Positions 1 through 64,000 of a DNA stretch of 64,000 bases are shown here, in pieces (positions within the stretch are counted from its first letter, which is position 1; each line of letters starts with the position of its first letter). The notes beneath the pieces are model-generated. The model was not told the DNA's origin, searched no databases, and worked only from the letters and a program-made list of their open reading frames with translations. The stretch is from Acidobacteriota bacterium (GTDB lineage Bacteria; Acidobacteriota; Terriglobia; Bryobacterales; Bryobacteraceae): positions 1-64,000 of the forward strand of contig CANIVU010000045.1 in the NCBI GenBank assembly GCA_947470805.1, read 5' to 3'. The translations under genes were made by a program, and so were the position numbers.

Positions 1-477
1 ATCCCAGAACGTCTTGCCGCCGGAGCCCAGCAACTTCGCCGTCGCATGATCGGTCTTGAAGTACTCCATCGTCATCTTCGAGTAGGAGAAGGAAACTTCT
101 TCCATCGGCAGGTTCTGGCCCAGGGCCTGTTCGGCCTGCGCCGTGAACGACTGCACGTGGCAGTTCTCGAAGATGTAGGAAAGGTAGGTCGTCTTCTCGC
201 CCGTCGCGCGGCAGAGGTGAACCTGCATCTTCGGCAGCGGTTCGCCCTTGGCGCAGAAGAAGAACAACTTCGGCGTCGCGATGTCGATCGTCTTCTTGAT
301 CGTGAACAGCTTGAAGTTGGCGCGTTCGCTGAACTGCGAACCACCCGACGAAAGCGAACCGGTGACAGCGTGATTCACGCCCACTTCGAACTCAACCAGT
401 TCGATCCAGTCCTTGTGCTTGGAGTCCGTGGACTCGCCTTTGATATTGCCTATTTCCAGAAAATAATCGGTAGCCAT
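1..477 (-). CDS. hcp: Hcp-family type VI secretion tube protein, 3' end outside window
   Basis: Hcp proteins form the hexameric ring tube of type VI secretion and can carry effectors. This copy begins with ATG at 477 behind a strong AAGGAGG ribosome site and runs off the left edge after 159 codons. Compared with the complete copy at 745-1245, only the last seven residues and the stop are missing. The two proteins are nearly identical apart from a few changes near the C-terminus, such as KMTMEYF against KLTVEYF. It follows the other copy on the same strand, but a hairpin lies between them, so each may be its own transcript. No baseplate, sheath or ClpV gene is in the window. Confidence 0.9.
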   Translation of the reverse strand, partial: MATDYFLEIGNIKGESTDSKHKDWIELVEFEVGVNHAVTGSLSSGGSQFSERANFKLFTIKKTIDIATPKLFFFCAKGEPLPKMQVHLCRATGEKTTYLSYIFENCHVQSFTAQAEQALGQNLPMEEVSFSYSKMTMEYFKTDHATAKLLGSGGKTFWD

Positions 478-686
478 TGGGCTCCTCCTTAGGTTTGTCT
501 AGGTTGTTGGGGACGGCTCGCCGGGAACCCGTGGGTCCGTCTGCCGAAAATCAAGCCCGAAATCTTTGAGAGCCGCCAGACTGTCTCGTCCGTCTTCCGC
601 TCTCATATCTACATGCGAAAGAGCGCGGCGAAAGCCATCAAAAATCTTCAGGTTTTTGCGCTCTTTCCATGCCCGCCAAATGCACA

Positions 687-716
687 ACGCCGGCCCTCCC
701 GAAGGAGCGCCGGCGT
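687..716 (-). terminator. Hairpin terminator after the complete hcp gene
   Basis: Arms 688-699 and 704-715 form a 12-bp stem with one mismatch and a four-base loop, about 30 bases past the hcp stop. There is no long T run afterwards, so it is a strong hairpin but not a perfect intrinsic terminator. Confidence 0.6.
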
Positions 717-744
717 CGTGTTTTCGAAAACGGAGAAGCTTGGA

Positions 745-1245
745 TCAACCGCCCTGATTCACCGTCTGGTCCCAGAACGTCTTGCCGCCGGAGCCCAGCA
801 ACTTCGCCGTCGCGTGATCGGTCTTGAAGTACTCCACCGTCAGCTTCGAGTAGGAGAAGGAGACCTCTTCAAGCGGCAGGTTCTGGCCCAGGGCCTGTTC
901 GGCCTGCGCCGTGAACGACTGCACGTGGCAGTTCTCGAAGATGTAGGAGAGGTAGGTCGTCTTCTCGCCCGTCGCGCGGCACAGGTGAACCTGCATCTTC
1001 GGCAGCGGTTCGCCTTTGGCGCAGAAGAAGAACAACTTCGGCGTCGCGATGTCGATCGTCTTCTTGATCGTGAACAGCTTGAAGTTGGCGCGTTCGCTGA
1101 ACTGCGAACCGCCCGACGAGAGCGATCCCGTCACGGCGTGGTTCACACCGAGTTCGAACTCAACCAGTTCGATCCAGTCCTTGTGCTTGGAGTCGGTCGA
1201 CTCGCCTTTGATGTTGCCTATTTCCAGAAAATAATCGGTAGCCAT
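745..1245 (-). CDS. hcp: Hcp-family type VI secretion tube protein
   Basis: Complete 166-residue Hcp-like protein, the usual length for the family. It starts MATDYFLEIGNIKGESTD, has the central FSERANFKLFTIKKTID segment and ends in the conserved beta strands SFSYSKLTVEYF. ATG at 1245 is preceded by CTAAGGAGGAG, an excellent ribosome site, and the same leader precedes the second copy. The pair is a recent tandem duplication, judged from the near-identical DNA. Hcp genes away from a type VI cluster are common and often pair with particular effectors, but none is recognisable next to this one. Confidence 0.92.
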   Translation of the reverse strand: MATDYFLEIGNIKGESTDSKHKDWIELVEFELGVNHAVTGSLSSGGSQFSERANFKLFTIKKTIDIATPKLFFFCAKGEPLPKMQVHLCRATGEKTTYLSYIFENCHVQSFTAQAEQALGQNLPLEEVSFSYSKLTVEYFKTDHATAKLLGSGGKTFWDQTVNQGG

Positions 1246-1383
1246 GGGGCTCCTCCTTAGTCGTTGAGTGATATTCGGGAGCGCCTCCGGTTACCCGGTT
1301 GCGGTTGCTTGTTGCCGCTGTCCGCTCTCACTTACTCATAGCGGAACAACGCTCCGGAATCCATCAAAAAACCGCGGTGATTT

Positions 1384-1968
1384 TTAGCCGAGCAATTTCG
1401 CCAGCCACTCCGGATGGAACGCCCACCGCAAAAATGCCGCCGTTTCCAGAAATACGCCCATTCCCCCCAGCGCCGCGGCGAACCGGAACAGCCAGTCCTT
1501 CTTCGTCAGTGCTGAAATGCCGGCCATCGTAATCGCGATCGTGAAACAAGCCTCCGCCATATCCAACTGATCATCGTGGATGTTCAGCCGGTCATATTCG
1601 GTCTCGTATCCTTCGGCTTGCTTCTTTATCTCTTCCTTTTCCCTCGAATACCGTTTCGCCTCAGCCTCGAACTTCGTAATGGCTTTCTCCACAGTCTCCC
1701 GGTGCGCCGCCCCCGTAACCCCGGGCAATTGCGCTCGCAACTGGGTTGCCCCGTTCTCCGCCAGAATCTCCTTCGTACTCTTCGCCTGATAGTAGTTCCA
1801 CTGGCCGACGGCGCGCGAATTCGCCTGGCTCATGTTCTGCACGATATTCCCGTCTTTGATGTTCCCAATCGCCATCAGTGTCGCCACCACCGCCACCAGC
1901 GTTGCCACCCTCGAGTTCAGCGAACTCTCCGGCACCGCGGTCTCGATCGCTTCTTTGATATCGCTCAT
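1384..1968 (-). CDS. DUF4337-family membrane protein
   Basis: 194-residue protein with an N-terminal hydrophobic segment at about 20-36, a helical charged middle (about 60-130, rich in Lys, Glu and Gln, probably coiled coil), and a hydrophobic pair of segments near the C-terminus. This plan, with the SRAVGQWNYYQAKSTKE motif after the first membrane segment, matches the DUF4337 family of unknown function. A GAGGAGG site lies upstream of ATG 1968. The reading frame of the gene remnant upstream ends on this ATG (TGATG), but that frame is not a real full gene, so the overlap is probably accidental. Confidence 0.75.
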   Translation of the reverse strand: MSDIKEAIETAVPESSLNSRVATLVAVVATLMAIGNIKDGNIVQNMSQANSRAVGQWNYYQAKSTKEILAENGATQLRAQLPGVTGAAHRETVEKAITKFEAEAKRYSREKEEIKKQAEGYETEYDRLNIHDDQLDMAEACFTIAITMAGISALTKKDWLFRFAAALGGMGVFLETAAFLRWAFHPEWLAKLLG

Positions 1969-2052
1969 CAGTCTCGATTTGCCTCCTCTCTATGGCAGCA
2001 CAAAATCGGGACGGCCACACCCTGGTCGATTACCCTGGAAGTGGCCCGTCGA

Positions 2053-2163
2053 ATGAAAACCGTAAACCTCCTGTTGGCCTTTTCCCTCTCCTCCTTCGCC
2101 CAGTCGCTTGCCGGCACGTGGCTCACTCCGGAGGGCCTTTCCCGGATCGAAATCAAGCCCTGC
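2053..2163 (+). pseudogene. 5' fragment of a DUF2147-like secreted protein
   Basis: From ATG 2053 the plus strand encodes a clean signal peptide (MKTVNLLLAFSLSSFAQ), then GTWLTPEGLSRIEIKPCG, which resembles the start of DUF2147 domains. After about 2163 the plus-strand reading becomes nonsense, and the minus strand encodes the start of a different secreted protein. The gene therefore lost everything after its first ~37 codons by rearrangement. The family call rests on this short segment only. Confidence 0.5.
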
Positions 2164-2165
2164 GG

Positions 2166-2498
2166 TTCTAACGCCATCGGCGCCGTCGCCACCGTTACTT
2201 TCTTCGTAAACACCGCGAATCCAGGTGCGGAAACCTCCACCGTGTATCCGCCCGCTGCCAGATCGGCAACGGCATACATCCCATTGGCATCCGCCAATTT
2301 ACTCTTCTTTGTCTTCGTGGCGTCATCGGTCACCGCCACCACGGCGCCGGCTACGGCCGCGCCACTTTGATCCTTCACGGCGCCGGAAATAGCCGCCATT
2401 TGTGCATATGCGGCCGTCATCGTGACGATAGCCGCAAGAGTCAGGCGCACCACAGTGGTGCGAAGCGACACGGAGCCGCTGGGCAATGCGAATCGCAT
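2166..2498 (-). pseudogene. Truncated secreted carboxypeptidase-regulatory-domain protein
   Basis: Starts at ATG 2498 behind a GGGAGGAC site. It encodes a signal peptide ending at AYA-Q and one carboxypeptidase-regulatory-like beta-sandwich (about residues 35-105: ISGAVKDQSGAAVAGA, then YTVEVSAPGFAVF). The frame stays open to 1968, but its last ~65 residues are the antisense of the DUF2147-like fragment and are unlikely to be native. In this phylum the domain normally heads a long TonB-dependent receptor, so this is probably a receptor 5' end cut off at about 2165. Confidence 0.5.
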
Positions 2499-2830
2499 TT
2501 GCGTAGTCCTCCCAAAGGTAAGTAAGTTCGATCCCGAGGTATACGGAATGGAAGGCCCCGCCCATTGAAACCGGTCACTGGCAAGCAGTGCGAATCGGTC
2601 TACAAGGTACTTTTCCGAGCCGCGCCAAAATCTACTCTGGCGGGCGTTCTGATTCTTTGGGAGGCCGATCTAGCAACGTAGCTAAACACAACAGCGAGTT
2701 GTGATTCGGAATCGTAACAACCGTTTCTGATTTATTCCAATCGCGTTTTCTTATCTGTCCGATTCGTTTTCTCTATCGCCCCCCTGACACCGTTCTTCAA
2801 GAAGAGTACAATCCCAGTGAGAGCGCTTAC
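2499..2830. other. Intergenic region with divergent promoters presumed
   Basis: No gene is seen in these 332 bases. The right half (2690-2800) is noticeably AT-richer than the surroundings, as expected for the promoter of the oxidoreductase gene that follows. A tRNA T-loop-like string near 2527 has no matching cloverleaf. Confidence 0.4.
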
Positions 2831-4108
2831 ATGACAACCAGACGACAACTCCTTCAAACAGCAGTCGCACCCATGATTGTGCCCAGCTTCGTCCTCGGCC
2901 AGCGCGCCGGCGCCGTTGCTCCCAGCGACAAGATCCTCTTCGGCGGCATCGGCATCGGCTCCCGCGGTGCCCACGTTCTAAGCAAGCTCCTCAAAATCGA
3001 ACAGGCCAAATTCATCGCCATCTGCGACGTCCGCAACGAACGCCGCGAGGCCATCAAATCCATCGCCGACCAAAACTACGGCGACCACGACTGCAAAATG
3101 TACGGCGATCAGTTCGAACTCCTCGCCCGCCAGGACATCGACGCCGTCCTCATCGCCACCGGCGACCGCTGGCACACCCCGCTCTCCATCATCGCCGCCC
3201 AGCACGGCAAAGACGTCTACTGCGAAAAACCCTGCTCCATGTCCATCGAGGAAAGCTGGGCTCTCGCCGCCGCCTTCAAACGCTATGGCCGCCTCTACCA
3301 GGCCGGCTGTCAGCGTCGCAACGGCGCCAACTTCGCCCAATGCAAGGACCTCCTCAAATCCGGCGCCCTCGGCAAATTGAAAGCCCTCTACGCCAACGTC
3401 GGCCCATCCGTGAACTGGCCCCCGCTCCCCTCGCGCGACTGGCTTGCTGCCGAAGAACTCCCGCCCAAACAAGTCCTCGATTGGGGGCGCTGGCTCGGCC
3501 CCGCCCCCTGGCGTCCCTATCACTCCAGCTACGTCAGAGGCGGCTGGCGCAACTTCTACGACTTCCACGGCGGCGGCATCCTCGAATGGGGCTCCCACAC
3601 CGTCGATCTCTGCCATTGGGCCGCCGAACTCGACGACACCCAGCCCGTCTCCTATGAACCTGTCGGCACCAACACCGGCCCCTACCAGGTGAACTGCACC
3701 TACGCCAACGGCGTCAAACTCGTCATGCGAGATAACGCCTGGGATGGCGCACTCAACACCGGCTCCTGCTCCTTCCGTATTGAGGGTGAAAATGGCTGGG
3801 TCGAAACCGGCGACAAGACCATCATCGCCAGCTCCGACAACATCAAGCCGCTGATCCGCCCCACGGAATCGGCCGCCCTCGCCCTCGAGAATCACGTCAA
3901 GGAACTGGTCCGCTGCATCAAGACCCGCCAGTCCCCGGCCGCCAGCGCCGCTGCCGCCGCCAACTCCCACGTCACCTGCCACGCTGCCTTCATCGCCTAT
4001 CAGCGCGGCAAGACGCTCACCTGGGATACAACAAAACACGAATTCACGAACGACGAAATCGCCAACCGTATGCGCGCCCGCGCCATGCGCGAACCCTGGC
4101 ACGTCTGA
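2831..4108 (+). CDS. Gfo/Idh/MocA-family oxidoreductase with N-terminal export signal
   Basis: 425-residue NAD(P)-dependent dehydrogenase of the Gfo/Idh/MocA family, which oxidises or epimerises sugars and related polyols. A twin-arginine-like leader (MTTRRQLLQTAVAPMIVPS) suggests export. The Rossmann glycine motif is GGIGIGSRG at about residue 37, and the family Glu-Lys-Pro motif is seen in VYCEKPCSM. The C-terminal alpha/beta domain follows. A HEAT-repeat gene starts 24 bases downstream on the same strand, so the two are probably co-transcribed. The substrate cannot be predicted. Confidence 0.88.
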   Translation: MTTRRQLLQTAVAPMIVPSFVLGQRAGAVAPSDKILFGGIGIGSRGAHVLSKLLKIEQAKFIAICDVRNERREAIKSIADQNYGDHDCKMYGDQFELLARQDIDAVLIATGDRWHTPLSIIAAQHGKDVYCEKPCSMSIEESWALAAAFKRYGRLYQAGCQRRNGANFAQCKDLLKSGALGKLKALYANVGPSVNWPPLPSRDWLAAEELPPKQVLDWGRWLGPAPWRPYHSSYVRGGWRNFYDFHGGGILEWGSHTVDLCHWAAELDDTQPVSYEPVGTNTGPYQVNCTYANGVKLVMRDNAWDGALNTGSCSFRIEGENGWVETGDKTIIASSDNIKPLIRPTESAALALENHVKELVRCIKTRQSPAASAAAAANSHVTCHAAFIAYQRGKTLTWDTTKHEFTNDEIANRMRARAMREPWHV

Positions 4109-4132
4109 CCGGAAACGAAAGGAGACAACCCC

Positions 4133-4807
4133 ATGCCACAAGCCCCTGCCAAACCGCTGCCCCCCGTGCCTCCCGCCGAGTTCCGCGAAGGCGATATCGC
4201 AACGATGACAGCCCCCGCCCTCATCGCCATTCTCAAGGACGCCGCCTCCCCCGAATTCAAGAAGGCGAAAGCCTGCGTCCGCCTCGGTGAACTCGGTGCC
4301 AAGGAAGCCATCCCCGTTCTGGCAACCCTCCTCGACAACGATCACCTGAACGTCTACGCCCGCTCCGGCCTCGAACCCATGGCCGGCCCCGAAGCCGACG
4401 ACGCTCTCCGCGCCGCCCTTCCAAAGCTGAAGGGCAACCACCTCATCGGCGCCGTGAACTCCCTCGGCAAACGGCGCGACGCCAAAGCCATCCCCGCGCT
4501 CGCCAAACTCCTCCACAGCCCCGACCAGGAAACCGCCCGCTCCGCCGCCGCCGCCCTCGGCTCCATCGGTGGCCCGCAGGCGCAGAAGGACCTCCAATCG
4601 GCCCTTCCGAAAACCAGCGGCCTCGTTAAACTAGCCGTTGCCGACGCCATCCTCATCTGCGCCGAACGCTACCTGGCCGACGGCAAACGCGCCGAAGCCC
4701 TGGCCCTCTTCGGCTCCATGAGCGCCCCGGAAATCCCAAAGCCTATGCGCCTGGCCGCCATGAACGCCATCATTCGCGAGGAGACGTCCCCCACCCGTCC
4801 CCGTTAA
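4133..4807 (+). CDS. HEAT-repeat protein
   Basis: 224-residue protein made of HEAT-type helical repeats, for example KACVRLGELGAKEAIPVLA and a later SAAAALGSIGGPQAQKDL. Such proteins are scaffolds without catalytic activity. There is no signal peptide or membrane segment. It follows the Gfo/Idh/MocA gene closely behind an AAAGGAGAC ribosome site. It ends one base from the convergent glycosyltransferase gene, leaving no room for a separate terminator. Confidence 0.75.
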   Translation: MPQAPAKPLPPVPPAEFREGDIATMTAPALIAILKDAASPEFKKAKACVRLGELGAKEAIPVLATLLDNDHLNVYARSGLEPMAGPEADDALRAALPKLKGNHLIGAVNSLGKRRDAKAIPALAKLLHSPDQETARSAAAALGSIGGPQAQKDLQSALPKTSGLVKLAVADAILICAERYLADGKRAEALALFGSMSAPEIPKPMRLAAMNAIIREETSPTRPR

Positions 4808-4808
4808 T

Positions 4809-5687
4809 TCAGGCGACGAAAGTCGCACACGCCCGCCGCACATCGCGCATAAACTCAACCGGGTCGTGCCACACTGCAATTGCTGTATACCGTGGCACTG
4901 CCCGCCACCTCCCGGCCGTGCTCCGGCTGTGCAGCGCACGGGTTAGCAAATAGCGATAAAACGAAGCCTTCGTCTTCCCCTCCAGCCCCTGCGCCTCCGC
5001 CGGCGCCGCCGCGAATACCTTGCGGTTTGCCGCCAGAAAATTCCGCTCCACCAGCCAGAACCGGGTGCTCAGCGATTGCGGGGACCGCCGGTACCAAACC
5101 ACCACCTCCGGCACCACCGCGAAGGAATAACGCGCCGCCAGTCGGGTGTGCAACTCCCAGTCCTCGGCCGCCTGGAGCGTTTCGTCAAAGCCGCCGAGGT
5201 CCATCACCGCCGTCCGCCGCATCAACGTGTTGGACCCGCACGCCACAAAGTTCTTCCGTAATAACTCTTCCAGCACCCGCCCTTCAAACACGGCCCGCCC
5301 ATCCCCGTGCAACGGCCGCAAATCCTCGTCCACAAAGTCCGTCCACCCGTACGCCACCGCCGCATCGGCCACCCGCTCCATCGCCGCCACCTGTAACTCC
5401 AACTTGCGCGGCAGCCAAATATCGTCGGCATCTATGGGCGCCACAAACTCCCCCCGCGCCACCGCCAGCGCCCGGTTCCGCGCCGCCGACGGGCCTCCCC
5501 GCTCCTGCCGCAAAACCAGCACGCGCGCATCAATAATCCCCGCCAGCACCGCCCCTGTTCCATCCGTCGACCCGTCATCGACAACGATCAATTCCCAATC
5601 ACTCAGCGTCTGCCGCATCACCGATTCCACTGCGGCCCCGATCGTCCCAGCCGCATTATGCGCCGCCATCACGCAACTGACTTTCAC
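4809..5687 (-). CDS. Family 2 glycosyltransferase
   Basis: 292-residue GT-A fold glycosyltransferase. The N-terminus VSCVMAAHNAAGTIGAAVES is the nucleotide-binding start of GT2 enzymes, followed by LIVVDDGSTDGT and the metal-binding IDADD. The frame is open further upstream, but the extra residues are unlike the family. I chose GTG at 5687, which overlaps the stop of the upstream PhyH gene in the four-base GTGA arrangement and implies translational coupling. It probably adds a sugar to a cell-surface glycan, with donor and acceptor unknown. Confidence 0.85.
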   Translation of the reverse strand: MKVSCVMAAHNAAGTIGAAVESVMRQTLSDWELIVVDDGSTDGTGAVLAGIIDARVLVLRQERGGPSAARNRALAVARGEFVAPIDADDIWLPRKLELQVAAMERVADAAVAYGWTDFVDEDLRPLHGDGRAVFEGRVLEELLRKNFVACGSNTLMRRTAVMDLGGFDETLQAAEDWELHTRLAARYSFAVVPEVVVWYRRSPQSLSTRFWLVERNFLAANRKVFAAAPAEAQGLEGKTKASFYRYLLTRALHSRSTAGRWRAVPRYTAIAVWHDPVEFMRDVRRACATFVA

Positions 5688-6421
5688 GCCTTCACCCTGC
5701 TCAACAACCGCCCTACCCCGTACCGCCACGGAAACGTGGCAACGTCCTTCCGCACCCGCTCCCCATCCGCCGTCGTGAAATACGGCGCTGCCTCCGCCCC
5801 CCACAACTGCCGGTAGTAGTCCAGCAGCAACGGAATCCGCTTGTCCTCCGCGCGCTGATAGTGCAGAAACAGCACTACCCGTTCCCGCGATGTCTCCCGG
5901 TCCCCGCGGTGCCACACGCTCGCATCAAACACATAAAACCGCCCATCGCCAAACCCCGCAAACTGTTCCGGCACCCCCGCCGCCAGCACCGCCGCCTCGT
6001 CCGTCGGTGGCCAATCCCGCCGCCCCTGCGTGCCCGCAATGCACCACGTTGCGGCCTCCGCCGTGCACCCCTCCAACCCCACCGCCACCGTCACCGTCGG
6101 CCACAAAAAGCTCTCCAGGTCGACATGCCACGCGTGCGCCTCGTTCGGCGTCGCCCGCCGGATGTTCGGCCCCCACATCACCCATTTCCGCGTTCCCAAT
6201 ATCGCCTCAACCGTCGCCACGATCGCCGCGTCCTGCGCCACCCGGCGAATGGCCTCCGTCAACAGATACGGCACGCCCCGCCGCCTCTCCGCCTCCATCC
6301 GCGCCAGTTCCCGCGCAAAAGCCGGCTCGTCCGCCAGCAGTTCCTGCACCACCGAAGGGTCCGCCAACGCCCGCGAAACCGCCAGAAATCCGCGCTTCCG
6401 GTACTCCTCGCCCACTGTCAT
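5684..6421 (-). CDS. Phytanoyl-CoA dioxygenase (PhyH)-family protein
   Basis: 245-residue non-haem Fe(II)/2-oxoglutarate oxygenase. The iron-binding HxD is seen in AWHVDLESF at about residue 120, and the distal His with a following Arg in SVWHRGDRETSRERV. Members hydroxylate lipids, natural products or sugars. The long open frame upstream overlaps the divergent SDR gene and is not family-like, so ATG 6421 is taken as the start. Coupling to a glycosyltransferase suggests a tailoring step on a glycan or small molecule, which is inference. Confidence 0.8.
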   Translation of the reverse strand: MTVGEEYRKRGFLAVSRALADPSVVQELLADEPAFARELARMEAERRRGVPYLLTEAIRRVAQDAAIVATVEAILGTRKWVMWGPNIRRATPNEAHAWHVDLESFLWPTVTVAVGLEGCTAEAATWCIAGTQGRRDWPPTDEAAVLAAGVPEQFAGFGDGRFYVFDASVWHRGDRETSRERVVLFLHYQRAEDKRIPLLLDYYRQLWGAEAAPYFTTADGERVRKDVATFPWRYGVGRLLSRVKA

Positions 6422-6469
6422 TTGCCCGAGAATAGCACCCTTCCCCCGGCCGCTGCGTAGACTATCAAT

Positions 6470-7207
6470 ATGAGCGGCCAACCCGTCATCGTCATCACCG
6501 GCGGCTCCCGCGGCATCGGTGCCGCCACCGCCCGCCTCGCCGCCGCCCGCGGCTATAAAGTCGCCATCAACTATGCCCACGACCGCCAAATCGCCGAACA
6601 ACTCGCCACCGAAATCCACGCCGTCGCCATCCAGGCCGACCTCGCCACCGAAGCCGGCGTCCTCTCCCTCTTCGAACAAGTCGACGCCAAACTCGGCCGC
6701 CTCTCCGCCCTGGTCAACAACGCCGCCACACTCGAAACCCAAACACGCCTCGACTCCCTCGACGCCGCCCGCATTCAACGCCTCTTCGCCCTCAACGTCC
6801 AAGCCCCGCTGCTCTGTGCGAAAGAAGCCGTCCGCCGCATGTCCACCCGCTACAACGGCCCCGGCGGCGCCATCGTCAACGTCTCCTCCGGCGCCTCCAA
6901 AACCGGCTCCCCCGGCGAATACATCGACTACGCCGCCACCAAAGGCGCCATCGATACGTTCACCATCGGTCTCGCCAAAGAGGTCGCCGAAGAAGGCATC
7001 CGCGTCAACGCCGTCCGCCCCGGCTTCATCTACACCACCATGCACGCCAAAGGCGGCGAGCCCAATCGTGTCGATCGCCTGAAATCCCAAGTCCCGCTCC
7101 AGCGCGGCGGCCAGCCCGAAGAAGTCGCCACCGCCATCCTCTGGCTGCTCTCCGAAGAAGCTTCCTACATCACCGGCGCTATCCTCGACGTCGCCGGCGG
7201 ACGCTGA
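6470..7207 (+). CDS. Short-chain dehydrogenase/reductase
   Basis: 245-residue classical SDR. It has the TGGSRGIGAAT cofactor motif near residue 10, the NNAA motif, catalytic Ser in NVSSGAS, and YAATKGA with the catalytic Tyr and Lys. The C-terminal SEEASYITGAILDVAGGR is typical of FabG-like oxidoreductases. It is divergent from the PhyH gene with only 48 bases between the starts. The substrate is unknown. Confidence 0.9.
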   Translation: MSGQPVIVITGGSRGIGAATARLAAARGYKVAINYAHDRQIAEQLATEIHAVAIQADLATEAGVLSLFEQVDAKLGRLSALVNNAATLETQTRLDSLDAARIQRLFALNVQAPLLCAKEAVRRMSTRYNGPGGAIVNVSSGASKTGSPGEYIDYAATKGAIDTFTIGLAKEVAEEGIRVNAVRPGFIYTTMHAKGGEPNRVDRLKSQVPLQRGGQPEEVATAILWLLSEEASYITGAILDVAGGR

Positions 7208-7288
7208 CCCCGAATCGCCGCAAAATCGCGTTGCGGGCTCGAATACTTGGCGGGAGATCAGCCCTGCGGGTGTACGATGGGGGCAGCC

Positions 7289-10200
7289 ATGCAGGCGCGC
7301 ACATCTGCAGTTGAGCTCTCGGTCGCAGGGCTCGCGTCATCCCTTGACGCACTCCCGCTCCCGGCCCTGATCGCCGGTAGCAGCGGAATCGTTCATTTCG
7401 CCAATCCACTCATGGCCGGGCTCACCGCTCGCTCCGCCGATGAACTGGTAGGCGAATCCCTGCATACCGTGCTCCCGGTCCGCCCCGCTCAGGATATCCT
7501 GCGCCACCTGCTGGCCGTCGCTGCCTCTGGCCAGTCCTGGAAGGGGATCGTCCAAACGCATCTGTCATCCCGCCTCCCGGTTCCCTGGGAGGTCACCGTC
7601 TCTCCCGTTGTCGATCCGGCCGCCAACGATCGTCTCTTCCTCGTGATCGCCCGCGAACTGTCCGGCCCCCATCCCGAAAACATTCCCTACTTCGCCACCC
7701 GGATCGATGATGCGGTCTTCTCCCTCATCCAGTACTCCTACGATCACTCTGTCAAGGAACTCCTCCAACAGGCTGTCGATCAAGTCTGCGCTCTCACCGG
7801 TAGCCAAATCGGTTTCTACCACTTCGTCCTCGAAGATCAGGAAACGCTCTCCCTCCAGGCATGGTCCACCGCGACGCGTGCGCAGTACTGCAAAGCCGAT
7901 GGCGAGGGCCTTCACTACAATCTCTCCGCGGCTGGAGTCTGGGCCGATGCCGTTCGAAAGCGCCGCGCCGTCATCCACAACGACTACTCGTCCCTTCCCA
8001 ATCGGAAGGGCTTGCCGGAGGGGCATGCCGATCTGATACGCGAACTGGTTGCACCGGTTCTCAGCGGCAATCGCGTCGTCGCCATTCTTGGCATTGGAAA
8101 CAAACAGTCTGACTACGGCGAACCGGATCTGGAAATCGCTACCCGCATCGCGGAGCTCGTCTGGGCCCTCGCCGAGCGCAAGTTTACCGAAGAAAAACTC
8201 CAAGTCCGCCAGGAGCAGTACCGCAATCTCTTCGACATGGGTTCCGATCCTCTGTTCCTCATCGATATGGAGTCGGCTCAGATACTCGAGGCCAATCAAA
8301 CTGCCGCTGAACTCTACGGGTATCGCCACGATCACCTGCTCGGCTGCAAATGTGAGTGTGTCTCTGCCCAGCCGGAAAAGAACTACGCTCTTATCGCCGA
8401 AGCACGCCAGCGTCCCAATCAGGTCATCCACGTCCCGCTAAGCTATCACTTGAAAAAGGACGGAACTGTCTTTCCTGTCGAACTCTCCGCGCGTAGTTTT
8501 GAACGTAATGGACGCAATGTCCTGTTCGTCTCCGTCCGCGATATTACGGCTCGCCTGCGCTCCGAGATGGCCCTGCTGGAACGGGAGGAACACCACCGGA
8601 CGATCCTTCATGCCGCCCTCGATGGCTTCTGGCTTCTTGATAAAGCCGGCCGCATCATCGAGGTCAACGAAGCCTACTGCCGCATGAGCGGATACTCCGC
8701 CGCCGAACTACTCAACATGGGCGTGGCCGACTTGGAGGCCCTGGAATCCCCCATCGACGTCGCCGCGCATATTGCCAGTATCCGCGCACTCGGACAGGGC
8801 CGCTTTCCATCCATCCATCGCCGGAAAGATGGATCGGTCTTCGATCTCGATGTCAGCGTGCAGTATCGGGCGCTGGAGGGCGGACGCTTCGTCTGCTTCC
8901 TCCGCGATGTTACTGAGAAAAGGCGCGCTGAAGCGGCTCTCCAGCAGAGCCATGACCTGCTGTCCAATCTCGCCCGCCTTGTTCCTGGTGTCGTTTATCA
9001 GTATCGTCTTTACCCCGATGGCCGCTCGGCCTTCCCGTACGCCAGCCCAGGCATGTGCGACATCTACGAAGTGACTCCGGAAGAGGTCCAGTTCGATGCC
9101 ACCCCTGTCTTCGGACGGATTCATCCGGACGACCTGGAAGCCGTCTCCCATGCCATCTTTCAATCCGCCCACACGCTGGAGACGTTTTATTCTGAATTCC
9201 GCGTCATCCTCCCCCGCCAGGGGCTGCGCTGGCGCTGGTCCCAGGCCCACCCGGAACGCACCCCGGATGGCGGTACCCTCTGGCACGGCTTCATTTCCGA
9301 TATCACCGAACGCAAACTCGCCGAAGCCGACCGCGAAAAGTTAACCGCCCAGCTCGTCCAGGCCCAGAAAATGGAATCCGTCGGCCGGCTCGCCGGTGGC
9401 GTCGCCCATGACTTCAACAACCTCCTGACTGTCATCAATGGCTATAGCGGCTTTCTTGTCTCCCGGCTCGCTGCCACCGATCCCCTTCGTCCCTACGCCG
9501 AATCCATCGGCAAAGCGGGCGAACGTGCCGCTGCCCTCACCCGGCAACTCCTCGCCTTCAGCCGCAAACAGGTCATTCAGCCCAGAGAGCTTGATCTCAA
9601 CGCCGCCGTTGCCGAAGCCGCTCCCCTCCTGCGCCGCTTGATCGGAGAAGATATCGAACTCGTCACTCGGCTCGATTCCAGTCTCGGCTCTACCGTCGCC
9701 GACCCGGATCAGATCTCCCAGGTCATCATGAACCTCGCCGTCAACGCCCGCGATGCCATGGCGGAAGGCGGCAAGGTGACAATCGCCACGGACAATATCG
9801 ACCTCTCTGACCAGGACGCCCGCGGCCATACCGATGCCTCCCCAGGTGCCTTCGTCGCGCTGACCGTCACCGATTCCGGCCACGGAATGGATGAGGCAAC
9901 CCGCCTCCGCATCTTTGAGCCCTTCTTCACAACTAAAGAATTAGGGAAGGGCACCGGCCTTGGTCTCTCCACCGTCTACGGCATCATTCGCCAAAGTAAT
10001 GGCTGGATCGATGTGTGGAGTAAGCCCGGCGTCGGAACCGCCATCCGCGTCTTCCTGCCCCGTACCGATCAAGCGCCGGCCCCCGCGCCGATTGTGGCAG
10101 GCACCGTCAGCCGGCGCGGAACAGAGACCGTACTCCTCGTCGAAGATCAGGACGCCGTTCGCGCCTATGCCAGGGCCGTCTTGGCCGACAGTGGCTACCA

Positions 10201-10486
10201 CGTCATCGAAGCCGCCAGTGCCGAGGCCGCTCTTGAAATCTCTGTCCACCGCCAGACGCCCATTCACCTCCTCCTTACCGATGTCGTCCTCCCCGGCATG
10301 AACGGCCGGACTCTCTCCACCCAGTTGCTGGCGGCCCGTCCCGGCCTCCGTGTCATCTTCGTCTCCGGCTACAGCGCCGACACCATCAGTCAGCGTGGGG
10401 TCCTCGATCCCGGTGCGGCATTCCTCCCGAAACCGTTTAGCCCGGTGGACCTGACGGCGAAGATCCGCGAAGTTCTTGATCAGTAG
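7289..10486 (+). CDS. Hybrid sensor histidine kinase with PAS, GAF and receiver domains
   Basis: About 1065 residues with no membrane segment. Domain order: PAS (about 20-120), GAF (about 150-300), three PAS repeats (about 310-680), HisKA with phospho-accepting His in [19 protein letters not shown], HATPase ([10 protein letters not shown], then [18 protein letters not shown]) and a C-terminal receiver ([14 protein letters not shown], phospho-Asp in [12 protein letters not shown], Lys in FLPKPFS). This is a soluble multi-sensor phosphorelay protein. ATG 7289 has a G-rich site just upstream. In-frame TTG 7247 and ATG 7277 are alternatives. No partner regulator is adjacent. Confidence 0.88.
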
Positions 10487-10542
10487 CATTGCCGGCCCGC
10501 CCAGGCTACGAAGCGTGGCAATCGCAGTGCTACCCTGACCCC

Positions 10543-12684
10543 ATGGCCCGCCCCTCCTCCCGCCGCCGTTTCCTCGAGTCCAGCGTGGCCCTTACCGCCG
10601 CCACCAGCTGCACCGCCAAAGCCGCCACCACCCCCGGCGCCTGCTTTCACGATTGCCCCGACGGCTGCGCCTGGACCGTCACCTCCCAGGCCGGCAAACT
10701 CGTCAAAATCGATGCCGCCAGGAATCATCCCTTCACCCGCGGCCAGCTCTGTCCGCGCATGGACCACTACCTCGCCGACATCGTCAACTCTCCCAACCGC
10801 CTCCTTCACCCTCTCCGCCGTACCGGCGCCAAAGGCGAGGCCAAATTCGAAAAGGTCTCCTGGGACACCGCCCTCGATGCCGTCGCCTCCAAACTCCAGC
10901 AAATCATCCAGGAATCCGGCCCCACCGCCATTCTTCCCTACAGTTTCGCCGGCACCGAAGGCGTCGTCCACCAGCACGCCCTCTCCACCCGTTTCTTCTC
11001 CCGCCTCGGCGCCACCCGCCTCGATCGCAACATCTGCGGCGACGCCGGCAACGAAGGCGTCAAAGCCACCCTCGGCGCCTCCACCGGCGTCCTCCCCGCC
11101 GACGTCGTCCACTCCCGCTTTATCCTCATCTGGGGCGCCAACCCCGCCCTCACCGCCCCCCACAGCTGGCACTTCATCCAGGAAGCCCGCCGCCAGGGCG
11201 CTCGCGTCGTCACCATCGATCCCCAATTCACTGCCTCCGCCAAAGAGTCCGACTGGCACCTCCAACCCCTCCCCGGTACCGATGCCGCCCTCGCCCTCGG
11301 CCTCATGCACGTGATCATTGCCGAAAATCTCCACGACGCTGATTACGTCCAAAAACACACCCTCGGCTTCGACAAACTCAAACAACGTCTCGCCGAATTC
11401 CCCCCCGCCCGCACCGCCGCCATCACCGGTCTCAAACAGCAGGACATCGAAACCCTCGCCCGCCAATACGCCAAGCCTGGCGCCTCAACCATCCGCGTCC
11501 TCGTCGGCATGGAACATCACGCCAACGGTGCCATGGCCTACCGCGCCATCTCCTGCCTGCCCGCTCTCACCGGCGCCTGGCGCCACCGCGGCGGCGGCCT
11601 CCTCTACATGGCCTGGGAGCTCTGCCAGCTCAACTACGACGCCGTCACCCTCCCCAAACTCGAAAACCCCAAAACCCGCAGCGTCAACATGGTCCAGCTC
11701 GGCCAGGCCCTCACCAGCAAAACGCTCAACCCCGCCATCCGCTCCCTCATCGTCTACAACTCCAACCCCGCCACCATCGCCCCCAACCAGAACCTCGTCC
11801 TCGACGGCCTCCGCCGAAAAGATCTCTTCACCGTCGTCCTCGATCAGTTTCTAACCGACACCGCCCGCTACGCCGATTTCGTCTTCCCCGCCGCCACCCA
11901 GGTCGAACTTCTCGACCTCATCCCCTCCTGGGGCCAGAACTACATCGCCATCAACCTCCCCGCCGCCGCCCCTGTCGGCGAATCCGTCCCCAACTCCGAG
12001 TTCTTCCGCCGCCTAGCCCGCAAGATGAACTTAACCGAGCCCTATCTATTCGAAACCGACGAACAGATCCTCCGCGCCGCCCTTAACACCCAGCACCCCT
12101 ACCTCAAAGGCATCACCTACGAACGCCTCGCCGCCGAAGGCTGGGCCCCACTCAACATCCCCGATCCCTGGCTCCCCTTCGCCAACGGCGCCTTCCAAAC
12201 CCCAAGCGGCAAATGCGAGTTCTACTCCGAATCTTGGGCCAAGAAAGGGCTCGACCCTCTCCCCGCCCACGTCCCCATCAAATCCACCGAAGGCCCTAGC
12301 TACCCCCTGCGTTTCCTCAGCTCCAAATCCGCCACCCAGTTCCTCAACTCCAGCCACGCCGGCGTCCCCCGCGCCGCCGAAGCCCAGGGTCGTCCCTTCA
12401 TCCAAATGCACCCAGCGGACGCCAAATCCCGCAACATCGCCGACGGCGACCCCATCCGCCTCTTCAACCCCCGCGGCTCCCTCCTCGCCCCCGTCCAGCT
12501 CAACGAAAAGATCCTCCCCGGCGTCGTCGCCATCTCCCACGGCTGGTGGGCCTCCCGCATGCCCGGCAAGTCGTCGGCCAACGCCCTCACCCGCGACGGC
12601 CTCACCGACTTGGGCGGCGGCGGCGACTTCCTCGATACCTTTGTCGAAGCCGAACGCGAACCCGTCCGTCCCATCGAAGCCTGA
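10543..12684 (+). CDS. Molybdopterin-dependent oxidoreductase with twin-arginine signal
   Basis: 713-residue member of the DMSO-reductase superfamily of Mo-bisMGD enzymes. A Tat leader (SSRRRFLESSVALTAA) directs export of the folded enzyme. Four cysteines, C34, C38, C42 and C70, have [4Fe-4S] spacing. The dinucleotide-binding domain is near the C-terminus (about 590-700). No iron-sulphur or membrane-anchor subunit gene is next to it, so the electron partner is unknown. The start at 10543 puts the Arg motif at the N-terminus and avoids an unnatural extension. Confidence 0.85.
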   Translation: MARPSSRRRFLESSVALTAATSCTAKAATTPGACFHDCPDGCAWTVTSQAGKLVKIDAARNHPFTRGQLCPRMDHYLADIVNSPNRLLHPLRRTGAKGEAKFEKVSWDTALDAVASKLQQIIQESGPTAILPYSFAGTEGVVHQHALSTRFFSRLGATRLDRNICGDAGNEGVKATLGASTGVLPADVVHSRFILIWGANPALTAPHSWHFIQEARRQGARVVTIDPQFTASAKESDWHLQPLPGTDAALALGLMHVIIAENLHDADYVQKHTLGFDKLKQRLAEFPPARTAAITGLKQQDIETLARQYAKPGASTIRVLVGMEHHANGAMAYRAISCLPALTGAWRHRGGGLLYMAWELCQLNYDAVTLPKLENPKTRSVNMVQLGQALTSKTLNPAIRSLIVYNSNPATIAPNQNLVLDGLRRKDLFTVVLDQFLTDTARYADFVFPAATQVELLDLIPSWGQNYIAINLPAAAPVGESVPNSEFFRRLARKMNLTEPYLFETDEQILRAALNTQHPYLKGITYERLAAEGWAPLNIPDPWLPFANGAFQTPSGKCEFYSESWAKKGLDPLPAHVPIKSTEGPSYPLRFLSSKSATQFLNSSHAGVPRAAEAQGRPFIQMHPADAKSRNIADGDPIRLFNPRGSLLAPVQLNEKILPGVVAISHGWWASRMPGKSSANALTRDGLTDLGGGGDFLDTFVEAEREPVRPIEA

Positions 12685-12739
12685 CGGCCCGGCCGCTAAA
12701 CCGCACCCGCGTGATATACGATCATCGGGTACCCAAATC

Positions 12740-14644
12740 ATGCGCCTAGCTCTATTGCTCGTAACAGCCGCCGCCCTCCAGGCCCAGAACCCCGTCCGCC
12801 CCGGCCGCTTCATCACCGAACACCCCACGCTTCAAAACCTCGGTTTCGAATGGCAGATCGATGGCGATGCCAACCGCAACGCCACCGTCGAAGTCCGCTT
12901 TCGCAAGGTCGGCGCCCCCGCCTGGCGCCCCGCCCTCCCCCTCCTCCGCATCGGCGGCGAACACGTCCACCGCGACCGCGAGGCCATGACCTACACCGTA
13001 CCCCACGGCTTCGCCGGCAGCATTCTGAACCTCGAACCCGCCACCAACTACGAGTGCGAGTTCACCATGAAGGACCCCGACGGCGTCACCGGCCAGGCCC
13101 AGCAAAAAGTCACCGTCTCCACCCGCGCCGAGCCCCAGCCCTACTCGGGTGGCCGCACCCTCCACGTCTACCCCGCCGATCACGTCGGCCCCAAGCAAGA
13201 GCCCAGCTTCATCGGCCTCAAAGCCGCCTACTACGGCGAAGGCCGCGGCGATTGGACCGCCGTCCGTATGAAGAAGGCCCAGCCCGGCGATACGCTCTTA
13301 ATCCACGCCGGCCTCTACCGCCCCGAACGCCTCAACTACGTCGACCCTCTCTCCGCCCCCTTCACCGGCTCCTGGTCGCTCTCCCTCAAAGGAACCGCCG
13401 AAAAACCCATCACCATCAAAGCCGCCGGCGACGGCGAACCCATCTTCGACGGTGCCGGCAACTCCCGCCTCTTTGAAATGATGGCCTCCCGCCACCACAT
13501 CATCGACGGCATCACTTTCCGCAACACCGAAGTCGCCATCTTTGCCGGTGAAAAGGAAGTGATGGGCGCCCACAATCTCACGGTAAAGAACTGCCGCTTC
13601 GAAGACATCGGCGTCGCCATCTGGACCGAATCGGCCGACTCGCGCGACTTCTACATCGCCGACAACGTCTTCCTCGGCCGCGAAGACCGCATGCGCGTCA
13701 TCGGTTGGAACCAGGCCGGCCAGCGCACCGCCGGCATCTACCCGTCCCACCAGCTCCGCAGCTTCTTCGCCGTCAAAGTCTACGGCCCCGGCCACGTCAT
13801 CGCCCACAACGCCATCGCCTATTTTCACGACGCCATCTGCATCTCCACCTACGGCCCGCCAGACGCTGATCCCGAACAGCGGGCGTCCTCCATCGATATC
13901 TACAACAACGATATCCACCTCACTAACGACGACTTCATCGAATCCGACGGCGGCGCCCACAACGTCCGTGTCTACCAGAACCGCGGCGTCAACGCTGGCC
14001 ACAACGGCTACAGCGCCCAGCCCTTCTTCGGCGGTCCCGTCTACTTCATCCGCAACATCCTCTATCACACCGGCGGCGGCGGAGTCTTCAAACTCAGCGC
14101 CGCCCCCGCCGGCATTCTCATCTATCACAACACCGTAATTGGCGAACAAAACGCCAAAGACCCATACTCCAACACCCACTTCCGCAACAATCTCTTCCTC
14201 GGCCGCGACACACCCAACCGCCCCATCATGATCTGGGCCAACGGCACTGCCAACTACAGCACGGACTACAACGGCTTCCGCCCTAACAAAGGCGTAGCGC
14301 AGCAATACCAATGGCTGGTTCCCGGCGCCGAGTGGCGCTACTTCGCCACCCTCGCCGACTTCCAGAAGGCAACCGGCCAGGAGTCCCACGGCGTAGAAGT
14401 CGATTTCGACATCTTCGAAAAACTCGTGCCCCCCGACATCAACCAGCGCCACAAGGTCTACCACGCCGCCGACCTGAACTTCAAACTGCGACCCAACTCC
14501 AAAGCCATCGACGCCGCCGAAGTGCTCCCCACCATCAACGACAACTTCACCGGCAAAGCCCCCGACCTCGGTGCCCTGGAACTGAACCAGCCCGAACCCA
14601 AATACGGACCCCGCTGGCTCACCCACCCCACCTTCTATCGCTAG
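12740..14644 (+). CDS. Secreted right-handed parallel beta-helix protein
   Basis: 634-residue exported protein with signal peptide MRLALLLVTAAALQAQ. A fibronectin-like N-terminal region (FEWQIDGDANRNATVEVRF) is followed from about 230 to 520 by repeating short strands with Asn ladders (ITFRNTEVAIFAG, LTVKNCRFEDIGVAIW) typical of pectate-lyase-like beta-helices. These folds bind or cleave polysaccharides, but no specific lyase residues can be assigned. ATG 12740 is chosen over the upstream in-frame ATG, which lies inside the preceding gene. Confidence 0.8.
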   Translation: MRLALLLVTAAALQAQNPVRPGRFITEHPTLQNLGFEWQIDGDANRNATVEVRFRKVGAPAWRPALPLLRIGGEHVHRDREAMTYTVPHGFAGSILNLEPATNYECEFTMKDPDGVTGQAQQKVTVSTRAEPQPYSGGRTLHVYPADHVGPKQEPSFIGLKAAYYGEGRGDWTAVRMKKAQPGDTLLIHAGLYRPERLNYVDPLSAPFTGSWSLSLKGTAEKPITIKAAGDGEPIFDGAGNSRLFEMMASRHHIIDGITFRNTEVAIFAGEKEVMGAHNLTVKNCRFEDIGVAIWTESADSRDFYIADNVFLGREDRMRVIGWNQAGQRTAGIYPSHQLRSFFAVKVYGPGHVIAHNAIAYFHDAICISTYGPPDADPEQRASSIDIYNNDIHLTNDDFIESDGGAHNVRVYQNRGVNAGHNGYSAQPFFGGPVYFIRNILYHTGGGGVFKLSAAPAGILIYHNTVIGEQNAKDPYSNTHFRNNLFLGRDTPNRPIMIWANGTANYSTDYNGFRPNKGVAQQYQWLVPGAEWRYFATLADFQKATGQESHGVEVDFDIFEKLVPPDINQRHKVYHAADLNFKLRPNSKAIDAAEVLPTINDNFTGKAPDLGALELNQPEPKYGPRWLTHPTFYR

Positions 14645-14658
14645 AACCCCAACATCCC

Positions 14659-14689
14659 TGCAAATCTGGCACGCCACGCCAGATTTGCA
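14659..14689. terminator. Bidirectional hairpin terminator
   Basis: A perfect 12-bp inverted repeat (TGCAAATCTGGC and its complement) around a seven-base loop sits between two convergent genes, 15 bases after one stop and 25 before the other. Confidence 0.75.
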
Positions 14690-14714
14690 AGGATGAAGCC
14701 CTCACACCCCCCTC

Positions 14715-16787
14715 TTAAAACACCACCCGCTCCTCCAAATTCGCCAAAATCTCCTTCCGCTCCCGCCACACCTCCCGCAACTCCTTCCGCGTCATAAACC
14801 CCAACTGATCCTCGATATGCTTCGACCCCGGCTGCGACGAATTCCCATACCCAATCAACGCCCGCGCCCTCGCCCGCCCCTTCCCAAACTCCACCGTCAC
14901 CACATACGTCTCCCCGTGAATCGGCTCCCGTTTCCGCTCCTTCATCGCCCCAAACGTAATCACCCGAAAAATCCCCAAATTGCCAAACCCGCCATTCGCC
15001 GGCAACTCCAAATTCCCCCGGCGATACTTCATGACATCCCCCCACGGCGTGTCCAACGCCCCCAACTCCTTCTCCACCGCCGCCGCCGCCGCTTCCAACA
15101 AGGCCACCGCCCGCGCCGGGTCCTTCAACCCCCGCGGCGTAGTCAACGGCGAAGCCATCGAATACGGCACCGCAAACCCGCTCTGGTCCGCCATCGCCGG
15201 GCCCATGAACCGCTGCGCCCAATACAGGAACAAAATGGACCCCCGCGACGGCGCGTCCACCGTCTGGTCCCAAGCCTTCAACACCGCCACCGCCGCCGGC
15301 GCCTTCCCCGCCGCAACAGCCGCCGCCAATAACTCATCCAACACCCGGTCCGCCAACTCCGAATGCGTATCATGCTTCCGCTTCACAAACTCTTCGAACG
15401 ATAACTTATCCGTCCCCGACATCAACCGGATACTCCGCTCATTCCGGAAACTCGCCGTCCGCGGCGACATATAAGCCGGAAACGCCGAAGGATCCAAAGT
15501 CTGCGGCCACGAAGCATTCCACGGCGGGTCATTGGTGTTCTGCACATACCCCGCCGTCGGGTCGATCACCTTCGGCAACTCCTCATACGTGTGATACTCC
15601 GTCCACATCGTCTCCGACGTATCCCCCGGCACAATGCCCTGCCAGAACCGCCAATCCCCTGTCTTCCGCTTCGGCACCGTCCCGTTGAACAGGTACATAA
15701 TGTGCCCATCCCGGTCCGCATAAACCACGTTATACATCGGCACCTGATTGCGCGCCGCGGCCTTCCTAAACCCCGCAAAATCGCGCGCCGTCGCCATCTG
15801 CCAGTACTGCTCCATCATGAACGGCCGGTCCAACCCCGCCACCCGCACCGCCAACGTCGTCCCCTCTTTCTCATACGCCACCGGCCCGTGCACGCTCTCC
15901 CGCACCCGCAACGTCTCTTTCCGCAAGGAACCATCCGCCTGCTTCACCGAAAACGAAACCGGCCGCACGGCAAACTCCCGCCACGCCCCGTCAAACTTAT
16001 ACTTATCCCCATCCACAGTCAGTCGATACACATCCATCGCATCAATCGTGTTCACCGTCTGGTTGAATCCCAAATAGTCGCTAAACACAAAACGCAAACA
16101 CGGAAACCCCACTTGGCTCGCCCCATACAACTCAATCCCCGGCGCCCGCAGATGGATCTCGTAGTAAGTCGATAAGTCCCCCCACGCCAAATGCGGATTG
16201 CCCAACAATAACGTCCCCCCGCTCGCCGTTCGCGACGGCCCCACCGCCCACGCGTTTGACCCGCCCGCCTCCGTCCGCGCCACCGCCCCGGTCGCCGCCG
16301 CCTCCACCCGCTGCGCCGAACTCACGAACGTGTAATGCACCACCCGCATCGAATGCAGCAGCGGGTCCACCCCCGTCACCGGCAGAATTGCCTTAGCCTC
16401 CGCCGACAACCGCTCCGGATACTTCGCCGCGTAGTCGTTGATCCCCTTCGCAAACGCATCCAAGTACCCCCGGAACTCCGGCGTCTGCTGCCGGTACCAT
16501 TCCGCCGCCCGCTCCGGCATTCCATTCGTCAGAACCCACCGGTTCAGCGCCACCTCGCCCGGCCCATAAATCTCCGCCCCGCGCCCCCGCGACTGCGCGT
16601 ACAGCTTCAACAGCAGATTCGCATGGCTATGCGTCGTCGCCCACCCGTACCCATAAAACAGGTCCTCGGTGTTCTTCGCGCTCACGTGCGCCACACCGAA
16701 CCGGTCCCACAAAATCTCCGTCCCCTTCGACGGAATCTTGCCCCAAACGCCAACCGCCGCCAATACCACCAGGAGGAATAGCGGCAC
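14715..16787 (-). CDS. Penicillin acylase-family Ntn hydrolase
   Basis: 690-residue secreted precursor. A short hydrophobic leader (MPLFLLVVLAAVGVWG) precedes the alpha-chain region with IRWDRFGV-like ILWDRFGVAHV. The autocatalytic cleavage site with nucleophile Ser is in the GGSNAWAVGPSRTASG motif at about residue 193, followed by LLGNPHLAW. The family cleaves amide bonds in acyl-homoserine lactones, beta-lactam side chains or lipopeptides. The start is GTG 16787. It stands alone and converges on the beta-helix gene. The true substrate is unknown. Confidence 0.88.
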   Translation of the reverse strand: MPLFLLVVLAAVGVWGKIPSKGTEILWDRFGVAHVSAKNTEDLFYGYGWATTHSHANLLLKLYAQSRGRGAEIYGPGEVALNRWVLTNGMPERAAEWYRQQTPEFRGYLDAFAKGINDYAAKYPERLSAEAKAILPVTGVDPLLHSMRVVHYTFVSSAQRVEAAATGAVARTEAGGSNAWAVGPSRTASGGTLLLGNPHLAWGDLSTYYEIHLRAPGIELYGASQVGFPCLRFVFSDYLGFNQTVNTIDAMDVYRLTVDGDKYKFDGAWREFAVRPVSFSVKQADGSLRKETLRVRESVHGPVAYEKEGTTLAVRVAGLDRPFMMEQYWQMATARDFAGFRKAAARNQVPMYNVVYADRDGHIMYLFNGTVPKRKTGDWRFWQGIVPGDTSETMWTEYHTYEELPKVIDPTAGYVQNTNDPPWNASWPQTLDPSAFPAYMSPRTASFRNERSIRLMSGTDKLSFEEFVKRKHDTHSELADRVLDELLAAAVAAGKAPAAVAVLKAWDQTVDAPSRGSILFLYWAQRFMGPAMADQSGFAVPYSMASPLTTPRGLKDPARAVALLEAAAAAVEKELGALDTPWGDVMKYRRGNLELPANGGFGNLGIFRVITFGAMKERKREPIHGETYVVTVEFGKGRARARALIGYGNSSQPGSKHIEDQLGFMTRKELREVWRERKEILANLEERVVF

Positions 16788-16876
16788 CGTAGACCCTCAC
16801 AAAAAGAGAAGTTTCAACTCGGCGGGCAACGCAGCCAAAGGGCCGGACGGGAATGCATCAAATCATAGCGCACTCC

Positions 16877-17521
16877 TCACAAAGACCCATACTTCGCAAA
16901 CGCCTCCTGCACCGTCACCCCTCGCTGCAACTCCTCCCGCATCCCCCGCTCCCGCGTGCAAATATCCTCCGCCGCCTCCAACACCGCCAACGTCAACGCC
17001 CCCGGCACCACCACCACCCCATCGGCATCCCCCAATACAAAATCCCCCGGATGAATCACCGTCCCCCCAATCCGCACCGGCACCTCGTACTCCTCAATAT
17101 TCCACCGCCCCACCGAACTCGCCGCGCACGCAAAATTCGCAAACACCGGATACCCCATTGCGTCGATGAAATCCAAGTCCCGCACCCCGCCATCAATCAC
17201 CGCCCCCTCTCACCCCCGCTGCCGCGCCGCGTTCGACATCATCTCCCCCCAATGCGCGCAATTCACGCTGCCCCCGCACGCCCATACCGACACCGTCCCC
17301 GGCCGGATACGATCCAACATCCGCAACCGTGTCGCCGTGTCATCCTCCGCGGCTCGACCTGTCGGCGCCCCCCGCCCCGTAAAGGCCAACCCCGCCACCC
17401 GCTTCGCCGCCGTTCGCGGCCCCAACCCCCGCGGCAACACCTGTTCCCGCAATCCCCGCTTGTCCAAAATGTCGGCAATCGCGCCCGTGTAGAGGGCCAG
17501 ATATCGCTCTCGGATCTCCAT
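16877..17521 (-). pseudogene. RraA-like aldolase-fold gene with one in-frame TGA
   Basis: Read through, this is a 214-residue RraA / 4-carboxy-4-hydroxy-2-oxoadipate aldolase-like protein. The N-terminal part ends WGEMMSNAARQRG. After TGA at 17212-17210 the same frame continues EGAVIDGGVRDLDFIDAMGYP, the highly conserved loop of the family. Nothing else is disturbed, so a single base change made the stop. A GTG at 17200 could restart translation of the C-terminal half, but the active-site parts would then lie on two polypeptides. It lies between the penicillin acylase and Kai-operon genes on the same strand. Confidence 0.8.
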
Positions 17522-17532
17522 TTGCCCCCAGC

Positions 17533-19143
17533 CTACTCCCGCTCACTCGGCAGCACAACCCCCGCCTCCGGCGCCCGCGGAATCGTAAACCGAAACGCCG
17601 CTCCCTCCCCCGCCGCCGATTCCACCCAGATCCGTCCGCCCTGCCGCTCCACCAATTTTCGGCTCAGCGATAGATTCAGGCCATTGCCCGGCCGCTCACT
17701 CCCGTGTAGCCGCTTGAACATCCCAAACACCTGCTCCGCGTTCTTCTGGGCAATCCCTATCCCGTTGTCCCGCACGGAAAACAGCCATCGATCAAATGTG
17801 TTTACTGCCGAAATATGGATTCGCGGCGCAGCCTGGCCCCGGTACTGAATCGCGTTATCGATCAATGTGTGGAACACATGGTCAAGCATCGATTCTTCGG
17901 CCATCAACGTCGGTAGCACGTCCGCCGTAATCTTCGCCCCGCTCTGCGCAATGGCTGCCTGCAGCGCTCCCAGCGTCCGCTCCACCACCTCGTTGCAGTC
18001 AACCGCTGTCAGTCTGACGGCGCCTCGATCCGTCACCGCCCGGTAGGCCGCCAGCGCCTGCAGCATCCGTTCCACCTGCAACGCCCCGGCCAGCGAGTCG
18101 GCAATATAACCTTCCGCCACCTCGCCGGCCTTCCCATGACACTCCTCTGCCACCCTTCGCGTGAGCCGCACCACCGCTCGCAGCGGCTCCATCAGGTCCT
18201 GCGTAATGGCGGTGCCGAGGTCCCGAAGCTCCACGTGTGCCGCCTCCAACGCCTCCGCCGTCCGCCTCCGCTCGGTGAAGTCGATGAACGATCCAACCGC
18301 CCCGCTGGGCTTTCCCGTCTCATCAAACAGCGGCACCGCATTGCCCAGCCAGCTCCGGCAAACGCCATCGTCAAACTGCATCTCAAACTCGTAGTCGCGC
18401 ACGCTCTGTCCGGTGTGCGCAGCCCGCTGCATCGGCAACTCATTCGCCGGAATCTCCCGCCCGTCTTTCATCTCGTGCCAGTGCCGCGCCTCCGCCTGCC
18501 CCTCCGCGGACGGTGACACGTTTCCCGTGCCGGCCATTCGCAGAAGTTCGTACGCCGCCCGGTTCCCTCGAATGTTCAGGCATTCCGCGTCTTTCGCAAT
18601 GAAAACTCCAATAGGCACGGCGTCCAACACGGCCGCAATCTCCGAATACCGCTTCTGGTCGCTCAGGTCCGTCACAATCACGCAACGGCACTCCGCTCCA
18701 CTCAACATCATGTTCTGGATCGACAAATAGACGGGGCGCGTCTCCCCGCCCGCCGTAACCAACTGTACTTCCGCCTTCCGTTTCCCCGCGCTCGTAAGCA
18801 GGGCCGAAATCAACACCCGATCCGCCGCCGCGATGAAGTCCGCCAGCTGGCTCCCGATCACTCTCGCCAACGGCCGTTGCACCATCGCCGCGAAAGGCAT
18901 GTTGGAAAACAGAATCAGGCCATCGCTCGTTACCGTCAACGCCCCCTCGCCCATCTCCTCCACCATGATCCGGTACGACTCATCGGCCCCCTTCAGCGTG
19001 TACACCCGATCCCCGTCCGGCCCCGCTGCGACAATCGCGTCCACCTCTCCGTCGCGCAGCGCGCGCAACGTCTCCTCCGCTTCCGCCAGTCGCTCCTCCA
19101 ACTCGCGGATCCGCGCCAGTTGCGCCTTCTGTTGCTCAGGCAT
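17533..19143 (-). CDS. PAS-domain histidine-kinase-like protein with Gln at the phospho-acceptor site
   Basis: 536 residues, soluble. A coiled-coil start (about 1-32) leads to two PAS domains (about 55-165 and 170-290), a helical dimerisation segment and an HATPase domain (about 385-525, with N-box LIDNAIQ and DNGIGI). In the dimerisation helix the family motif with SHDL-EPLR reads AITQDLMEPLR, so the usual acceptor His is Gln315. The G2 loop is also loose (GNGLNLSLSRKL). ATG 19143 overlaps the upstream kaiB by eight bases, which places it as the last gene of the Kai operon and the probable output or input partner. Confidence 0.85.
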   Translation of the reverse strand: MPEQQKAQLARIRELEERLAEAEETLRALRDGEVDAIVAAGPDGDRVYTLKGADESYRIMVEEMGEGALTVTSDGLILFSNMPFAAMVQRPLARVIGSQLADFIAAADRVLISALLTSAGKRKAEVQLVTAGGETRPVYLSIQNMMLSGAECRCVIVTDLSDQKRYSEIAAVLDAVPIGVFIAKDAECLNIRGNRAAYELLRMAGTGNVSPSAEGQAEARHWHEMKDGREIPANELPMQRAAHTGQSVRDYEFEMQFDDGVCRSWLGNAVPLFDETGKPSGAVGSFIDFTERRRTAEALEAAHVELRDLGTAITQDLMEPLRAVVRLTRRVAEECHGKAGEVAEGYIADSLAGALQVERMLQALAAYRAVTDRGAVRLTAVDCNEVVERTLGALQAAIAQSGAKITADVLPTLMAEESMLDHVFHTLIDNAIQYRGQAAPRIHISAVNTFDRWLFSVRDNGIGIAQKNAEQVFGMFKRLHGSERPGNGLNLSLSRKLVERQGGRIWVESAAGEGAAFRFTIPRAPEAGVVLPSERE

Positions 19144-19504
19144 TGCGCTCTCTTGCCAGCTGCCGTCGCGGGATTCCCAGTCCCGTCAGAACCCGTTCCT
19201 TGTCGCTCAAGTCCCCGATCATTCTTCGGAGCGGCAATGGAAACTGTTTGATCAGCGTCGGCGTCACCACAATCTGTTCCGGCTTCGCCTGCTCGGGATG
19301 CTGGTAGATATCAATCACTTCCAGGTCGTACTGCCCAGGCAGATTCGCCTCGCAGAGTGCGTGCAGGTTCTGTATGGCCCGCACGCACCGCGGCGTCGTC
19401 CCCGTGATGAAAAGGCGCAGCGTATAGCGCACCCCTGCCATGGCCGGCGCCAGCAGCGCCGCCTCGAAAGCCTTCGTATTGTCGATGAACTTCGGAGTTT
19501 TCAT
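19136..19504 (-). CDS. kaiB: KaiB-like protein (second copy in operon)
   Basis: 122 residues of thioredoxin-like KaiB fold. A ~25-residue N-terminal extension is followed by [54 protein letters not shown] and the closing KERVLTGLG. KaiB in cyanobacteria binds KaiC's CI ring and switches off autophosphorylation. Here KaiA is absent. ATG 19504 overlaps the stop of the first kaiB copy (ATGA). The two copies differ enough to be old paralogs. Confidence 0.9.
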
Positions 19505-19830
19505 GGCTTCAACGGCGCACTTCGCGGCTGCAGATCCAGTCCCACCAGCACTCGCTCCGTGTTCGATAGATCACCGATGATCTTGCGCACAGGCTCCGGT
19601 AACTTTCGCACCAGCGTCGGCAAAGCAATGATCTGGTCCCCCGCCGCCAGTTGCGGGTTCTGCAGCAAATCGACGATCTCGATGTGGTACTCACCTGCCA
19701 GGTGCTCCTCACAAATCCGCTTTAGATTCGCGAACGCCTGTATCGATTTCGCCGTCTGGCCCGCGACGTAGAGCCGCAACTCCCAATTCGCCCGTTGAGC
19801 CGGAACCGCAGGGTTCTTTCTTGTTGGCAT
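19501..19830 (-). CDS. kaiB: KaiB-like protein (first copy in operon)
   Basis: 109 residues. The core runs [68 protein letters not shown] and is closer to canonical KaiB than the second copy. ATG 19830 lies one base after the kaiC stop (19832). A longer upstream reading would overlap kaiC and has no KaiB homology. Tight packing implies it is made in step with KaiC. Confidence 0.92.
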
Positions 19831-19831
19831 C

Positions 19832-21601
19832 CTATTTGCCCTTCCCCGCCGTCGCGGCCGGTCTTCCATTTTCCTTCTGCGTGCCGCTGTTCCCATACCG
19901 GCTTGTCACCATCACGCCCCGGTCCTGCTCCCACTTCTCTACCTTCAACTTTTCCTGCGCGATCAGCTGCTCTGACTCCTGCACCTCCGTCTCCAAATCC
20001 AGTTGCAGCGCCGCGATCTGCGCGTCCAACGCTTGTCGCTTCCGCTGCAACAACAGCTGTTTCCGTTCAATCTCCTGCCGCCCAATCAGCGCCGCCGATT
20101 CGTCCTTCGCCTCTTGCGTCACCCGCGCCGATCCCGTCAGCATCCCCGCCTCCCCCAAATACACCTCTCGCAGTTCCACCCCATGGCTCGTCAACAGGAA
20201 CTCCCGAATCTGATTGGAATGCGCCACCCCACGGGCCTTCAAAATGTAGATCCCCCGGTTCCTCTCCCCGCGGCTCTCGATATCACGCAACAGCAGCCAC
20301 GCATCCACCAACGAAGATATTTCGACTTCCGTTTGTTCCTGTATCGCCGTTCCGCTCGTCAATGTCGTCAAAATCGCCGTAATCTGGCGCTCTTTCAGGA
20401 AATCGATCATCCGCAAGAGGATGCTTCGCGTCTCATAGGCGGTCCCGGCGTGCAACAATCCCGTCACCGGATCAACCACCACCAGGCTCGGGGCAAACTC
20501 CTGAATCACCTTGTGAATCTTCACCAGATGCATCTCCAGCCCATATGTCGTCGGCCGCACCGAATGAAAATGCAGCAGCCCCTTGTCCACCCACCGCTGC
20601 AGATCAATACCAATCGACCGCATGTTCCGGATAATCTGGTCCGCCGGCTCTTCAAACGAGAAAAATACGCACTTCTCGCCCCGCCCGCATGCCGCATCCA
20701 CAAAGTGCGTCGTCAGGCTCGTCTTTCCAGTCCCCGACGTCCCTGACACCAGAATGCTGTTCCCGCGAAAGTATCCCTTCCCGCCGAACATCTCGTCCAG
20801 CGCCGGAACGCCCGTCGAAACCCGCTCGTCGCTGGACTTGTACTTCAGGTCCATCGAGGTTACCGGCAGCACCGAAATGCCGTCGCTCTCGATTAGAAAT
20901 GGATACTCGTTCATCCCATGCGTCGACCCGCGATACTTCACTACCCGCAGCCGCCGTGTCAGGATCGTCTCCCTCACCTGATGGTCCAGCAGGATCACGC
21001 AGTCGGAGATATACTCCTCCAACCCGTGCCGCGTCAGCGTCCCTTGCCCCCGCTCTCCCGTCACAATCGTCGTGAGATTACGGTCCTTCAACCACCGGAA
21101 TAGCCGCCGTAATTCCGACCGCAATACCGATTCATCCTCCAGCCCCGCAAACAACGCCTCCACACTGTCCAACAGCACCCGCTTGGCCCCAATCGCATCC
21201 ACCGCATGGCCAATGCGCACGAACAGCGCCTCCAGATCGTAATCCCCGGTCTCCTCAATCAGGTTCCGTTCCACCTGAACGTGATCGATCGCCAGCTTCT
21301 TCTGCTTCACCAGGGTCGCCAGGTTGAAACCCAACGACTCCACGTTGCTCGTCAACTCCTCCTCCGTCTCCTCGAAGGAAACGCACACCCCCGGCTCACC
21401 GAACAGCGTTGCCCCGCGCACCAGGAATTCAATCCCCAGCAGCGTCTTCCCGCATCCCGCGCCGCCACACACCAGCGTCGGCCGCCCCCTTGGCAATCCG
21501 CCAAGCGTAATCTCGTCCAGTCCGTGTATCCCTGTCAGGCACTTCGGCAAGCTCCCGTGGTCCGCTTTGCCGTTCACTGGCTTCGTTTTCGTAGATCGCA
21601 T
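19832..21601 (-). CDS. kaiC: KaiC-like double-domain RecA ATPase/autokinase
   Basis: 589 residues, against about 519 for cyanobacterial KaiC. Both RecA-like domains are intact. CI has Walker A GGAGCGKT at about 46 and catalytic Glu77-Glu78. CII has GTSGTGKT at about 287 and Glu317-Glu318. The two autophosphorylation positions (Ser431/Thr432 in Synechococcus) correspond to Ser429-Ser430 in [10 protein letters not shown]. An extra C-terminal tail of about 85 residues, rich in Gln, Glu and Lys, looks like a coiled coil. ATG 21601 has AAGGAAGA just upstream. First gene of the kaiC-kaiB-kaiB-kinase operon. Confidence 0.93.
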
Positions 21602-21728
21602 TCTTCCTTTGCGCAACGCAAGCTCCGGCTCGCGTCACGGAATCGGTCAATGCATCCACGCTTCCAAACAGGCTGCGCACTACGCAGCAGCCATTTCCGC
21701 CGCCAGCCCCCCGCCTCACCCTTCAGCC

Positions 21729-21777
21729 CACGTGACCGCCGGCGGTCATTCGCTCCGACACGTGACCAAATACGGTC
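21729..21777. promoter_or_regulatory. Paired GACC-N6-GGTC operator-like elements upstream of kaiC
   Basis: Two copies of CACGTGACC-N6-GGTC begin 30 bases apart (21729-21747 and 21759-21777). The first contains a perfect 14-base palindrome, GACCGCCGGCGGTC. The spacing of about three helical turns suits two dimers on one DNA face. They lie about 130 bases upstream of kaiC and touch the stop of the MFS gene. The same half-site geometry recurs at 42015-42046. Confidence 0.5.
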
Positions 21778-23017
21778 AACCTCTGTGGGTGATCGCCTCC
21801 TGTTCCTTACGCCCCGCCACCCGCCACAACAGCACCGCAAACCCAAAACCGGCCGTGCTCGCCAACCCGAAAAACCACATCATCGGCAGATATCCCGCCG
21901 GGTTCGCCGCGCTCGCCCCCGCCCGGTCGTTCAACCAACCCGCCACCAGGTTCGCCCCCGCAATCCCCGCGTTCTGCACCACAAACATCAGCCCCAACGC
22001 CGTCCCAATCTTTTCCGGCGCCACCAGTTTACTCGCCAACGGCCACATCACCGCCGGTACCAGCGAATAGCTCACCCCCACCAGCGCCGTCGCCACCCAC
22101 AGGCTCCAATTCGTCGCAGCCATTATCACAATCGATACCGGCAGCAAAAATGCCCCAAATGCCAACAATGGCGCATACCGCCCAATCCGGTCGCTCAACC
22201 ACCCGAACGCGGGCGTCGCAAAAATCGCCGCCAGAAAAACGTAGCTGTTCATCGCCCCCGCCGCCGCCAGCGTCAACCCATGCGCATGCTGGAAATACTT
22301 AATCGAAAACGTGCTCCGGAACGCCAAAATGACGGCATAAAACAACACGCACAAGATCAATAAGAACCAATATGCCGTCCCGAATCGCAACAGGTCCCGC
22401 GCCACGAACTTCTCCGCCGCCGGCGGCGCCGTTACCCCCGTTCCCTTGTCAACCCACCAGTACAAAACCGATGCCACAAACGACGAAGCCGCAAACCCTA
22501 CCGCGATCACCATCGGCGCCTGCCACCCCGTCGCATACGCACCCGCAAACCACTCCGGCGACATGTCCGCCGCATAAGATCCCATCCGTCCGATCGCCAG
22601 CGTCACTCCAATCGCAAACGCCAAATGCCGCCCCGCAAAATACGGCATCACCGCCGCCAGCGTGCTGATGCTGAACGTCTCCGCCCCAATCCCAAACAGC
22701 AGTCGCCCGGCCGCCATCCATTCATATCCCGGTCCCCACGCCGTCAACGCCGCCCCCGCCAGGCAGATTCCCGCCGTCCACATCGTCACCCGCCCCGCCC
22801 CGAACCGGTCCGACAACACGCCCCCCACCAGTACCAGCACCACGTTCGGCAAACTGTAGATCGCGTTCAGCATCCCAATCTGCGTATCGCTGAACCCCCG
22901 CTGCGTTTGCAGCAGTTCCGCCACCGGCCCAATCGAATCGTAGACGTAGAAATTCCCAAACAGCGCCGCAGAAACCAGCGCTAATATCACCCACGCCACC
23001 CGCTCTATCGAAACCAT
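21776..23017 (-). CDS. Major facilitator superfamily transporter
   Basis: 413 residues with about twelve membrane helices. The loop 2-3 motif of MFS porters is seen as GGVLSDRFGAGRV at about 66-78 and repeated in the second half as GWLSDRIGRYAPL. The start at ATG 23017 gives a short cytoplasmic tail before helix 1. The best guess is a metabolite or anion:H+ symporter. It is upstream of the Kai operon on the same strand, but 174 bases and the paired operators separate them. Confidence 0.85.
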   Translation of the reverse strand: MVSIERVAWVILALVSAALFGNFYVYDSIGPVAELLQTQRGFSDTQIGMLNAIYSLPNVVLVLVGGVLSDRFGAGRVTMWTAGICLAGAALTAWGPGYEWMAAGRLLFGIGAETFSISTLAAVMPYFAGRHLAFAIGVTLAIGRMGSYAADMSPEWFAGAYATGWQAPMVIAVGFAASSFVASVLYWWVDKGTGVTAPPAAEKFVARDLLRFGTAYWFLLILCVLFYAVILAFRSTFSIKYFQHAHGLTLAAAGAMNSYVFLAAIFATPAFGWLSDRIGRYAPLLAFGAFLLPVSIVIMAATNWSLWVATALVGVSYSLVPAVMWPLASKLVAPEKIGTALGLMFVVQNAGIAGANLVAGWLNDRAGASAANPAGYLPMMWFFGLASTAGFGFAVLLWRVAGRKEQEAITHRG

Positions 23018-23057
23018 CGCCCGAGTCTAGCACTCCGTTCGATATACTCCCCCAAGC

Positions 23058-24077
23058 ATGCGACTGCTCTTCCTTGCCGTCCCCCTCCTCGCCCAGATCT
23101 CCCCGGAACTCCACCCCAACCAATCCGCCACCTTCCGCCTCCTCGCGCCCAAAGCCACAGCAGTCACTCTCTGGGCCGATTGGATGCCCAACGCCCAATC
23201 CCAACCCCTCGCCAAAGATCCCAACGGCCTCTGGTCCCTCACCACCGGCCCCCTCGAACCCGGCGGCCACCTATATTGGTTCAACCTCGACGGCCTACCC
23301 ATCGCCGACCCCATCAACCCCGTCATCAAACTCCGCCAGCGCACTTCCGCCAGCATCGTCGAAATTCCGTCCCCCACGCCCGCCCCCTGGGATTTGAAAG
23401 ACGTTCCTCACGGCACCGTCATCACCGAATGGCGCCACTCCAAAACGCTCGGCCGTACCGAACGTGTCTTTCTCTATTTGCCTCCCGGCTACGAAGGCGG
23501 CTCCACCCGCTACCCCGTTCTCTATCTCATCCATGGCAAAGGCGACATCCCCGATTCCTGGACCAACGCCGGCCGCGCCAACTTCATCCTCGATAACTTA
23601 ATCGCCAGCAAAAAGGCCCGCTCCATGATCCTCGTCATGCCCGCCGGCCACGCCGCTCCCTACGACCCCGCCAACCCCACCCCGCCCGCCAACGCCCCCC
23701 TCTTCACCCAATACCTGACGAACGAACTCATCCCCGTCCTCGAAGCCAAATACCGCATCGCCCCCGGCCCCCAAAACCGCGCCCTCGCCGGCTTCTCCAT
23801 GGGCGGCGAACTCACCATCCACACCGCCGCCACCCACCCCAAGCTCTTCTCGCGCCACGGCGTCTTCAGCGCCGGCCCCGCCATCCCCATCCCCGCCCAA
23901 CTCCCTAACTTCTGGATCTCCGCCGGCGACACCGATACCGCGCTCCCCCGCGCCCGCGCCTTCGCCGAGCAAACCAAAACCAACCTGAATCTATACAAAG
24001 GTCCCCATAACTGGACCCGCTGGCGCCTCAGCCTGAATGACTTCGCCCAACTCCTCTTTCCCGCCACTCGTCGCTAA
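23058..24077 (+). CDS. Secreted esterase of the enterochelin-esterase/esterase D type
   Basis: 339 residues. A short signal peptide (MRLLFLAVPLLAQ) precedes an immunoglobulin-like glycan-binding-type domain (about 15-100, FRLLAPKATAVTLWADW) and an alpha/beta hydrolase domain. The nucleophile elbow is AGFSMGGE with Ser at about 245, the oxyanion region is LIHGKGD, and the likely His is in KGPHNWTRW. Such enzymes remove acyl or feruloyl groups from polysaccharides or cleave siderophores. It is transcribed divergently from the MFS gene. Confidence 0.85.
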   Translation: MRLLFLAVPLLAQISPELHPNQSATFRLLAPKATAVTLWADWMPNAQSQPLAKDPNGLWSLTTGPLEPGGHLYWFNLDGLPIADPINPVIKLRQRTSASIVEIPSPTPAPWDLKDVPHGTVITEWRHSKTLGRTERVFLYLPPGYEGGSTRYPVLYLIHGKGDIPDSWTNAGRANFILDNLIASKKARSMILVMPAGHAAPYDPANPTPPANAPLFTQYLTNELIPVLEAKYRIAPGPQNRALAGFSMGGELTIHTAATHPKLFSRHGVFSAGPAIPIPAQLPNFWISAGDTDTALPRARAFAEQTKTNLNLYKGPHNWTRWRLSLNDFAQLLFPATRR

Positions 24078-24130
24078 CCCGATACCGAATCGGGGCGATG
24101 GCTAGGTCGGTCGGAATACGCCATCCCCAT

Positions 24131-24168
24131 AAAAAACGGCGCGTCCCGCAATGAGCGTGGACGCGCCG
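24131..24168 (-). terminator. Intrinsic terminator
   Basis: A perfect 10-bp GC-rich stem (24137-24146 with 24159-24168) is followed on the minus strand by six T residues (24136-24131). It lies 20 bases past the stop of the secreted repeat protein gene. Confidence 0.85.
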
Positions 24169-24188
24169 GAATCTACTGGAAATAGAGT

Positions 24189-24953
24189 TTATTTGAAGGA
24201 CGTGCGCGCGCCGCTGCCCGTCGTCACGGCCCCAGCCGTCGACTCCGAATACAGCAACTGGTTCCCGCCGTTGGTCACCATGAAGTTCATCTGGAACGTC
24301 GCGTCACCCACCTTGTACGCGGCCGAACCGAAGCAGATATCGCTCAACGCATACGTGCCGGTGAACGACTGCCGGTTCGCCTGACCGCCGCCAATCGCGC
24401 TAAACGTACCCGTTAACCCTTCTTTGCCGTCGAAAGTCAAAATGCCAATCTCAGCCGTCGAAACCGACTTGCCGTTCAGCGTGGCCACGCCCTCGCCCTG
24501 GTAGCCATAAGTGCCGGTCAGCGTCGCCAGGCTGCAAGTTCCCTTGCCTTCCACCTTCGTGCCAATACCAACAAGCGTCGCGTCGCCCGCGCGCACAACC
24601 GCCGAAAAATCATTCCCGTCATTGACGACAATCATGTCCAGATCTGTCGCGTCGGCACCCGTGCCGGTCTTCGCCGTCGCCGTGCAATCCGCGCCAATCG
24701 AAATCTGCCCCGCGAACTCGGCCACGTCTGTCGTATTTCCCAGGCTGCTCGCCGCAACGCCGGTGTAGGCTCCCTTTCCGTCAAACACAATCCGGCCGAC
24801 CTGGGAGCTGCGAACCAGCCTGCCGTCGCCGTTCGTAACCGTACCGCTCAGCGTGTACCCGAAGGCTCCTGTAAGCGAGGCGTTGGTGCACCCCTGTGCG
24901 TAAATGCCCGCTGATGCGAGCACAAATGTGAATAGCAAATTTATAATGGACAT
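24189..24953 (-). CDS. Secreted protein with two related beta-rich repeats
   Basis: 254 residues with a signal peptide ending near AGIYAQ. The mature part has two similar units, each opening with Cys and a GTYGY/GAFGY strand (CTNASLTGAFGYTLSG and CSLATLTGTYGYQGEG) and containing a FDGK-G-TG turn. Repeats of this type are common in secreted acidobacterial proteins of unknown function. ATG 24953 is taken as start. An in-frame GTG at 24968 is possible. A good terminator follows, so it is likely a single-gene transcript. Confidence 0.65.
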   Translation of the reverse strand: MSIINLLFTFVLASAGIYAQGCTNASLTGAFGYTLSGTVTNGDGRLVRSSQVGRIVFDGKGAYTGVAASSLGNTTDVAEFAGQISIGADCTATAKTGTGADATDLDMIVVNDGNDFSAVVRAGDATLVGIGTKVEGKGTCSLATLTGTYGYQGEGVATLNGKSVSTAEIGILTFDGKEGLTGTFSAIGGGQANRQSFTGTYALSDICFGSAAYKVGDATFQMNFMVTNGGNQLLYSESTAGAVTTGSGARTSFK

Positions 24954-25026
24954 TATTTTAGGGTACACCAGGTAGCCACCTCATTTACGTGGGGCTCAAT
25001 CTGCTAGCCTGTCCTCAAGCGCCAAC

Positions 25027-25740
25027 ATGCCTGAAATCGCCCGCTTTGCCACCGCCCATCGGTTTCAATTTCCGGACATCGCAGCCCCGGAAACCCTCGA
25101 CCTCTCGGGCGCACCCGCCGCCGCCCTCAGCTGGAAAATCGGCCCCACCGGTAAGGTCGGTCCGGACGGCTACCGCCTGCCCTCCGATACCTGGTGCGCC
25201 GTCGGCCTCTACCGCGACGAAGCCGCCGCGAAAGCTGCGCTCCACTCCAAAGAACAATTCCTGCCCTTCCTCCCCAGCGCCCTCGAATCCTGGCACGCCC
25301 TACTCCTCCCCGTTATGCACCGTGGCGAATGCAATCACCTGGATCGCGATCATCCCGGCCTCATCTTCGAAGCCAGCCCCGAAGACCCCGGCGGCCGATG
25401 CATGGTCCTCACCACTGCCGGCTTCATTTTCGGCCCCGGCCTCGATATCAACCGCGTCATCGATTTTCGCCGCAACGTCGATGTCGCCAATACTTGGATG
25501 GGCCAAGCCGATGGCTGCCTCGCCAACCAGGTCTTCACCCCCCACACGGTCGGCGACGATGGCTTCACCATGAGCATCTGGCGCGACGATGCCTCCATGC
25601 TCGCCGCAGCCTACCGCCCCGGCGAACACCGCTCCCAACTCGACCGCCACAAAACCGAGAACATCTTCGACCGCAGCTCCTTCACTCGCTGCCGCATCCT
25701 CGAATCCCTTGGCCAATGGACCACCTCACAACTTCTGTGA
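25027..25740 (+). CDS. Spheroidene monooxygenase (CrtA)-like protein
   Basis: 237 residues, no signal. The second half has the CrtA-like pattern MSIWRDDASMLAAAYRPGEH, HKTENIFDRSSFTRCRIL, then a closing GQW. A related GLYRDEAAAKAAL appears in the first half, suggesting two ferredoxin-like halves. CrtA oxidises carotenoids in purple bacteria. No carotenoid genes are nearby, so a different oxidation or a haem-related role is equally likely. The family assignment is from memory of the motif. Confidence 0.5.
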   Translation: MPEIARFATAHRFQFPDIAAPETLDLSGAPAAALSWKIGPTGKVGPDGYRLPSDTWCAVGLYRDEAAAKAALHSKEQFLPFLPSALESWHALLLPVMHRGECNHLDRDHPGLIFEASPEDPGGRCMVLTTAGFIFGPGLDINRVIDFRRNVDVANTWMGQADGCLANQVFTPHTVGDDGFTMSIWRDDASMLAAAYRPGEHRSQLDRHKTENIFDRSSFTRCRILESLGQWTTSQLL

Positions 25741-25783
25741 GCCTCCGACCCCTCGAATTCCGAGTTACTAAATCAGGACACCC

Positions 25784-26320
25784 ATGAAACACTTCTTCTA
25801 CACCGCTGCCCTCGCCATCTATCTCGCCGCCACCGCCCACGCCGCCGATGTCATGCTCGCCTTCGACCCCCTTACCGTCAAAGTCGGCGAAGAGATGCGT
25901 ATCACCCTCTTCAATCCCTCCAATGAAGCCATCGAACTCCGCGTCTTCGCCTACAACGCCGCCGAAGGCACCTACGACGAAGGCCCGAAAATCGTCCTCC
26001 CCGCTGGAAAACTTCGCTTCTACGACTTCAAAGCGCCCAAAGAATTCGTTGGTCTTGGCGGTGTCATCGAGACCGTCCCCGACCCCGCCCCCAAGCCCGA
26101 AGCCAAACCCGGTACCTCCCGCGAACTAATGCTCAGCGATGTCATGGTCAGCAGCATCAAATCCAGCGGTTCTCTCCAGCACCGCTCCGCCACCGGCAGC
26201 CAAACCATGGGCTACAGCTTCGGCGCCAATCAGACCGGCGCCGGCTGGGGCGTTAAAACCGCCGCCAAGTCCGCCCGTCAGGTAACCGCCACCAATTGGG
26301 TCGTTTCTCCCGAATTCTAA
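25784..26320 (+). CDS. Secreted protein, first of a tandem paralog pair
   Basis: 178 residues. Signal peptide MKHFFYTAALAIYLAATAHA, then a single beta-sandwich-like region (VKVGEEMRITLFNPSNEAIELRV) and a Pro/Lys-rich linker (PDPAPKPEAKPG) before a Ser/Gly/Gln-rich C-terminal tail. No known catalytic motif. It shares almost the whole sequence with the next gene, and the gap between them also contains a ribosome site, so they may be co-transcribed. Function unknown. Confidence 0.7.
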   Translation: MKHFFYTAALAIYLAATAHAADVMLAFDPLTVKVGEEMRITLFNPSNEAIELRVFAYNAAEGTYDEGPKIVLPAGKLRFYDFKAPKEFVGLGGVIETVPDPAPKPEAKPGTSRELMLSDVMVSSIKSSGSLQHRSATGSQTMGYSFGANQTGAGWGVKTAAKSARQVTATNWVVSPEF

Positions 26321-26388
26321 CCGGTGACCCCGGTCTCCAAGTGAAACCTATCCACTTCGAGTCCCGCTTTCCTGCCGAAGGAGCTCCT

Positions 26389-26934
26389 ATGAAACACTTC
26401 TTCTATACCGCCGCCCTCGCCACATACTTTGCCGCCCTCGCCCACGCCGCCGACGTGATGCTCGCCTTTGACCCCCTTACCGTAAAAGTCGGCGAGGAGA
26501 TGCGCATCACCCTTTTCAATCCCTCCAACGACGCAATTGAACTCCGTGTCTTCGCCTACAACGCCGTCGAAGGCACCTACGACGAAGGCCCCAGGATCGT
26601 CCTCCCGGCTGGCAAGCTCCGCTTCTACGATTTCAAAACCCCCAAAGAATTCACCGGCATCGGCGGCGTCATTGAAACCGTTCCCGACCCCGCCCCCAAG
26701 CCCGAAGCCAAGCCCGGCGACCCCCGGGAACTCAGCCTGAATTTCGAAGAAATTCGCAACGTCGTCAAATCCAGCGGTTCCCTCCAGCACCGTTCCACTA
26801 CCGGCTCCAGTCAGACCATGGGCTACAGCTTCGGCGCCTCCCAACAATCCGGCCAGAACTGGGGCGTCAAGACCGCCGCCGAGTCCGCCCGTCAGGTAAC
26901 CGCCACCAATTGGGTCGTTTCCCTCGAATTCTAG
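26389..26934 (+). CDS. Secreted protein, second of a tandem paralog pair
   Basis: 181 residues, clearly duplicated from the preceding gene: same signal peptide, same DVMLAFDPLTVKVGEEMRI core, same PDPAPKPEAKPG linker and the same ending QVTATNWVVS-EF. Divergence is concentrated after the linker. ATG 26389 has GAAGGAGCTCCT in front and marks the signal peptide. An upstream in-frame start would run into the previous gene. Function unknown. Confidence 0.7.
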   Translation: MKHFFYTAALATYFAALAHAADVMLAFDPLTVKVGEEMRITLFNPSNDAIELRVFAYNAVEGTYDEGPRIVLPAGKLRFYDFKTPKEFTGIGGVIETVPDPAPKPEAKPGDPRELSLNFEEIRNVVKSSGSLQHRSTTGSSQTMGYSFGASQQSGQNWGVKTAAESARQVTATNWVVSLEF

Positions 26935-26979
26935 GCAAAATCGTTCGACATTCATCGGGCGGCGGCGTAAAGTAATCCT

Positions 26980-28266
26980 ATGCACCGCCGCCGATTTTTC
27001 AATACCACGGCCGGCGCCGTCGCTGCCTTCCAAGTCGATTCCGTAGCCCGCGCCCAATCCGCCGCCCAATCCGTCGTCTCCCGCCCAGCCGACTCCGTCG
27101 CCCGCGACGAGGATTTCTGGCTCAATATCCGCCACGCTTTCACGGTCGATCGCAATATGATCAACCTCAACAACGGCGGCGTCTCCCCGTCCCCCAAGAT
27201 CGTCATGGACACAGAGACGCGCTACCTCGAAATCGAGAATATGAACCCTTCCTACTACATGTGGAATGTTCTCGACCCCGGCCTGGAAACCGTCCGCCGC
27301 CGCCTCGCTCGCGAGTTCGGCTGCGATACCGAAGAGATCGCCATCACCCGCAACGCCAGTGAGGCGCTCGAAATCGTCCAACTCGGCATGGACCTGAAAC
27401 CCGGTGACGAAGTCCTCACCACCAACCAGGACTACGGCCGCATGATCACCTGCTGGCAACAGCGCGAACGCCGCGACGGCATCGTGCTCAAGCAGATCAA
27501 GTTCCCTGTCCCGCCTCCCAGCCTCGATTTCCTCACCAAACGCATCGAAGAAAACATCACGGCCAAAACCAAGGTCATCCACATCTGCCACGTCACCAAC
27601 CGGACCGGTCAAATCTTCCCGGTCAAGCAGATCTGCCAGATGGCCCGCGCCCGCGGCATTGAAGTGGTGGTCGATGGCGCCCACGCCTTCGCCCAGTTCC
27701 CCTTCAAGCACAAGGATCTCGACTGCGATTACTACGGCACGTCGCTCCATAAATGGGTCCTCGCCCCCATCGGCACCGGCATGCTGTACGTGCGCAAATC
27801 GAAGATCGAAAAGATCTGGCCCATGATGCCCGCCCCGCCGTCGATGAACGCCAATATCCGCAAGTTTGAAGAGATCGGCACCCACCCGGCCAGCCAGCGC
27901 AACGCCATCACCGAAGCCCTCAACTTCCACGATTCCATCGGTGGCGAACGCAAAGCCGAGCGCTTCCGCTATCTCCGCAAGCGTTGGTCGAACGAGCTCC
28001 GCCAACTCCCGGGCGTCAAGATCCTCAACAGCGAAGATCCCGAACAGTCCTGTGCCATCGGCTTCATCAGTGTCGATGGTTTCAAGGCGCCGGACCTCGC
28101 CAAGCACCTCTGGGACAAGCACCGCATCTGGACCGTCGCCATCGTCACCCCTGGTGAATACGAAGGACTCCGCATCACCCCCAACGTCTACACCACGTTA
28201 GAGGAGATCGATGAGTTCACCGCCGTGATGACCAAGATCATCAAGCACGGCTCGATCCCCGCCTAA
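26980..28266 (+). CDS. Class V aminotransferase / isopenicillin-N-epimerase-like PLP enzyme
   Basis: 428 residues with a Tat-like leader (MHRRRFFNTTAGAVAAFQVD). The fold-type I PLP core includes ITRNASEALEIV, the cofactor-binding Asp-His in VVDGAHAFAQF and the Schiff-base Lys in YYGTSLHKWVLAP. Exported members act as epimerases or desulfurases on unknown amino-acid substrates. It converges on the broken Rpn-like gene, with stops overlapping by a few bases. Confidence 0.85.
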   Translation: MHRRRFFNTTAGAVAAFQVDSVARAQSAAQSVVSRPADSVARDEDFWLNIRHAFTVDRNMINLNNGGVSPSPKIVMDTETRYLEIENMNPSYYMWNVLDPGLETVRRRLAREFGCDTEEIAITRNASEALEIVQLGMDLKPGDEVLTTNQDYGRMITCWQQRERRDGIVLKQIKFPVPPPSLDFLTKRIEENITAKTKVIHICHVTNRTGQIFPVKQICQMARARGIEVVVDGAHAFAQFPFKHKDLDCDYYGTSLHKWVLAPIGTGMLYVRKSKIEKIWPMMPAPPSMNANIRKFEEIGTHPASQRNAITEALNFHDSIGGERKAERFRYLRKRWSNELRQLPGVKILNSEDPEQSCAIGFISVDGFKAPDLAKHLWDKHRIWTVAIVTPGEYEGLRITPNVYTTLEEIDEFTAVMTKIIKHGSIPA

Positions 28267-29099
28267 GCCAGCGTCTCTTCCAGCGAAGCGGCGTGAAGAA
28301 CCCGCTTCGCCCACCGATGCAGCTCTTCATCAGAAGCCGCCTGGAGGCGCTCGCCAGCCCACGCCGGTAGAGTGCCAAATTTTTCCATCAACAACTCGCC
28401 TAGCAGCCCCTGCATGCCCTGTTGAACGCCCTGCTGCAACCCCTCGTCGCGCCCCTTCTCATACTGCTGCAGGATCAACGGAGCCAGGACCTTGTTTTCC
28501 ATCAAATCAATCATGCCAGCCTCCCTCATTCTCTCGTTGACAGCTTCTTCGATTCCCAGTATGCCAGATAGCAGTAGCAACGTTCCCGACGCCCAGGCTC
28601 TCTCGTCGCTCTGCATTTGGCGCAGTCGCGACACTGCGGCCGCCAGCGCCTTCTCCCGGTCGCCCTTCGCCAACAGCGCCAACGCGGTATCTGCCCAGTC
28701 CGCGCTGGCCAACAACAACTCGGCATCATACTCCCGCAGGTTCACGATCTCAAACCGGTACTCCATCGACGGCTACTGGTACCCACTCTCCAACCGAAGC
28801 GGCTCCCGCCCCAGATAGAGAACCGTTTGCACCACATGCTGCCCGTAAGTCGAGACTAGATAAGTGTAATATCCCAACATCCGCAGTCCGAAGCCCGGCT
28901 CATTCGCCACCTGAAACTCCACTTGATGCAGCGACCCATCGGTCGTTCGCACCACCATGTCGGCCCGGTTGTTGGACACCTGTGGCTGTTCGGTCGCCAA
29001 ATGCTCCGCGACTTTCCCCCCAAACAGGCGGCGGCGAATAATGCCATCGCCGTCCCGCAGGAAAAGGGTTTTCAACGAGACGTCGTAACGGTGCGCCAT
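28263..29099 (-). pseudogene. Rpn/PD-(D/E)XK transposase-like gene with one in-frame TAG
   Basis: Exactly the same length (837 bases) and closely similar to the intact gene at 29720-30556. Codon 109 is TAG (28775-28773) in LESGY-Q-stop-PSMEYRFEI, where the paralog reads GYSTPSMNFRFEI. A CAG-to-TAG change would explain it. ATG 28766 could restart, yielding two pieces. The family (recombination-promoting nuclease / DUF4351-type) has a PD-(D/E)XK nuclease domain in the N-terminal part (RADMVVRTTDG, HQVEFQVAN), so separation would cut the nuclease off from the C-terminal helical region. Confidence 0.8.
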
Positions 29100-29143
29100 G
29101 GTTGTCCTGTTTCAGCCTCGCATAGAATCAAAGAACCAACCCC

Positions 29144-29707
29144 ATGGACCCGTTAAAATTCTTGGCCTACTGTGCCTATCTGGCATCCTGGCTGGTATTC
29201 GCCATCGCCGCGGCCGTGGGTGCCCTGCCGCGGATGCGCCGGCAGAACCAACCGGCCCTGGAATCGGGCATGACGCCGCCGGTCTTCATCGGTACGCTCC
29301 TCCAGGTCCTCGCCGCGTTCGTGCTCACCGGTTCCATGGGCAACGGCCCGTTACGAGCCCGGCCCCTGGAATTGGCCGCCGCTCTGCTACTCGCTCCAGC
29401 TGGCGCGGCCGTCTTTGTGTGGGCCCTTCGCTCCGCCCCCAGGGACTCCGATGCCCAACGGTTAGTCACCGGCGGCGCCTACCAATGGCTGCGCCATCCC
29501 ATCTATCTGGCCTTTCTGGCAATGCTCCTGGCCACCGGCCTGCTTCTCTCGGCCGGCCCCAAACTGCTTCTATCGATCCTGCTCTATGTCGGCGGCTCGG
29601 AGTTGCGCATCGCCTCCGAAGAAGGAGAACTCGCCGAAAGGTTCCCCGAAGAGTTCGCCCGCTTCCGCCGCCAGACCCGTTGGCGCTATCTCCCTGGGCT
29701 TCGGTGA
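29144..29707 (+). CDS. Isoprenylcysteine carboxyl methyltransferase-family membrane protein
   Basis: 187 residues with four to five membrane helices. The C-terminal SAM-binding signature of ICMT/PEMT enzymes is clear: GGAYQWLRHPIYLAFL followed by EEGELAERFPEEFARFRRQ and the RW-R end. Bacterial members methylate small isoprenoid, phospholipid or thiol substrates. It sits between two Rpn-like paralogs oriented the other way, and starts 45 bases from the start of the broken one. Confidence 0.8.
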   Translation: MDPLKFLAYCAYLASWLVFAIAAAVGALPRMRRQNQPALESGMTPPVFIGTLLQVLAAFVLTGSMGNGPLRARPLELAAALLLAPAGAAVFVWALRSAPRDSDAQRLVTGGAYQWLRHPIYLAFLAMLLATGLLLSAGPKLLLSILLYVGGSELRIASEEGELAERFPEEFARFRRQTRWRYLPGLR

Positions 29708-29719
29708 CCCCTAAAAAAA

Positions 29720-31653
<1,934 letters not shown>

Positions 31654-31662
31654 GCCGTTCTC

Positions 31663-31983
31663 TCAGCGAAGAGCGACACGAAGCACCCGTTTGTTCGGAA
31701 CCGGAACGGCGAGGCTCCCCGTGCCATCCGCCCGCAGTTTCTCGCCGCTCCGAAGGAGAACGTTGCCACCCGCGTATCCCCAGGTACTCCCGACCCACAA
31801 CCATCTCCGTAGCACACTCTTGATGGCGAACGTCTTCGCCCCCAACTCAGGATCGGCCACATAGACTATCCGCGCCACCAACTCGGCCGGCGCGATAAAG
31901 TCCGTCTACAGAAACACGGTTCCAATTCCGTAAACACGCGGCTCATCATTACCCCCGATCGCCACGCACTCCGCCCCGCCCCG
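31663..31983 (-). pseudogene. C-terminal remnant of an unknown protein with in-frame TAG
   Basis: About 105 codons in one frame, ending at a normal stop at 31663, but beginning directly after the stop of the PAS-GGDEF gene without a start codon. The segment VADPELGAKTFAIKSVLRRW and NVLLRSGEKLRADGTGSLAVP looks like genuine coding sequence. A TAG at 31908-31906 interrupts it (GTVFL-stop-TDFIAPAEL). I do not recognise the family. Confidence 0.5.
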
Positions 31984-32931
31984 TTAAGGACCGCAGAATC
32001 GATCTCGCCCGGTTTGCTTTGCCAGGTACAGGTTCGCATCCGCCCGGGAAACAACGTCCGTGCTGGACTCGCCCGGCTGGCTGACGGCAACGCCAATGGA
32101 GATCGTCGGCCGAATGGTTGTGCCGCCCCATTCCACCGCGCAACTTTGAACAAGTGCGCAACAACGGTAGGCCACCGCGGCCGCGCTCGCTGCGTCGCCC
32201 GTGGCGAGGATGGCGATGAACTCCTCGCCTCCCCACCGGCCGAGGATGTCGAACGTCCGCAGGTTCGCCTCGAGGGTCCGGGCCGTGGCGATTAACACCG
32301 CGTCGCCGGCATCGTGCCCATGGGTGTCATTGACGGCTTTGAAATGGTCGAGGTCAACAAAAAGTACGGTGTACGCCGCCCCCTCTCGACGAAATAGTTC
32401 GGCACGCTCATGGAGCCTCTTTTCCGTGTAGCGTCGGTTTCCAACAGACGTTAGCGGGTCCATCAGCGCCAATTGTTCCATCTGGGCCGCCCGGTCCAGA
32501 GCAGCCAGTTTCGCACTGTGGTCGCGGAAGACCTCGACGGCTCCGGTGACGCGGCCAGTCTCATCGAAAATTGGCGACACCTGCACGAAAACGGCAACAC
32601 GATGGCCATTTTTGTGCTTCAAAAACACCTGCGCCTCTCTCTGCTGCGGATCTGCGAAGGTGGCAAGCAGCGGGCATCCGCTCAAGCAGAGTTGGCAACC
32701 GTCGGCGTCGGTGTGGACCAGCAAATTCTCATGGCAGGCGTGGCCGATTACCTCCTTTGCCGGATACCCGGAAATCTCGCTGGCCGCCCGGTTCCACTAG
32801 GTGATCCGGCGCTGCGTGTCCACGAAGTACACGCCATCCGACATGTTCTCCAGGATGTTCTGATAGAAGCCTTGTTCACGCGAGTCAGAAGGCACCTGGG
32901 GCAAAGCCTGACTGGCTGCCGATGGGATCAT
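31984..32931 (-). pseudogene. PAS-GGDEF diguanylate cyclase with an in-frame TAG in the PAS domain
   Basis: From ATG 32931, behind GAGGAGG, the frame runs 316 codons with one interruption. TAG at 32799-32797 falls in VDTQRRIT-stop-WNRAASEISGYP, where PAS domains usually have Tyr or another aromatic. After it the PAS continues and a full GGDEF domain follows, with the GGEEF active site (GRWGGEEFIA) and an RTFD inhibitory site five residues before it. Without readthrough the PAS is lost; an internal start near 32724 could still give an unregulated GGDEF protein. Product would make cyclic di-GMP. Confidence 0.8.
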
Positions 32932-32945
32932 GAGGTAGCCTCCTC

Positions 32946-33264
32946 GGTCGACGGACTCCGCCTGCTGAGTCTATCGGCGGAGGCAATCGGGAACTTTAGC
33001 CAACGCTGTGGGGTGGGCAGTGGCGCTTCTGCGTTCGATCATCCCCCAGGCGCGACCAGGCAAATGAACGCGGAGTAAGCCCATACATCTCCAGTCCGAT
33101 CGTTCGCCCTTGTCTCTGCAATCCCCGTTGAGATCGGTCTAACTGCCGTCCATTCCAATATCTCCGAGTGGCGTGCCGACTGGAGGCTTGGCGCATCGCT
33201 TCTCCGGCCCAACCCAGGATCTGGGCGCAGAGCGCGTCCCGGAAGAAGTCCGAATCGATCGATA
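32946..33264. other. Non-coding or decayed DNA
   Basis: I see no supported gene, RNA or repeat in this 319-base stretch. Both strands carry only short frames with poor codon character. It separates the broken GGDEF gene from another remnant. Confidence 0.4.
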
Positions 33265-33498
33265 TCAGTGCCCTGGCTCTACCCGAAAGTCTTCCCGTAG
33301 TTGCTGTAGTTCCTGCTCTGGAAAGAGTGTTCCTGACTTTTGCTTGCCTTGGTGCAGCTTGGCTGCTGTCTTGAACGCCGCCGTGAGCGTAATGTCTTGC
33401 ATGTGTAGGCCCGGCTTGAAATCATGGAGCAGATATCCCTCGGGCGCACGCATGCTCTCATCGACCGTCGCTCGCAGTTGCTCGTTCACGATGTGCAA
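33265..33498 (-). pseudogene. Unrecognised gene remnant
   Basis: About 78 codons ending at 33265, open a little further upstream to about 33550 with no ATG. The sequence (FKFLPELHIVNEQLRATV, then LLHDFKPGLHMQDITLTAAF) looks like real protein, not shadow translation, with amphipathic helices and a charged C-terminus. TTG 33498 is the only plausible start and has no ribosome site. Probably the 3' end of a lost gene. Family unknown. Confidence 0.35.
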
Positions 33499-33552
33499 TT
33501 CCGGTAGAAACTTGAATGAGTCCGCCTGTTTCGACCTCCACCAACGTCCACC

Positions 33553-34512
33553 TCACCCCCGCCGCTCCCAGATCGTCTTCCCACACCCCATCTCAAAATC
33601 GAAGTCCGCGTGAAACGCCGACAGAATGCGTGGAGTATGGCTCTCCAGTCCCAACTCCTCCACCACCGGATGGCTCTCCAACTTGGCGATCTCCAGCCGG
33701 TAGTCCCCCGCCAGCAACCCCGCCCCGCGCATGGCCCCGATGTTCACCGGCGCCTCCGTCACCGCCTGATAACAAGCCCGCGACGACTCCTCGATATCCC
33801 GGAACTGCTTCAGGAACACCATCGGATAGCGCTTGTTTCTGAGCAAATCCACAAACTGAGCCGCCAACCCCGCCCCCGGCCACGCGCCCGATACCAGCGC
33901 CGCCGCCTCGCTCAGCGTCTCACCCATCGACCGCCACACACGCCCCGCCACTCCCGGTCCCGGCCCCGTCTTTGTCAACGTCAAAAACCGCTGAATCGCC
34001 GCCCGCCCCTCCGGGCCGAACCGCTCCACCGCGATCGTATCCAACGTCAACGACTCCAACTCTCCCACCCGCCCCACGCTCTCCACCTTCGCCAGTCCCT
34101 TCGGAAACCCGTAGATCTCCCGGCCCGACACCGTCGCCCACACGTTGTCCACGCTCACATAGGTCATCAGCCACAGCAGCCGGCTGATCGTCCCCGCCGG
34201 CGTCACCGCCGCCACCGGAATCCAAAACGCCACATCGATCTCCGGAACCGTGAACTGCCGGTACCCGCTGGCCCCGCCGATCACCACCCGCCCCATATCG
34301 CTATACACCAGCATCACCCGGTCCATCGCCGCCCGGTACCGCTCACCCGCCTCCGGTGGAGCCACCGCGTTCAGATATCCGTCGCAGAACCGGTGCAGCG
34401 CCCCGATGTCGGCGCGCAGCATGAAGCCGTAACACCGGCACTCCCGAATGTCGTAGGGCGCCGCGAACGTTTGCGGCGCCCCCAGTTCAATGAACTCCGG
34501 CAGCGGCCTCAT
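33553..34512 (-). CDS. Acetoacetate decarboxylase-like protein
   Basis: 319 residues matching the ADC fold in its central part: MLVYSDMGRVVIGGASGYRQF, VPEIDVAFWIPV, TYVSVDNVWATVSGREIYGFPKGLA. The GREIYGFPK segment is strongly conserved in the family. ADC-family proteins decarboxylate beta-keto acids through a Schiff-base Lys or do related aldol chemistry. ATG 34512 overlaps the stop of the FAD-oxidoreductase gene (ATGA), so the two act in one pathway, probably oxidation then decarboxylation or condensation of a polyketide or isoprenoid-like compound (inference). Confidence 0.75.
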   Translation of the reverse strand: MRPLPEFIELGAPQTFAAPYDIRECRCYGFMLRADIGALHRFCDGYLNAVAPPEAGERYRAAMDRVMLVYSDMGRVVIGGASGYRQFTVPEIDVAFWIPVAAVTPAGTISRLLWLMTYVSVDNVWATVSGREIYGFPKGLAKVESVGRVGELESLTLDTIAVERFGPEGRAAIQRFLTLTKTGPGPGVAGRVWRSMGETLSEAAALVSGAWPGAGLAAQFVDLLRNKRYPMVFLKQFRDIEESSRACYQAVTEAPVNIGAMRGAGLLAGDYRLEIAKLESHPVVEELGLESHTPRILSAFHADFDFEMGCGKTIWERRG

Positions 34513-36596
34513 ACCGCCGCCAGTTCCGCCGCCTGCTCCATCTGCGCCTCTTCGCCGAAGATCACTTTCGGATAGCCGCATAGCGTCCGCGCCGCCATCA
34601 GCCCCGACACCGTCGCCGCCTCCACGCACCCCAGGTTGATCCCGTTGTCCGTCCAATCCCCAGCCATCACCACGTTGGCGAAGCCCGAATCCCCGGACTT
34701 CAGCCGGTAATGCGTCGAACTCCGCACCGACAGCACATACCGGTCGCTCGGCTCCACGTTCGCCCGCCAGTACTGCGCGTCGAACCGCTTCTCCCCCGTG
34801 CGCCCCGCCTGATCCACCAGCACCTTCCAATCCAGCCCGCCCGTCCCCGCGTCCGAGACCGACGGCCACAGCGGCTTCGCCGACGTCCGCAAAAACTCCA
34901 GCGCATTGTGCTTCGCCTGCGCCTTCTGCCGCGCCGGATACTCCGCGTCCTCCACCGGCGCCGTATCCGGACAAGTCATCGCCGTGCAGAAGTAGGCGAT
35001 ATTCTTCACCCCCGCCTCCGCCGGCCACTCCTCCCGCCCGATCAGGTGGCTCAGGTCGGCCCACGTGTCCACCGGCTCCGTGTAGGCGCCAACAATCGCC
35101 GGCTCCTTCCCCTCCCAACCCAGCTCTTCAATCGACTTGTTCATCCACATCTGAAACGCTTGCGTCTCCACCGTCGGCAGGTTTTCCACCATCGCCCGGA
35201 ACCGCCGGTTCGCCCCCATCATCTCGCGCGCGATGAACGGAAACGCCCCGATCGAAATCCCCAGCACGACGTCATCGAAATCCTCGCCCCGTCGCAGCGT
35301 GATCTTCTCTTCGCAGTCCGTCCACCAGTTCGATTCCAGCGTCCGCCCCGCCGCCGCCAGACGGCACTGCAGTGTGTCCCCGTCCACCAGTTGGTCGTAG
35401 AACGGCTCGTCCGGCCAGCACGGCACGCCGCCCACGGAATACAGCGGCTGATACCCCCGCTCGGCCAGCTCCGGCTTCACCCGCGCCTGCACGTCGATGT
35501 CGATCGCATCCACCGCCCCGCCGTCCGCCGAAACCCCCAGATTCGTCACCTTATGGAAGAACGCGAACTTCACACCCCGGCTCTCCAGCGCCTTGTAAAT
35601 CGGCGAGAACACCGTCTCCCCCATCCCCGCCTGCATCTTGTAAACAATCGTTCCCTTGTACGTCAGCAGGATCCGCAACAGCGTCCGCACCGCCGTCCCC
35701 GCCGCCAGGCTCGGTTGATTGATATCCCCGTTCCTGTAAGCGAACACCAGGTCGTACATGCCCCGCACCATCGACGATTCCGTGCACCGGCTCCCATGCC
35801 GCTTCAGCCACTCCCGCGCGTCGTAATGGTCGATCGATTCAAACCCCCGCTGCAACACCCGGTCCACAATCAACCCCCGCGTCATCGCAAACAGCAGGTC
35901 GAAAATCTCCAGCTTCCGCCGCAGCGCGTCGTTGGAGTCCAGCTCCCGCCCCAGCGCGTTATAGATCCCCTGCCGGAACTCATCGGCAACCTTGGCGAAC
36001 CCGTCCACCGACCGCGCGTCGTCGGCCGCCGACAGCCCCGCCTGGATCGCCCGCATCGACGTCCGGATCAACCCCGCGAAGCTGATCCACGAAATCGCCT
36101 TCGATTCCGCCAGCAGATCCCGCAAATGCTCTCTTGCCCACTTCACCAGCATCCGGAAGTACAGCTTGCTCGTCATCAGCCGCTCCTCCCCGAACCCCGG
36201 CACCCCGGCCTTGAACGGATATTCAATCGGCCACGCCTTCCACTCGCCGTTGATCTCCTCCATCGCCGTCAGGATATTGTGTTGCTTGAAGGCGTCCGTC
36301 CACGATTGCAAAGGCGAATCCGGAAACAGCTTCTTCTTGAAGCACTCCTGATAGGCGCCCTGCATCACCCGGAACGAATTGTCGTAGAAGCCGAACCAGA
36401 TGTGCAGCCCGTGCTCTTCAATCCGCTGGCCCATCGCCGGATTCCGCGAATTCGCCCCTTTCCCTCCCAGCCGCCAGCCCATCTGGTAAACAGTAATCTC
36501 GTACTTTTCCTGCCAGTCCGGCGCCTCCGTCAGCGCCCACGCCGCCGACATCGCTCCCACGCCGCCGCCCAACACCGCAATTCGCTTCTTCGCCAT
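34509..36596 (-). CDS. FAD-dependent amine-oxidase/desaturase-like oxidoreductase
   Basis: 695 residues. N-terminal dinucleotide fold MAKKRIAVLGGGVGAMSAAWALTE, then the YQMGWRLGGKGANSRN motif seen in phytoene desaturase-like and hydroxysqualene-dehydroxylase-like enzymes. The C-terminal FAD loop is VVMAGDWTDNGINLGCVEAA. It is longer than carotenoid desaturases because of a large helical insert (about 180-330). ATG 36596 follows AAGGAGACGTGAA. It is the first gene of a two-gene operon with the decarboxylase-like gene. Substrate unknown. Confidence 0.8.
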   Translation of the reverse strand: MAKKRIAVLGGGVGAMSAAWALTEAPDWQEKYEITVYQMGWRLGGKGANSRNPAMGQRIEEHGLHIWFGFYDNSFRVMQGAYQECFKKKLFPDSPLQSWTDAFKQHNILTAMEEINGEWKAWPIEYPFKAGVPGFGEERLMTSKLYFRMLVKWAREHLRDLLAESKAISWISFAGLIRTSMRAIQAGLSAADDARSVDGFAKVADEFRQGIYNALGRELDSNDALRRKLEIFDLLFAMTRGLIVDRVLQRGFESIDHYDAREWLKRHGSRCTESSMVRGMYDLVFAYRNGDINQPSLAAGTAVRTLLRILLTYKGTIVYKMQAGMGETVFSPIYKALESRGVKFAFFHKVTNLGVSADGGAVDAIDIDVQARVKPELAERGYQPLYSVGGVPCWPDEPFYDQLVDGDTLQCRLAAAGRTLESNWWTDCEEKITLRRGEDFDDVVLGISIGAFPFIAREMMGANRRFRAMVENLPTVETQAFQMWMNKSIEELGWEGKEPAIVGAYTEPVDTWADLSHLIGREEWPAEAGVKNIAYFCTAMTCPDTAPVEDAEYPARQKAQAKHNALEFLRTSAKPLWPSVSDAGTGGLDWKVLVDQAGRTGEKRFDAQYWRANVEPSDRYVLSVRSSTHYRLKSGDSGFANVVMAGDWTDNGINLGCVEAATVSGLMAARTLCGYPKVIFGEEAQMEQAAELAAV

Positions 36597-36734
36597 TTCA
36601 CGTCTCCTTGCACACGTACTTCGCCGTCCCCTCGCCGTTGTTACAGAGATTTTTGATTTTCTTTCCCGCGCCCCGGAGGCCGCCCGCAATCTCGATATAA
36701 TTCCCATTCAGCCGTTGCTGCCGCCCGCCCGCCG

Positions 36735-37439
36735 ATGCCCACCAATGTCCAATTCCCCACGACCCGCTGGACGCTCATCCTCTCGGCGGGCGACGACGCC
36801 CATCGTCACGAAGCGCTCGACTGGCTTTGCAGCCACTATTGGCGCCCCATCTACGCCTATCTCCGCCGCCGCGGCAACGACCCCTCCTCCGCCCAGGACC
36901 TCACCCAGGGCTTCCTCGCCGCCTTCCTCCAACGCCAGTCCATCGACGGCGCCGACCCCAACCGCGGCCGCTTCCGCTCCTACCTCCTCGGCGCCCTCAA
37001 ACACTTCCTCGCCGACCGCTACGCCTACCAGCAGGCCTCCAGCCGCGGCGGCGGCTATGAGTTCACGTCCCTCTCCTTCGACACCGTCGAAGAACGCTAC
37101 CTCCAAACACCCTCCTCCCTATCCCCCGAATCCCTCTACGAACGCCAATGGGCCCTCGCCCTCGTTGACCGCGTTCTCCTTCTCCTTCGCTCCGAACTCG
37201 AATCCGCCGGCAAATCCACCCAGTTCGAACACCTCAAGGCCTTCATGACCGGCGATGGTGATTACACCGCCGCCGCCGCCGCGCTCCAAACCACCGAAGG
37301 CGCCGCCCGCGTCGCCGTGCACCGCCTCCGCCGCCGCTACCGCGAACTCCTCACCGCCGAAATTGCCGAAACCGTCCAGAATCCAGGTGACGTCGAAGCC
37401 GAAATCCGCCATCTGATCGACGTCATCTCCGAGAGCTGA
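36735..37439 (+). CDS. ECF-type RNA polymerase sigma factor
   Basis: 234 residues. Region 2 is at about 25-100 (LDWLCSHYWRPIYAYLRRRG, then SAQDLTQGFLAAFLQR), and region 4 near the C-terminus has GDYTAAAAALQTTEGAARVAVHRLRRRY. An extra segment between them is typical of the sigma factors linked to Ser/Thr kinases in planctomycetes and acidobacteria. The kinase gene starts four bases after its stop, so the kinase may phosphorylate or otherwise control it. Confidence 0.88.
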   Translation: MPTNVQFPTTRWTLILSAGDDAHRHEALDWLCSHYWRPIYAYLRRRGNDPSSAQDLTQGFLAAFLQRQSIDGADPNRGRFRSYLLGALKHFLADRYAYQQASSRGGGYEFTSLSFDTVEERYLQTPSSLSPESLYERQWALALVDRVLLLLRSELESAGKSTQFEHLKAFMTGDGDYTAAAAALQTTEGAARVAVHRLRRRYRELLTAEIAETVQNPGDVEAEIRHLIDVISES

Positions 37440-37442
37440 ACT

Positions 37443-40304
<2,862 letters not shown>

Positions 40305-40317
40305 CCCCCGCCGCCCT

Positions 40318-41178
40318 CTACCGCCCCCGCTCCCCCCGATAAATCATCTCCACAAACTCCTCCCCATTAAAAAATCCTCCCCCCCACCTCCCATCAAACT
40401 CCCGCGTCGGCCGCCCTTCCTTCACCCCCCGCAACGACCGCCCGCCTTTCATCAACCCCGTCACCCGCTCCCGCACCCCCGCCAGCATCTCCCCAAACGC
40501 CAGCAACTCCGCCCGGCTCCCCACCGGCCCATGCCCCGGCACAATCCGCGTCCCCGCCCCCGCCACCCGCGCCAAGCCCTCCACCGCCCGGATCATCCCC
40601 GCCAAACTCCCCCCCGTCGAATAGTCCACAAACGGATACATCCCGTTAAAAAACAGGTCCCCCACGCACAACACATCGGCATTCTCAAAATGCGCCGTCC
40701 CATCCCCGTCCGTATGCGCCACCGGATAGTGGACATACCGGATCCGCTCTCCGCCAAATGTCATCACGCCCCCATCGGCCCCAAACACCTCCCCCGGCCG
40801 CCCCACCGCCGGCAACGCCCGGTCCGTGCGCTTGTAAAAGTCGATCCGCGTCGTTTCGCTTAACCGCCGCCGCACATTCTCATGCGCCAGAATCCGCGCC
40901 CCGCCCGTCCCCACCCGCACATTCCCGCCTGTATGGTCAAAATGCCAGTGCGTATTGAACAACACCCCGATCCGCGCCCCCAGCGCCCGCGTCTCCCGCT
41001 CCAGATCGCCCACCTGCTCCACCATCCCGCTATCCACCAGGAACAACCCGTCCCCCGTCACCAGCGCCGTGCTGGTGCTCCCCAAATCCGGCAGGACAAA
41101 CACCCCTTTTCCCAGCCCCGTCGCCCCACCCGCCCACACCGTCCCCGCCAACATCCCCAATACTGTCCGTCGATCCAT
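40318..41178 (-). CDS. Exported MBL-fold metallo-hydrolase
   Basis: 286 residues. A Tat-like leader (MDRRTVLGMLAGTVWAGG) precedes the metallo-beta-lactamase fold with the di-zinc motif FNTHWHFDHTGG, a second His in YPVAHTDGD, the bridging Asp in VLCVGDLFFNG and a last His in RIVPGHGPVG. The GHGPV ending resembles quinohaemoprotein-amine-dehydrogenase-associated and SoxH-like hydrolases. It may act on thioesters, lactones or beta-lactams. It converges on the kinase gene. Confidence 0.88.
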   Translation of the reverse strand: MDRRTVLGMLAGTVWAGGATGLGKGVFVLPDLGSTSTALVTGDGLFLVDSGMVEQVGDLERETRALGARIGVLFNTHWHFDHTGGNVRVGTGGARILAHENVRRRLSETTRIDFYKRTDRALPAVGRPGEVFGADGGVMTFGGERIRYVHYPVAHTDGDGTAHFENADVLCVGDLFFNGMYPFVDYSTGGSLAGMIRAVEGLARVAGAGTRIVPGHGPVGSRAELLAFGEMLAGVRERVTGLMKGGRSLRGVKEGRPTREFDGRWGGGFFNGEEFVEMIYRGERGR

Positions 41179-41200
41179 TCCGCTAGGCTACCACCCGCCG

Positions 41201-41401
41201 TCAGAGTTTCTTCGGCCCTTTCGTCTTCCGGTGAGCCGGATTGGACTCCTGTTGTGCTTTGCTCGAATGGGCATTCGCGATCGGCGTATGCTGGCTCGCC
41301 TGTTCGGTGTCGCCCGGCTCCTTCGCCGCCCCGGCTTTCCGCTGCAATCCCGCGGCTTCGGCCAGTTGTGTGGCGGCTTTATGGTGGTCATGTTTAGGCA
41401 T
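41201..41401 (-). CDS. Small His/Lys/Ala-rich soluble protein
   Basis: 66 residues beginning MPKHDHHKAATQLAEAAGLQ and rich in Ala, Lys, His and Gln, probably one long helix. It resembles short stress-associated bacterial proteins with MP(R/K)HDEHQ-type starts. It is 49 bases behind the cupin gene on the same strand and so probably in its operon. An alternative ATG three codons earlier (41410) exists. Function unknown. Confidence 0.55.
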   Translation of the reverse strand: MPKHDHHKAATQLAEAAGLQRKAGAAKEPGDTEQASQHTPIANAHSSKAQQESNPAHRKTKGPKKL

Positions 41402-41450
41402 TAGGATCATAGCCCTGCATGCCACGGGCCATCGCCCGCGAAAGCTCCCG

Positions 41451-41930
41451 TTACCCGTGTTGATCGGCCGCCGCGGTCGGCTGCACGGACCACGCCGCCG
41501 GCTTGTCGTCCTTGTCCACTCCTGCCGCCGCCATCGTCGCCTGCACCTTCCCCGGCGCATGATGCGCGGGCGCGTAGATCGTATAAACATGCATCGGCGT
41601 CGTGCCCGTATTGGTGATGTTGTGCCACGTCCCCGCCGGAACCAGAACACACCAGCCCTCCGTCACCTCCCTTGTGAACGGCAGATCATCCTTCCCCGGC
41701 CCCATCTGCACCCGGCCGCTGCCCGCGTCCAGCCGCAAGAACTGATCCGTCTCCGGATGCACTTCCAGCCCAATCTCACCGCCCGCCGGAATCGCCATCA
41801 GCGTCAATTGCAGGTAGCGCCCGCTCCAGGCCACCGAACGGTAATCGGTGTTGTCTTTTGTCGCCTGTTCAACGTCAAACGATTGCGGTTGCGGCCCAAT
41901 ATCTTTGATTCGATGCGCAGTATGTAACAT
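41451..41930 (-). CDS. Single-domain cupin protein
   Basis: 159 residues with both cupin motifs: GGEIGLEVHPETDQFLRLDAG (motif 1, with the His and Glu metal ligands spaced slightly unusually) and PAGTWHNITNTGTTPMHVYTIY (motif 2). The C-terminal PAHHAPGKVQATM is shared by cupins of the YhhW/ChrR-like kind often induced by stress. It heads an operon with the small His-rich protein. The paired GACC-N6-GGTC boxes are about 85-115 bases upstream of its ATG. Confidence 0.85.
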   Translation of the reverse strand: MLHTAHRIKDIGPQPQSFDVEQATKDNTDYRSVAWSGRYLQLTLMAIPAGGEIGLEVHPETDQFLRLDAGSGRVQMGPGKDDLPFTREVTEGWCVLVPAGTWHNITNTGTTPMHVYTIYAPAHHAPGKVQATMAAAGVDKDDKPAAWSVQPTAAADQHG

Positions 41931-42014
41931 ACCTGTTCTCCTGCACGGTAAGCACCAAAGCGCCGATGTGGCCGCGCAGCAGGCGTCGCACGCCCCCAGT
42001 CAATGAATCAGCGT

Positions 42015-42046
42015 GACCATCTCCGGTCAGTTGACCTGACTCGGTC
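42015..42046. promoter_or_regulatory. Two GACC-N6-GGTC elements between the cupin and RluA-like genes
   Basis: GACC-ATCTCC-GGTC at 42015-42028 and GACC-TGACTC-GGTC at 42033-42046 start 18 bases apart in the 151-base divergent promoter region. Both have the half-sites and spacing of the pair in front of kaiC. Binding would be able to affect either gene. Confidence 0.5.
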
Positions 42047-42081
42047 ACCGCCGCCAACGCCATAGCGTACAGTCAAACTAG

Positions 42082-42978
42082 ATGCGCAATCAGGGCTACG
42101 CCTACACGACCATCATCAGCAGCAAATACCACGGCCAACCCCTCCTCGCCCACCTCGCCAGCCTCTACCCCCACTCCACCCCCGAAGCCTGGCAGCTAAA
42201 ACTCAACAACGGCGAAGTCACCCTCGATGGCGCCCCCGCCACCGGCGCCGAAACAGTCGCCAACGGCCAAACCCTCGTCTGGAACCGCCCCCCTTGGGAC
42301 GAACCCGACGCCCCCCGCCACTTCGAAGTCCTCTTCGAAGACGCCCATCTCCTGGCCGTCAACAAACCCAGCGGCCTGCCCACCCTCCCCGGCGGCGGCT
42401 TCATGGAAAACACCCTCCTCCGCCTCGTCCAACAACAAACCCCCACCGCCAACCCCGTCCACCGCCTCGGCCGCGCCACCACCGGCATCGTCCTCTTCGC
42501 CAAATCCCCCCAAGCCGCCGCGACGCTCTTCACCAACTGGAACACCCCGAAAATCCAAAAGATCTACCGCGCCCTTGCTCAACACGTCGCCCCGCAGGAC
42601 ACCTACGAGATCCTCACCCCCATCGGCCTCGTGCCCCACCCGCTCATCGGCTCCGTCTGGGCCGCCAGCCCCCAGGGCAAACCGTCCAAATCAGTAGCCA
42701 CAGTAGTCGCCCGCACCCACGCCACAACAACCTTCGAAGTCAGCCTCCACTCCGGTCGCCCCCACCAAATAAGAATCCACCTCGCCTCCATTGGCCATCC
42801 CCTCGTGGGCGACCCCCTCTACGGCCCCTCCGGCCTCCCCCTCGAAAACCTCCCCGGCCTCCCCGGCGATGGCGGCTACTTCCTCCATGCCCAATATCTG
42901 CAATTCCTCCACCCCATCACCGGCGAACAAATCAATCTGGAGGCCCCACTCCCCGCTGGCTTCTCCTGGCCCCAATAA
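42082..42978 (+). CDS. RluA-family pseudouridine synthase-like protein
   Basis: 298 residues. An S4-like N-terminal RNA-binding region (WQLKLNNGEVTLDGAPA) is followed by the RluA catalytic fold (LLAVNKPSGLPTLPG, HSGRPHQIRIHLASIGHPLVGDPLYG). The catalytic motif that normally reads HRLDxxTSG is HRLGRATTG here, so the Asp that attacks uridine is replaced by Gly. It may be inactive or use another residue. ATG 42082 begins about 20 residues before S4 homology. Confidence 0.85.
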   Translation: MRNQGYAYTTIISSKYHGQPLLAHLASLYPHSTPEAWQLKLNNGEVTLDGAPATGAETVANGQTLVWNRPPWDEPDAPRHFEVLFEDAHLLAVNKPSGLPTLPGGGFMENTLLRLVQQQTPTANPVHRLGRATTGIVLFAKSPQAAATLFTNWNTPKIQKIYRALAQHVAPQDTYEILTPIGLVPHPLIGSVWAASPQGKPSKSVATVVARTHATTTFEVSLHSGRPHQIRIHLASIGHPLVGDPLYGPSGLPLENLPGLPGDGGYFLHAQYLQFLHPITGEQINLEAPLPAGFSWPQ

Positions 42979-42994
42979 GTCCACGGGCGCCAAA

Positions 42995-43885
42995 TCACTT
43001 CTTCGCCGAACGCCAGTCAACCGTCGCGCCGATTAAGGCGTGAATCTGTCTCGCCCGTTGCGCGGCTTGCTTAGCTTCTTCCGCCCTCCCCGAATGGCGC
43101 AGCGCATCGGCATATCGTTCCAGTGTTGCGCACAAGTCCGGATGCTGCGGCCCCGCATGCGCCTCAATCTCTCCCACCGCCTGCCGCGCGTGCAGCGCCG
43201 CTTCCCGATACCGTTTCAGCCGCTGTTCCAGAACAGAAAGGTTGGAAAGCACCCGGCCGCGCGCATGGCTCGCCGCCATGCCATCAATCGCCCTCTGCAG
43301 CATCTCCGCCGCCGGCGCGTATCGCCCCCTCGCCTCTTCGATCGTTGCCAGGTCGGTCCATACCATCGCCGTAATTGCGGCATCGCCCTTGCCCAGCGCC
43401 CGTCGCACCACCACCTCGGCCTCCGGATACTTCCGCTGCTGGATCAGAACGCTCCCCAAAAGCCGCAGAATCCGCGGGTCTTCCGCAGATAGCGCCATCG
43501 CCTCCCGCGCATATCGCTCCGCCGTGCGCGCCTCCCCCAATTCCCGGTATGCCTGCGCGATGTTAAACAGGTCCGCCGTTCGGTCCGCCGGAGGAACCAA
43601 TCCTAATGCCCGCTCATGATACGAGATCGACGGCCGTAACCTGCCCATCTGAAACTCCACCTGGCCCAGGACATGCAATATCTCAGCCCGTTGGCCCCCC
43701 GCCACCCCTCCGGCCCCCGCCGCATCCAGTGACGACCGCAGGTCTCGCCTTGCCTCAACCAGCATCCTGCGGCTAAGTTTCTCCACCCCGGACTTATACA
43801 GTGCGTACCAATCCGCCGCGCCCAGGCAAGTTACGCTCACATAAGTTGCTAAAATAATGCGATTCAGAATGCCAATCGATGTCAT
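42995..43885 (-). CDS. Tetratricopeptide-repeat protein with signal sequence
   Basis: 296 residues. Signal-like N-terminus (MTSIGILNRIILATYVSVTC), then TPR units covering about 60-270 (AEILHVLGQVEFQMGRLRPS, DLFNIAQAYRELGEARTAERYA, RVLSNLSVLEQRLKRYREAALH). Kinesin-light-chain-like spacing appears near the end. An adaptor without a predicted enzyme. It is divergent from the CadC-like regulator gene, starting 114 bases away, a typical arrangement in which the regulator may control it. Upstream in-frame readings into that promoter were rejected. Confidence 0.75.
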   Translation of the reverse strand: MTSIGILNRIILATYVSVTCLGAADWYALYKSGVEKLSRRMLVEARRDLRSSLDAAGAGGVAGGQRAEILHVLGQVEFQMGRLRPSISYHERALGLVPPADRTADLFNIAQAYRELGEARTAERYAREAMALSAEDPRILRLLGSVLIQQRKYPEAEVVVRRALGKGDAAITAMVWTDLATIEEARGRYAPAAEMLQRAIDGMAASHARGRVLSNLSVLEQRLKRYREAALHARQAVGEIEAHAGPQHPDLCATLERYADALRHSGRAEEAKQAAQRARQIHALIGATVDWRSAKK

Positions 43886-43999
43886 AGGTTCGATCAGTAT
43901 GCATAGCGGTCTTGCCCCATCCCATAAAGGGCCGCTAAAGAAGAGGTCAGGCCTGTCTGAAGAGAATCTGAAGCGGCTGAACACAGGAACTGAAGCCCG

Positions 44000-46192
44000 A
44001 TGATTGCCTTCGGCGGCTTTCAGATCGACCCCGAATCGCATCGCCTCTTCGAAGACGGCCGGCCCGTAAAAATCGAGCGCATCCCCCTCCAGATGCTGAT
44101 CGTCCTGATTCACCGCCGCGATTCGGTCGTCTCCCGCCAGGAAATCGCCGACGCCGTATGGGGACCAGGCAAGTTCATTGAGGTCGACGAAGGCATCAAT
44201 ACCGCAATCCGAAAAATTCGCCGCGCTCTCAACGAAGATTCCGGGGAGCCACGCTTTCTCGCCACCGTCGTTGGCCGTGGCTACCGTTTCATCGCCACCG
44301 TGGAAGCCCCCGCCGAACCAGTCGCCGAAACCCCCATCCACCAGCCCGTCCCGCCCCCGCCGCAATCCGCCCCCCGGCCCGCCCTCCGCCGCCGCTGGCT
44401 CCTCGCCGCGGTCGCCTCCGTCGCCGCCGTCTTCGCCGCCGGTTCATTTGTCGCCCGCCGCAGCCCCGCCCCGCCGCCTCTCGTCAGCCTCACCCGCCTC
44501 ACCGATGACGCCGGCTCCACCGGTTGGCCCGACATCTCCCCCGACGCGAAAATGCTCGCCTACGCCAGTAACCGCGCCGACCTCGACAACCTCGACATCT
44601 ACTTCCAACCCATCGCCGGCCGCAAGGCCATCCGCCTCACCGATCATCCCGCCCGCGACGTCTACCCCGTCATCTCCCCAAAAGGCGACCAGATCGCCTT
44701 CGAATCCTACCGCGACCCTCCCGGCGTCTATCTCGTCCCCGTTCTCGGTGGCGAGGCCAAACTCCTCGCAAAAGACGGTGCCCGCCCGCGCTTCTCCCCC
44801 GACGGTGAATCGGTCGCCTACCTGAAGGTGGAAAAGTCCGGCGCCGGCTCCCTGCGCTCCGACAACATCGGCTCCGGCGGCTGGAGTACGTGGATCATCC
44901 CCACCGCCGGCGGCGAACCCCGCCCCCTCCGCCCCGAACTCCAGGCCGGCAACCCCGTCTGGGCCACGAACGATCTGCTCATCCTCACCGGCAAAGACGC
45001 CAAAGGCAAGCTCGATTGGTGGCTCACTCCCAAAGATGGCAGCTGGACCCGCCCCCTCGGCGTCTTCGAAATGCTCCGCCAGCGGCCCAACGACTTCTCC
45101 CCCGTCTGGGCCCAATGGACCCCCGCCTACGTTGAAGACCACGCCGTCGTCTTCACCGTCCGCTCTCGCGACAGCGCCAATCTCTGGCGCCTACGCTTCA
45201 CCCAGGACTGGAAACTCCTGCAACCGCCCGAGCGCCTAACGATGATGAGCGACCATGTCCGCGACCCCTCCGCCGCCTCCGACGGCCGCATCGCCACCAC
45301 CGTCCGAACCCGCCTCATCTCGGTGTTCGAACTTCCCATCGATCCAAACTCCGGCGCCGTCACCGGCGAACCCAGCCGCCTCACAAAATCGAAATTCTCC
45401 TCCCAGTTCGTCAGCGTCTCCGCCGACGGCGCCCAAGTCGCCTACTCCTCCTGGCGCGACGCCGAAAAACCCGACATCTATCTCTTCAACCGCGCCACCG
45501 GGCAGGAAAGCCAACTCACCGCCACCCCGCAGGACAGCGAAACCTTCCCCCGCCTCAGCCGCGACGGCAAGTCCATCATCTTTGTCCACCGCCCGCCCGG
45601 ACCCAAACATTTCGTCCGCCGCATGGACCTCGCCAGTCGCGCCGAAACCACCATCTGCGACGACTGTGAGTTCATGGATGAATCCGCCGACGGCCGTTCT
45701 TTCCTCTACGCCATGTCGCCCGATCACATCCAGTACCGCGCCGTCACCGGCGGCCCCGCAACCGAGCCGGTCTACGACGCGGCCTTCACCCGCATCGCCC
45801 AGGCCAGCCTAGCCCCCTCCTATCGCTGGATCGCCTTCATGGGCGCCAAAAAGGGAGATCCCGAACATCGCATCTACATCGCGCCCTTCCAACCGGCCGG
45901 GCGCCTGCCCCGCGCCCGTTGGATCGATCTCGGCTCCGGCCTCACCCCCCTTTGGTCCCCCAACGGTGAGTGGATCTACTTCGATGACAAACATGGCGCC
46001 TTCCGTTGCATCTGGCGCCAGCGCTTCGATCCCGTTGCCGGCAAACCCATCGGCGAGCGCTCCGTCGTCGCCCACGTCCACGGCGATGGCAAGCTCATCA
46101 CCACCGACGCCATGCCCGACCGCGGCATCGCCCGCGACCGCATCGTCTACTCCGTTCTCGAGGAAACCTCCAATATCTGGCTGATGAAGTAA
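44000..46192 (+). CDS. CadC/ToxR-like membrane transcription regulator with PD40 propeller
   Basis: 730 residues. Cytoplasmic OmpR/PhoB-type winged helix at about 3-98 (QEIADAVWGPGKFIEVDEGINTAIRKIRRAL, then VVGRGYRF), Pro-rich linker, one membrane helix (RRRWLLAAVASVAAVFAAGSF) and an external TolB-like PD40 propeller (about 165-725, with ISPDAKMLAYASNRAD, ISPKGDQIAFESYRD). It joins DNA binding and envelope sensing in one protein. A decayed copy of its 3' half lies at 52640-53232. Confidence 0.88.
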   Translation: MIAFGGFQIDPESHRLFEDGRPVKIERIPLQMLIVLIHRRDSVVSRQEIADAVWGPGKFIEVDEGINTAIRKIRRALNEDSGEPRFLATVVGRGYRFIATVEAPAEPVAETPIHQPVPPPPQSAPRPALRRRWLLAAVASVAAVFAAGSFVARRSPAPPPLVSLTRLTDDAGSTGWPDISPDAKMLAYASNRADLDNLDIYFQPIAGRKAIRLTDHPARDVYPVISPKGDQIAFESYRDPPGVYLVPVLGGEAKLLAKDGARPRFSPDGESVAYLKVEKSGAGSLRSDNIGSGGWSTWIIPTAGGEPRPLRPELQAGNPVWATNDLLILTGKDAKGKLDWWLTPKDGSWTRPLGVFEMLRQRPNDFSPVWAQWTPAYVEDHAVVFTVRSRDSANLWRLRFTQDWKLLQPPERLTMMSDHVRDPSAASDGRIATTVRTRLISVFELPIDPNSGAVTGEPSRLTKSKFSSQFVSVSADGAQVAYSSWRDAEKPDIYLFNRATGQESQLTATPQDSETFPRLSRDGKSIIFVHRPPGPKHFVRRMDLASRAETTICDDCEFMDESADGRSFLYAMSPDHIQYRAVTGGPATEPVYDAAFTRIAQASLAPSYRWIAFMGAKKGDPEHRIYIAPFQPAGRLPRARWIDLGSGLTPLWSPNGEWIYFDDKHGAFRCIWRQRFDPVAGKPIGERSVVAHVHGDGKLITTDAMPDRGIARDRIVYSVLEETSNIWLMK

Positions 46193-46233
46193 GGTGCCCC
46201 AGCCCCCACCCCCGGAACGGCTCCACCGCAATC

Positions 46234-46745
46234 CCGTCCCGGTTTGCCCGCCGCGTTCTTGCCAATAGGCAGCTCGCGGTACAAATTGGAGCGTGCTACG
46301 TGACTTTGATTCTGATCGTTTTGTTGCTTCTGTTGGTCTTTGGCTGGGCGGCGGCTACTGCTATGGGCGCCGGCGGTGGGAGGTGGCCTCGGCGGTCTTT
46401 TGCTCGTAGTTCTTGTCATTTGGTTGCCGATGGTTCGAAGAGGATAAGACAGACCCGGATCAGTGTCGTATCCGCGTCCATAGTTCCCTGGACCTCGCTA
46501 CAGCGATTTCGCGCCCCAGGAACGGGGTTTCAGCGATGCCTGACCCCCTTCCCCCTCTCATCCTCGGCATCGCGCCTCCAAGTCATGTAACCGCCGGGCG
46601 TCATCGGTCGCCGAACACACCGCCCCCTGCTCGCCGTCCGGTATCGCGGAACTCTCTCCACGAAGCGGACTGTACCTTGCCCCTCCCAGCAGCCGCGGCC
46701 CTACTTCCCCTCCGCCGTCAGCTCGTGATGCCGCTTGCGCGCCGC
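46234..46745. repeat. Left copy of a ~500-bp segmental duplication
   Basis: Similar along its whole length to 53892-54395. It begins around GCCCGCCGCGT, includes a broken DUF3309-like small gene, a shared downstream tail and the last codons of the TPR gene. Just before it (46211-46234) lies a scrap matching the 3' end of greB, showing that a greB gene was deleted from this copy. Confidence 0.8.
46300..46447 (+). pseudogene. Decayed DUF3309-like small membrane protein gene
   Basis: Aligned with the intact gene at 53968-54117, both Met codons near the start are changed (to GTG and TTG), and two single-base deletions break the frame in the glycine-rich part. The total length is 148 bases against 150 for the intact gene. 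Confidence 0.7.
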
Positions 46746-47552
46746 CAGAGCTTTCTCCCGGTCGCCTTGCCTGGCGTACAGCAGCGCAAGGGCGTAGTGC
46801 GCCGGTGCATACTCCGGATTCTGGATCACCACCTGCTCCAGCAGTTGCAGCGCGCGCGCCGGCGCTACGGATTTATGGAGCGCGAACGCCGCGGGCCAGA
46901 ACTTCGGGTCGGCCGTAAGCGCGGTTTCGAAATAAGCGGGATTGCCCGTCGACAGCCCCAACAGGTAGGTGCCCAGCAGCGACTTGGCTGCAAACCGCTT
47001 CAACCGCGTGTCGATCGCGGCGCGTCGGCTTTCGTTCGGCAGCAGCGTCTCCAGCCCCGCATACAGCGCCTCATCGTTCGGGGAAAGGTCAATCGCCGTC
47101 AGAAAGCTGTCGATCGCCGCCTCGTTCCGCCCCTGCGCGTACAGCGCCAGGCCCAGAAGCCGGTGAAGCTCGGCGTCCTTGGTGTTAATCCTCTGCGCTT
47201 CCCGCAACACCGCCTCCGCCTGCTTCTCGTCGCGATTGTCCAGCAACCGGCGCGCGTGCGCCACCAGCCGCCGCTGAAACATCTCCCGTCCCTTGATGAT
47301 CGTTGGATTCGACGGCGCCAGCCTCGACGCCTGCACCACCGCACCCGCCGCTGCCGCCGCCTCGTTGCCGCGAAGCCTCGCCTCCGCCACCGCCAGCCAG
47401 ATCAGCGGCTCCCGCGGTGCCAGTTTCACCGCCTCTTCCAAGGCGATCCTCGCCCTCTGATTGTCGTTCTGTTTCAACGCCTGCACCCCGCGCTGAAACA
47501 GCTCTTCGCCCGTCGCGGCGAAATAGAAGTAGAACGCCAGAACTAACGCCAT
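46701..47552 (-). CDS. TPR protein with N-terminal membrane anchor
   Basis: 283 residues. A short hydrophobic start (MALVLAFYFYFAATG) is followed by several tetratricopeptide repeats (ELFQRGVQALKQNDNQRARI, LHRLLGLALYAQGRNEAAID, YAPAHYALALLYARQGDREKAL). Proteins of this type often accompany FG-GAP proteins in acidobacteria and probably assist envelope assembly. It overlaps the preceding FG-GAP gene by ten bases, so they are coupled. The last codons are duplicated at about 54369-54395. Confidence 0.8.
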   Translation of the reverse strand: MALVLAFYFYFAATGEELFQRGVQALKQNDNQRARIALEEAVKLAPREPLIWLAVAEARLRGNEAAAAAGAVVQASRLAPSNPTIIKGREMFQRRLVAHARRLLDNRDEKQAEAVLREAQRINTKDAELHRLLGLALYAQGRNEAAIDSFLTAIDLSPNDEALYAGLETLLPNESRRAAIDTRLKRFAAKSLLGTYLLGLSTGNPAYFETALTADPKFWPAAFALHKSVAPARALQLLEQVVIQNPEYAPAHYALALLYARQGDREKALAARKRHHELTAEGK

Positions 47553-49159
47553 GGTTCCCGCCCCACCACGCCGGCCCCTTCTTTCACCCGATACAGTGCC
47601 CCCGCCTGCAGCGCGCCCAGCTTCTCAATCTCCCCGCTCGGCCAGCGGATCTCCACCTCCGCCGCGTCGCCGGCGAAGTGAAGCGTGAAGTCGCTCTGCG
47701 AAGCGTAGCTCCCGCCACTGGTCACCTCCTTCGTCTGCTTCCCCGCCGTCACCCGCGCGCCAATCGCGCTTCGATTCGATTGCGTCCCCGTCAGCCGCAA
47801 CCCGAAGCTCTTTCCTCGCGGGCCGTCCACCTTCAGCACCGAAGGCGCCGCATTCATATTCGCGACGATCAGCTCCTCCCGCCCGTCGCCATCCAAATCC
47901 CCAACCGCAAGCCCGCGCGACGCCGCTGCCACACCCGGCCGCCCCACCGAAAACGTCCCGCCCCGGTTCCAATACACAGATCGCGCTTGCCGGTACTTCA
48001 TGCCCAACTCCGGGTAAATGTGCCCGTTCGCAATCACAAAATCCGGCCGCCCATCCTCGTCCAGATCGGTCACGCCCAACCCCCATCCCACCGCGGAGCT
48101 ATCCGCCCCCACACCGGACTCCTGCGTTGCGTCCACGAAAAACCAGTCCCCAAGGTTCCGATACACGCTCGGCGTCTCGTTGATGAAATTGGACTTCACG
48201 ATGTCCAGCCGCCCATCCCCGTCGACGTCGACCGCCGCCACCCCCATCGACCCCAGTTCCTCCCCATCGGCCCCATACGCCGCCCCGGCCTCCACCGCCA
48301 CATCCCGGAACGTGCCATCCCTGTTGTTCCGCAATAGCAGCCCCGGCGTCGAGTCGCAGGCGATGTAGATGTCCGGCCACCCGTCGCCATCGAAATCTCC
48401 AACCGCCACACCCAGTCCGTAGTGCAGTCCCGTGATGCCCTGCAACCCTCCCGCCGATACATCTTCAAACTGGCCGTTGCCCAGGTTGTGAAAAAGCTGC
48501 GGCCGGTCCGTTGGGAACCCCCGCGGTCCGCAGAATACTTCCAGGCCCTCCCACGTGCAGTACTTGGTCTCGCCCGGCCTCTGTGCCTTACCCAGATCGA
48601 AGGCGACGTAGTTGGAAACCACCACGTCCAGCAGCCCGTCCCGGTCGTAATCAAGGAACGCGCACGACGTCGAAAAGCGGTTACCGGACTCGGGGAAGGC
48701 TAGGGGCTCGAACTTGCCTTTGTTGTTGCGGTACAGGCGGCTGGGGCCGTAATAGGTCAGAAGTACGTCCGTCCAGCCGTCATTGTCGATGTCACCGGCG
48801 CACACCCCTTGGCCCCAGGCCCGCGCCGCCAGTCCGCTCGCCGCCGTTGCATTTTCGAACTTCGCCGCGCCCAGGTTCTTGTAAAGCACCGGCGCCTTCC
48901 CGTCGTTAAAAAGCAGGTCAGGATGCCCGTCGTTATTGAAGTCCACCACCGCAACGCCGTTACCGGTCATCGACAGAATGTAGCGCGACGAGCCGTCCCC
49001 ATACTGGTGCTTGCCGTTCAACCCGCCCACATCCCGGAACGTGAAAGGGGGCGGACTCGTCGTCCGCCCCCCTGGCTTTGTTAGCAACGGGCGCTTGCCG
49101 CTGCCCATCCCTTGCGCGTGGATCAATGCGGGCGCCAGGAGCAGCAGCAATACCCGCAT
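47543..49159 (-). CDS. Secreted FG-GAP/VCBS repeat protein with ASPIC/UnbV domain (CRTAC1-like)
   Basis: 538 residues with signal peptide (MRVLLLLLAPALIHAQG). A seven-bladed integrin-like propeller carries Ca-binding loops (DFNNDGHPDLLF, DIDNDGWTDVLL, DYDRDGLLDVVV, DFDGDGWPDIYI, DVDGDGRLDIVK). The C-terminal ASPIC/UnbV domain is seen in IGARVTAGKQTKEV and VEIRWPSGEIEKL. The role is extracellular adhesion or carbohydrate binding. It starts one base after the TonB-receptor stop and overlaps the TPR gene, so these three form an operon. Confidence 0.9.
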   Translation of the reverse strand: MRVLLLLLAPALIHAQGMGSGKRPLLTKPGGRTTSPPPFTFRDVGGLNGKHQYGDGSSRYILSMTGNGVAVVDFNNDGHPDLLFNDGKAPVLYKNLGAAKFENATAASGLAARAWGQGVCAGDIDNDGWTDVLLTYYGPSRLYRNNKGKFEPLAFPESGNRFSTSCAFLDYDRDGLLDVVVSNYVAFDLGKAQRPGETKYCTWEGLEVFCGPRGFPTDRPQLFHNLGNGQFEDVSAGGLQGITGLHYGLGVAVGDFDGDGWPDIYIACDSTPGLLLRNNRDGTFRDVAVEAGAAYGADGEELGSMGVAAVDVDGDGRLDIVKSNFINETPSVYRNLGDWFFVDATQESGVGADSSAVGWGLGVTDLDEDGRPDFVIANGHIYPELGMKYRQARSVYWNRGGTFSVGRPGVAAASRGLAVGDLDGDGREELIVANMNAAPSVLKVDGPRGKSFGLRLTGTQSNRSAIGARVTAGKQTKEVTSGGSYASQSDFTLHFAGDAAEVEIRWPSGEIEKLGALQAGALYRVKEGAGVVGREPWR

Positions 49160-49160
49160 A

Positions 49161-52100
49161 TCAGAACGTGAACTTCAATGCCGCCTGGATCAGGCGCGCA
49201 TTGACGGACGTGGACGTGATCTGGCCGTAGCCGGCGTTGTCGATGTTGTTGCCGGGGTTGCCAAAGTTCGCTTTGTTGAGGACGTTGAACATTTCGGTAC
49301 GGAACTGCGTGTTGAACCGTTCGCCGAACTTAAAGTCCTTGAAGATGGAGAAGTCTACCGTGGACTGCCCCGGACCGCGGAACATGCCTCGCCCGGAGTT
49401 GCCCCACGTGCCGCGCGGAGCGCGGAAGAAGGCGTTCGGGTTGATGTAGTTGCGCAGCTTCGATTTCAGGTCGCCGTCGGAGACCAGATTTACCCCGGCG
49501 TTGACGTTGGCAAAGAACGCCCCGGCCGGGTCCGTCGCAATGCCGCCCAACCCTTGGCCCGAGTCACGATTGAAAACTGTGATCGGCGTGCCCGTCTGCA
49601 TCACCAGGAAGCCGTTCAACGACCAGTTGTTCAACAGAAACTTACCCGCCCCGCCACTGAACATGTTCGGTAGATCCTGGTTGAACACCAGCGTGAATCG
49701 ATGCGTCCGGTCGAAGTTGGCCGGTCCCTTGGCCCGGCTGAAATCGTTCCAGGGCGTCGGGAACAGGCTCGTAAAGAAGCGCGCGCTATCGTCGCCGTTG
49801 CCCAGCGTTTTGCCCCACGTATAGGCGCCTTGCAATGTCGTGTACTTGCTGCGCTTCTTCACCGTGGTCTGGAACGAGTGATACGTGGAGGCGCCGTTCT
49901 GCGCCGTCACCAGCAGCGTGCCGAATCCAGGATAGAGCCGCGTCGTCGTGCCATTCGCCAGCGGGATGAGTGGGTTGAAGTTCCGCCGCGCCATCAGGTT
50001 CGTACCCTTCGTCCCCACATACGCCGATTCAATCAGCACGTTTCCCCGAAGCTGTTTCTGCAGGCTGAAATTGTACTGCCAGGCGTTGTCCATCTTCGTC
50101 GTCCGCTCTGTGCCCCAGATCTGGAATTGATCCGTGGTTCGCGTCGGGAACGGGATTCGGCTCGCGTCGTAACCGGGGTCAAGGTAGGTCCAGTTGTCCG
50201 GCGCGTTCAGCCGGCACGGCGTCCCGGGAGCCGAACAATCTGCTTCCACCTGCGTGGACGTCGGCGGATTGTTGAACGCCTGCTGCGCGATCTGGCCCGT
50301 CCGTGTGTCGTAGTACAGTCCGGCGCCGACTCGCATCACAAACGTATCTGTCACCCGGTAGGCGATACCGACCCGCGGTGCAATGTTGTTGCCGTCATTA
50401 TTCACGGTCGCCTTCGGAACTCCGTTCACGCCGCCCTGCACGATGCCAGAACCCTCCAGCGTCCCTACGCCCTTATAGTTTTCCGGCCACCAGTTCACCA
50501 TACCAAGATTGTAGGCAGCTGGCTGGAAGTGATACTCGTACCGCGCGCCCCAGTTAATGGTCAGCTTCTGGTTCACCTTCCAGTCGTCGTTCACGAACCC
50601 CGACATCAGGTTGTCCCGCATTTTCAGCTCGCCGCCCCCGCCAGGCGCGCTGAACTGCTTCAATCGCGCGTGGCTCAGCAGGAAGTCGGCATACTCGTCG
50701 CCCGAGGCCTGCCCGTTGTACTGCCAGAGTCCCCGGCTTACCTGGGCGTTCTTCGGGTTGTAATCGGCAACCTGGCTTTCCACCCCGTACTTGATATTGT
50801 GCTTCCCACGGATCCACGTCATCGTGGCCCCGCCCGTGTAGCGTTTGATGAAGTCCGACCAGTTGGCCTGATTACCAAACTGGACGTAGTTGATGATGTT
50901 GATCCGCGGCATGCCGTCGAGGTTTGTCACCCCCAGCGGTTTCAGGCCCACGCTCGCCGGCGCATCGGCGTTCTGCATCTGCAGGAACTGCGAGGAATCA
51001 TCGAATCCAAACCGCGCTTCCAGCACCTGCGTGCCGGAAAACAAATGCGTATATGTAACGTTGCCCGAATCCTTCTGCCGGTTGGCGATATTGCCGAACC
51101 CCGGCAATCCCTGGCCATACGGAGTCAAGTCGCCCTGCTTGGATTTGAACCAGCGGCCCGAAATCGTGTCTTTGTCCGAGAATCGATGGTCGAACTTCAC
51201 CGTCCACATATCGATATCGGTGGCAATCGAACGGGCCGCGAAGAAGTTGTTGGCGCCCGAGGAGAAGTTCGGCGACGGGATGAACTTGTCCTGAATGGCC
51301 TTGGAGATCGGGTTGATCCGCGACGCCGGAATCAGGTTCCCGGCGAACGGCTGCCCGGTCACCGGATCGTTAATCACTCGGCGCCCGGTGAAATCTCCGG
51401 CACGCATCCCGACGGTGGGGACAATGCGTTGGATCGCGGCGTTGCTCGAGTTGGCGTTCCGCTGCCGCGAACTCTCCCAGCCGAAGAAGAAGAACGTGCG
51501 GTCCTTGCCGTTGTATACCTTGGGGATTCCCATCGGCCCGCCGATATTGGCCCCGTACTGGTTCTGGTTGTTCTGGCCCCGAACGGGGTTGAAGAACGGC
51601 CGCGCGTTGAGCTTCGTGTTGCGCAGGAAGTCGTACGCCGCCCCGTGGAACTGGTTGGTGCCCGAGCGCGTCGTCACGTTGATCGTCGAACCCAGATTCC
51701 GGCCATACTCCGCGGAGAATAGCGAAGTCATCACCTTGAATTCGCCGAGAAACTCGATGGAAGGCGTTCCGTCCCCATCCGGAGCGTTGTTAAGCGGGTT
51801 CGTCGTCGGCACGCCGTCGACCAGAAGATTATTGGATCCCCGCCGCGCGCCGTTCACCGAAACCGAATCGCTTCCCGTCCCAGGGTTGTCAGCGTTAAAT
51901 ACGGAGCCGACCACCCCCGCCGAAGTGCCGAGGATCTGGGTGAAGTTGCGTGTCGCCAGCGGAATCGATTGAATCGTTCGCTGCTCCACCACTTGGCCAA
52001 TTGTCGCTTTTTCACTTTGGATAAGCGGGGTTTCCGCCGTCACGTTAATCGTGTCGCTTAACTGACCGACGGTTAGCATGATGTCGATACGAGGCCGTTC

Positions 52101-52388
52101 GGACGTGTTCACGACGACCATCTGCTGGACCCGTTGGAATCCCTTGCTTTCCACCAGGATTCGGTACGAGCCAGCGCGCAGGAGCGGAAATTGATAGGCA
52201 CCGTTCGCATCCGTAACGGCGCGAAACTCGGCGGCCGTCTCCTGGTTGCTGGCGGTGACGGAAGCGCCGACAATGACGGCTCCCGTAGGGTCTTTGACGA
52301 TTCCAGTAATACTGCCGGTAGTTTCTTGAGCGGAGAGAATTCCCACGCTCAGAATAGCCCAGAGAAAACAGCGAGAGACGGAAATCAT
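49161..52388 (-). CDS. Oar-like TonB-dependent receptor with carboxypeptidase-regulatory domain
   Basis: 1075 residues. Signal peptide (MISVSRCFLWAILSVGILSAQ), a carboxypeptidase-regulatory-like domain at about 25-105 (GSITGIVKDPTGAVIVGASV), a plug domain (about 120-240, GARRGSNNLLVDGVPTTNP) and an outer-membrane beta-barrel ending in ALKFTF, with the terminal Phe required for insertion. The type imports large substrates such as glycans or peptides using TonB energy. ATG 52388 marks the signal peptide. An upstream ATG 52463 would add a non-native leader. First gene of the TonB-receptor/FG-GAP/TPR operon. Confidence 0.92.
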   Translation of the reverse strand: MISVSRCFLWAILSVGILSAQETTGSITGIVKDPTGAVIVGASVTASNQETAAEFRAVTDANGAYQFPLLRAGSYRILVESKGFQRVQQMVVVNTSERPRIDIMLTVGQLSDTINVTAETPLIQSEKATIGQVVEQRTIQSIPLATRNFTQILGTSAGVVGSVFNADNPGTGSDSVSVNGARRGSNNLLVDGVPTTNPLNNAPDGDGTPSIEFLGEFKVMTSLFSAEYGRNLGSTINVTTRSGTNQFHGAAYDFLRNTKLNARPFFNPVRGQNNQNQYGANIGGPMGIPKVYNGKDRTFFFFGWESSRQRNANSSNAAIQRIVPTVGMRAGDFTGRRVINDPVTGQPFAGNLIPASRINPISKAIQDKFIPSPNFSSGANNFFAARSIATDIDMWTVKFDHRFSDKDTISGRWFKSKQGDLTPYGQGLPGFGNIANRQKDSGNVTYTHLFSGTQVLEARFGFDDSSQFLQMQNADAPASVGLKPLGVTNLDGMPRINIINYVQFGNQANWSDFIKRYTGGATMTWIRGKHNIKYGVESQVADYNPKNAQVSRGLWQYNGQASGDEYADFLLSHARLKQFSAPGGGGELKMRDNLMSGFVNDDWKVNQKLTINWGARYEYHFQPAAYNLGMVNWWPENYKGVGTLEGSGIVQGGVNGVPKATVNNDGNNIAPRVGIAYRVTDTFVMRVGAGLYYDTRTGQIAQQAFNNPPTSTQVEADCSAPGTPCRLNAPDNWTYLDPGYDASRIPFPTRTTDQFQIWGTERTTKMDNAWQYNFSLQKQLRGNVLIESAYVGTKGTNLMARRNFNPLIPLANGTTTRLYPGFGTLLVTAQNGASTYHSFQTTVKKRSKYTTLQGAYTWGKTLGNGDDSARFFTSLFPTPWNDFSRAKGPANFDRTHRFTLVFNQDLPNMFSGGAGKFLLNNWSLNGFLVMQTGTPITVFNRDSGQGLGGIATDPAGAFFANVNAGVNLVSDGDLKSKLRNYINPNAFFRAPRGTWGNSGRGMFRGPGQSTVDFSIFKDFKFGERFNTQFRTEMFNVLNKANFGNPGNNIDNAGYGQITSTSVNARLIQAALKFTF

Positions 52389-52639
52389 GCCATCAATAAT
52401 AGCCCATAGGTTGTGTTCCCGAAATGAATATTCCGTGACGTCGAATGGAGGTTCGTAAAACATTCATCCCCCATCGAAAGCGCAGTCGCTAGCCAGCCCA
52501 AATGTGTTTCTCACTTAGTTCCAATTAAAGACAAGAAATCGAAAGTCGTTTCCCTGTCCCGCCCTGTCATTTCCAGCAAAACAGGGGCCCGGCGGGCCTG
52601 ATCTGTTTTCAACACCAGCAAGGACGGATCGCCATGCCC
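52389..52639. other. Intergenic region, promoter of the TonB-receptor operon
   Basis: No gene is visible. It is AT-richer near 52390-52440 and 52500-52560, consistent with the minus-strand promoter of the receptor operon. Confidence 0.4.
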
Positions 52640-53232
52640 GGAAATCCCGAAAAGCACGCCAATGCCGCCCGCGCTTCTCTACCGACGGCGATCCATCGTC
52701 TAACTCCGAGTCGAAAAGCCGGTCGCTGGCTCCCTGCGTTCCGATAACATCGACCCCGGCGGATGGGGCACGCAGATCATCTCCCCGCCCGCAGTGAAGA
52801 CCACGCCGTCGTCTTCGCCGTCCGCTCGCGCGCCAGCGCCAATCTCTGGCGTCTCCGCTTTACCCCGGACTGGCAACGCATCAAGCCGCCCGAGAGCTTA
52901 ACCCCGAGCACTTAAACCCGAGCGCTTAAACCCGAGCGCTTAAAGATGGTGATCGACCCTGTTCGCGACCCTTCCGCTTCCTCCGACGGCCGCATCGCCA
53001 CCACCGTCATAGCCCGCCGTATAAGATCGAATATGGCGCATTCCGCTGCATCTGGCGCCAGCGCTTCGACCCCGTTGCCGGAAAACTCATCGGTGCTCGC
53101 TCGGTCGTCGCCCGTGTCCACGGCGATGGTAAGCTCATCATCACCGAAGCGATGCCCGGCCGCGGCATCGCCCGCGACCGCATCGTCTATTCCGTTCTCG
53201 AGGAAACCTCCAACATCTGGCTAATGAAGTAA
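52640..53232 (+). pseudogene. Decayed copy of the CadC/PD40 regulator 3' end
   Basis: Shares SLRSDNI-GGW, then DHAVVFAVRSRASANLWRLRF, DPSASSDGRIATTV and the whole C-terminus FRCIWRQRFDPVAGK ... SNIWLMK with the gene at 44000-46192. At least two internal deletions, an expanded 14-bp repeat and frameshifts separate the pieces. It lies 6 bases from the convergent greB stop. Confidence 0.8.
52897..52944 (+). repeat. Tandem 14-bp repeat inside the CadC pseudogene
   Basis: Three units of CTTAAACCCGAGCG (first unit with two differences) and a partial fourth. The related intact gene has only one such segment. Since 14 is not a multiple of three, the expansion also shifts the frame. Confidence 0.85.
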
Positions 53233-53238
53233 GCCCCC

Positions 53239-53835
53239 CTAACTCTCCGGCCCCCGCTTCTTCGCCTCCGCCCCCGCCGGCTCCCGGAACGGCTCCACCT
53301 CAATCCGCTCATAGCAAATCTCGATAACTTCCAAACTCGACGTCCCCCCCGGCGCCTGCAGCACCACCGTGTCCCCCTCCGCCGCCTTCATCAACGCCCG
53401 CCCCAACGGTGACGTCCAGCTCACATGCCGCCGCACCAGGTCCACCTCGTCCGCCCCCACAATGCAAACCACGTGCTCCGCGCCCGCCGCATCCGCATAC
53501 CGCACCGTCGCCCCGAAATACACCCGCTCCGCCGCCTCCCCCCGCCGCGGCGCCTCCGGATCCACCACCTTCGCCGCCTCAATCCGCTTCATCAAAAACC
53601 GCAGCCGCGAATCAATCTGCCGCAACCGCCGCTTGCCATATTGATAATCCGCGTTCTCACTCCGGTCGCCATTACTCGCCGCCCACGTCACCACCTCCGT
53701 CACCGCCGGCCTCTCCCGCGTCAGCAGAAACCGGCTCTCGTCCTTCAGCCGCTGCAACCCGCCCGGCGTAATGTAGTTCGGCCCCGCCATCCCCGGCGCG
53801 TCCGGCCGCGGCCGTCGTGTAAACCCCTTTTGCAT
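53239..53835 (-). CDS. greB: Transcript cleavage factor GreB-like
   Basis: 198 residues. It opens with MQKGFTRRPRPD and NYITPGGLQRLKDE, followed by the antiparallel coiled coil that enters the polymerase secondary channel. Its acidic tip is AASNGDRSENADYQYGK, with the conserved Asp and Glu. The C-terminal FKBP-like domain ends VSWTSPLGRALMKAAEGDTV. It stimulates RNA cleavage in stalled complexes. ATG 53835 gives the family start. An upstream in-frame ATG adds 11 unlike residues. Only a short scrap of greB remains in the left duplication copy. Confidence 0.9.
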   Translation of the reverse strand: MQKGFTRRPRPDAPGMAGPNYITPGGLQRLKDESRFLLTRERPAVTEVVTWAASNGDRSENADYQYGKRRLRQIDSRLRFLMKRIEAAKVVDPEAPRRGEAAERVYFGATVRYADAAGAEHVVCIVGADEVDLVRRHVSWTSPLGRALMKAAEGDTVVLQAPGGTSSLEVIEICYERIEVEPFREPAGAEAKKRGPES

Positions 53836-53891
53836 CCCATTCCGTAGTCTATGGGATTCGCCCGCCACATGGAACGGCGTGCGCCGGAAGC

Positions 53892-54395
53892 TGGTCCCGA
53901 CTGGCCCGCCGCGTGCTCACCAATAGGCAGCGAGCGTTAGCTCGCGATACAAATTGGAGCGTCCTACATGAATATGATTCTGATCGTTTTGTTGCTTCTG
54001 TTGGTCTTCGGCGGGGGCGGCGGTTACTACTATGGGGGGCCGGCGGTGGGAGGTGGCATCGGCGGTCTTTTGCTCGTAGTTCTTGTCATTTGGCTGCTGA
54101 TGGGTCGGAGAGGATAAGACAGACCCGCAGCGGTGTCCGATCCGCGTTCACACTTCCCTGGACATCGCTTCAGGGATTCCGCGCCCCGGGAACGGGGTCT
54201 CAGCGATGCCTGGCCCCATTCCCCCATCTCACCCTCGGCGTCTCGCCTGCAAGTCATGTGACCGCCGGGCGTCACCGGTCACCCAACACACCACCCTCTG
54301 CTCGCCGTCCGGCACCGCGGAACTCGCTCCACGAAGCGGCAGCAGACCGTACTGCCTGTACCCGCTAGCTCGTGATGGCGCTTGCGGGCGGCCAG
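53892..54395. repeat. Right copy of the ~500-bp segmental duplication
   Basis: Partner of 46234-46745. It retains the intact DUF3309-like gene, has the GTGACCGCCGGGCGTCACCGG string in the tail, and ends with about 12 codons of the TPR gene on the minus strand (ARKRHHEL), after which unrelated sequence begins. Confidence 0.8.
53968..54117 (+). CDS. DUF3309-like small membrane protein
   Basis: 49 residues: a hydrophobic helix (MILIVLLLLLVF), a glycine/tyrosine-rich turn (GGGGGYYYGG), a second hydrophobic helix (GGLLLVVLVIWLLM) and a basic end (GRRG). Family members are short inner-membrane proteins of unknown function. Its upstream region (CAAATTGGAGCGTCCTAC) holds a GGAG site. The gene is intact here and broken in the left duplication copy. 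Confidence 0.65.
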   Translation: MNMILIVLLLLLVFGGGGGYYYGGPAVGGGIGGLLLVVLVIWLLMGRRG

Positions 54396-55616
54396 AACCT
54401 TCGTCCACACCACCCCGAACACCGATCTGACATTTGCCGCCACCGCCACCGCCAACGGCCTCACCGTCGCCGTCGGCCACACCCAAGCGGTCTTCCCCGG
54501 CCAGACCCAGTCCGGCAGGGCCGATGTGTTCATCAAGCAGTTCCTCCCGCCCAACAACGCGCCAACCTTCACCGCCACCCTCTCCGCGTCCTCCGGAACC
54601 GTCCTCAAAACCGGCCCGCCGCATGGTCCTGGTCCGCCCCCGCCGTCGAAGGCCCTTCGGCCCAAGCGGTCACCATCACCGCCAACGACGGCTGCGGCGG
54701 CATCACAACGGTGACCTTCCAAGGTCGCCATCGCCAATCTCCCGCCCGTGCTACGATCCGCCACTGGCCCATCCGCGCCCGCAGCCAAAAGAGCCTCCGT
54801 CACCATCGCGGCCCCGTCGCCGACCCCGGCGTTCCGGACCCCATCACCTGCCCTTTCCAGTGGGTCGATGGCACCCCCGATACAGTCAAGCCAGCCGCCA
54901 CCGGAGCCTGTTCCGCGGCCCACACCTACGCCGCCGGCGGCGTCTTCGTAGTCACCATCACCGCCAGCGACGACGACGGCGCCTCGGTATTCAGAACCTT
55001 CGCCTCCTTCGTAGTCACCGACCCCAACGCCGGCCTCCTAACGGGCGGCGGCTGGACCCAGGACCCCTCCGGCCGCGCCAACTTCTCCTTCGAGATCAAA
55101 AGCGATGACGACGATAGCGAACTGAACTTCCAATCCCGCAATCTCCGCTTCCGCAGTACGGCGCACCAGTGGCTAGTCATCGCCGGCGCCCGCCCGAAGG
55201 CCAAAGGAGCGGGCAAGTGCAACGGCGCCTCCGGCTACATATACCTGCTCTCGGTAGTGGACGGCAAGATCACCGGCGGCGGCGTGGTCGACGAGTTCCG
55301 GATCAAGATCTGGAAGAACGCAACCGCCACCACGCCCCGGGCGCTTATCTACGACAGCGTCCCCACCGCCCCCGACACCTTCGACGCCGCCTACCCCCAA
55401 CCTCTCGGTGGCGGCAACATCACCATCCACCCCAAGGAGTCCAAAGAGAAGAAGGACTGCCAGCGGGTCGAAATGTGGGTCCGGCTCCGGCCATCCGCGG
55501 CCGGACCCACTCAGCAAATCCGCACCGCTTGGCGCTCACCCGCAACCACTGTTCATCTTGATAGAAATCGCCAATGGAACCGCGCCATCGGCTACGTCAC
55601 TCGGGCGGACTACTGA
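54396..55616 (+). pseudogene. Frameshifted secreted protein with SBBP and PKD-type domains
   Basis: The 5' end is missing. Coding character moves through all three frames: an SBBP-like repeat (GLTVAVGHTQAVFPGQTQSG) in the first, a PKD-like stretch (AVTITANDGCGGITTVTF) in the second, a short part near 54750 in the third, then a long final part in one frame (AHTYAAGGVFVVTITASDDD, TGGGWTQDPSGRANFSFEIK, SGYIYLLSVVDGKITGGGVV). At least three frameshifts make it a dead gene. The terminal part resembles the post-PKD domain of large secreted proteins. Confidence 0.6.
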
Positions 55617-55810
55617 AAGCACACGCGGAAACAGCGCGGTAGGCCGAGGGGAGAACGGCAAGCGCACGTTCCTATTGGCACAGGAGGGAGAGATCACTGG
55701 AGCGGACCCAGCAATACGGAAGGTTGGCCGTTTTTGGCAGGCAGATTTTGGCAGTCAATTTGTGGGCAGGCAACTTGCTTCGCTGCCCGTTTTCACTTAG
55801 CCATGAGGCC

Positions 55811-56077
55811 ATGGAAGTACATTTCGCACCCGATGTGGAATCACGGCTGCGGCAGGTGGCACAGGCAAATGGCAAGGATGCGGAGCAACTGGTCAAAGAC
55901 ACGGTCGCGCGCATGCTGGAACGCCATGCCCACTTTATCGCCGGAGTGAACAAAGGCATTGCGCAAGCCGATCGGGGCGAGTTGCTCGACCACGATGATG
56001 TGGTGAGCCGCATCACACGGCTCCAGGAGCCGTGTGACTCATCCGGTGGACAGCCGAAGCCGCCAGCGAATACATAA
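55811..56077 (+). CDS. ParD-like antitoxin of a type II pair
   Basis: 88 residues. A short N-terminal strand (MEVHFAPDVESRLRQVAQ), a helical part (AEQLVKDTVARMLERHAHF) and the GIAQADRGELLDHDDVVSRI segment are typical of ParD/RelB-type antitoxins next to ParE. The reading runs 46 bases into the toxin gene with an odd tail (CDSSGGQPKPPANT). The partner toxin appears dead. ATG 55811 is preceded by GAGGCC, a weak ribosome site. Confidence 0.7.
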   Translation: MEVHFAPDVESRLRQVAQANGKDAEQLVKDTVARMLERHAHFIAGVNKGIAQADRGELLDHDDVVSRITRLQEPCDSSGGQPKPPANT

Positions 56078-56286
56078 CGCAGGACAATCCGGCCGCGGGC
56101 CGGACTGTGGCGCAAACGATCATCGGCCGCATCGCCGGGTTGGCGAACGTTCCTGGAGTGGGCCGACCGGGCGAAGTCAATGGCACACGTGAGCTCGTGA
56201 TTCCACCCTACGTAATTATGTATCGTTACACCGGCGAGATCGTGGAGGTCGTCTATATCTGACACGGCGCGCAGGATTGGCGCTGA
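56032..56286 (+). pseudogene. ParE/RelE-like toxin with two in-frame TGA codons
   Basis: From GTG 56032 (behind CCAGGAG) the frame reads M-stop-LIRWTAEAASEYITQ ... RELVIPPYVIMYRYTGEI-VEVVYI-stop-HGAQDWR. It is a complete ParE-like protein of 84 codons apart from TGA at codon 2 (56035-56037) and TGA at 56260-56262. The second is where family members often have Trp before HG. Both could arise from one-base changes. The toxin is probably silenced, with the antitoxin left behind. Confidence 0.7.
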
Positions 56287-56520
56287 GCGGGATCAGCCAC
56301 TCCGCCGAAGAGTTGACCGCCCGAGCCACCCGAGAAAACACAGATCGATGGGGAAGTACTGTGAGTGGGGTGTTCTCCGATGGCGCAAGCGCGCGAGTTC
56401 GCGGTCGAATCGCCGGCATAACGAGCCCGTCTTTTCGAGTCGCTCAATGAAAAGTCTGCCCCCGCTCGAAACCACTCTGCCGAACGGCGTCTTTGTCGGC
56501 CTACACTACAGGGATCCGTG

Positions 56521-56823
56521 ATGAGCGATTTGGACCGGTTGCTAGACCCGCTGACAGAGATCCTGGCGCCAGAATCGGCGACGGCTTTCCTTGCGCTGCG
56601 CCCGGATCCAGACGTAGAGGCGCGTGTGGCCGAGTTGCGCCGGAAGGCGAACGACGGCTGGAAACTCGCTAAGTTCGCCTTCATTCCATCAATCGAATGG
56701 AGCGCATTGCCCCGCCACACCTGCTTTCGCGAAGATTCCGGCGGTCTGGAGTTGCCGGAACTGGCGATCTCGAGAATCAATGCCGGCTCGTACCCCGTTT
56801 GCCCCTCCCCATCTGGTCAGTGA
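56521..56823 (+). CDS. Small protein with an HNH-linked-type N-terminus
   Basis: 100 residues. The first ~45 (MSDLDRLLDPLTEILAPESA, then LRPDPDVEARVAELRRKAND) resemble a family of short proteins encoded in front of HNH endonucleases. After that the sequence no longer matches the family and no HNH gene follows, so the gene may be a truncation fused to other sequence. It ends 21 bases before the caspase-like gene and might share its transcript. Function unknown. Confidence 0.45.
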   Translation: MSDLDRLLDPLTEILAPESATAFLALRPDPDVEARVAELRRKANDGWKLAKFAFIPSIEWSALPRHTCFREDSGGLELPELAISRINAGSYPVCPSPSGQ

Positions 56824-56844
56824 TCAAATCTGGAGGATTGTGTT

Positions 56845-58692
56845 ATGTTGACCGGAGCCATTTGGGCTATACTTCGAATTCCCACGGGGGGGGGGGGACC
56901 TACAGTGCGGAGAGCCTGTATTGCCATAGGTGTAGACGAGGTCCTTGACGCAGCCAACTTGCCGCGTCTCTCAGCGGCAGCCAGTGGCGCGAGGACGTTC
57001 GCAAAATGGGCCAGTTCTCCGGAGCAGCAATTCGAATCCTTCTGTTTCACAGATGAAACCGGGCCCCTGAGTATCTCCGTGATCAAGGAAAAGATTCGCT
57101 CCATCACAAAAAGCGGCTCCTACAGCCAATTGGTTGTTTATTTTGCGGGTCATGGGATCCTCAAGAGTTGGGACACTGAGGTTTGGCTGCTGAGCGATGC
57201 CGCTACCGACCCCAACGAGGCGGTCAATCTCACGGGATCGGTCAGCTTGGCAAGACAGTCGGGAATTCCCCATGTGATTTTCATTTCCGACGCGTGCCGC
57301 TCACTGGCGTCGGATGTGCGGTTGGCCCAGATTACCGGGAGTCCAGTGTTTCCGATTCATCCCGTCACCTCGCAACGGCCTGAAATTGATACGTTCTATG
57401 CCACCCTGCCGGGCGATCCGTCCTATGAGGTTCCAGCGCCGCAATCGGCGGCAGACTACCGCGGGATCTTTACGGAGTGCCTCTTGTACGGCCTTGAGGG
57501 CCCCGACCAGAGCGTCTGCGAAATGGTGGGCGAACAAGACCAACAGCGTTGGGTTGTCTCATCGCGCTCACTCAAACCGTGGCTGGAACGTGAGGTGCCA
57601 CAGCAGTTGCAAGGGGTCTCGATCGCGCTCAATCAGGTTCCTGAGCTTCGCGTGGAATCGCAACATCCCAAGTATCTCGCGATGTTGCCGGCCCCACCCC
57701 CTCGCCCTCCCCTCAGCTTCGGCAACCCATCTCCGCGTTCAGCCTCGTCAACTGAAAAAGCTCTGCGTGGTCTCGCCGGCCAACACGGACTCGCCGAGTT
57801 CTTTGCGCCCCAGGTGGAGATTCTCTCCGTGCCCCCGCCCGTTGCGGAGGAACGGGAAACCGCCTTCCGGGAAACCGCCTTCAATGATGACGTGCGCTTG
57901 CTGGCTTCTCTCCAGGGCCGTCAGTCGTTTGAAACGCAGACCGGCTTTACTGTGGTTGGTGCTCGAATCTCGATGGCGTTTCTCGAAGGCGTGCCCGATG
58001 GCTGTGACGTCTTTGAGGAGAACGGCGCCATGCACGTCCGGGTGCGCATCGCCGAGTCTCAGGGCTCCGTCATCATCGGATTTACCGATGGCCGGGGAAC
58101 CTGTCTGGCCGCCTTGCCGGGATACATCGGCACGGTGATGGTGGTCGATGGATCTGTCGTCAATGTCAGCTACACCCCGGCGCGAAACAGCCCTCGCTGG
58201 CACGACTATGAGCATCAGCGGGACGAAGTCGAAAAACGCCGTTCGTTTGTGGCCGTAGCCGCGCGAAGCGGGATTCTGAGGCTCACCAGAGATCGCGCCG
58301 CGTCGTTTGGTGATTATGTGCGGCAATTGAAAGTTCTCGACCCCACACTTGGTATCTACGCTGCCTATGCCTATAGCCAGGCTGGAATGATCGACGAAGT
58401 GGAGAGTGTTTTTGAATGGATGGCGCTCGATCATCAGGTGCCGGTGCCATTTGATATCGCGCTGCTGGCGAATCGCTTGACCGACCCACGTGGAGCCCGG
58501 ATTGCCGGAAGCACTCCCATGATGACGCAGGGGTGGGCGTTGCTCCACGAGGGTCTGTCGCTTGACCCACGCATACTGCAAACCAGCAACTACACGTTGC
58601 CCTCCCTGTGGACGACCCTCTCGGCGGAAGGCGTCGCGTTCCTGTGGCCCACATTGAGTCCGCTCGCGCAAAGGGAGATATCCGCACAATGA
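56845..58692 (+). CDS. Caspase-family (peptidase C14) protease
   Basis: 615 residues from ATG 56845 (GGAGG eight bases before), or 595 from GTG 56905. The caspase fold occupies about 22-270, with the catalytic His in VVYFAGHGIL and Cys in VIFISDACRS. A Pro-rich linker (about 275-310) leads to an unrecognised C-terminal region with a beta part (about 340-440) and a helical part (about 460-600) that may sense a trigger. Bacterial caspases act in programmed death and phage defence. A 12-G tract lies between the two possible starts. The hydrolase gene overlaps the stop by four bases. Confidence 0.82.
   Translation: MLTGAIWAILRIPTGGGGPTVRRACIAIGVDEVLDAANLPRLSAAASGARTFAKWASSPEQQFESFCFTDETGPLSISVIKEKIRSITKSGSYSQLVVYFAGHGILKSWDTEVWLLSDAATDPNEAVNLTGSVSLARQSGIPHVIFISDACRSLASDVRLAQITGSPVFPIHPVTSQRPEIDTFYATLPGDPSYEVPAPQSAADYRGIFTECLLYGLEGPDQSVCEMVGEQDQQRWVVSSRSLKPWLEREVPQQLQGVSIALNQVPELRVESQHPKYLAMLPAPPPRPPLSFGNPSPRSASSTEKALRGLAGQHGLAEFFAPQVEILSVPPPVAEERETAFRETAFNDDVRLLASLQGRQSFETQTGFTVVGARISMAFLEGVPDGCDVFEENGAMHVRVRIAESQGSVIIGFTDGRGTCLAALPGYIGTVMVVDGSVVNVSYTPARNSPRWHDYEHQRDEVEKRRSFVAVAARSGILRLTRDRAASFGDYVRQLKVLDPTLGIYAAYAYSQAGMIDEVESVFEWMALDHQVPVPFDIALLANRLTDPRGARIAGSTPMMTQGWALLHEGLSLDPRILQTSNYTLPSLWTTLSAEGVAFLWPTLSPLAQREISAQ
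56886..56897 (+). repeat. Homopolymer of 12 G near the 5' end of the caspase-like gene
   Basis: Twelve consecutive G residues encode the Gly run after residue 14 when translation starts at ATG 56845. With 11 or 13 G the frame from that ATG would reach a stop within about 25 codons. If GTG 56905 is used, the tract is instead the ribosome-binding region. Confidence 0.9.
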
Positions 58693-59564
58693 AAATTGTC
58701 TTTGTTCACGGTCGCAGCCAGGGCGGGGAGAATGCGGAGGAACTCCGCCTCTTCTGGGAAGGCTGCCTGGATCGCGCCTTCTACAAGGCAGGCCTCGCCT
58801 GGCCGAAGGGGGCTGAGGTTGTTCTACCCTTCTATGCGGACGATCTCGACCGCATGGTGGCACAGGTAGAGTCCCCCCTGGTTACCAACGTGTTGCTGCG
58901 CGGCTCTTCCCAGGTGTCCGACAAGGAGTTGGCTCGCGTGGAGATCCTCCGGGAAATGATGGAAGCGCAGGGCGATGCCGCCAAAAAGATTGAAGCCCAA
59001 TTCACGGGGCAACCGCGCGAGCGGGGTCCGCAGAACTGGCCCTGGGTGTTGGCGCTCCTCCGGGCTCTGGACGCCACGCCCTTGGGCGGCGATGCAATCG
59101 ATGCCATCACCCGCGACGTCTGGGTTTATCTTACATATGGCGGCGTGCGTGACCGCGTCGACGCGATTGTCCGTGCGGCGATTCCCGCCGAACCGTTTGT
59201 CTTGGTGGCCCACTCGCTGGGAACCATCGTCTCTTACAACATTCTTTCCCGCAGAACCGCTGGTTCTCCGGCGATTCCGCTACTGGTAACGCTTGGCTCT
59301 CCCCTCGGAATCCGCGCCATCTCCTCGCGGCTGCACCGGCCGCTGGTTATGCCCACAGCGGTGGACGCGTGGTTCAATGCCCGAGACCCGCGTGACACGG
59401 TGGCACTCTATGCACTCGACTCCGACCACTTCGACATTACCCCCGTCATCGAAAACCATTCAGACGTCGATAACTTCACCGACAATCGGCATTCGATCGA
59501 TGGATACTTGGCGGACCCGGTCGTCGCTCGGCGCATCCACGGGGCTTTGTCTTCGATCAAGTGA
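58689..59564 (+). CDS. Alpha/beta hydrolase (lipase/esterase-like)
   Basis: 291 residues, no signal peptide. It starts MKIVFVHGRSQGGENAEE, with the oxyanion HG motif, and has the nucleophile elbow in VLVAHSLGTIVSYN and a later strand LLVTLGSPLG. Likely acidic and His residues lie near RDPRDTVALY and the DHFDITPV part. A helical lid of about 100 residues is inserted after the first strand. This resembles PGAP1-like lipases. ATG 58689 overlaps the caspase stop (ATGA). A membrane-lipid target would fit a death effector released or activated by the protease (inference). Confidence 0.8.
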   Translation: MKIVFVHGRSQGGENAEELRLFWEGCLDRAFYKAGLAWPKGAEVVLPFYADDLDRMVAQVESPLVTNVLLRGSSQVSDKELARVEILREMMEAQGDAAKKIEAQFTGQPRERGPQNWPWVLALLRALDATPLGGDAIDAITRDVWVYLTYGGVRDRVDAIVRAAIPAEPFVLVAHSLGTIVSYNILSRRTAGSPAIPLLVTLGSPLGIRAISSRLHRPLVMPTAVDAWFNARDPRDTVALYALDSDHFDITPVIENHSDVDNFTDNRHSIDGYLADPVVARRIHGALSSIK

Positions 59565-59701
59565 GCGAACACGATTACGAAAACCGGCGCCCAAATCCTA
59601 GCTGGGAGTACCCTTCGCGCGAAGTACCGGGTCACCGGAAGACACGGGCCGAAGAGACACACCGAAAGACAAAACGCGAGAACCGCGTTGGGGAATTCTA
59701 A
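59561..59701 (+). CDS. 46-residue highly charged protein, third gene of the caspase operon
   Basis: GTG 59561 overlaps the hydrolase stop (GTGA) and the frame runs 46 codons to TAA. The protein starts MSEHDYENRRPNPSWEYPSR and its second half is mostly Lys, Arg, Glu and Thr. There is no hydrophobic segment. The four-base overlap equals that between the first two genes. That is the main reason to believe it is real. It could be an inhibitor, a processing substrate of the caspase or a regulator. Confidence 0.5.
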   Translation: MSEHDYENRRPNPSWEYPSREVPGHRKTRAEETHRKTKRENRVGEF

Positions 59702-59734
59702 CCGCCCACGCGACCGCCCTGTTGCCTGGCGGAG

Positions 59735-59948
59735 TCACAATCGCCGCCTGCATAACCAACCGTCTGCCTCAATATCCACCCGCACCCGCCATCCCAGCGC
59801 CGTCGCAATACTCACCTGCGCATCCAGTGAAACCCGCGACACTCTCCCCCGCAGCAAATCATCGGCCGAGGCCGCGTAACCCCCACCGCTTCGCCGCCTG
59901 CTGTGGCGTCTTCCCAATCGCATCCCATACCCGAACGAAGCTCGCAAC
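59735..59948 (-). pseudogene. XRE/HigA-type antitoxin remnant
   Basis: Two matching pieces in different frames: SFVRVWDAIGKTPQQAAKRWG, then DDLLRGRVSRVSLDAQVSIATALGWRVRVDIEA. The latter is the end of an XRE-family antitoxin such as HigA-2. The recognition helices between them are gone and the frame is shifted. Confidence 0.6.
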
Positions 59949-60015
59949 CGTCTGGATCGCCCCTGCTTTACCCAATGTCGGTCCCCATTCCAAGGTGCCC
60001 CGGCAAACAACCACT

Positions 60016-60465
60016 CTACCGCGGAACCGGAACCGGCTCCTGCACCGCCCCAGGCTCAGTATCACCACCCACATACCCATCCCGCTGCGCCCGTCGAATC
60101 TCATTCCGCGCCTGCACATGGTCCATCAGCAGCGTCGTCAACGCCCCCGCCACCGCCCCAATCGCCGCCGCCTTCGCCCGGTCCCTGGGATTATTCACCA
60201 CCAGCGCCCCAATCGCCGACCCAATCGCCACCCCGCTCGCCACCTTCACATCCCGCATCCGCGCCCGCTCCGCCCGCAAGCTCTCCTGCTCCGGCGTCCC
60301 CGCCAACCGCGGCCGGTTCTGCTGATAGTTCACATAAAGATCCATCAGCGCCCCAACAAGCGGCGCCGGCAACGACCCCAGCGGATTCGGCGGCGGCGCA
60401 GCCCCAGGCTGCCCCCACACCACGCCCAAAGAAATGACAACCAGTCCCAACAGTGCTTTTCGCAA
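60016..60465 (-). CDS. Secreted glycine-zipper-like protein
   Basis: 149 residues from TTG 60465 behind GGAGGGACCG. Signal peptide (RKALLGLVVISLGVVWGQ), a Pro-rich start, a middle segment (MDLYVNYQQNRPRLAGTPEQ), then GVAIGSAIGALVV and AIGAVAGALTTLLMDH with small residues every four positions, as in outer-membrane glycine zippers. A charged end follows. Function unknown, probably envelope associated. Confidence 0.55.
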   Translation of the reverse strand: MRKALLGLVVISLGVVWGQPGAAPPPNPLGSLPAPLVGALMDLYVNYQQNRPRLAGTPEQESLRAERARMRDVKVASGVAIGSAIGALVVNNPRDRAKAAAIGAVAGALTTLLMDHVQARNEIRRAQRDGYVGGDTEPGAVQEPVPVPR

Positions 60466-60939
60466 GAGTCCGGTCCCTCCAGAACCAAAGATACGCCCAC
60501 CTCCCACCCCGTTTCCAACAATCCTCCAACATTTTCCGCAGGTAAACACCATCCCCGCCTAACTAGCCAACGCCACCCTTCACGATGACAACCCAACACC
60601 AGTCGCAGCCAGACGATCGAAGTCCCCTTTCCGTCCCCTCGAATGGACGGCAGCAAAACTGTGGCCCTCTACAACAACCTGCCTCGTTCGGATGTCTACA
60701 GCCACATTCAAATGGAATCAAATGGAGCCTGTCACTCGCAAAGCGGCAGGATCCCTTGATCCGCGTAGGTTCCGAACGAGTGCAGCGGGTCGATAGCCTG
60801 AATTGGGAGGCGCCGTGGAAAAGAGCGTCTCCGCCAACGACCGCCAGCGGATGAGCGGCCTCTTTTCCGAGGCTTCCAGGTCGCTAGCCTGGAACTGTCG
60901 GCTCGACCCTGGTAGTTTGGTACCCAAAGCAGGACCTCT
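60466..60939. other. Intergenic region without a recognised gene
   Basis: No supported gene in this 474-base stretch. It carries short repeats such as AGCGGC/GCCGCT and the promoter and leader of the DUF433 gene. Confidence 0.4.
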
Positions 60940-61167
60940 ATGAACTTTGAACGAATCGAACGCTCCCCGGATGTAATGGGCGGAAAACCCTGCATTCGAG
61001 GCACACGCGTGACTGTGGCAGCGATCGTTGGACTTCTTTCCAAGGGCCACCCTCAGGAAGAGATCCTGAGACTCTACCCTTACATCGAGCAAGAGGACAT
61101 CACCCAGGTGCTAGGGTACGCCGCTTGGCGCTCGGCGGAACGGGAAGTCCAACCGATAAGCACCTGA
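60940..61167 (+). CDS. DUF433 antitoxin
   Basis: 75 residues of the DUF433 (VapB45-like) family: ERIERSPDVMGGKPCIRGTRVTV, then a winged-helix-like GLLSKGHPQEEILRLYPYIEQEDITQVLGYA. Members neutralise a DUF5615 PIN-like toxin encoded next to them. ATG 60940 follows GCAGGACCTCT. The downstream toxin is damaged, so this antitoxin is an orphan. Confidence 0.85.
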   Translation: MNFERIERSPDVMGGKPCIRGTRVTVAAIVGLLSKGHPQEEILRLYPYIEQEDITQVLGYAAWRSAEREVQPIST

Positions 61168-61431
61168 AGGTTTTGAGCGACAGCGGGTCGCGCTCACGGT
61201 GGCCGGATTTGAAGCTGTCCATGGGAGCGAGACCTGGATTTCGGAACACTGCTAGCCTTATCAAAAAGCCGCAAACCAAGTGTCATCCAGCTTCGGTCGC
61301 AAGAAATAATGCCAGACGTGATGGGTGCGGTTGTCATTTCCGCTCTCTCCGAGCTCCAGGCAGAACTCGCCAGTGGCGCCCTTGTCACCATAGACACCGA
61401 CAAGCGGCGTGCCCGAATCTTGCCGCTTTAA
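61164..61431 (+). pseudogene. DUF5615 PIN-like toxin remnant
   Basis: Follows the DUF433 gene directly. Pieces in different frames: LKVLSD, then VALTVAGFEAVHGSE, then a long C-terminal part RDLDFGTLLALSKSRKPSVI ... ALVTIDTDKRRARILPL to TAA. The start codon is CTG, and the part joining the N-terminal pieces to DLDFG is deleted. The toxin is dead. Confidence 0.7.
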
Positions 61432-61557
61432 TGGAATCCCCAGCCGGGATCACAGCGACGAATATTTCCTTTCCAGAAACAGCTCGCAACACACCCCGGC
61501 CGCCGCACCCTCCTGCTCAGAAACAGAGTGCGAAACGGCCCAAGTTCAAGCACCCAG

Positions 61558-64000
61558 CTATGGCGCCACCCCCCGAACCCAGATCGTGGCCGATCCGTTG
61601 GTGAGGGGGGCGTTCCCAATGGAAAATCCAGGATAAACAACATACGTGCCCAGGACACCGGCTGCCGGCGGAATCCGGAAGTTGACTTGCGTCAGGCCAT
61701 TAACTAAGCCCGGAGCGGCTCCCGCGTAAAGGACGTCGCTCGCGGCAAGGCGAGTCCCCTGCACCCAGACGGCAAATGCGGCGGCCGGCCTCGGCAAGGC
61801 GCTCAACGGACCGATCTGCGCCAGCGCCCCATCCTCCCCGCCCGGCGTGGTGACACCAATGCCCGTGCCATAAACCACCACGATCGATCCCGCTTCGGCG
61901 GGGTTCGCCTGCGAGTTCAGTTGGCCGTCCTGATTGAGCGCAACGGCCGGCCCCGTGCCACTGGCGTCCATCGTAAACAACTGGAACTCGCCGGGCACAA
62001 CGTCGAGCGCCACGGGCGCTGCTTGCTTTCCGTCGTATTCGACGACGAACTGCGCGCGCCGCCCAGACTGGAGGCCATACGGCACAATGGCATTCACCTG
62101 CCCGGACTGCCCATAGAGCAGCGGGAGGGGGACGCCGTCCGCCAGGACGCGAAGGCTCCCGACGAAAGTCGGGTACCGGCCATTCAGGCCAGGCGCGGTG
62201 GCTGTCCCAACGGCGGGACCCAAATCGGAGCCGAGCAGCGTGACGATCTGGCCAGGAGACACGCGACCGGTGTTGCGGCGGTCGGCCGCGCCCGTAGCGC
62301 AGATCAGTTTCGGCGCGCCGGGCACGCGTGGCTGCTGGGAGGCGGCGTAGAGTTCGTCAATCCCTCGGGTCTCGCCGGGAACAAGATAGGTTGCCAATCG
62401 GACCGACGCGTCCCGCCTGTAGACCTGCAGATACCGCGGCGTCAACAACGGGTCGCATCCGCCCCGCAACCAGGCATCAGCGGTGGTAAACGCTGCCAGT
62501 GACGAAATACGCCCCAACACGGCAATGTCGCCATTGGGAACAACGCGCAGGTCGATCACATTTTGCTCCGCCGCCGGCACCAACGGGTCCACCAGCCGCG
62601 AACCGTCCGCACTCAAGTGCAACAGGAAATTCTCATTGCCTCCGAACCCAAGCGTCTGGCGATTCCCATAGATCCACGCGTCCTCGGCCGGGCCGACGTC
62701 CAGCGCACCAAGGCCTTCGTTGGCCACACCACCAAAATAAGTGGCGAACACCGCGCGAGTCCCATCCGGACTGAGGCGGACGGCATAGCCGTCCCGGTCG
62801 CCCCCGCCATAGGTGGTTTGCAGCGCGTCCTTCGTAGTAGGCGCTCCAACGGCGCTATTCCCGGTAAGGTAAACGCTGTTGTCCGGCCCGAACTTCACCG
62901 CTGCCGTGTTGAACGCTACCGGAACAAACGTGACGAAACGAAACCGCTTCCGCAAAGGATCGAACACCGCGATGGCGTTGCCGCCCTCGGCGAGCCAGGC
63001 CCCCGGAGTCACCGGCAGGCTCTTGCCGGTGGAGAGAACGAAGGCGATGGCTGAATCCGGACCGTCCGCGAACCGTAGGTTGGTTTCGGTCTCGGCTCCG
63101 CCGAAAAAGGAGGAGTAGATCAGGTCGCCGCTCCTCGGGTCCAGCATCAAAAGGAAGAGGTCTCCGCCGAAGGACGGAACCAGGCGCGGAAACGCGCCCA
63201 CCGGGCCTGCGTTAACAGCCTGGTGAGCATCGGCGGTAACCGGAAAGTCGGCCGATCCGGTCCGGCCAAAAAATACGATGTTTCCGGTACTGTCCAGGGA
63301 CAACCGTGACGGCAGGTCGTCAAATGACCCCGCCAGAACAGAAAAGAATAGGGGCGTACCGTCAGTACGGAGGCCGGCAACGACGGCGTCCGGACAGAAG
63401 TTCTGCCCGCTGCCGGGGTTCACGCTGCAGACCTGATCGGAAAAGGTCTCGATGGGTCCATAGCTATTGCCGGCTTTGTCCCGGACGTTGAACATCGCGT
63501 CCGGAGGGCGAGGCGCGATCGGAAGTGCAATTTCGACGTATAGCGGTTGGGAGCGGTCGAAGTTGCCGGCCGTCACGCCCACGCGGGCCGTCGAGACCGA
63601 ACGGAAGCGGACATCCACGGCAACCGTAGCGCCGCGAATCTCCTGCCACGCTCGTGGTTTCTGGAATCTCCATGTGGGGATTCCGGAGATAGTCCATGTT
63701 CCCGACTCCGCGTTCAGCACCGCCGCCTGGGGCGAGTCGGATTCGAGGAATACCGAGTCGGTGGCGCCGCCGGGAGCCACCGCGAATGTGAGAGTGGGAG
63801 CGCCATCACCGCCACCGAACACCGCGTCCAGACCGGGAGCGATTGCTGTGTATTGGACTCGCCGGTGGGCGGGAATTCCGCGGCGCCAGTTGCGCGGATC
63901 GCCCTGGAAATAATTGAAAATCGCAGGCCAGCGCTCGATGGACTGGTAGGCGCCCGGCTCCCCGGCGGCGAACCGAAAGGCCGTCCCCGCCCCATAGGTG
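61558..64000 (-). CDS. Large secreted SBBP-propeller protein with Solibacter-type C-terminal domain, 5' end outside window
   Basis: At least 813 codons in the window. The N-terminal part (NYFQGDPRNWRRGIP, then VQYTAIAPGLDAVF) resembles the domain that precedes SBBP propellers. The middle has repeated propeller strands (YLTGNSAVGAPTTKDALQTT, YGGGDRDGYAVRLSPDGTRA). From about 520 residues before the stop outward, the end has VSPGQIVTLLGSDLGPA, ADGVPLPLLYGQSGQVNAIV and VLYAGAAPGLVNGLTQVNFR, the TIGR03437-like domain named after Solibacter. The frame is open to base 64000, so the start is off the window. A surface or extracellular protein, ligand unknown. Confidence 0.85.
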   Translation of the reverse strand, partial: TYGAGTAFRFAAGEPGAYQSIERWPAIFNYFQGDPRNWRRGIPAHRRVQYTAIAPGLDAVFGGGDGAPTLTFAVAPGGATDSVFLESDSPQAAVLNAESGTWTISGIPTWRFQKPRAWQEIRGATVAVDVRFRSVSTARVGVTAGNFDRSQPLYVEIALPIAPRPPDAMFNVRDKAGNSYGPIETFSDQVCSVNPGSGQNFCPDAVVAGLRTDGTPLFFSVLAGSFDDLPSRLSLDSTGNIVFFGRTGSADFPVTADAHQAVNAGPVGAFPRLVPSFGGDLFLLMLDPRSGDLIYSSFFGGAETETNLRFADGPDSAIAFVLSTGKSLPVTPGAWLAEGGNAIAVFDPLRKRFRFVTFVPVAFNTAAVKFGPDNSVYLTGNSAVGAPTTKDALQTTYGGGDRDGYAVRLSPDGTRAVFATYFGGVANEGLGALDVGPAEDAWIYGNRQTLGFGGNENFLLHLSADGSRLVDPLVPAAEQNVIDLRVVPNGDIAVLGRISSLAAFTTADAWLRGGCDPLLTPRYLQVYRRDASVRLATYLVPGETRGIDELYAASQQPRVPGAPKLICATGAADRRNTGRVSPGQIVTLLGSDLGPAVGTATAPGLNGRYPTFVGSLRVLADGVPLPLLYGQSGQVNAIVPYGLQSGRRAQFVVEYDGKQAAPVALDVVPGEFQLFTMDASGTGPAVALNQDGQLNSQANPAEAGSIVVVYGTGIGVTTPGGEDGALAQIGPLSALPRPAAAFAVWVQGTRLAASDVLYAGAAPGLVNGLTQVNFRIPPAAGVLGTYVVYPGFSIGNAPLTNGSATIWVRGVAP

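Follow-up and report, generated by a model that had tools for sequence, protein, structure and literature searches.

The window (the whole stretch of 64,000 nucleotides that was analysed) contains a gene for a caspase and, directly behind it on the same strand, a gene for an alpha/beta hydrolase. The features that matter to the argument are given here, with conservation counted over sets of 22 loci and of 25 caspase-hydrolase pairs, defined below.

56905..58692, + strand: caspase (Peptidase C14) gene, 595 aa from GTG 56905; from Pfam C14 and full-length relatives
57151..57153, + strand: codon of catalytic His83 (numbered from GTG 56905); invariant, 22/22
57289..57297, + strand: codons of Asp129-Ala-Cys131, the S1-type Asp and the catalytic Cys (57295-57297); D 22/22, C 21/22
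57670..58689, + strand: caspase C-terminal region, from about residue 256; conserved across the family
58689..59564, + strand: alpha/beta hydrolase gene, 291 aa; from an AF2 model and structure comparison
58899..58904, + strand: codons of Arg71-Gly72, first predicted cleavage site; R/K in 25/25 and G in 25/25 caspase-paired hydrolases
58902..59024, + strand: predicted excisable lid, hydrolase residues 72-112; variable, mostly low-confidence in the AF2 model
59022..59027, + strand: codons of Arg112-Gly113, second predicted cleavage site; R/K 25/25, G 24/25
59214..59216, + strand: codon of the nucleophile Ser176; 25/25
59394..59396, + strand: codon of the triad acid Asp236 (or Asp233, 59385-59387); 25/25 for Asp236
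59490..59492, + strand: codon of the triad His268; 25/25
59561..59701, + strand: 46-codon ORF; probably not a gene; no relative at the other loci searched, and such overlaps are common by chance

A first-pass annotation had called the first gene a Peptidase C14 protease with a His-Cys pair, and Pfam bears this out: the window protein matches Peptidase_C14 at about 24.7-24.8 bits (cut-off 21.4), and all 13 aligned family members match it at E 1 or better. The gene was there, but its start was probably misplaced. Homology to the closest relative begins only at residue 21 of the longer reading from the in-frame ATG at 56845, the 20 residues added being non-homologous, so GTG 56905 is the likelier start. 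Between the two start codons lies the sole run of 12 G in the window (56886-56897), which could be slippery for expression or a weak point in sequencing; placed just before GTG 56905, it may act as a ribosome-binding sequence. The C-terminal region, rightly described as unrecognised, has no Pfam match in the window protein, yet it is conserved across the family. The window's own genome holds one copy of the caspase. Single-protein searches of the PDB gave nothing useful, and profile searches gave weak matches, the best to Metacaspase-4 at E 0.002. PHROGs had nothing for the window proteins, and PADLOC, run on four of them, returned a weak caspase match (17.1 bits), a chance-level DpdJ match and no complete listed system.

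The second gene had been read as a lipase-like hydrolase, and its motifs (HGR, HSLG, Asp, His) agree. Fold and the Ser-Asp-His triad place the protein in the alpha/beta hydrolase superfamily. No curated Pfam family matches it above cut-off (best 17.6 bits vs 26.3), and a viral structure library offered nothing more specific than generic alpha/beta hydrolases and lipases. The AF2 model is middling (mean pLDDT 69), and a block of the active site is not evident in it.

The stop codon of the caspase gene overlaps the start of the hydrolase gene (ATGA, 58689-58692), as a four-base overlap does at the same junction in 10 of the 22 loci and in L114. A second overlap (GTGA, 59561-59564) links the end of the hydrolase gene to the start of the 46-codon ORF. 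Both overlaps are as the first-pass annotation gave them, but its third gene, a 46-residue charged protein resting on the GTGA, is not confirmed. In a tblastn search of 119 loci the ORF matched only the window's own copies and two pieces of 23-24 residues, both in loci without caspase or hydrolase. Of 101 whole genomes searched, 85 gave some match at E 1; apart from the window itself, the best had a per-genome E of 0.002 and covered 26 residues, and the next had 0.02. Downstream of the hydrolase of the closest relative there is a different gene. Nor does the GTGA overlap say much for the ORF, since a TGA that overlaps a start codon is common in the window. Among all ORFs of 250 aa or longer, whether genuine or not and with both junctions of the pair counted, 15 of 51 end in one, and in 11 of the 15 the overlapping frame runs on for at least 40 codons. 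The ORF is probably due to chance, neither a gene nor part of the system, and a role as antitoxin or regulator is rejected on the same two grounds. Two other loci have third genes directly after the hydrolase (L022, 7648-8916, and L057, 8900-10615). They have no Pfam match, show HExxH-type motifs by eye and are possible accessory metallopeptidases.

The hydrolase gene lies downstream of the caspase gene, on the same strand, in all 25 pairs, that is, in the window and in 24 full-length relatives from Acidobacteriota, Pseudomonadota, Actinomycetota, Bacteroidota and one viral contig. The first-pass annotation had staked its operon on a conserved gene order and on homologs that keep both hydrolase and small gene. 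In these 25 pairs the order of the two large genes holds and the hydrolase is never lacking, but the small gene is lacking in every relative. The pairs come from several searches. A profile scan of genome contigs, with a two-row caspase alignment, gave 14 loci, 12 of them full length with the hydrolase downstream; L028 has no DNA beyond the caspase and L030 is a short generic match. Among plasmids, 42 records match the hydrolase and 19 the caspase, and all 19 of the latter carry both genes, hydrolase downstream on the same strand, the caspase match covering at least 80% of the query in 8. In the Paraburkholderia metrosideri family, 13 of 279 genomes have any match and 4 are full length (one already known). 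The window, the 12 scan loci, 6 full-length plasmid pairs and 3 from this family make up the 22 loci, and L085, L086 and L114, found later, bring the pairs to 25. In two of these three the locus at first ended inside the caspase, and Pfam named no family in the cut piece of L085. When extended, L085 and L086 have a caspase with D-x-C (also present in L114), the C-terminal region (low in the L086 pair, 64 bits) and the hydrolase downstream.

Some records were set aside before counting: L028, whose contig stops within the caspase or right behind it, and L003 and L030, where a truncated caspase match has no hydrolase with it. The plasmid records NZ_CP121310 and NZ_CP140925 were left out of the counts; the hydrolase match of NZ_CP140925 has a coverage of just 58%, and the gene may be broken. 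The divergent L050, L067, L076 and L094 were counted apart. Start codons of relatives were set from frame, alignment and annotation. The truncated matches of L003 (1504-1779, - strand) and L030 (5001-5288), 55% identical over 92 and 52% over 97 residues with no hydrolase nearby, are probably decayed copies. L050 (4241-6873) is a divergent pair on an Agrobacterium Ti plasmid. The pair of L114 (2989-9653) is on an IMG/VR contig, near a long ORF that looks by eye helicase-type and restriction-subunit-like.

The 22-pair trees of caspase and hydrolase have 16 of 19 splits in common, and their distances correlate at 0.80, a value reached in none of 10000 permutations. One group contains the window and L017 along with a Hymenobacter plasmid and two Paraburkholderia-family genomes; another puts Amycolatopsis with Variovorax, Thiobacillus and members of the Lysobacteraceae. 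Such groupings cut across phyla and point to horizontal transfer of the pair as a unit, and the trees as a whole indicate that the pair is inherited and transferred as one. Anyone who takes the two for ordinary unrelated genes, adjacent by chance in this genome, could point to the single full-length relative among 199 other genomes of the window's family; adjacency in 25 of 25 pairs across phyla, with congruent trees, refutes the idea. As a control, hydrolases were sought beside generic caspases without the C-terminal region (L004-L009, L072-L080), and 1 of 15 loci, L076, has a homologue, on the opposite strand. The control is weak, each locus reaching only about 1.5 kb beyond the match; it is strengthened for L004-L009, none of whose genomes is among the seven sample genomes with a hydrolase match. 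A sample of 369 genomes from the window's class added no new pair, and none of the 11 other genomes of its genus in the family sample has one (few candidates were scored per genome).

What surrounds the pair is less uniform. Of the dead toxin-antitoxin genes claimed for the window, a ParE piece is confirmed above cut-off (56107-56259, 23.7 bits, cut-off 23, profile positions 30-82 of 89, N-terminally truncated), but the ribbon-helix-helix antitoxin-like ORF in the region 55724-56262 remains sub-threshold (16.3 of 27.2 bits). Beyond these remnants, Pfam finds no sensor and no known defence system in five neighbouring window ORFs (55.7-61.2 kb). For the other loci, 87 of the 97 neighbour ORFs were covered by pooled scans, each read for its first 25 families (25 of 81 in one). 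Conflict genes surround some of the loci: L057 has MzaB, MzaC, a type II methyltransferase and an HNH protein as neighbours, L058 a GASH protein and a patatin, L023 a CHAT protein, L024 a subtilase with TPR, and L059 an S8 peptidase and an MBL-fold protein as annotated. Several others have ordinary neighbours: transketolase, alcohol dehydrogenase, cytochrome and ABC-transporter genes.

The trees also bear on where the proteins act. Both proteins carry a twin-arginine, hydrophobic leader in 8 of the 22 loci (L018, L019, L020, L021, L027, L049, L056, L059), and neither does in the other 14. Inspection by eye shows RR in both proteins at each of the eight loci (16 proteins), and TIGR01409 scores 14.8, 14.1 and 12.9 of the 16.7 bits required in 3 of the 10 proteins scanned, from five of these loci. 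With the scores below cut-off, Tat export in this clade is only likely. The eight loci form one side of a single branch in both trees (support 95/93 and 86/94), so the difference probably goes back to one event in both genes, and the concordance does not amount to eight independent cases. One might suppose that this clade reveals the true site of action, an envelope function such as stress-triggered turnover of lipid or protein rather than phage defence, and that the others lost export. Twin-arginine motifs on both proteins and the ordinary neighbours at several loci would suit such a function. I consider it improbable: the leader is absent from most loci, the window among them, the pair is patchily present (4 of 279 full length in the Paraburkholderia family, the known one included; 0 of 11 in the window's genus, with few candidates scored), it is found on plasmids, and some of its neighbours are defence genes.

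How might a caspase and a hydrolase work together? Columns 71-72 and 112-113 of the hydrolase are basic-Gly in all of the first 22 pairs. This rule was set as a prediction before three fresh pairs were seen, the yield of a search of 369 and 249 genomes and viral contigs. All three have R at both sites and G72; G113 is present in two and replaced by Ala in one. Columns 9, 71 and 112 are the only ones in the hydrolase with R or K in at least 24 of 25 pairs. Mapped on the 22-pair tree, R and K have swapped at least four times at 71 and at least three times at 112, with the Gly constant throughout; of the 39 columns from 73 to 111, 29 change 8-15 times. Interchange of R and K beside a fixed Gly, within a variable lid, has the look of a protease site. 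The caspase, for its part, has an Asp at the second position ahead of the catalytic Cys in all 22 loci. Asp462 of MALT1 and Asp211 of TbMCA2 are compared at this position, where caspase-7 has Gln184 (PMC4357240, in the part consulted), and the Asp fits a caspase with basic P1 specificity.

It is also possible to see in these sites something structural, or an interface. Within what would still be a conflict module, the hydrolase would then be constitutively competent, and the caspase would cut other proteins of the cell or keep the hydrolase silent for as long as it is not needed. Co-inheritance of the pair needs interaction, not cleavage, and hydrolases of the same family sit without basic-Gly sites beside STAND-type (L061, L063-L066) and VMAP (L048, L062) proteins, whose N-termini show HG...D-x-C by eye (Pfam, run on four of these partners, gives a sub-threshold caspase match in L061 only). 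I hold this alternative to be rather unlikely, given how closely the exchange of R for K next to an unchanging Gly resembles a protease site. Divergent stand-alone pairs differ, L067 keeping one basic-Gly site and L050 none. Among 54 hydrolases with another or no known partner, basic-Gly occurs at 71-72 in none and at 112-113 in one (L045), counts that include many gapped rows and an unsure alignment. L045 (6001-8006), on a plasmid of Sinorhizobium fredii, has a CHAT-domain protein after the hydrolase. L046, L060 and L087-L093 carry the same hydrolase as the rear part of a fusion with a trypsin-like protease, identified as Trypsin_2 in the three that were scanned. The nine fusions are related to one another, and L087 and L088 have matching scores throughout. 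All nine have E-G at 112, and residue 71 is not conserved; L100, a further ORF with a trypsin-like motif, has a gap at 112. That residue 112 tracks the specificity of the partner protease, R/K for caspases and E for the Trypsin_2 type, is a lead only, and the STAND-type partners break the pattern. The closest relative is a case of its own. L017, from a MAG of Terriglobia in the window's family (caspase and hydrolase 64% and 66% identical to the window's), has Trp in place of the catalytic Cys, by inactivation or sequence error. Its hydrolase keeps the triad and both basic-Gly sites despite this.

In bacterial gasdermin-protease systems a protease releases a membrane-attacking partner. The window's caspase would do the same for a partner that is an enzyme; neither Pfam nor PADLOC finds a gasdermin family in the window proteins. 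Caspases linked to VMAP always have a neighbouring alpha/beta-hydrolase gene, according to the text seen of Kaur et al. 2020 (PMC7159879), and the vWA-MoxR-VMAP systems thus resemble the window pair in a caspase with an adjoining hydrolase gene. Homologues of the window hydrolase stand next to VMAP-M2 proteins on Streptomyces plasmids (L048, L062); the N-termini of these VMAP-M2 proteins read HG...D-x-C by eye and have no Pfam caspase match. Unlike those systems, the window has no MoxR, vWA or VMAP match in the five ORFs scanned with Pfam, and its caspase is stand-alone, with its own C-terminal region, basic-Gly sites in its partner and a Tat-leader clade among its relatives. On Actinomycete plasmids (L061, L063, L064, L065, L066) the hydrolase lies beside a protein with a caspase-like N-terminus, with NTPase and WD40 in several, and L061 and L063 are close to a type I-E CRISPR gene.

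In Canu a caspase activates a nuclease (Science 2025, PMC12799240, seen in part). There too the caspase gene is upstream of a putative pro-enzyme, in which two flexible insertions with conserved Gly are proposed as cut sites, a similar arrangement to that of the window pair. Membership is rejected: the downstream gene encodes a serine hydrolase rather than an MBL-fold nuclease, and there are two genes, not three, and no CanB. The EACC1-caspase systems are likewise two genes, one a caspase (PMC7159879, same excerpt). Their partner is the EACC1 membrane domain rather than a hydrolase, and the window's weak similarity to NF047832 (22.1 bits against a 140-bit cut-off) excludes membership. A 2021 paper, again consulted in part (PMC8195603), predicts alpha/beta-hydrolases fused to bDLD3 to be membrane-lipid effectors in conflict systems whose effectors also include caspases. 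The hydrolase is fused to an adaptor there and is a separate gene behind one caspase family here. In the literature searched, seen in part and with subscription papers and preprints mostly outside it, no stand-alone caspase-lipase system was found, nor any mention of this stand-alone pair, of its Tat clade or of the two basic-Gly sites; the caspase-hydrolase pairing itself is in print.

I propose, tentatively and a little short of even confidence, that the two genes form a mobile conflict or cell-death module in which a basic-specific caspase cuts and activates a latent lipase-like hydrolase. The proposal is built on what can be read from sequences: the two genes go together and are co-inherited, both proteins have catalytic residues, their N-terminal leaders are matched, and the basic-Gly sites are conserved. 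The best model, patterned on Canu, is that the caspase, its conserved C-terminal region serving for sensing or as a scaffold, would respond to a trigger by cutting the co-translated serine hydrolase after R71 and R112, which would remove or open a lid of about 41 residues. The freed hydrolase would attack membrane lipids and so stop an infected or damaged cell. Cleavage, lipid substrate, trigger and an antiphage role are what I infer. Counted against the proposal are the hydrolases without basic-Gly sites beside STAND-type and VMAP caspase-like proteins, the divergent pairs L067 and L050, the Trp of L017, the middling hydrolase model, the ordinary neighbours at several loci and the absence of a sensor or known defence system from the five window ORFs scanned. 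The more specific version, a minimal immune module whose pro-lipase has its lid excised at both basic-Gly sites and which one lineage has moved by Tat to the periplasm, to act there as a death or defence switch, is doubtful. A simple housekeeping lipase is unlikely given the specific link to the caspase, and the first-pass idea of a caspase acting with a lipid-hydrolase-like partner in conflict gains support from adjacency, co-inheritance, plasmids and the VMAP- and STAND-linked homologues.

The combination was new to the first-pass annotation, but an association of caspase and alpha/beta-hydrolase had been noted in 2020, inside large NTPase systems and, in the portion of PMC7159879 consulted, without a mechanism. 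With a stand-alone pair, in which two candidate cut sites are named, the pairing can be tested directly on two small genes. If the proposal is true, lipases would join nucleases and gasdermins among the protease-activated effectors, and a module of this kind exported by Tat would be a surprise.
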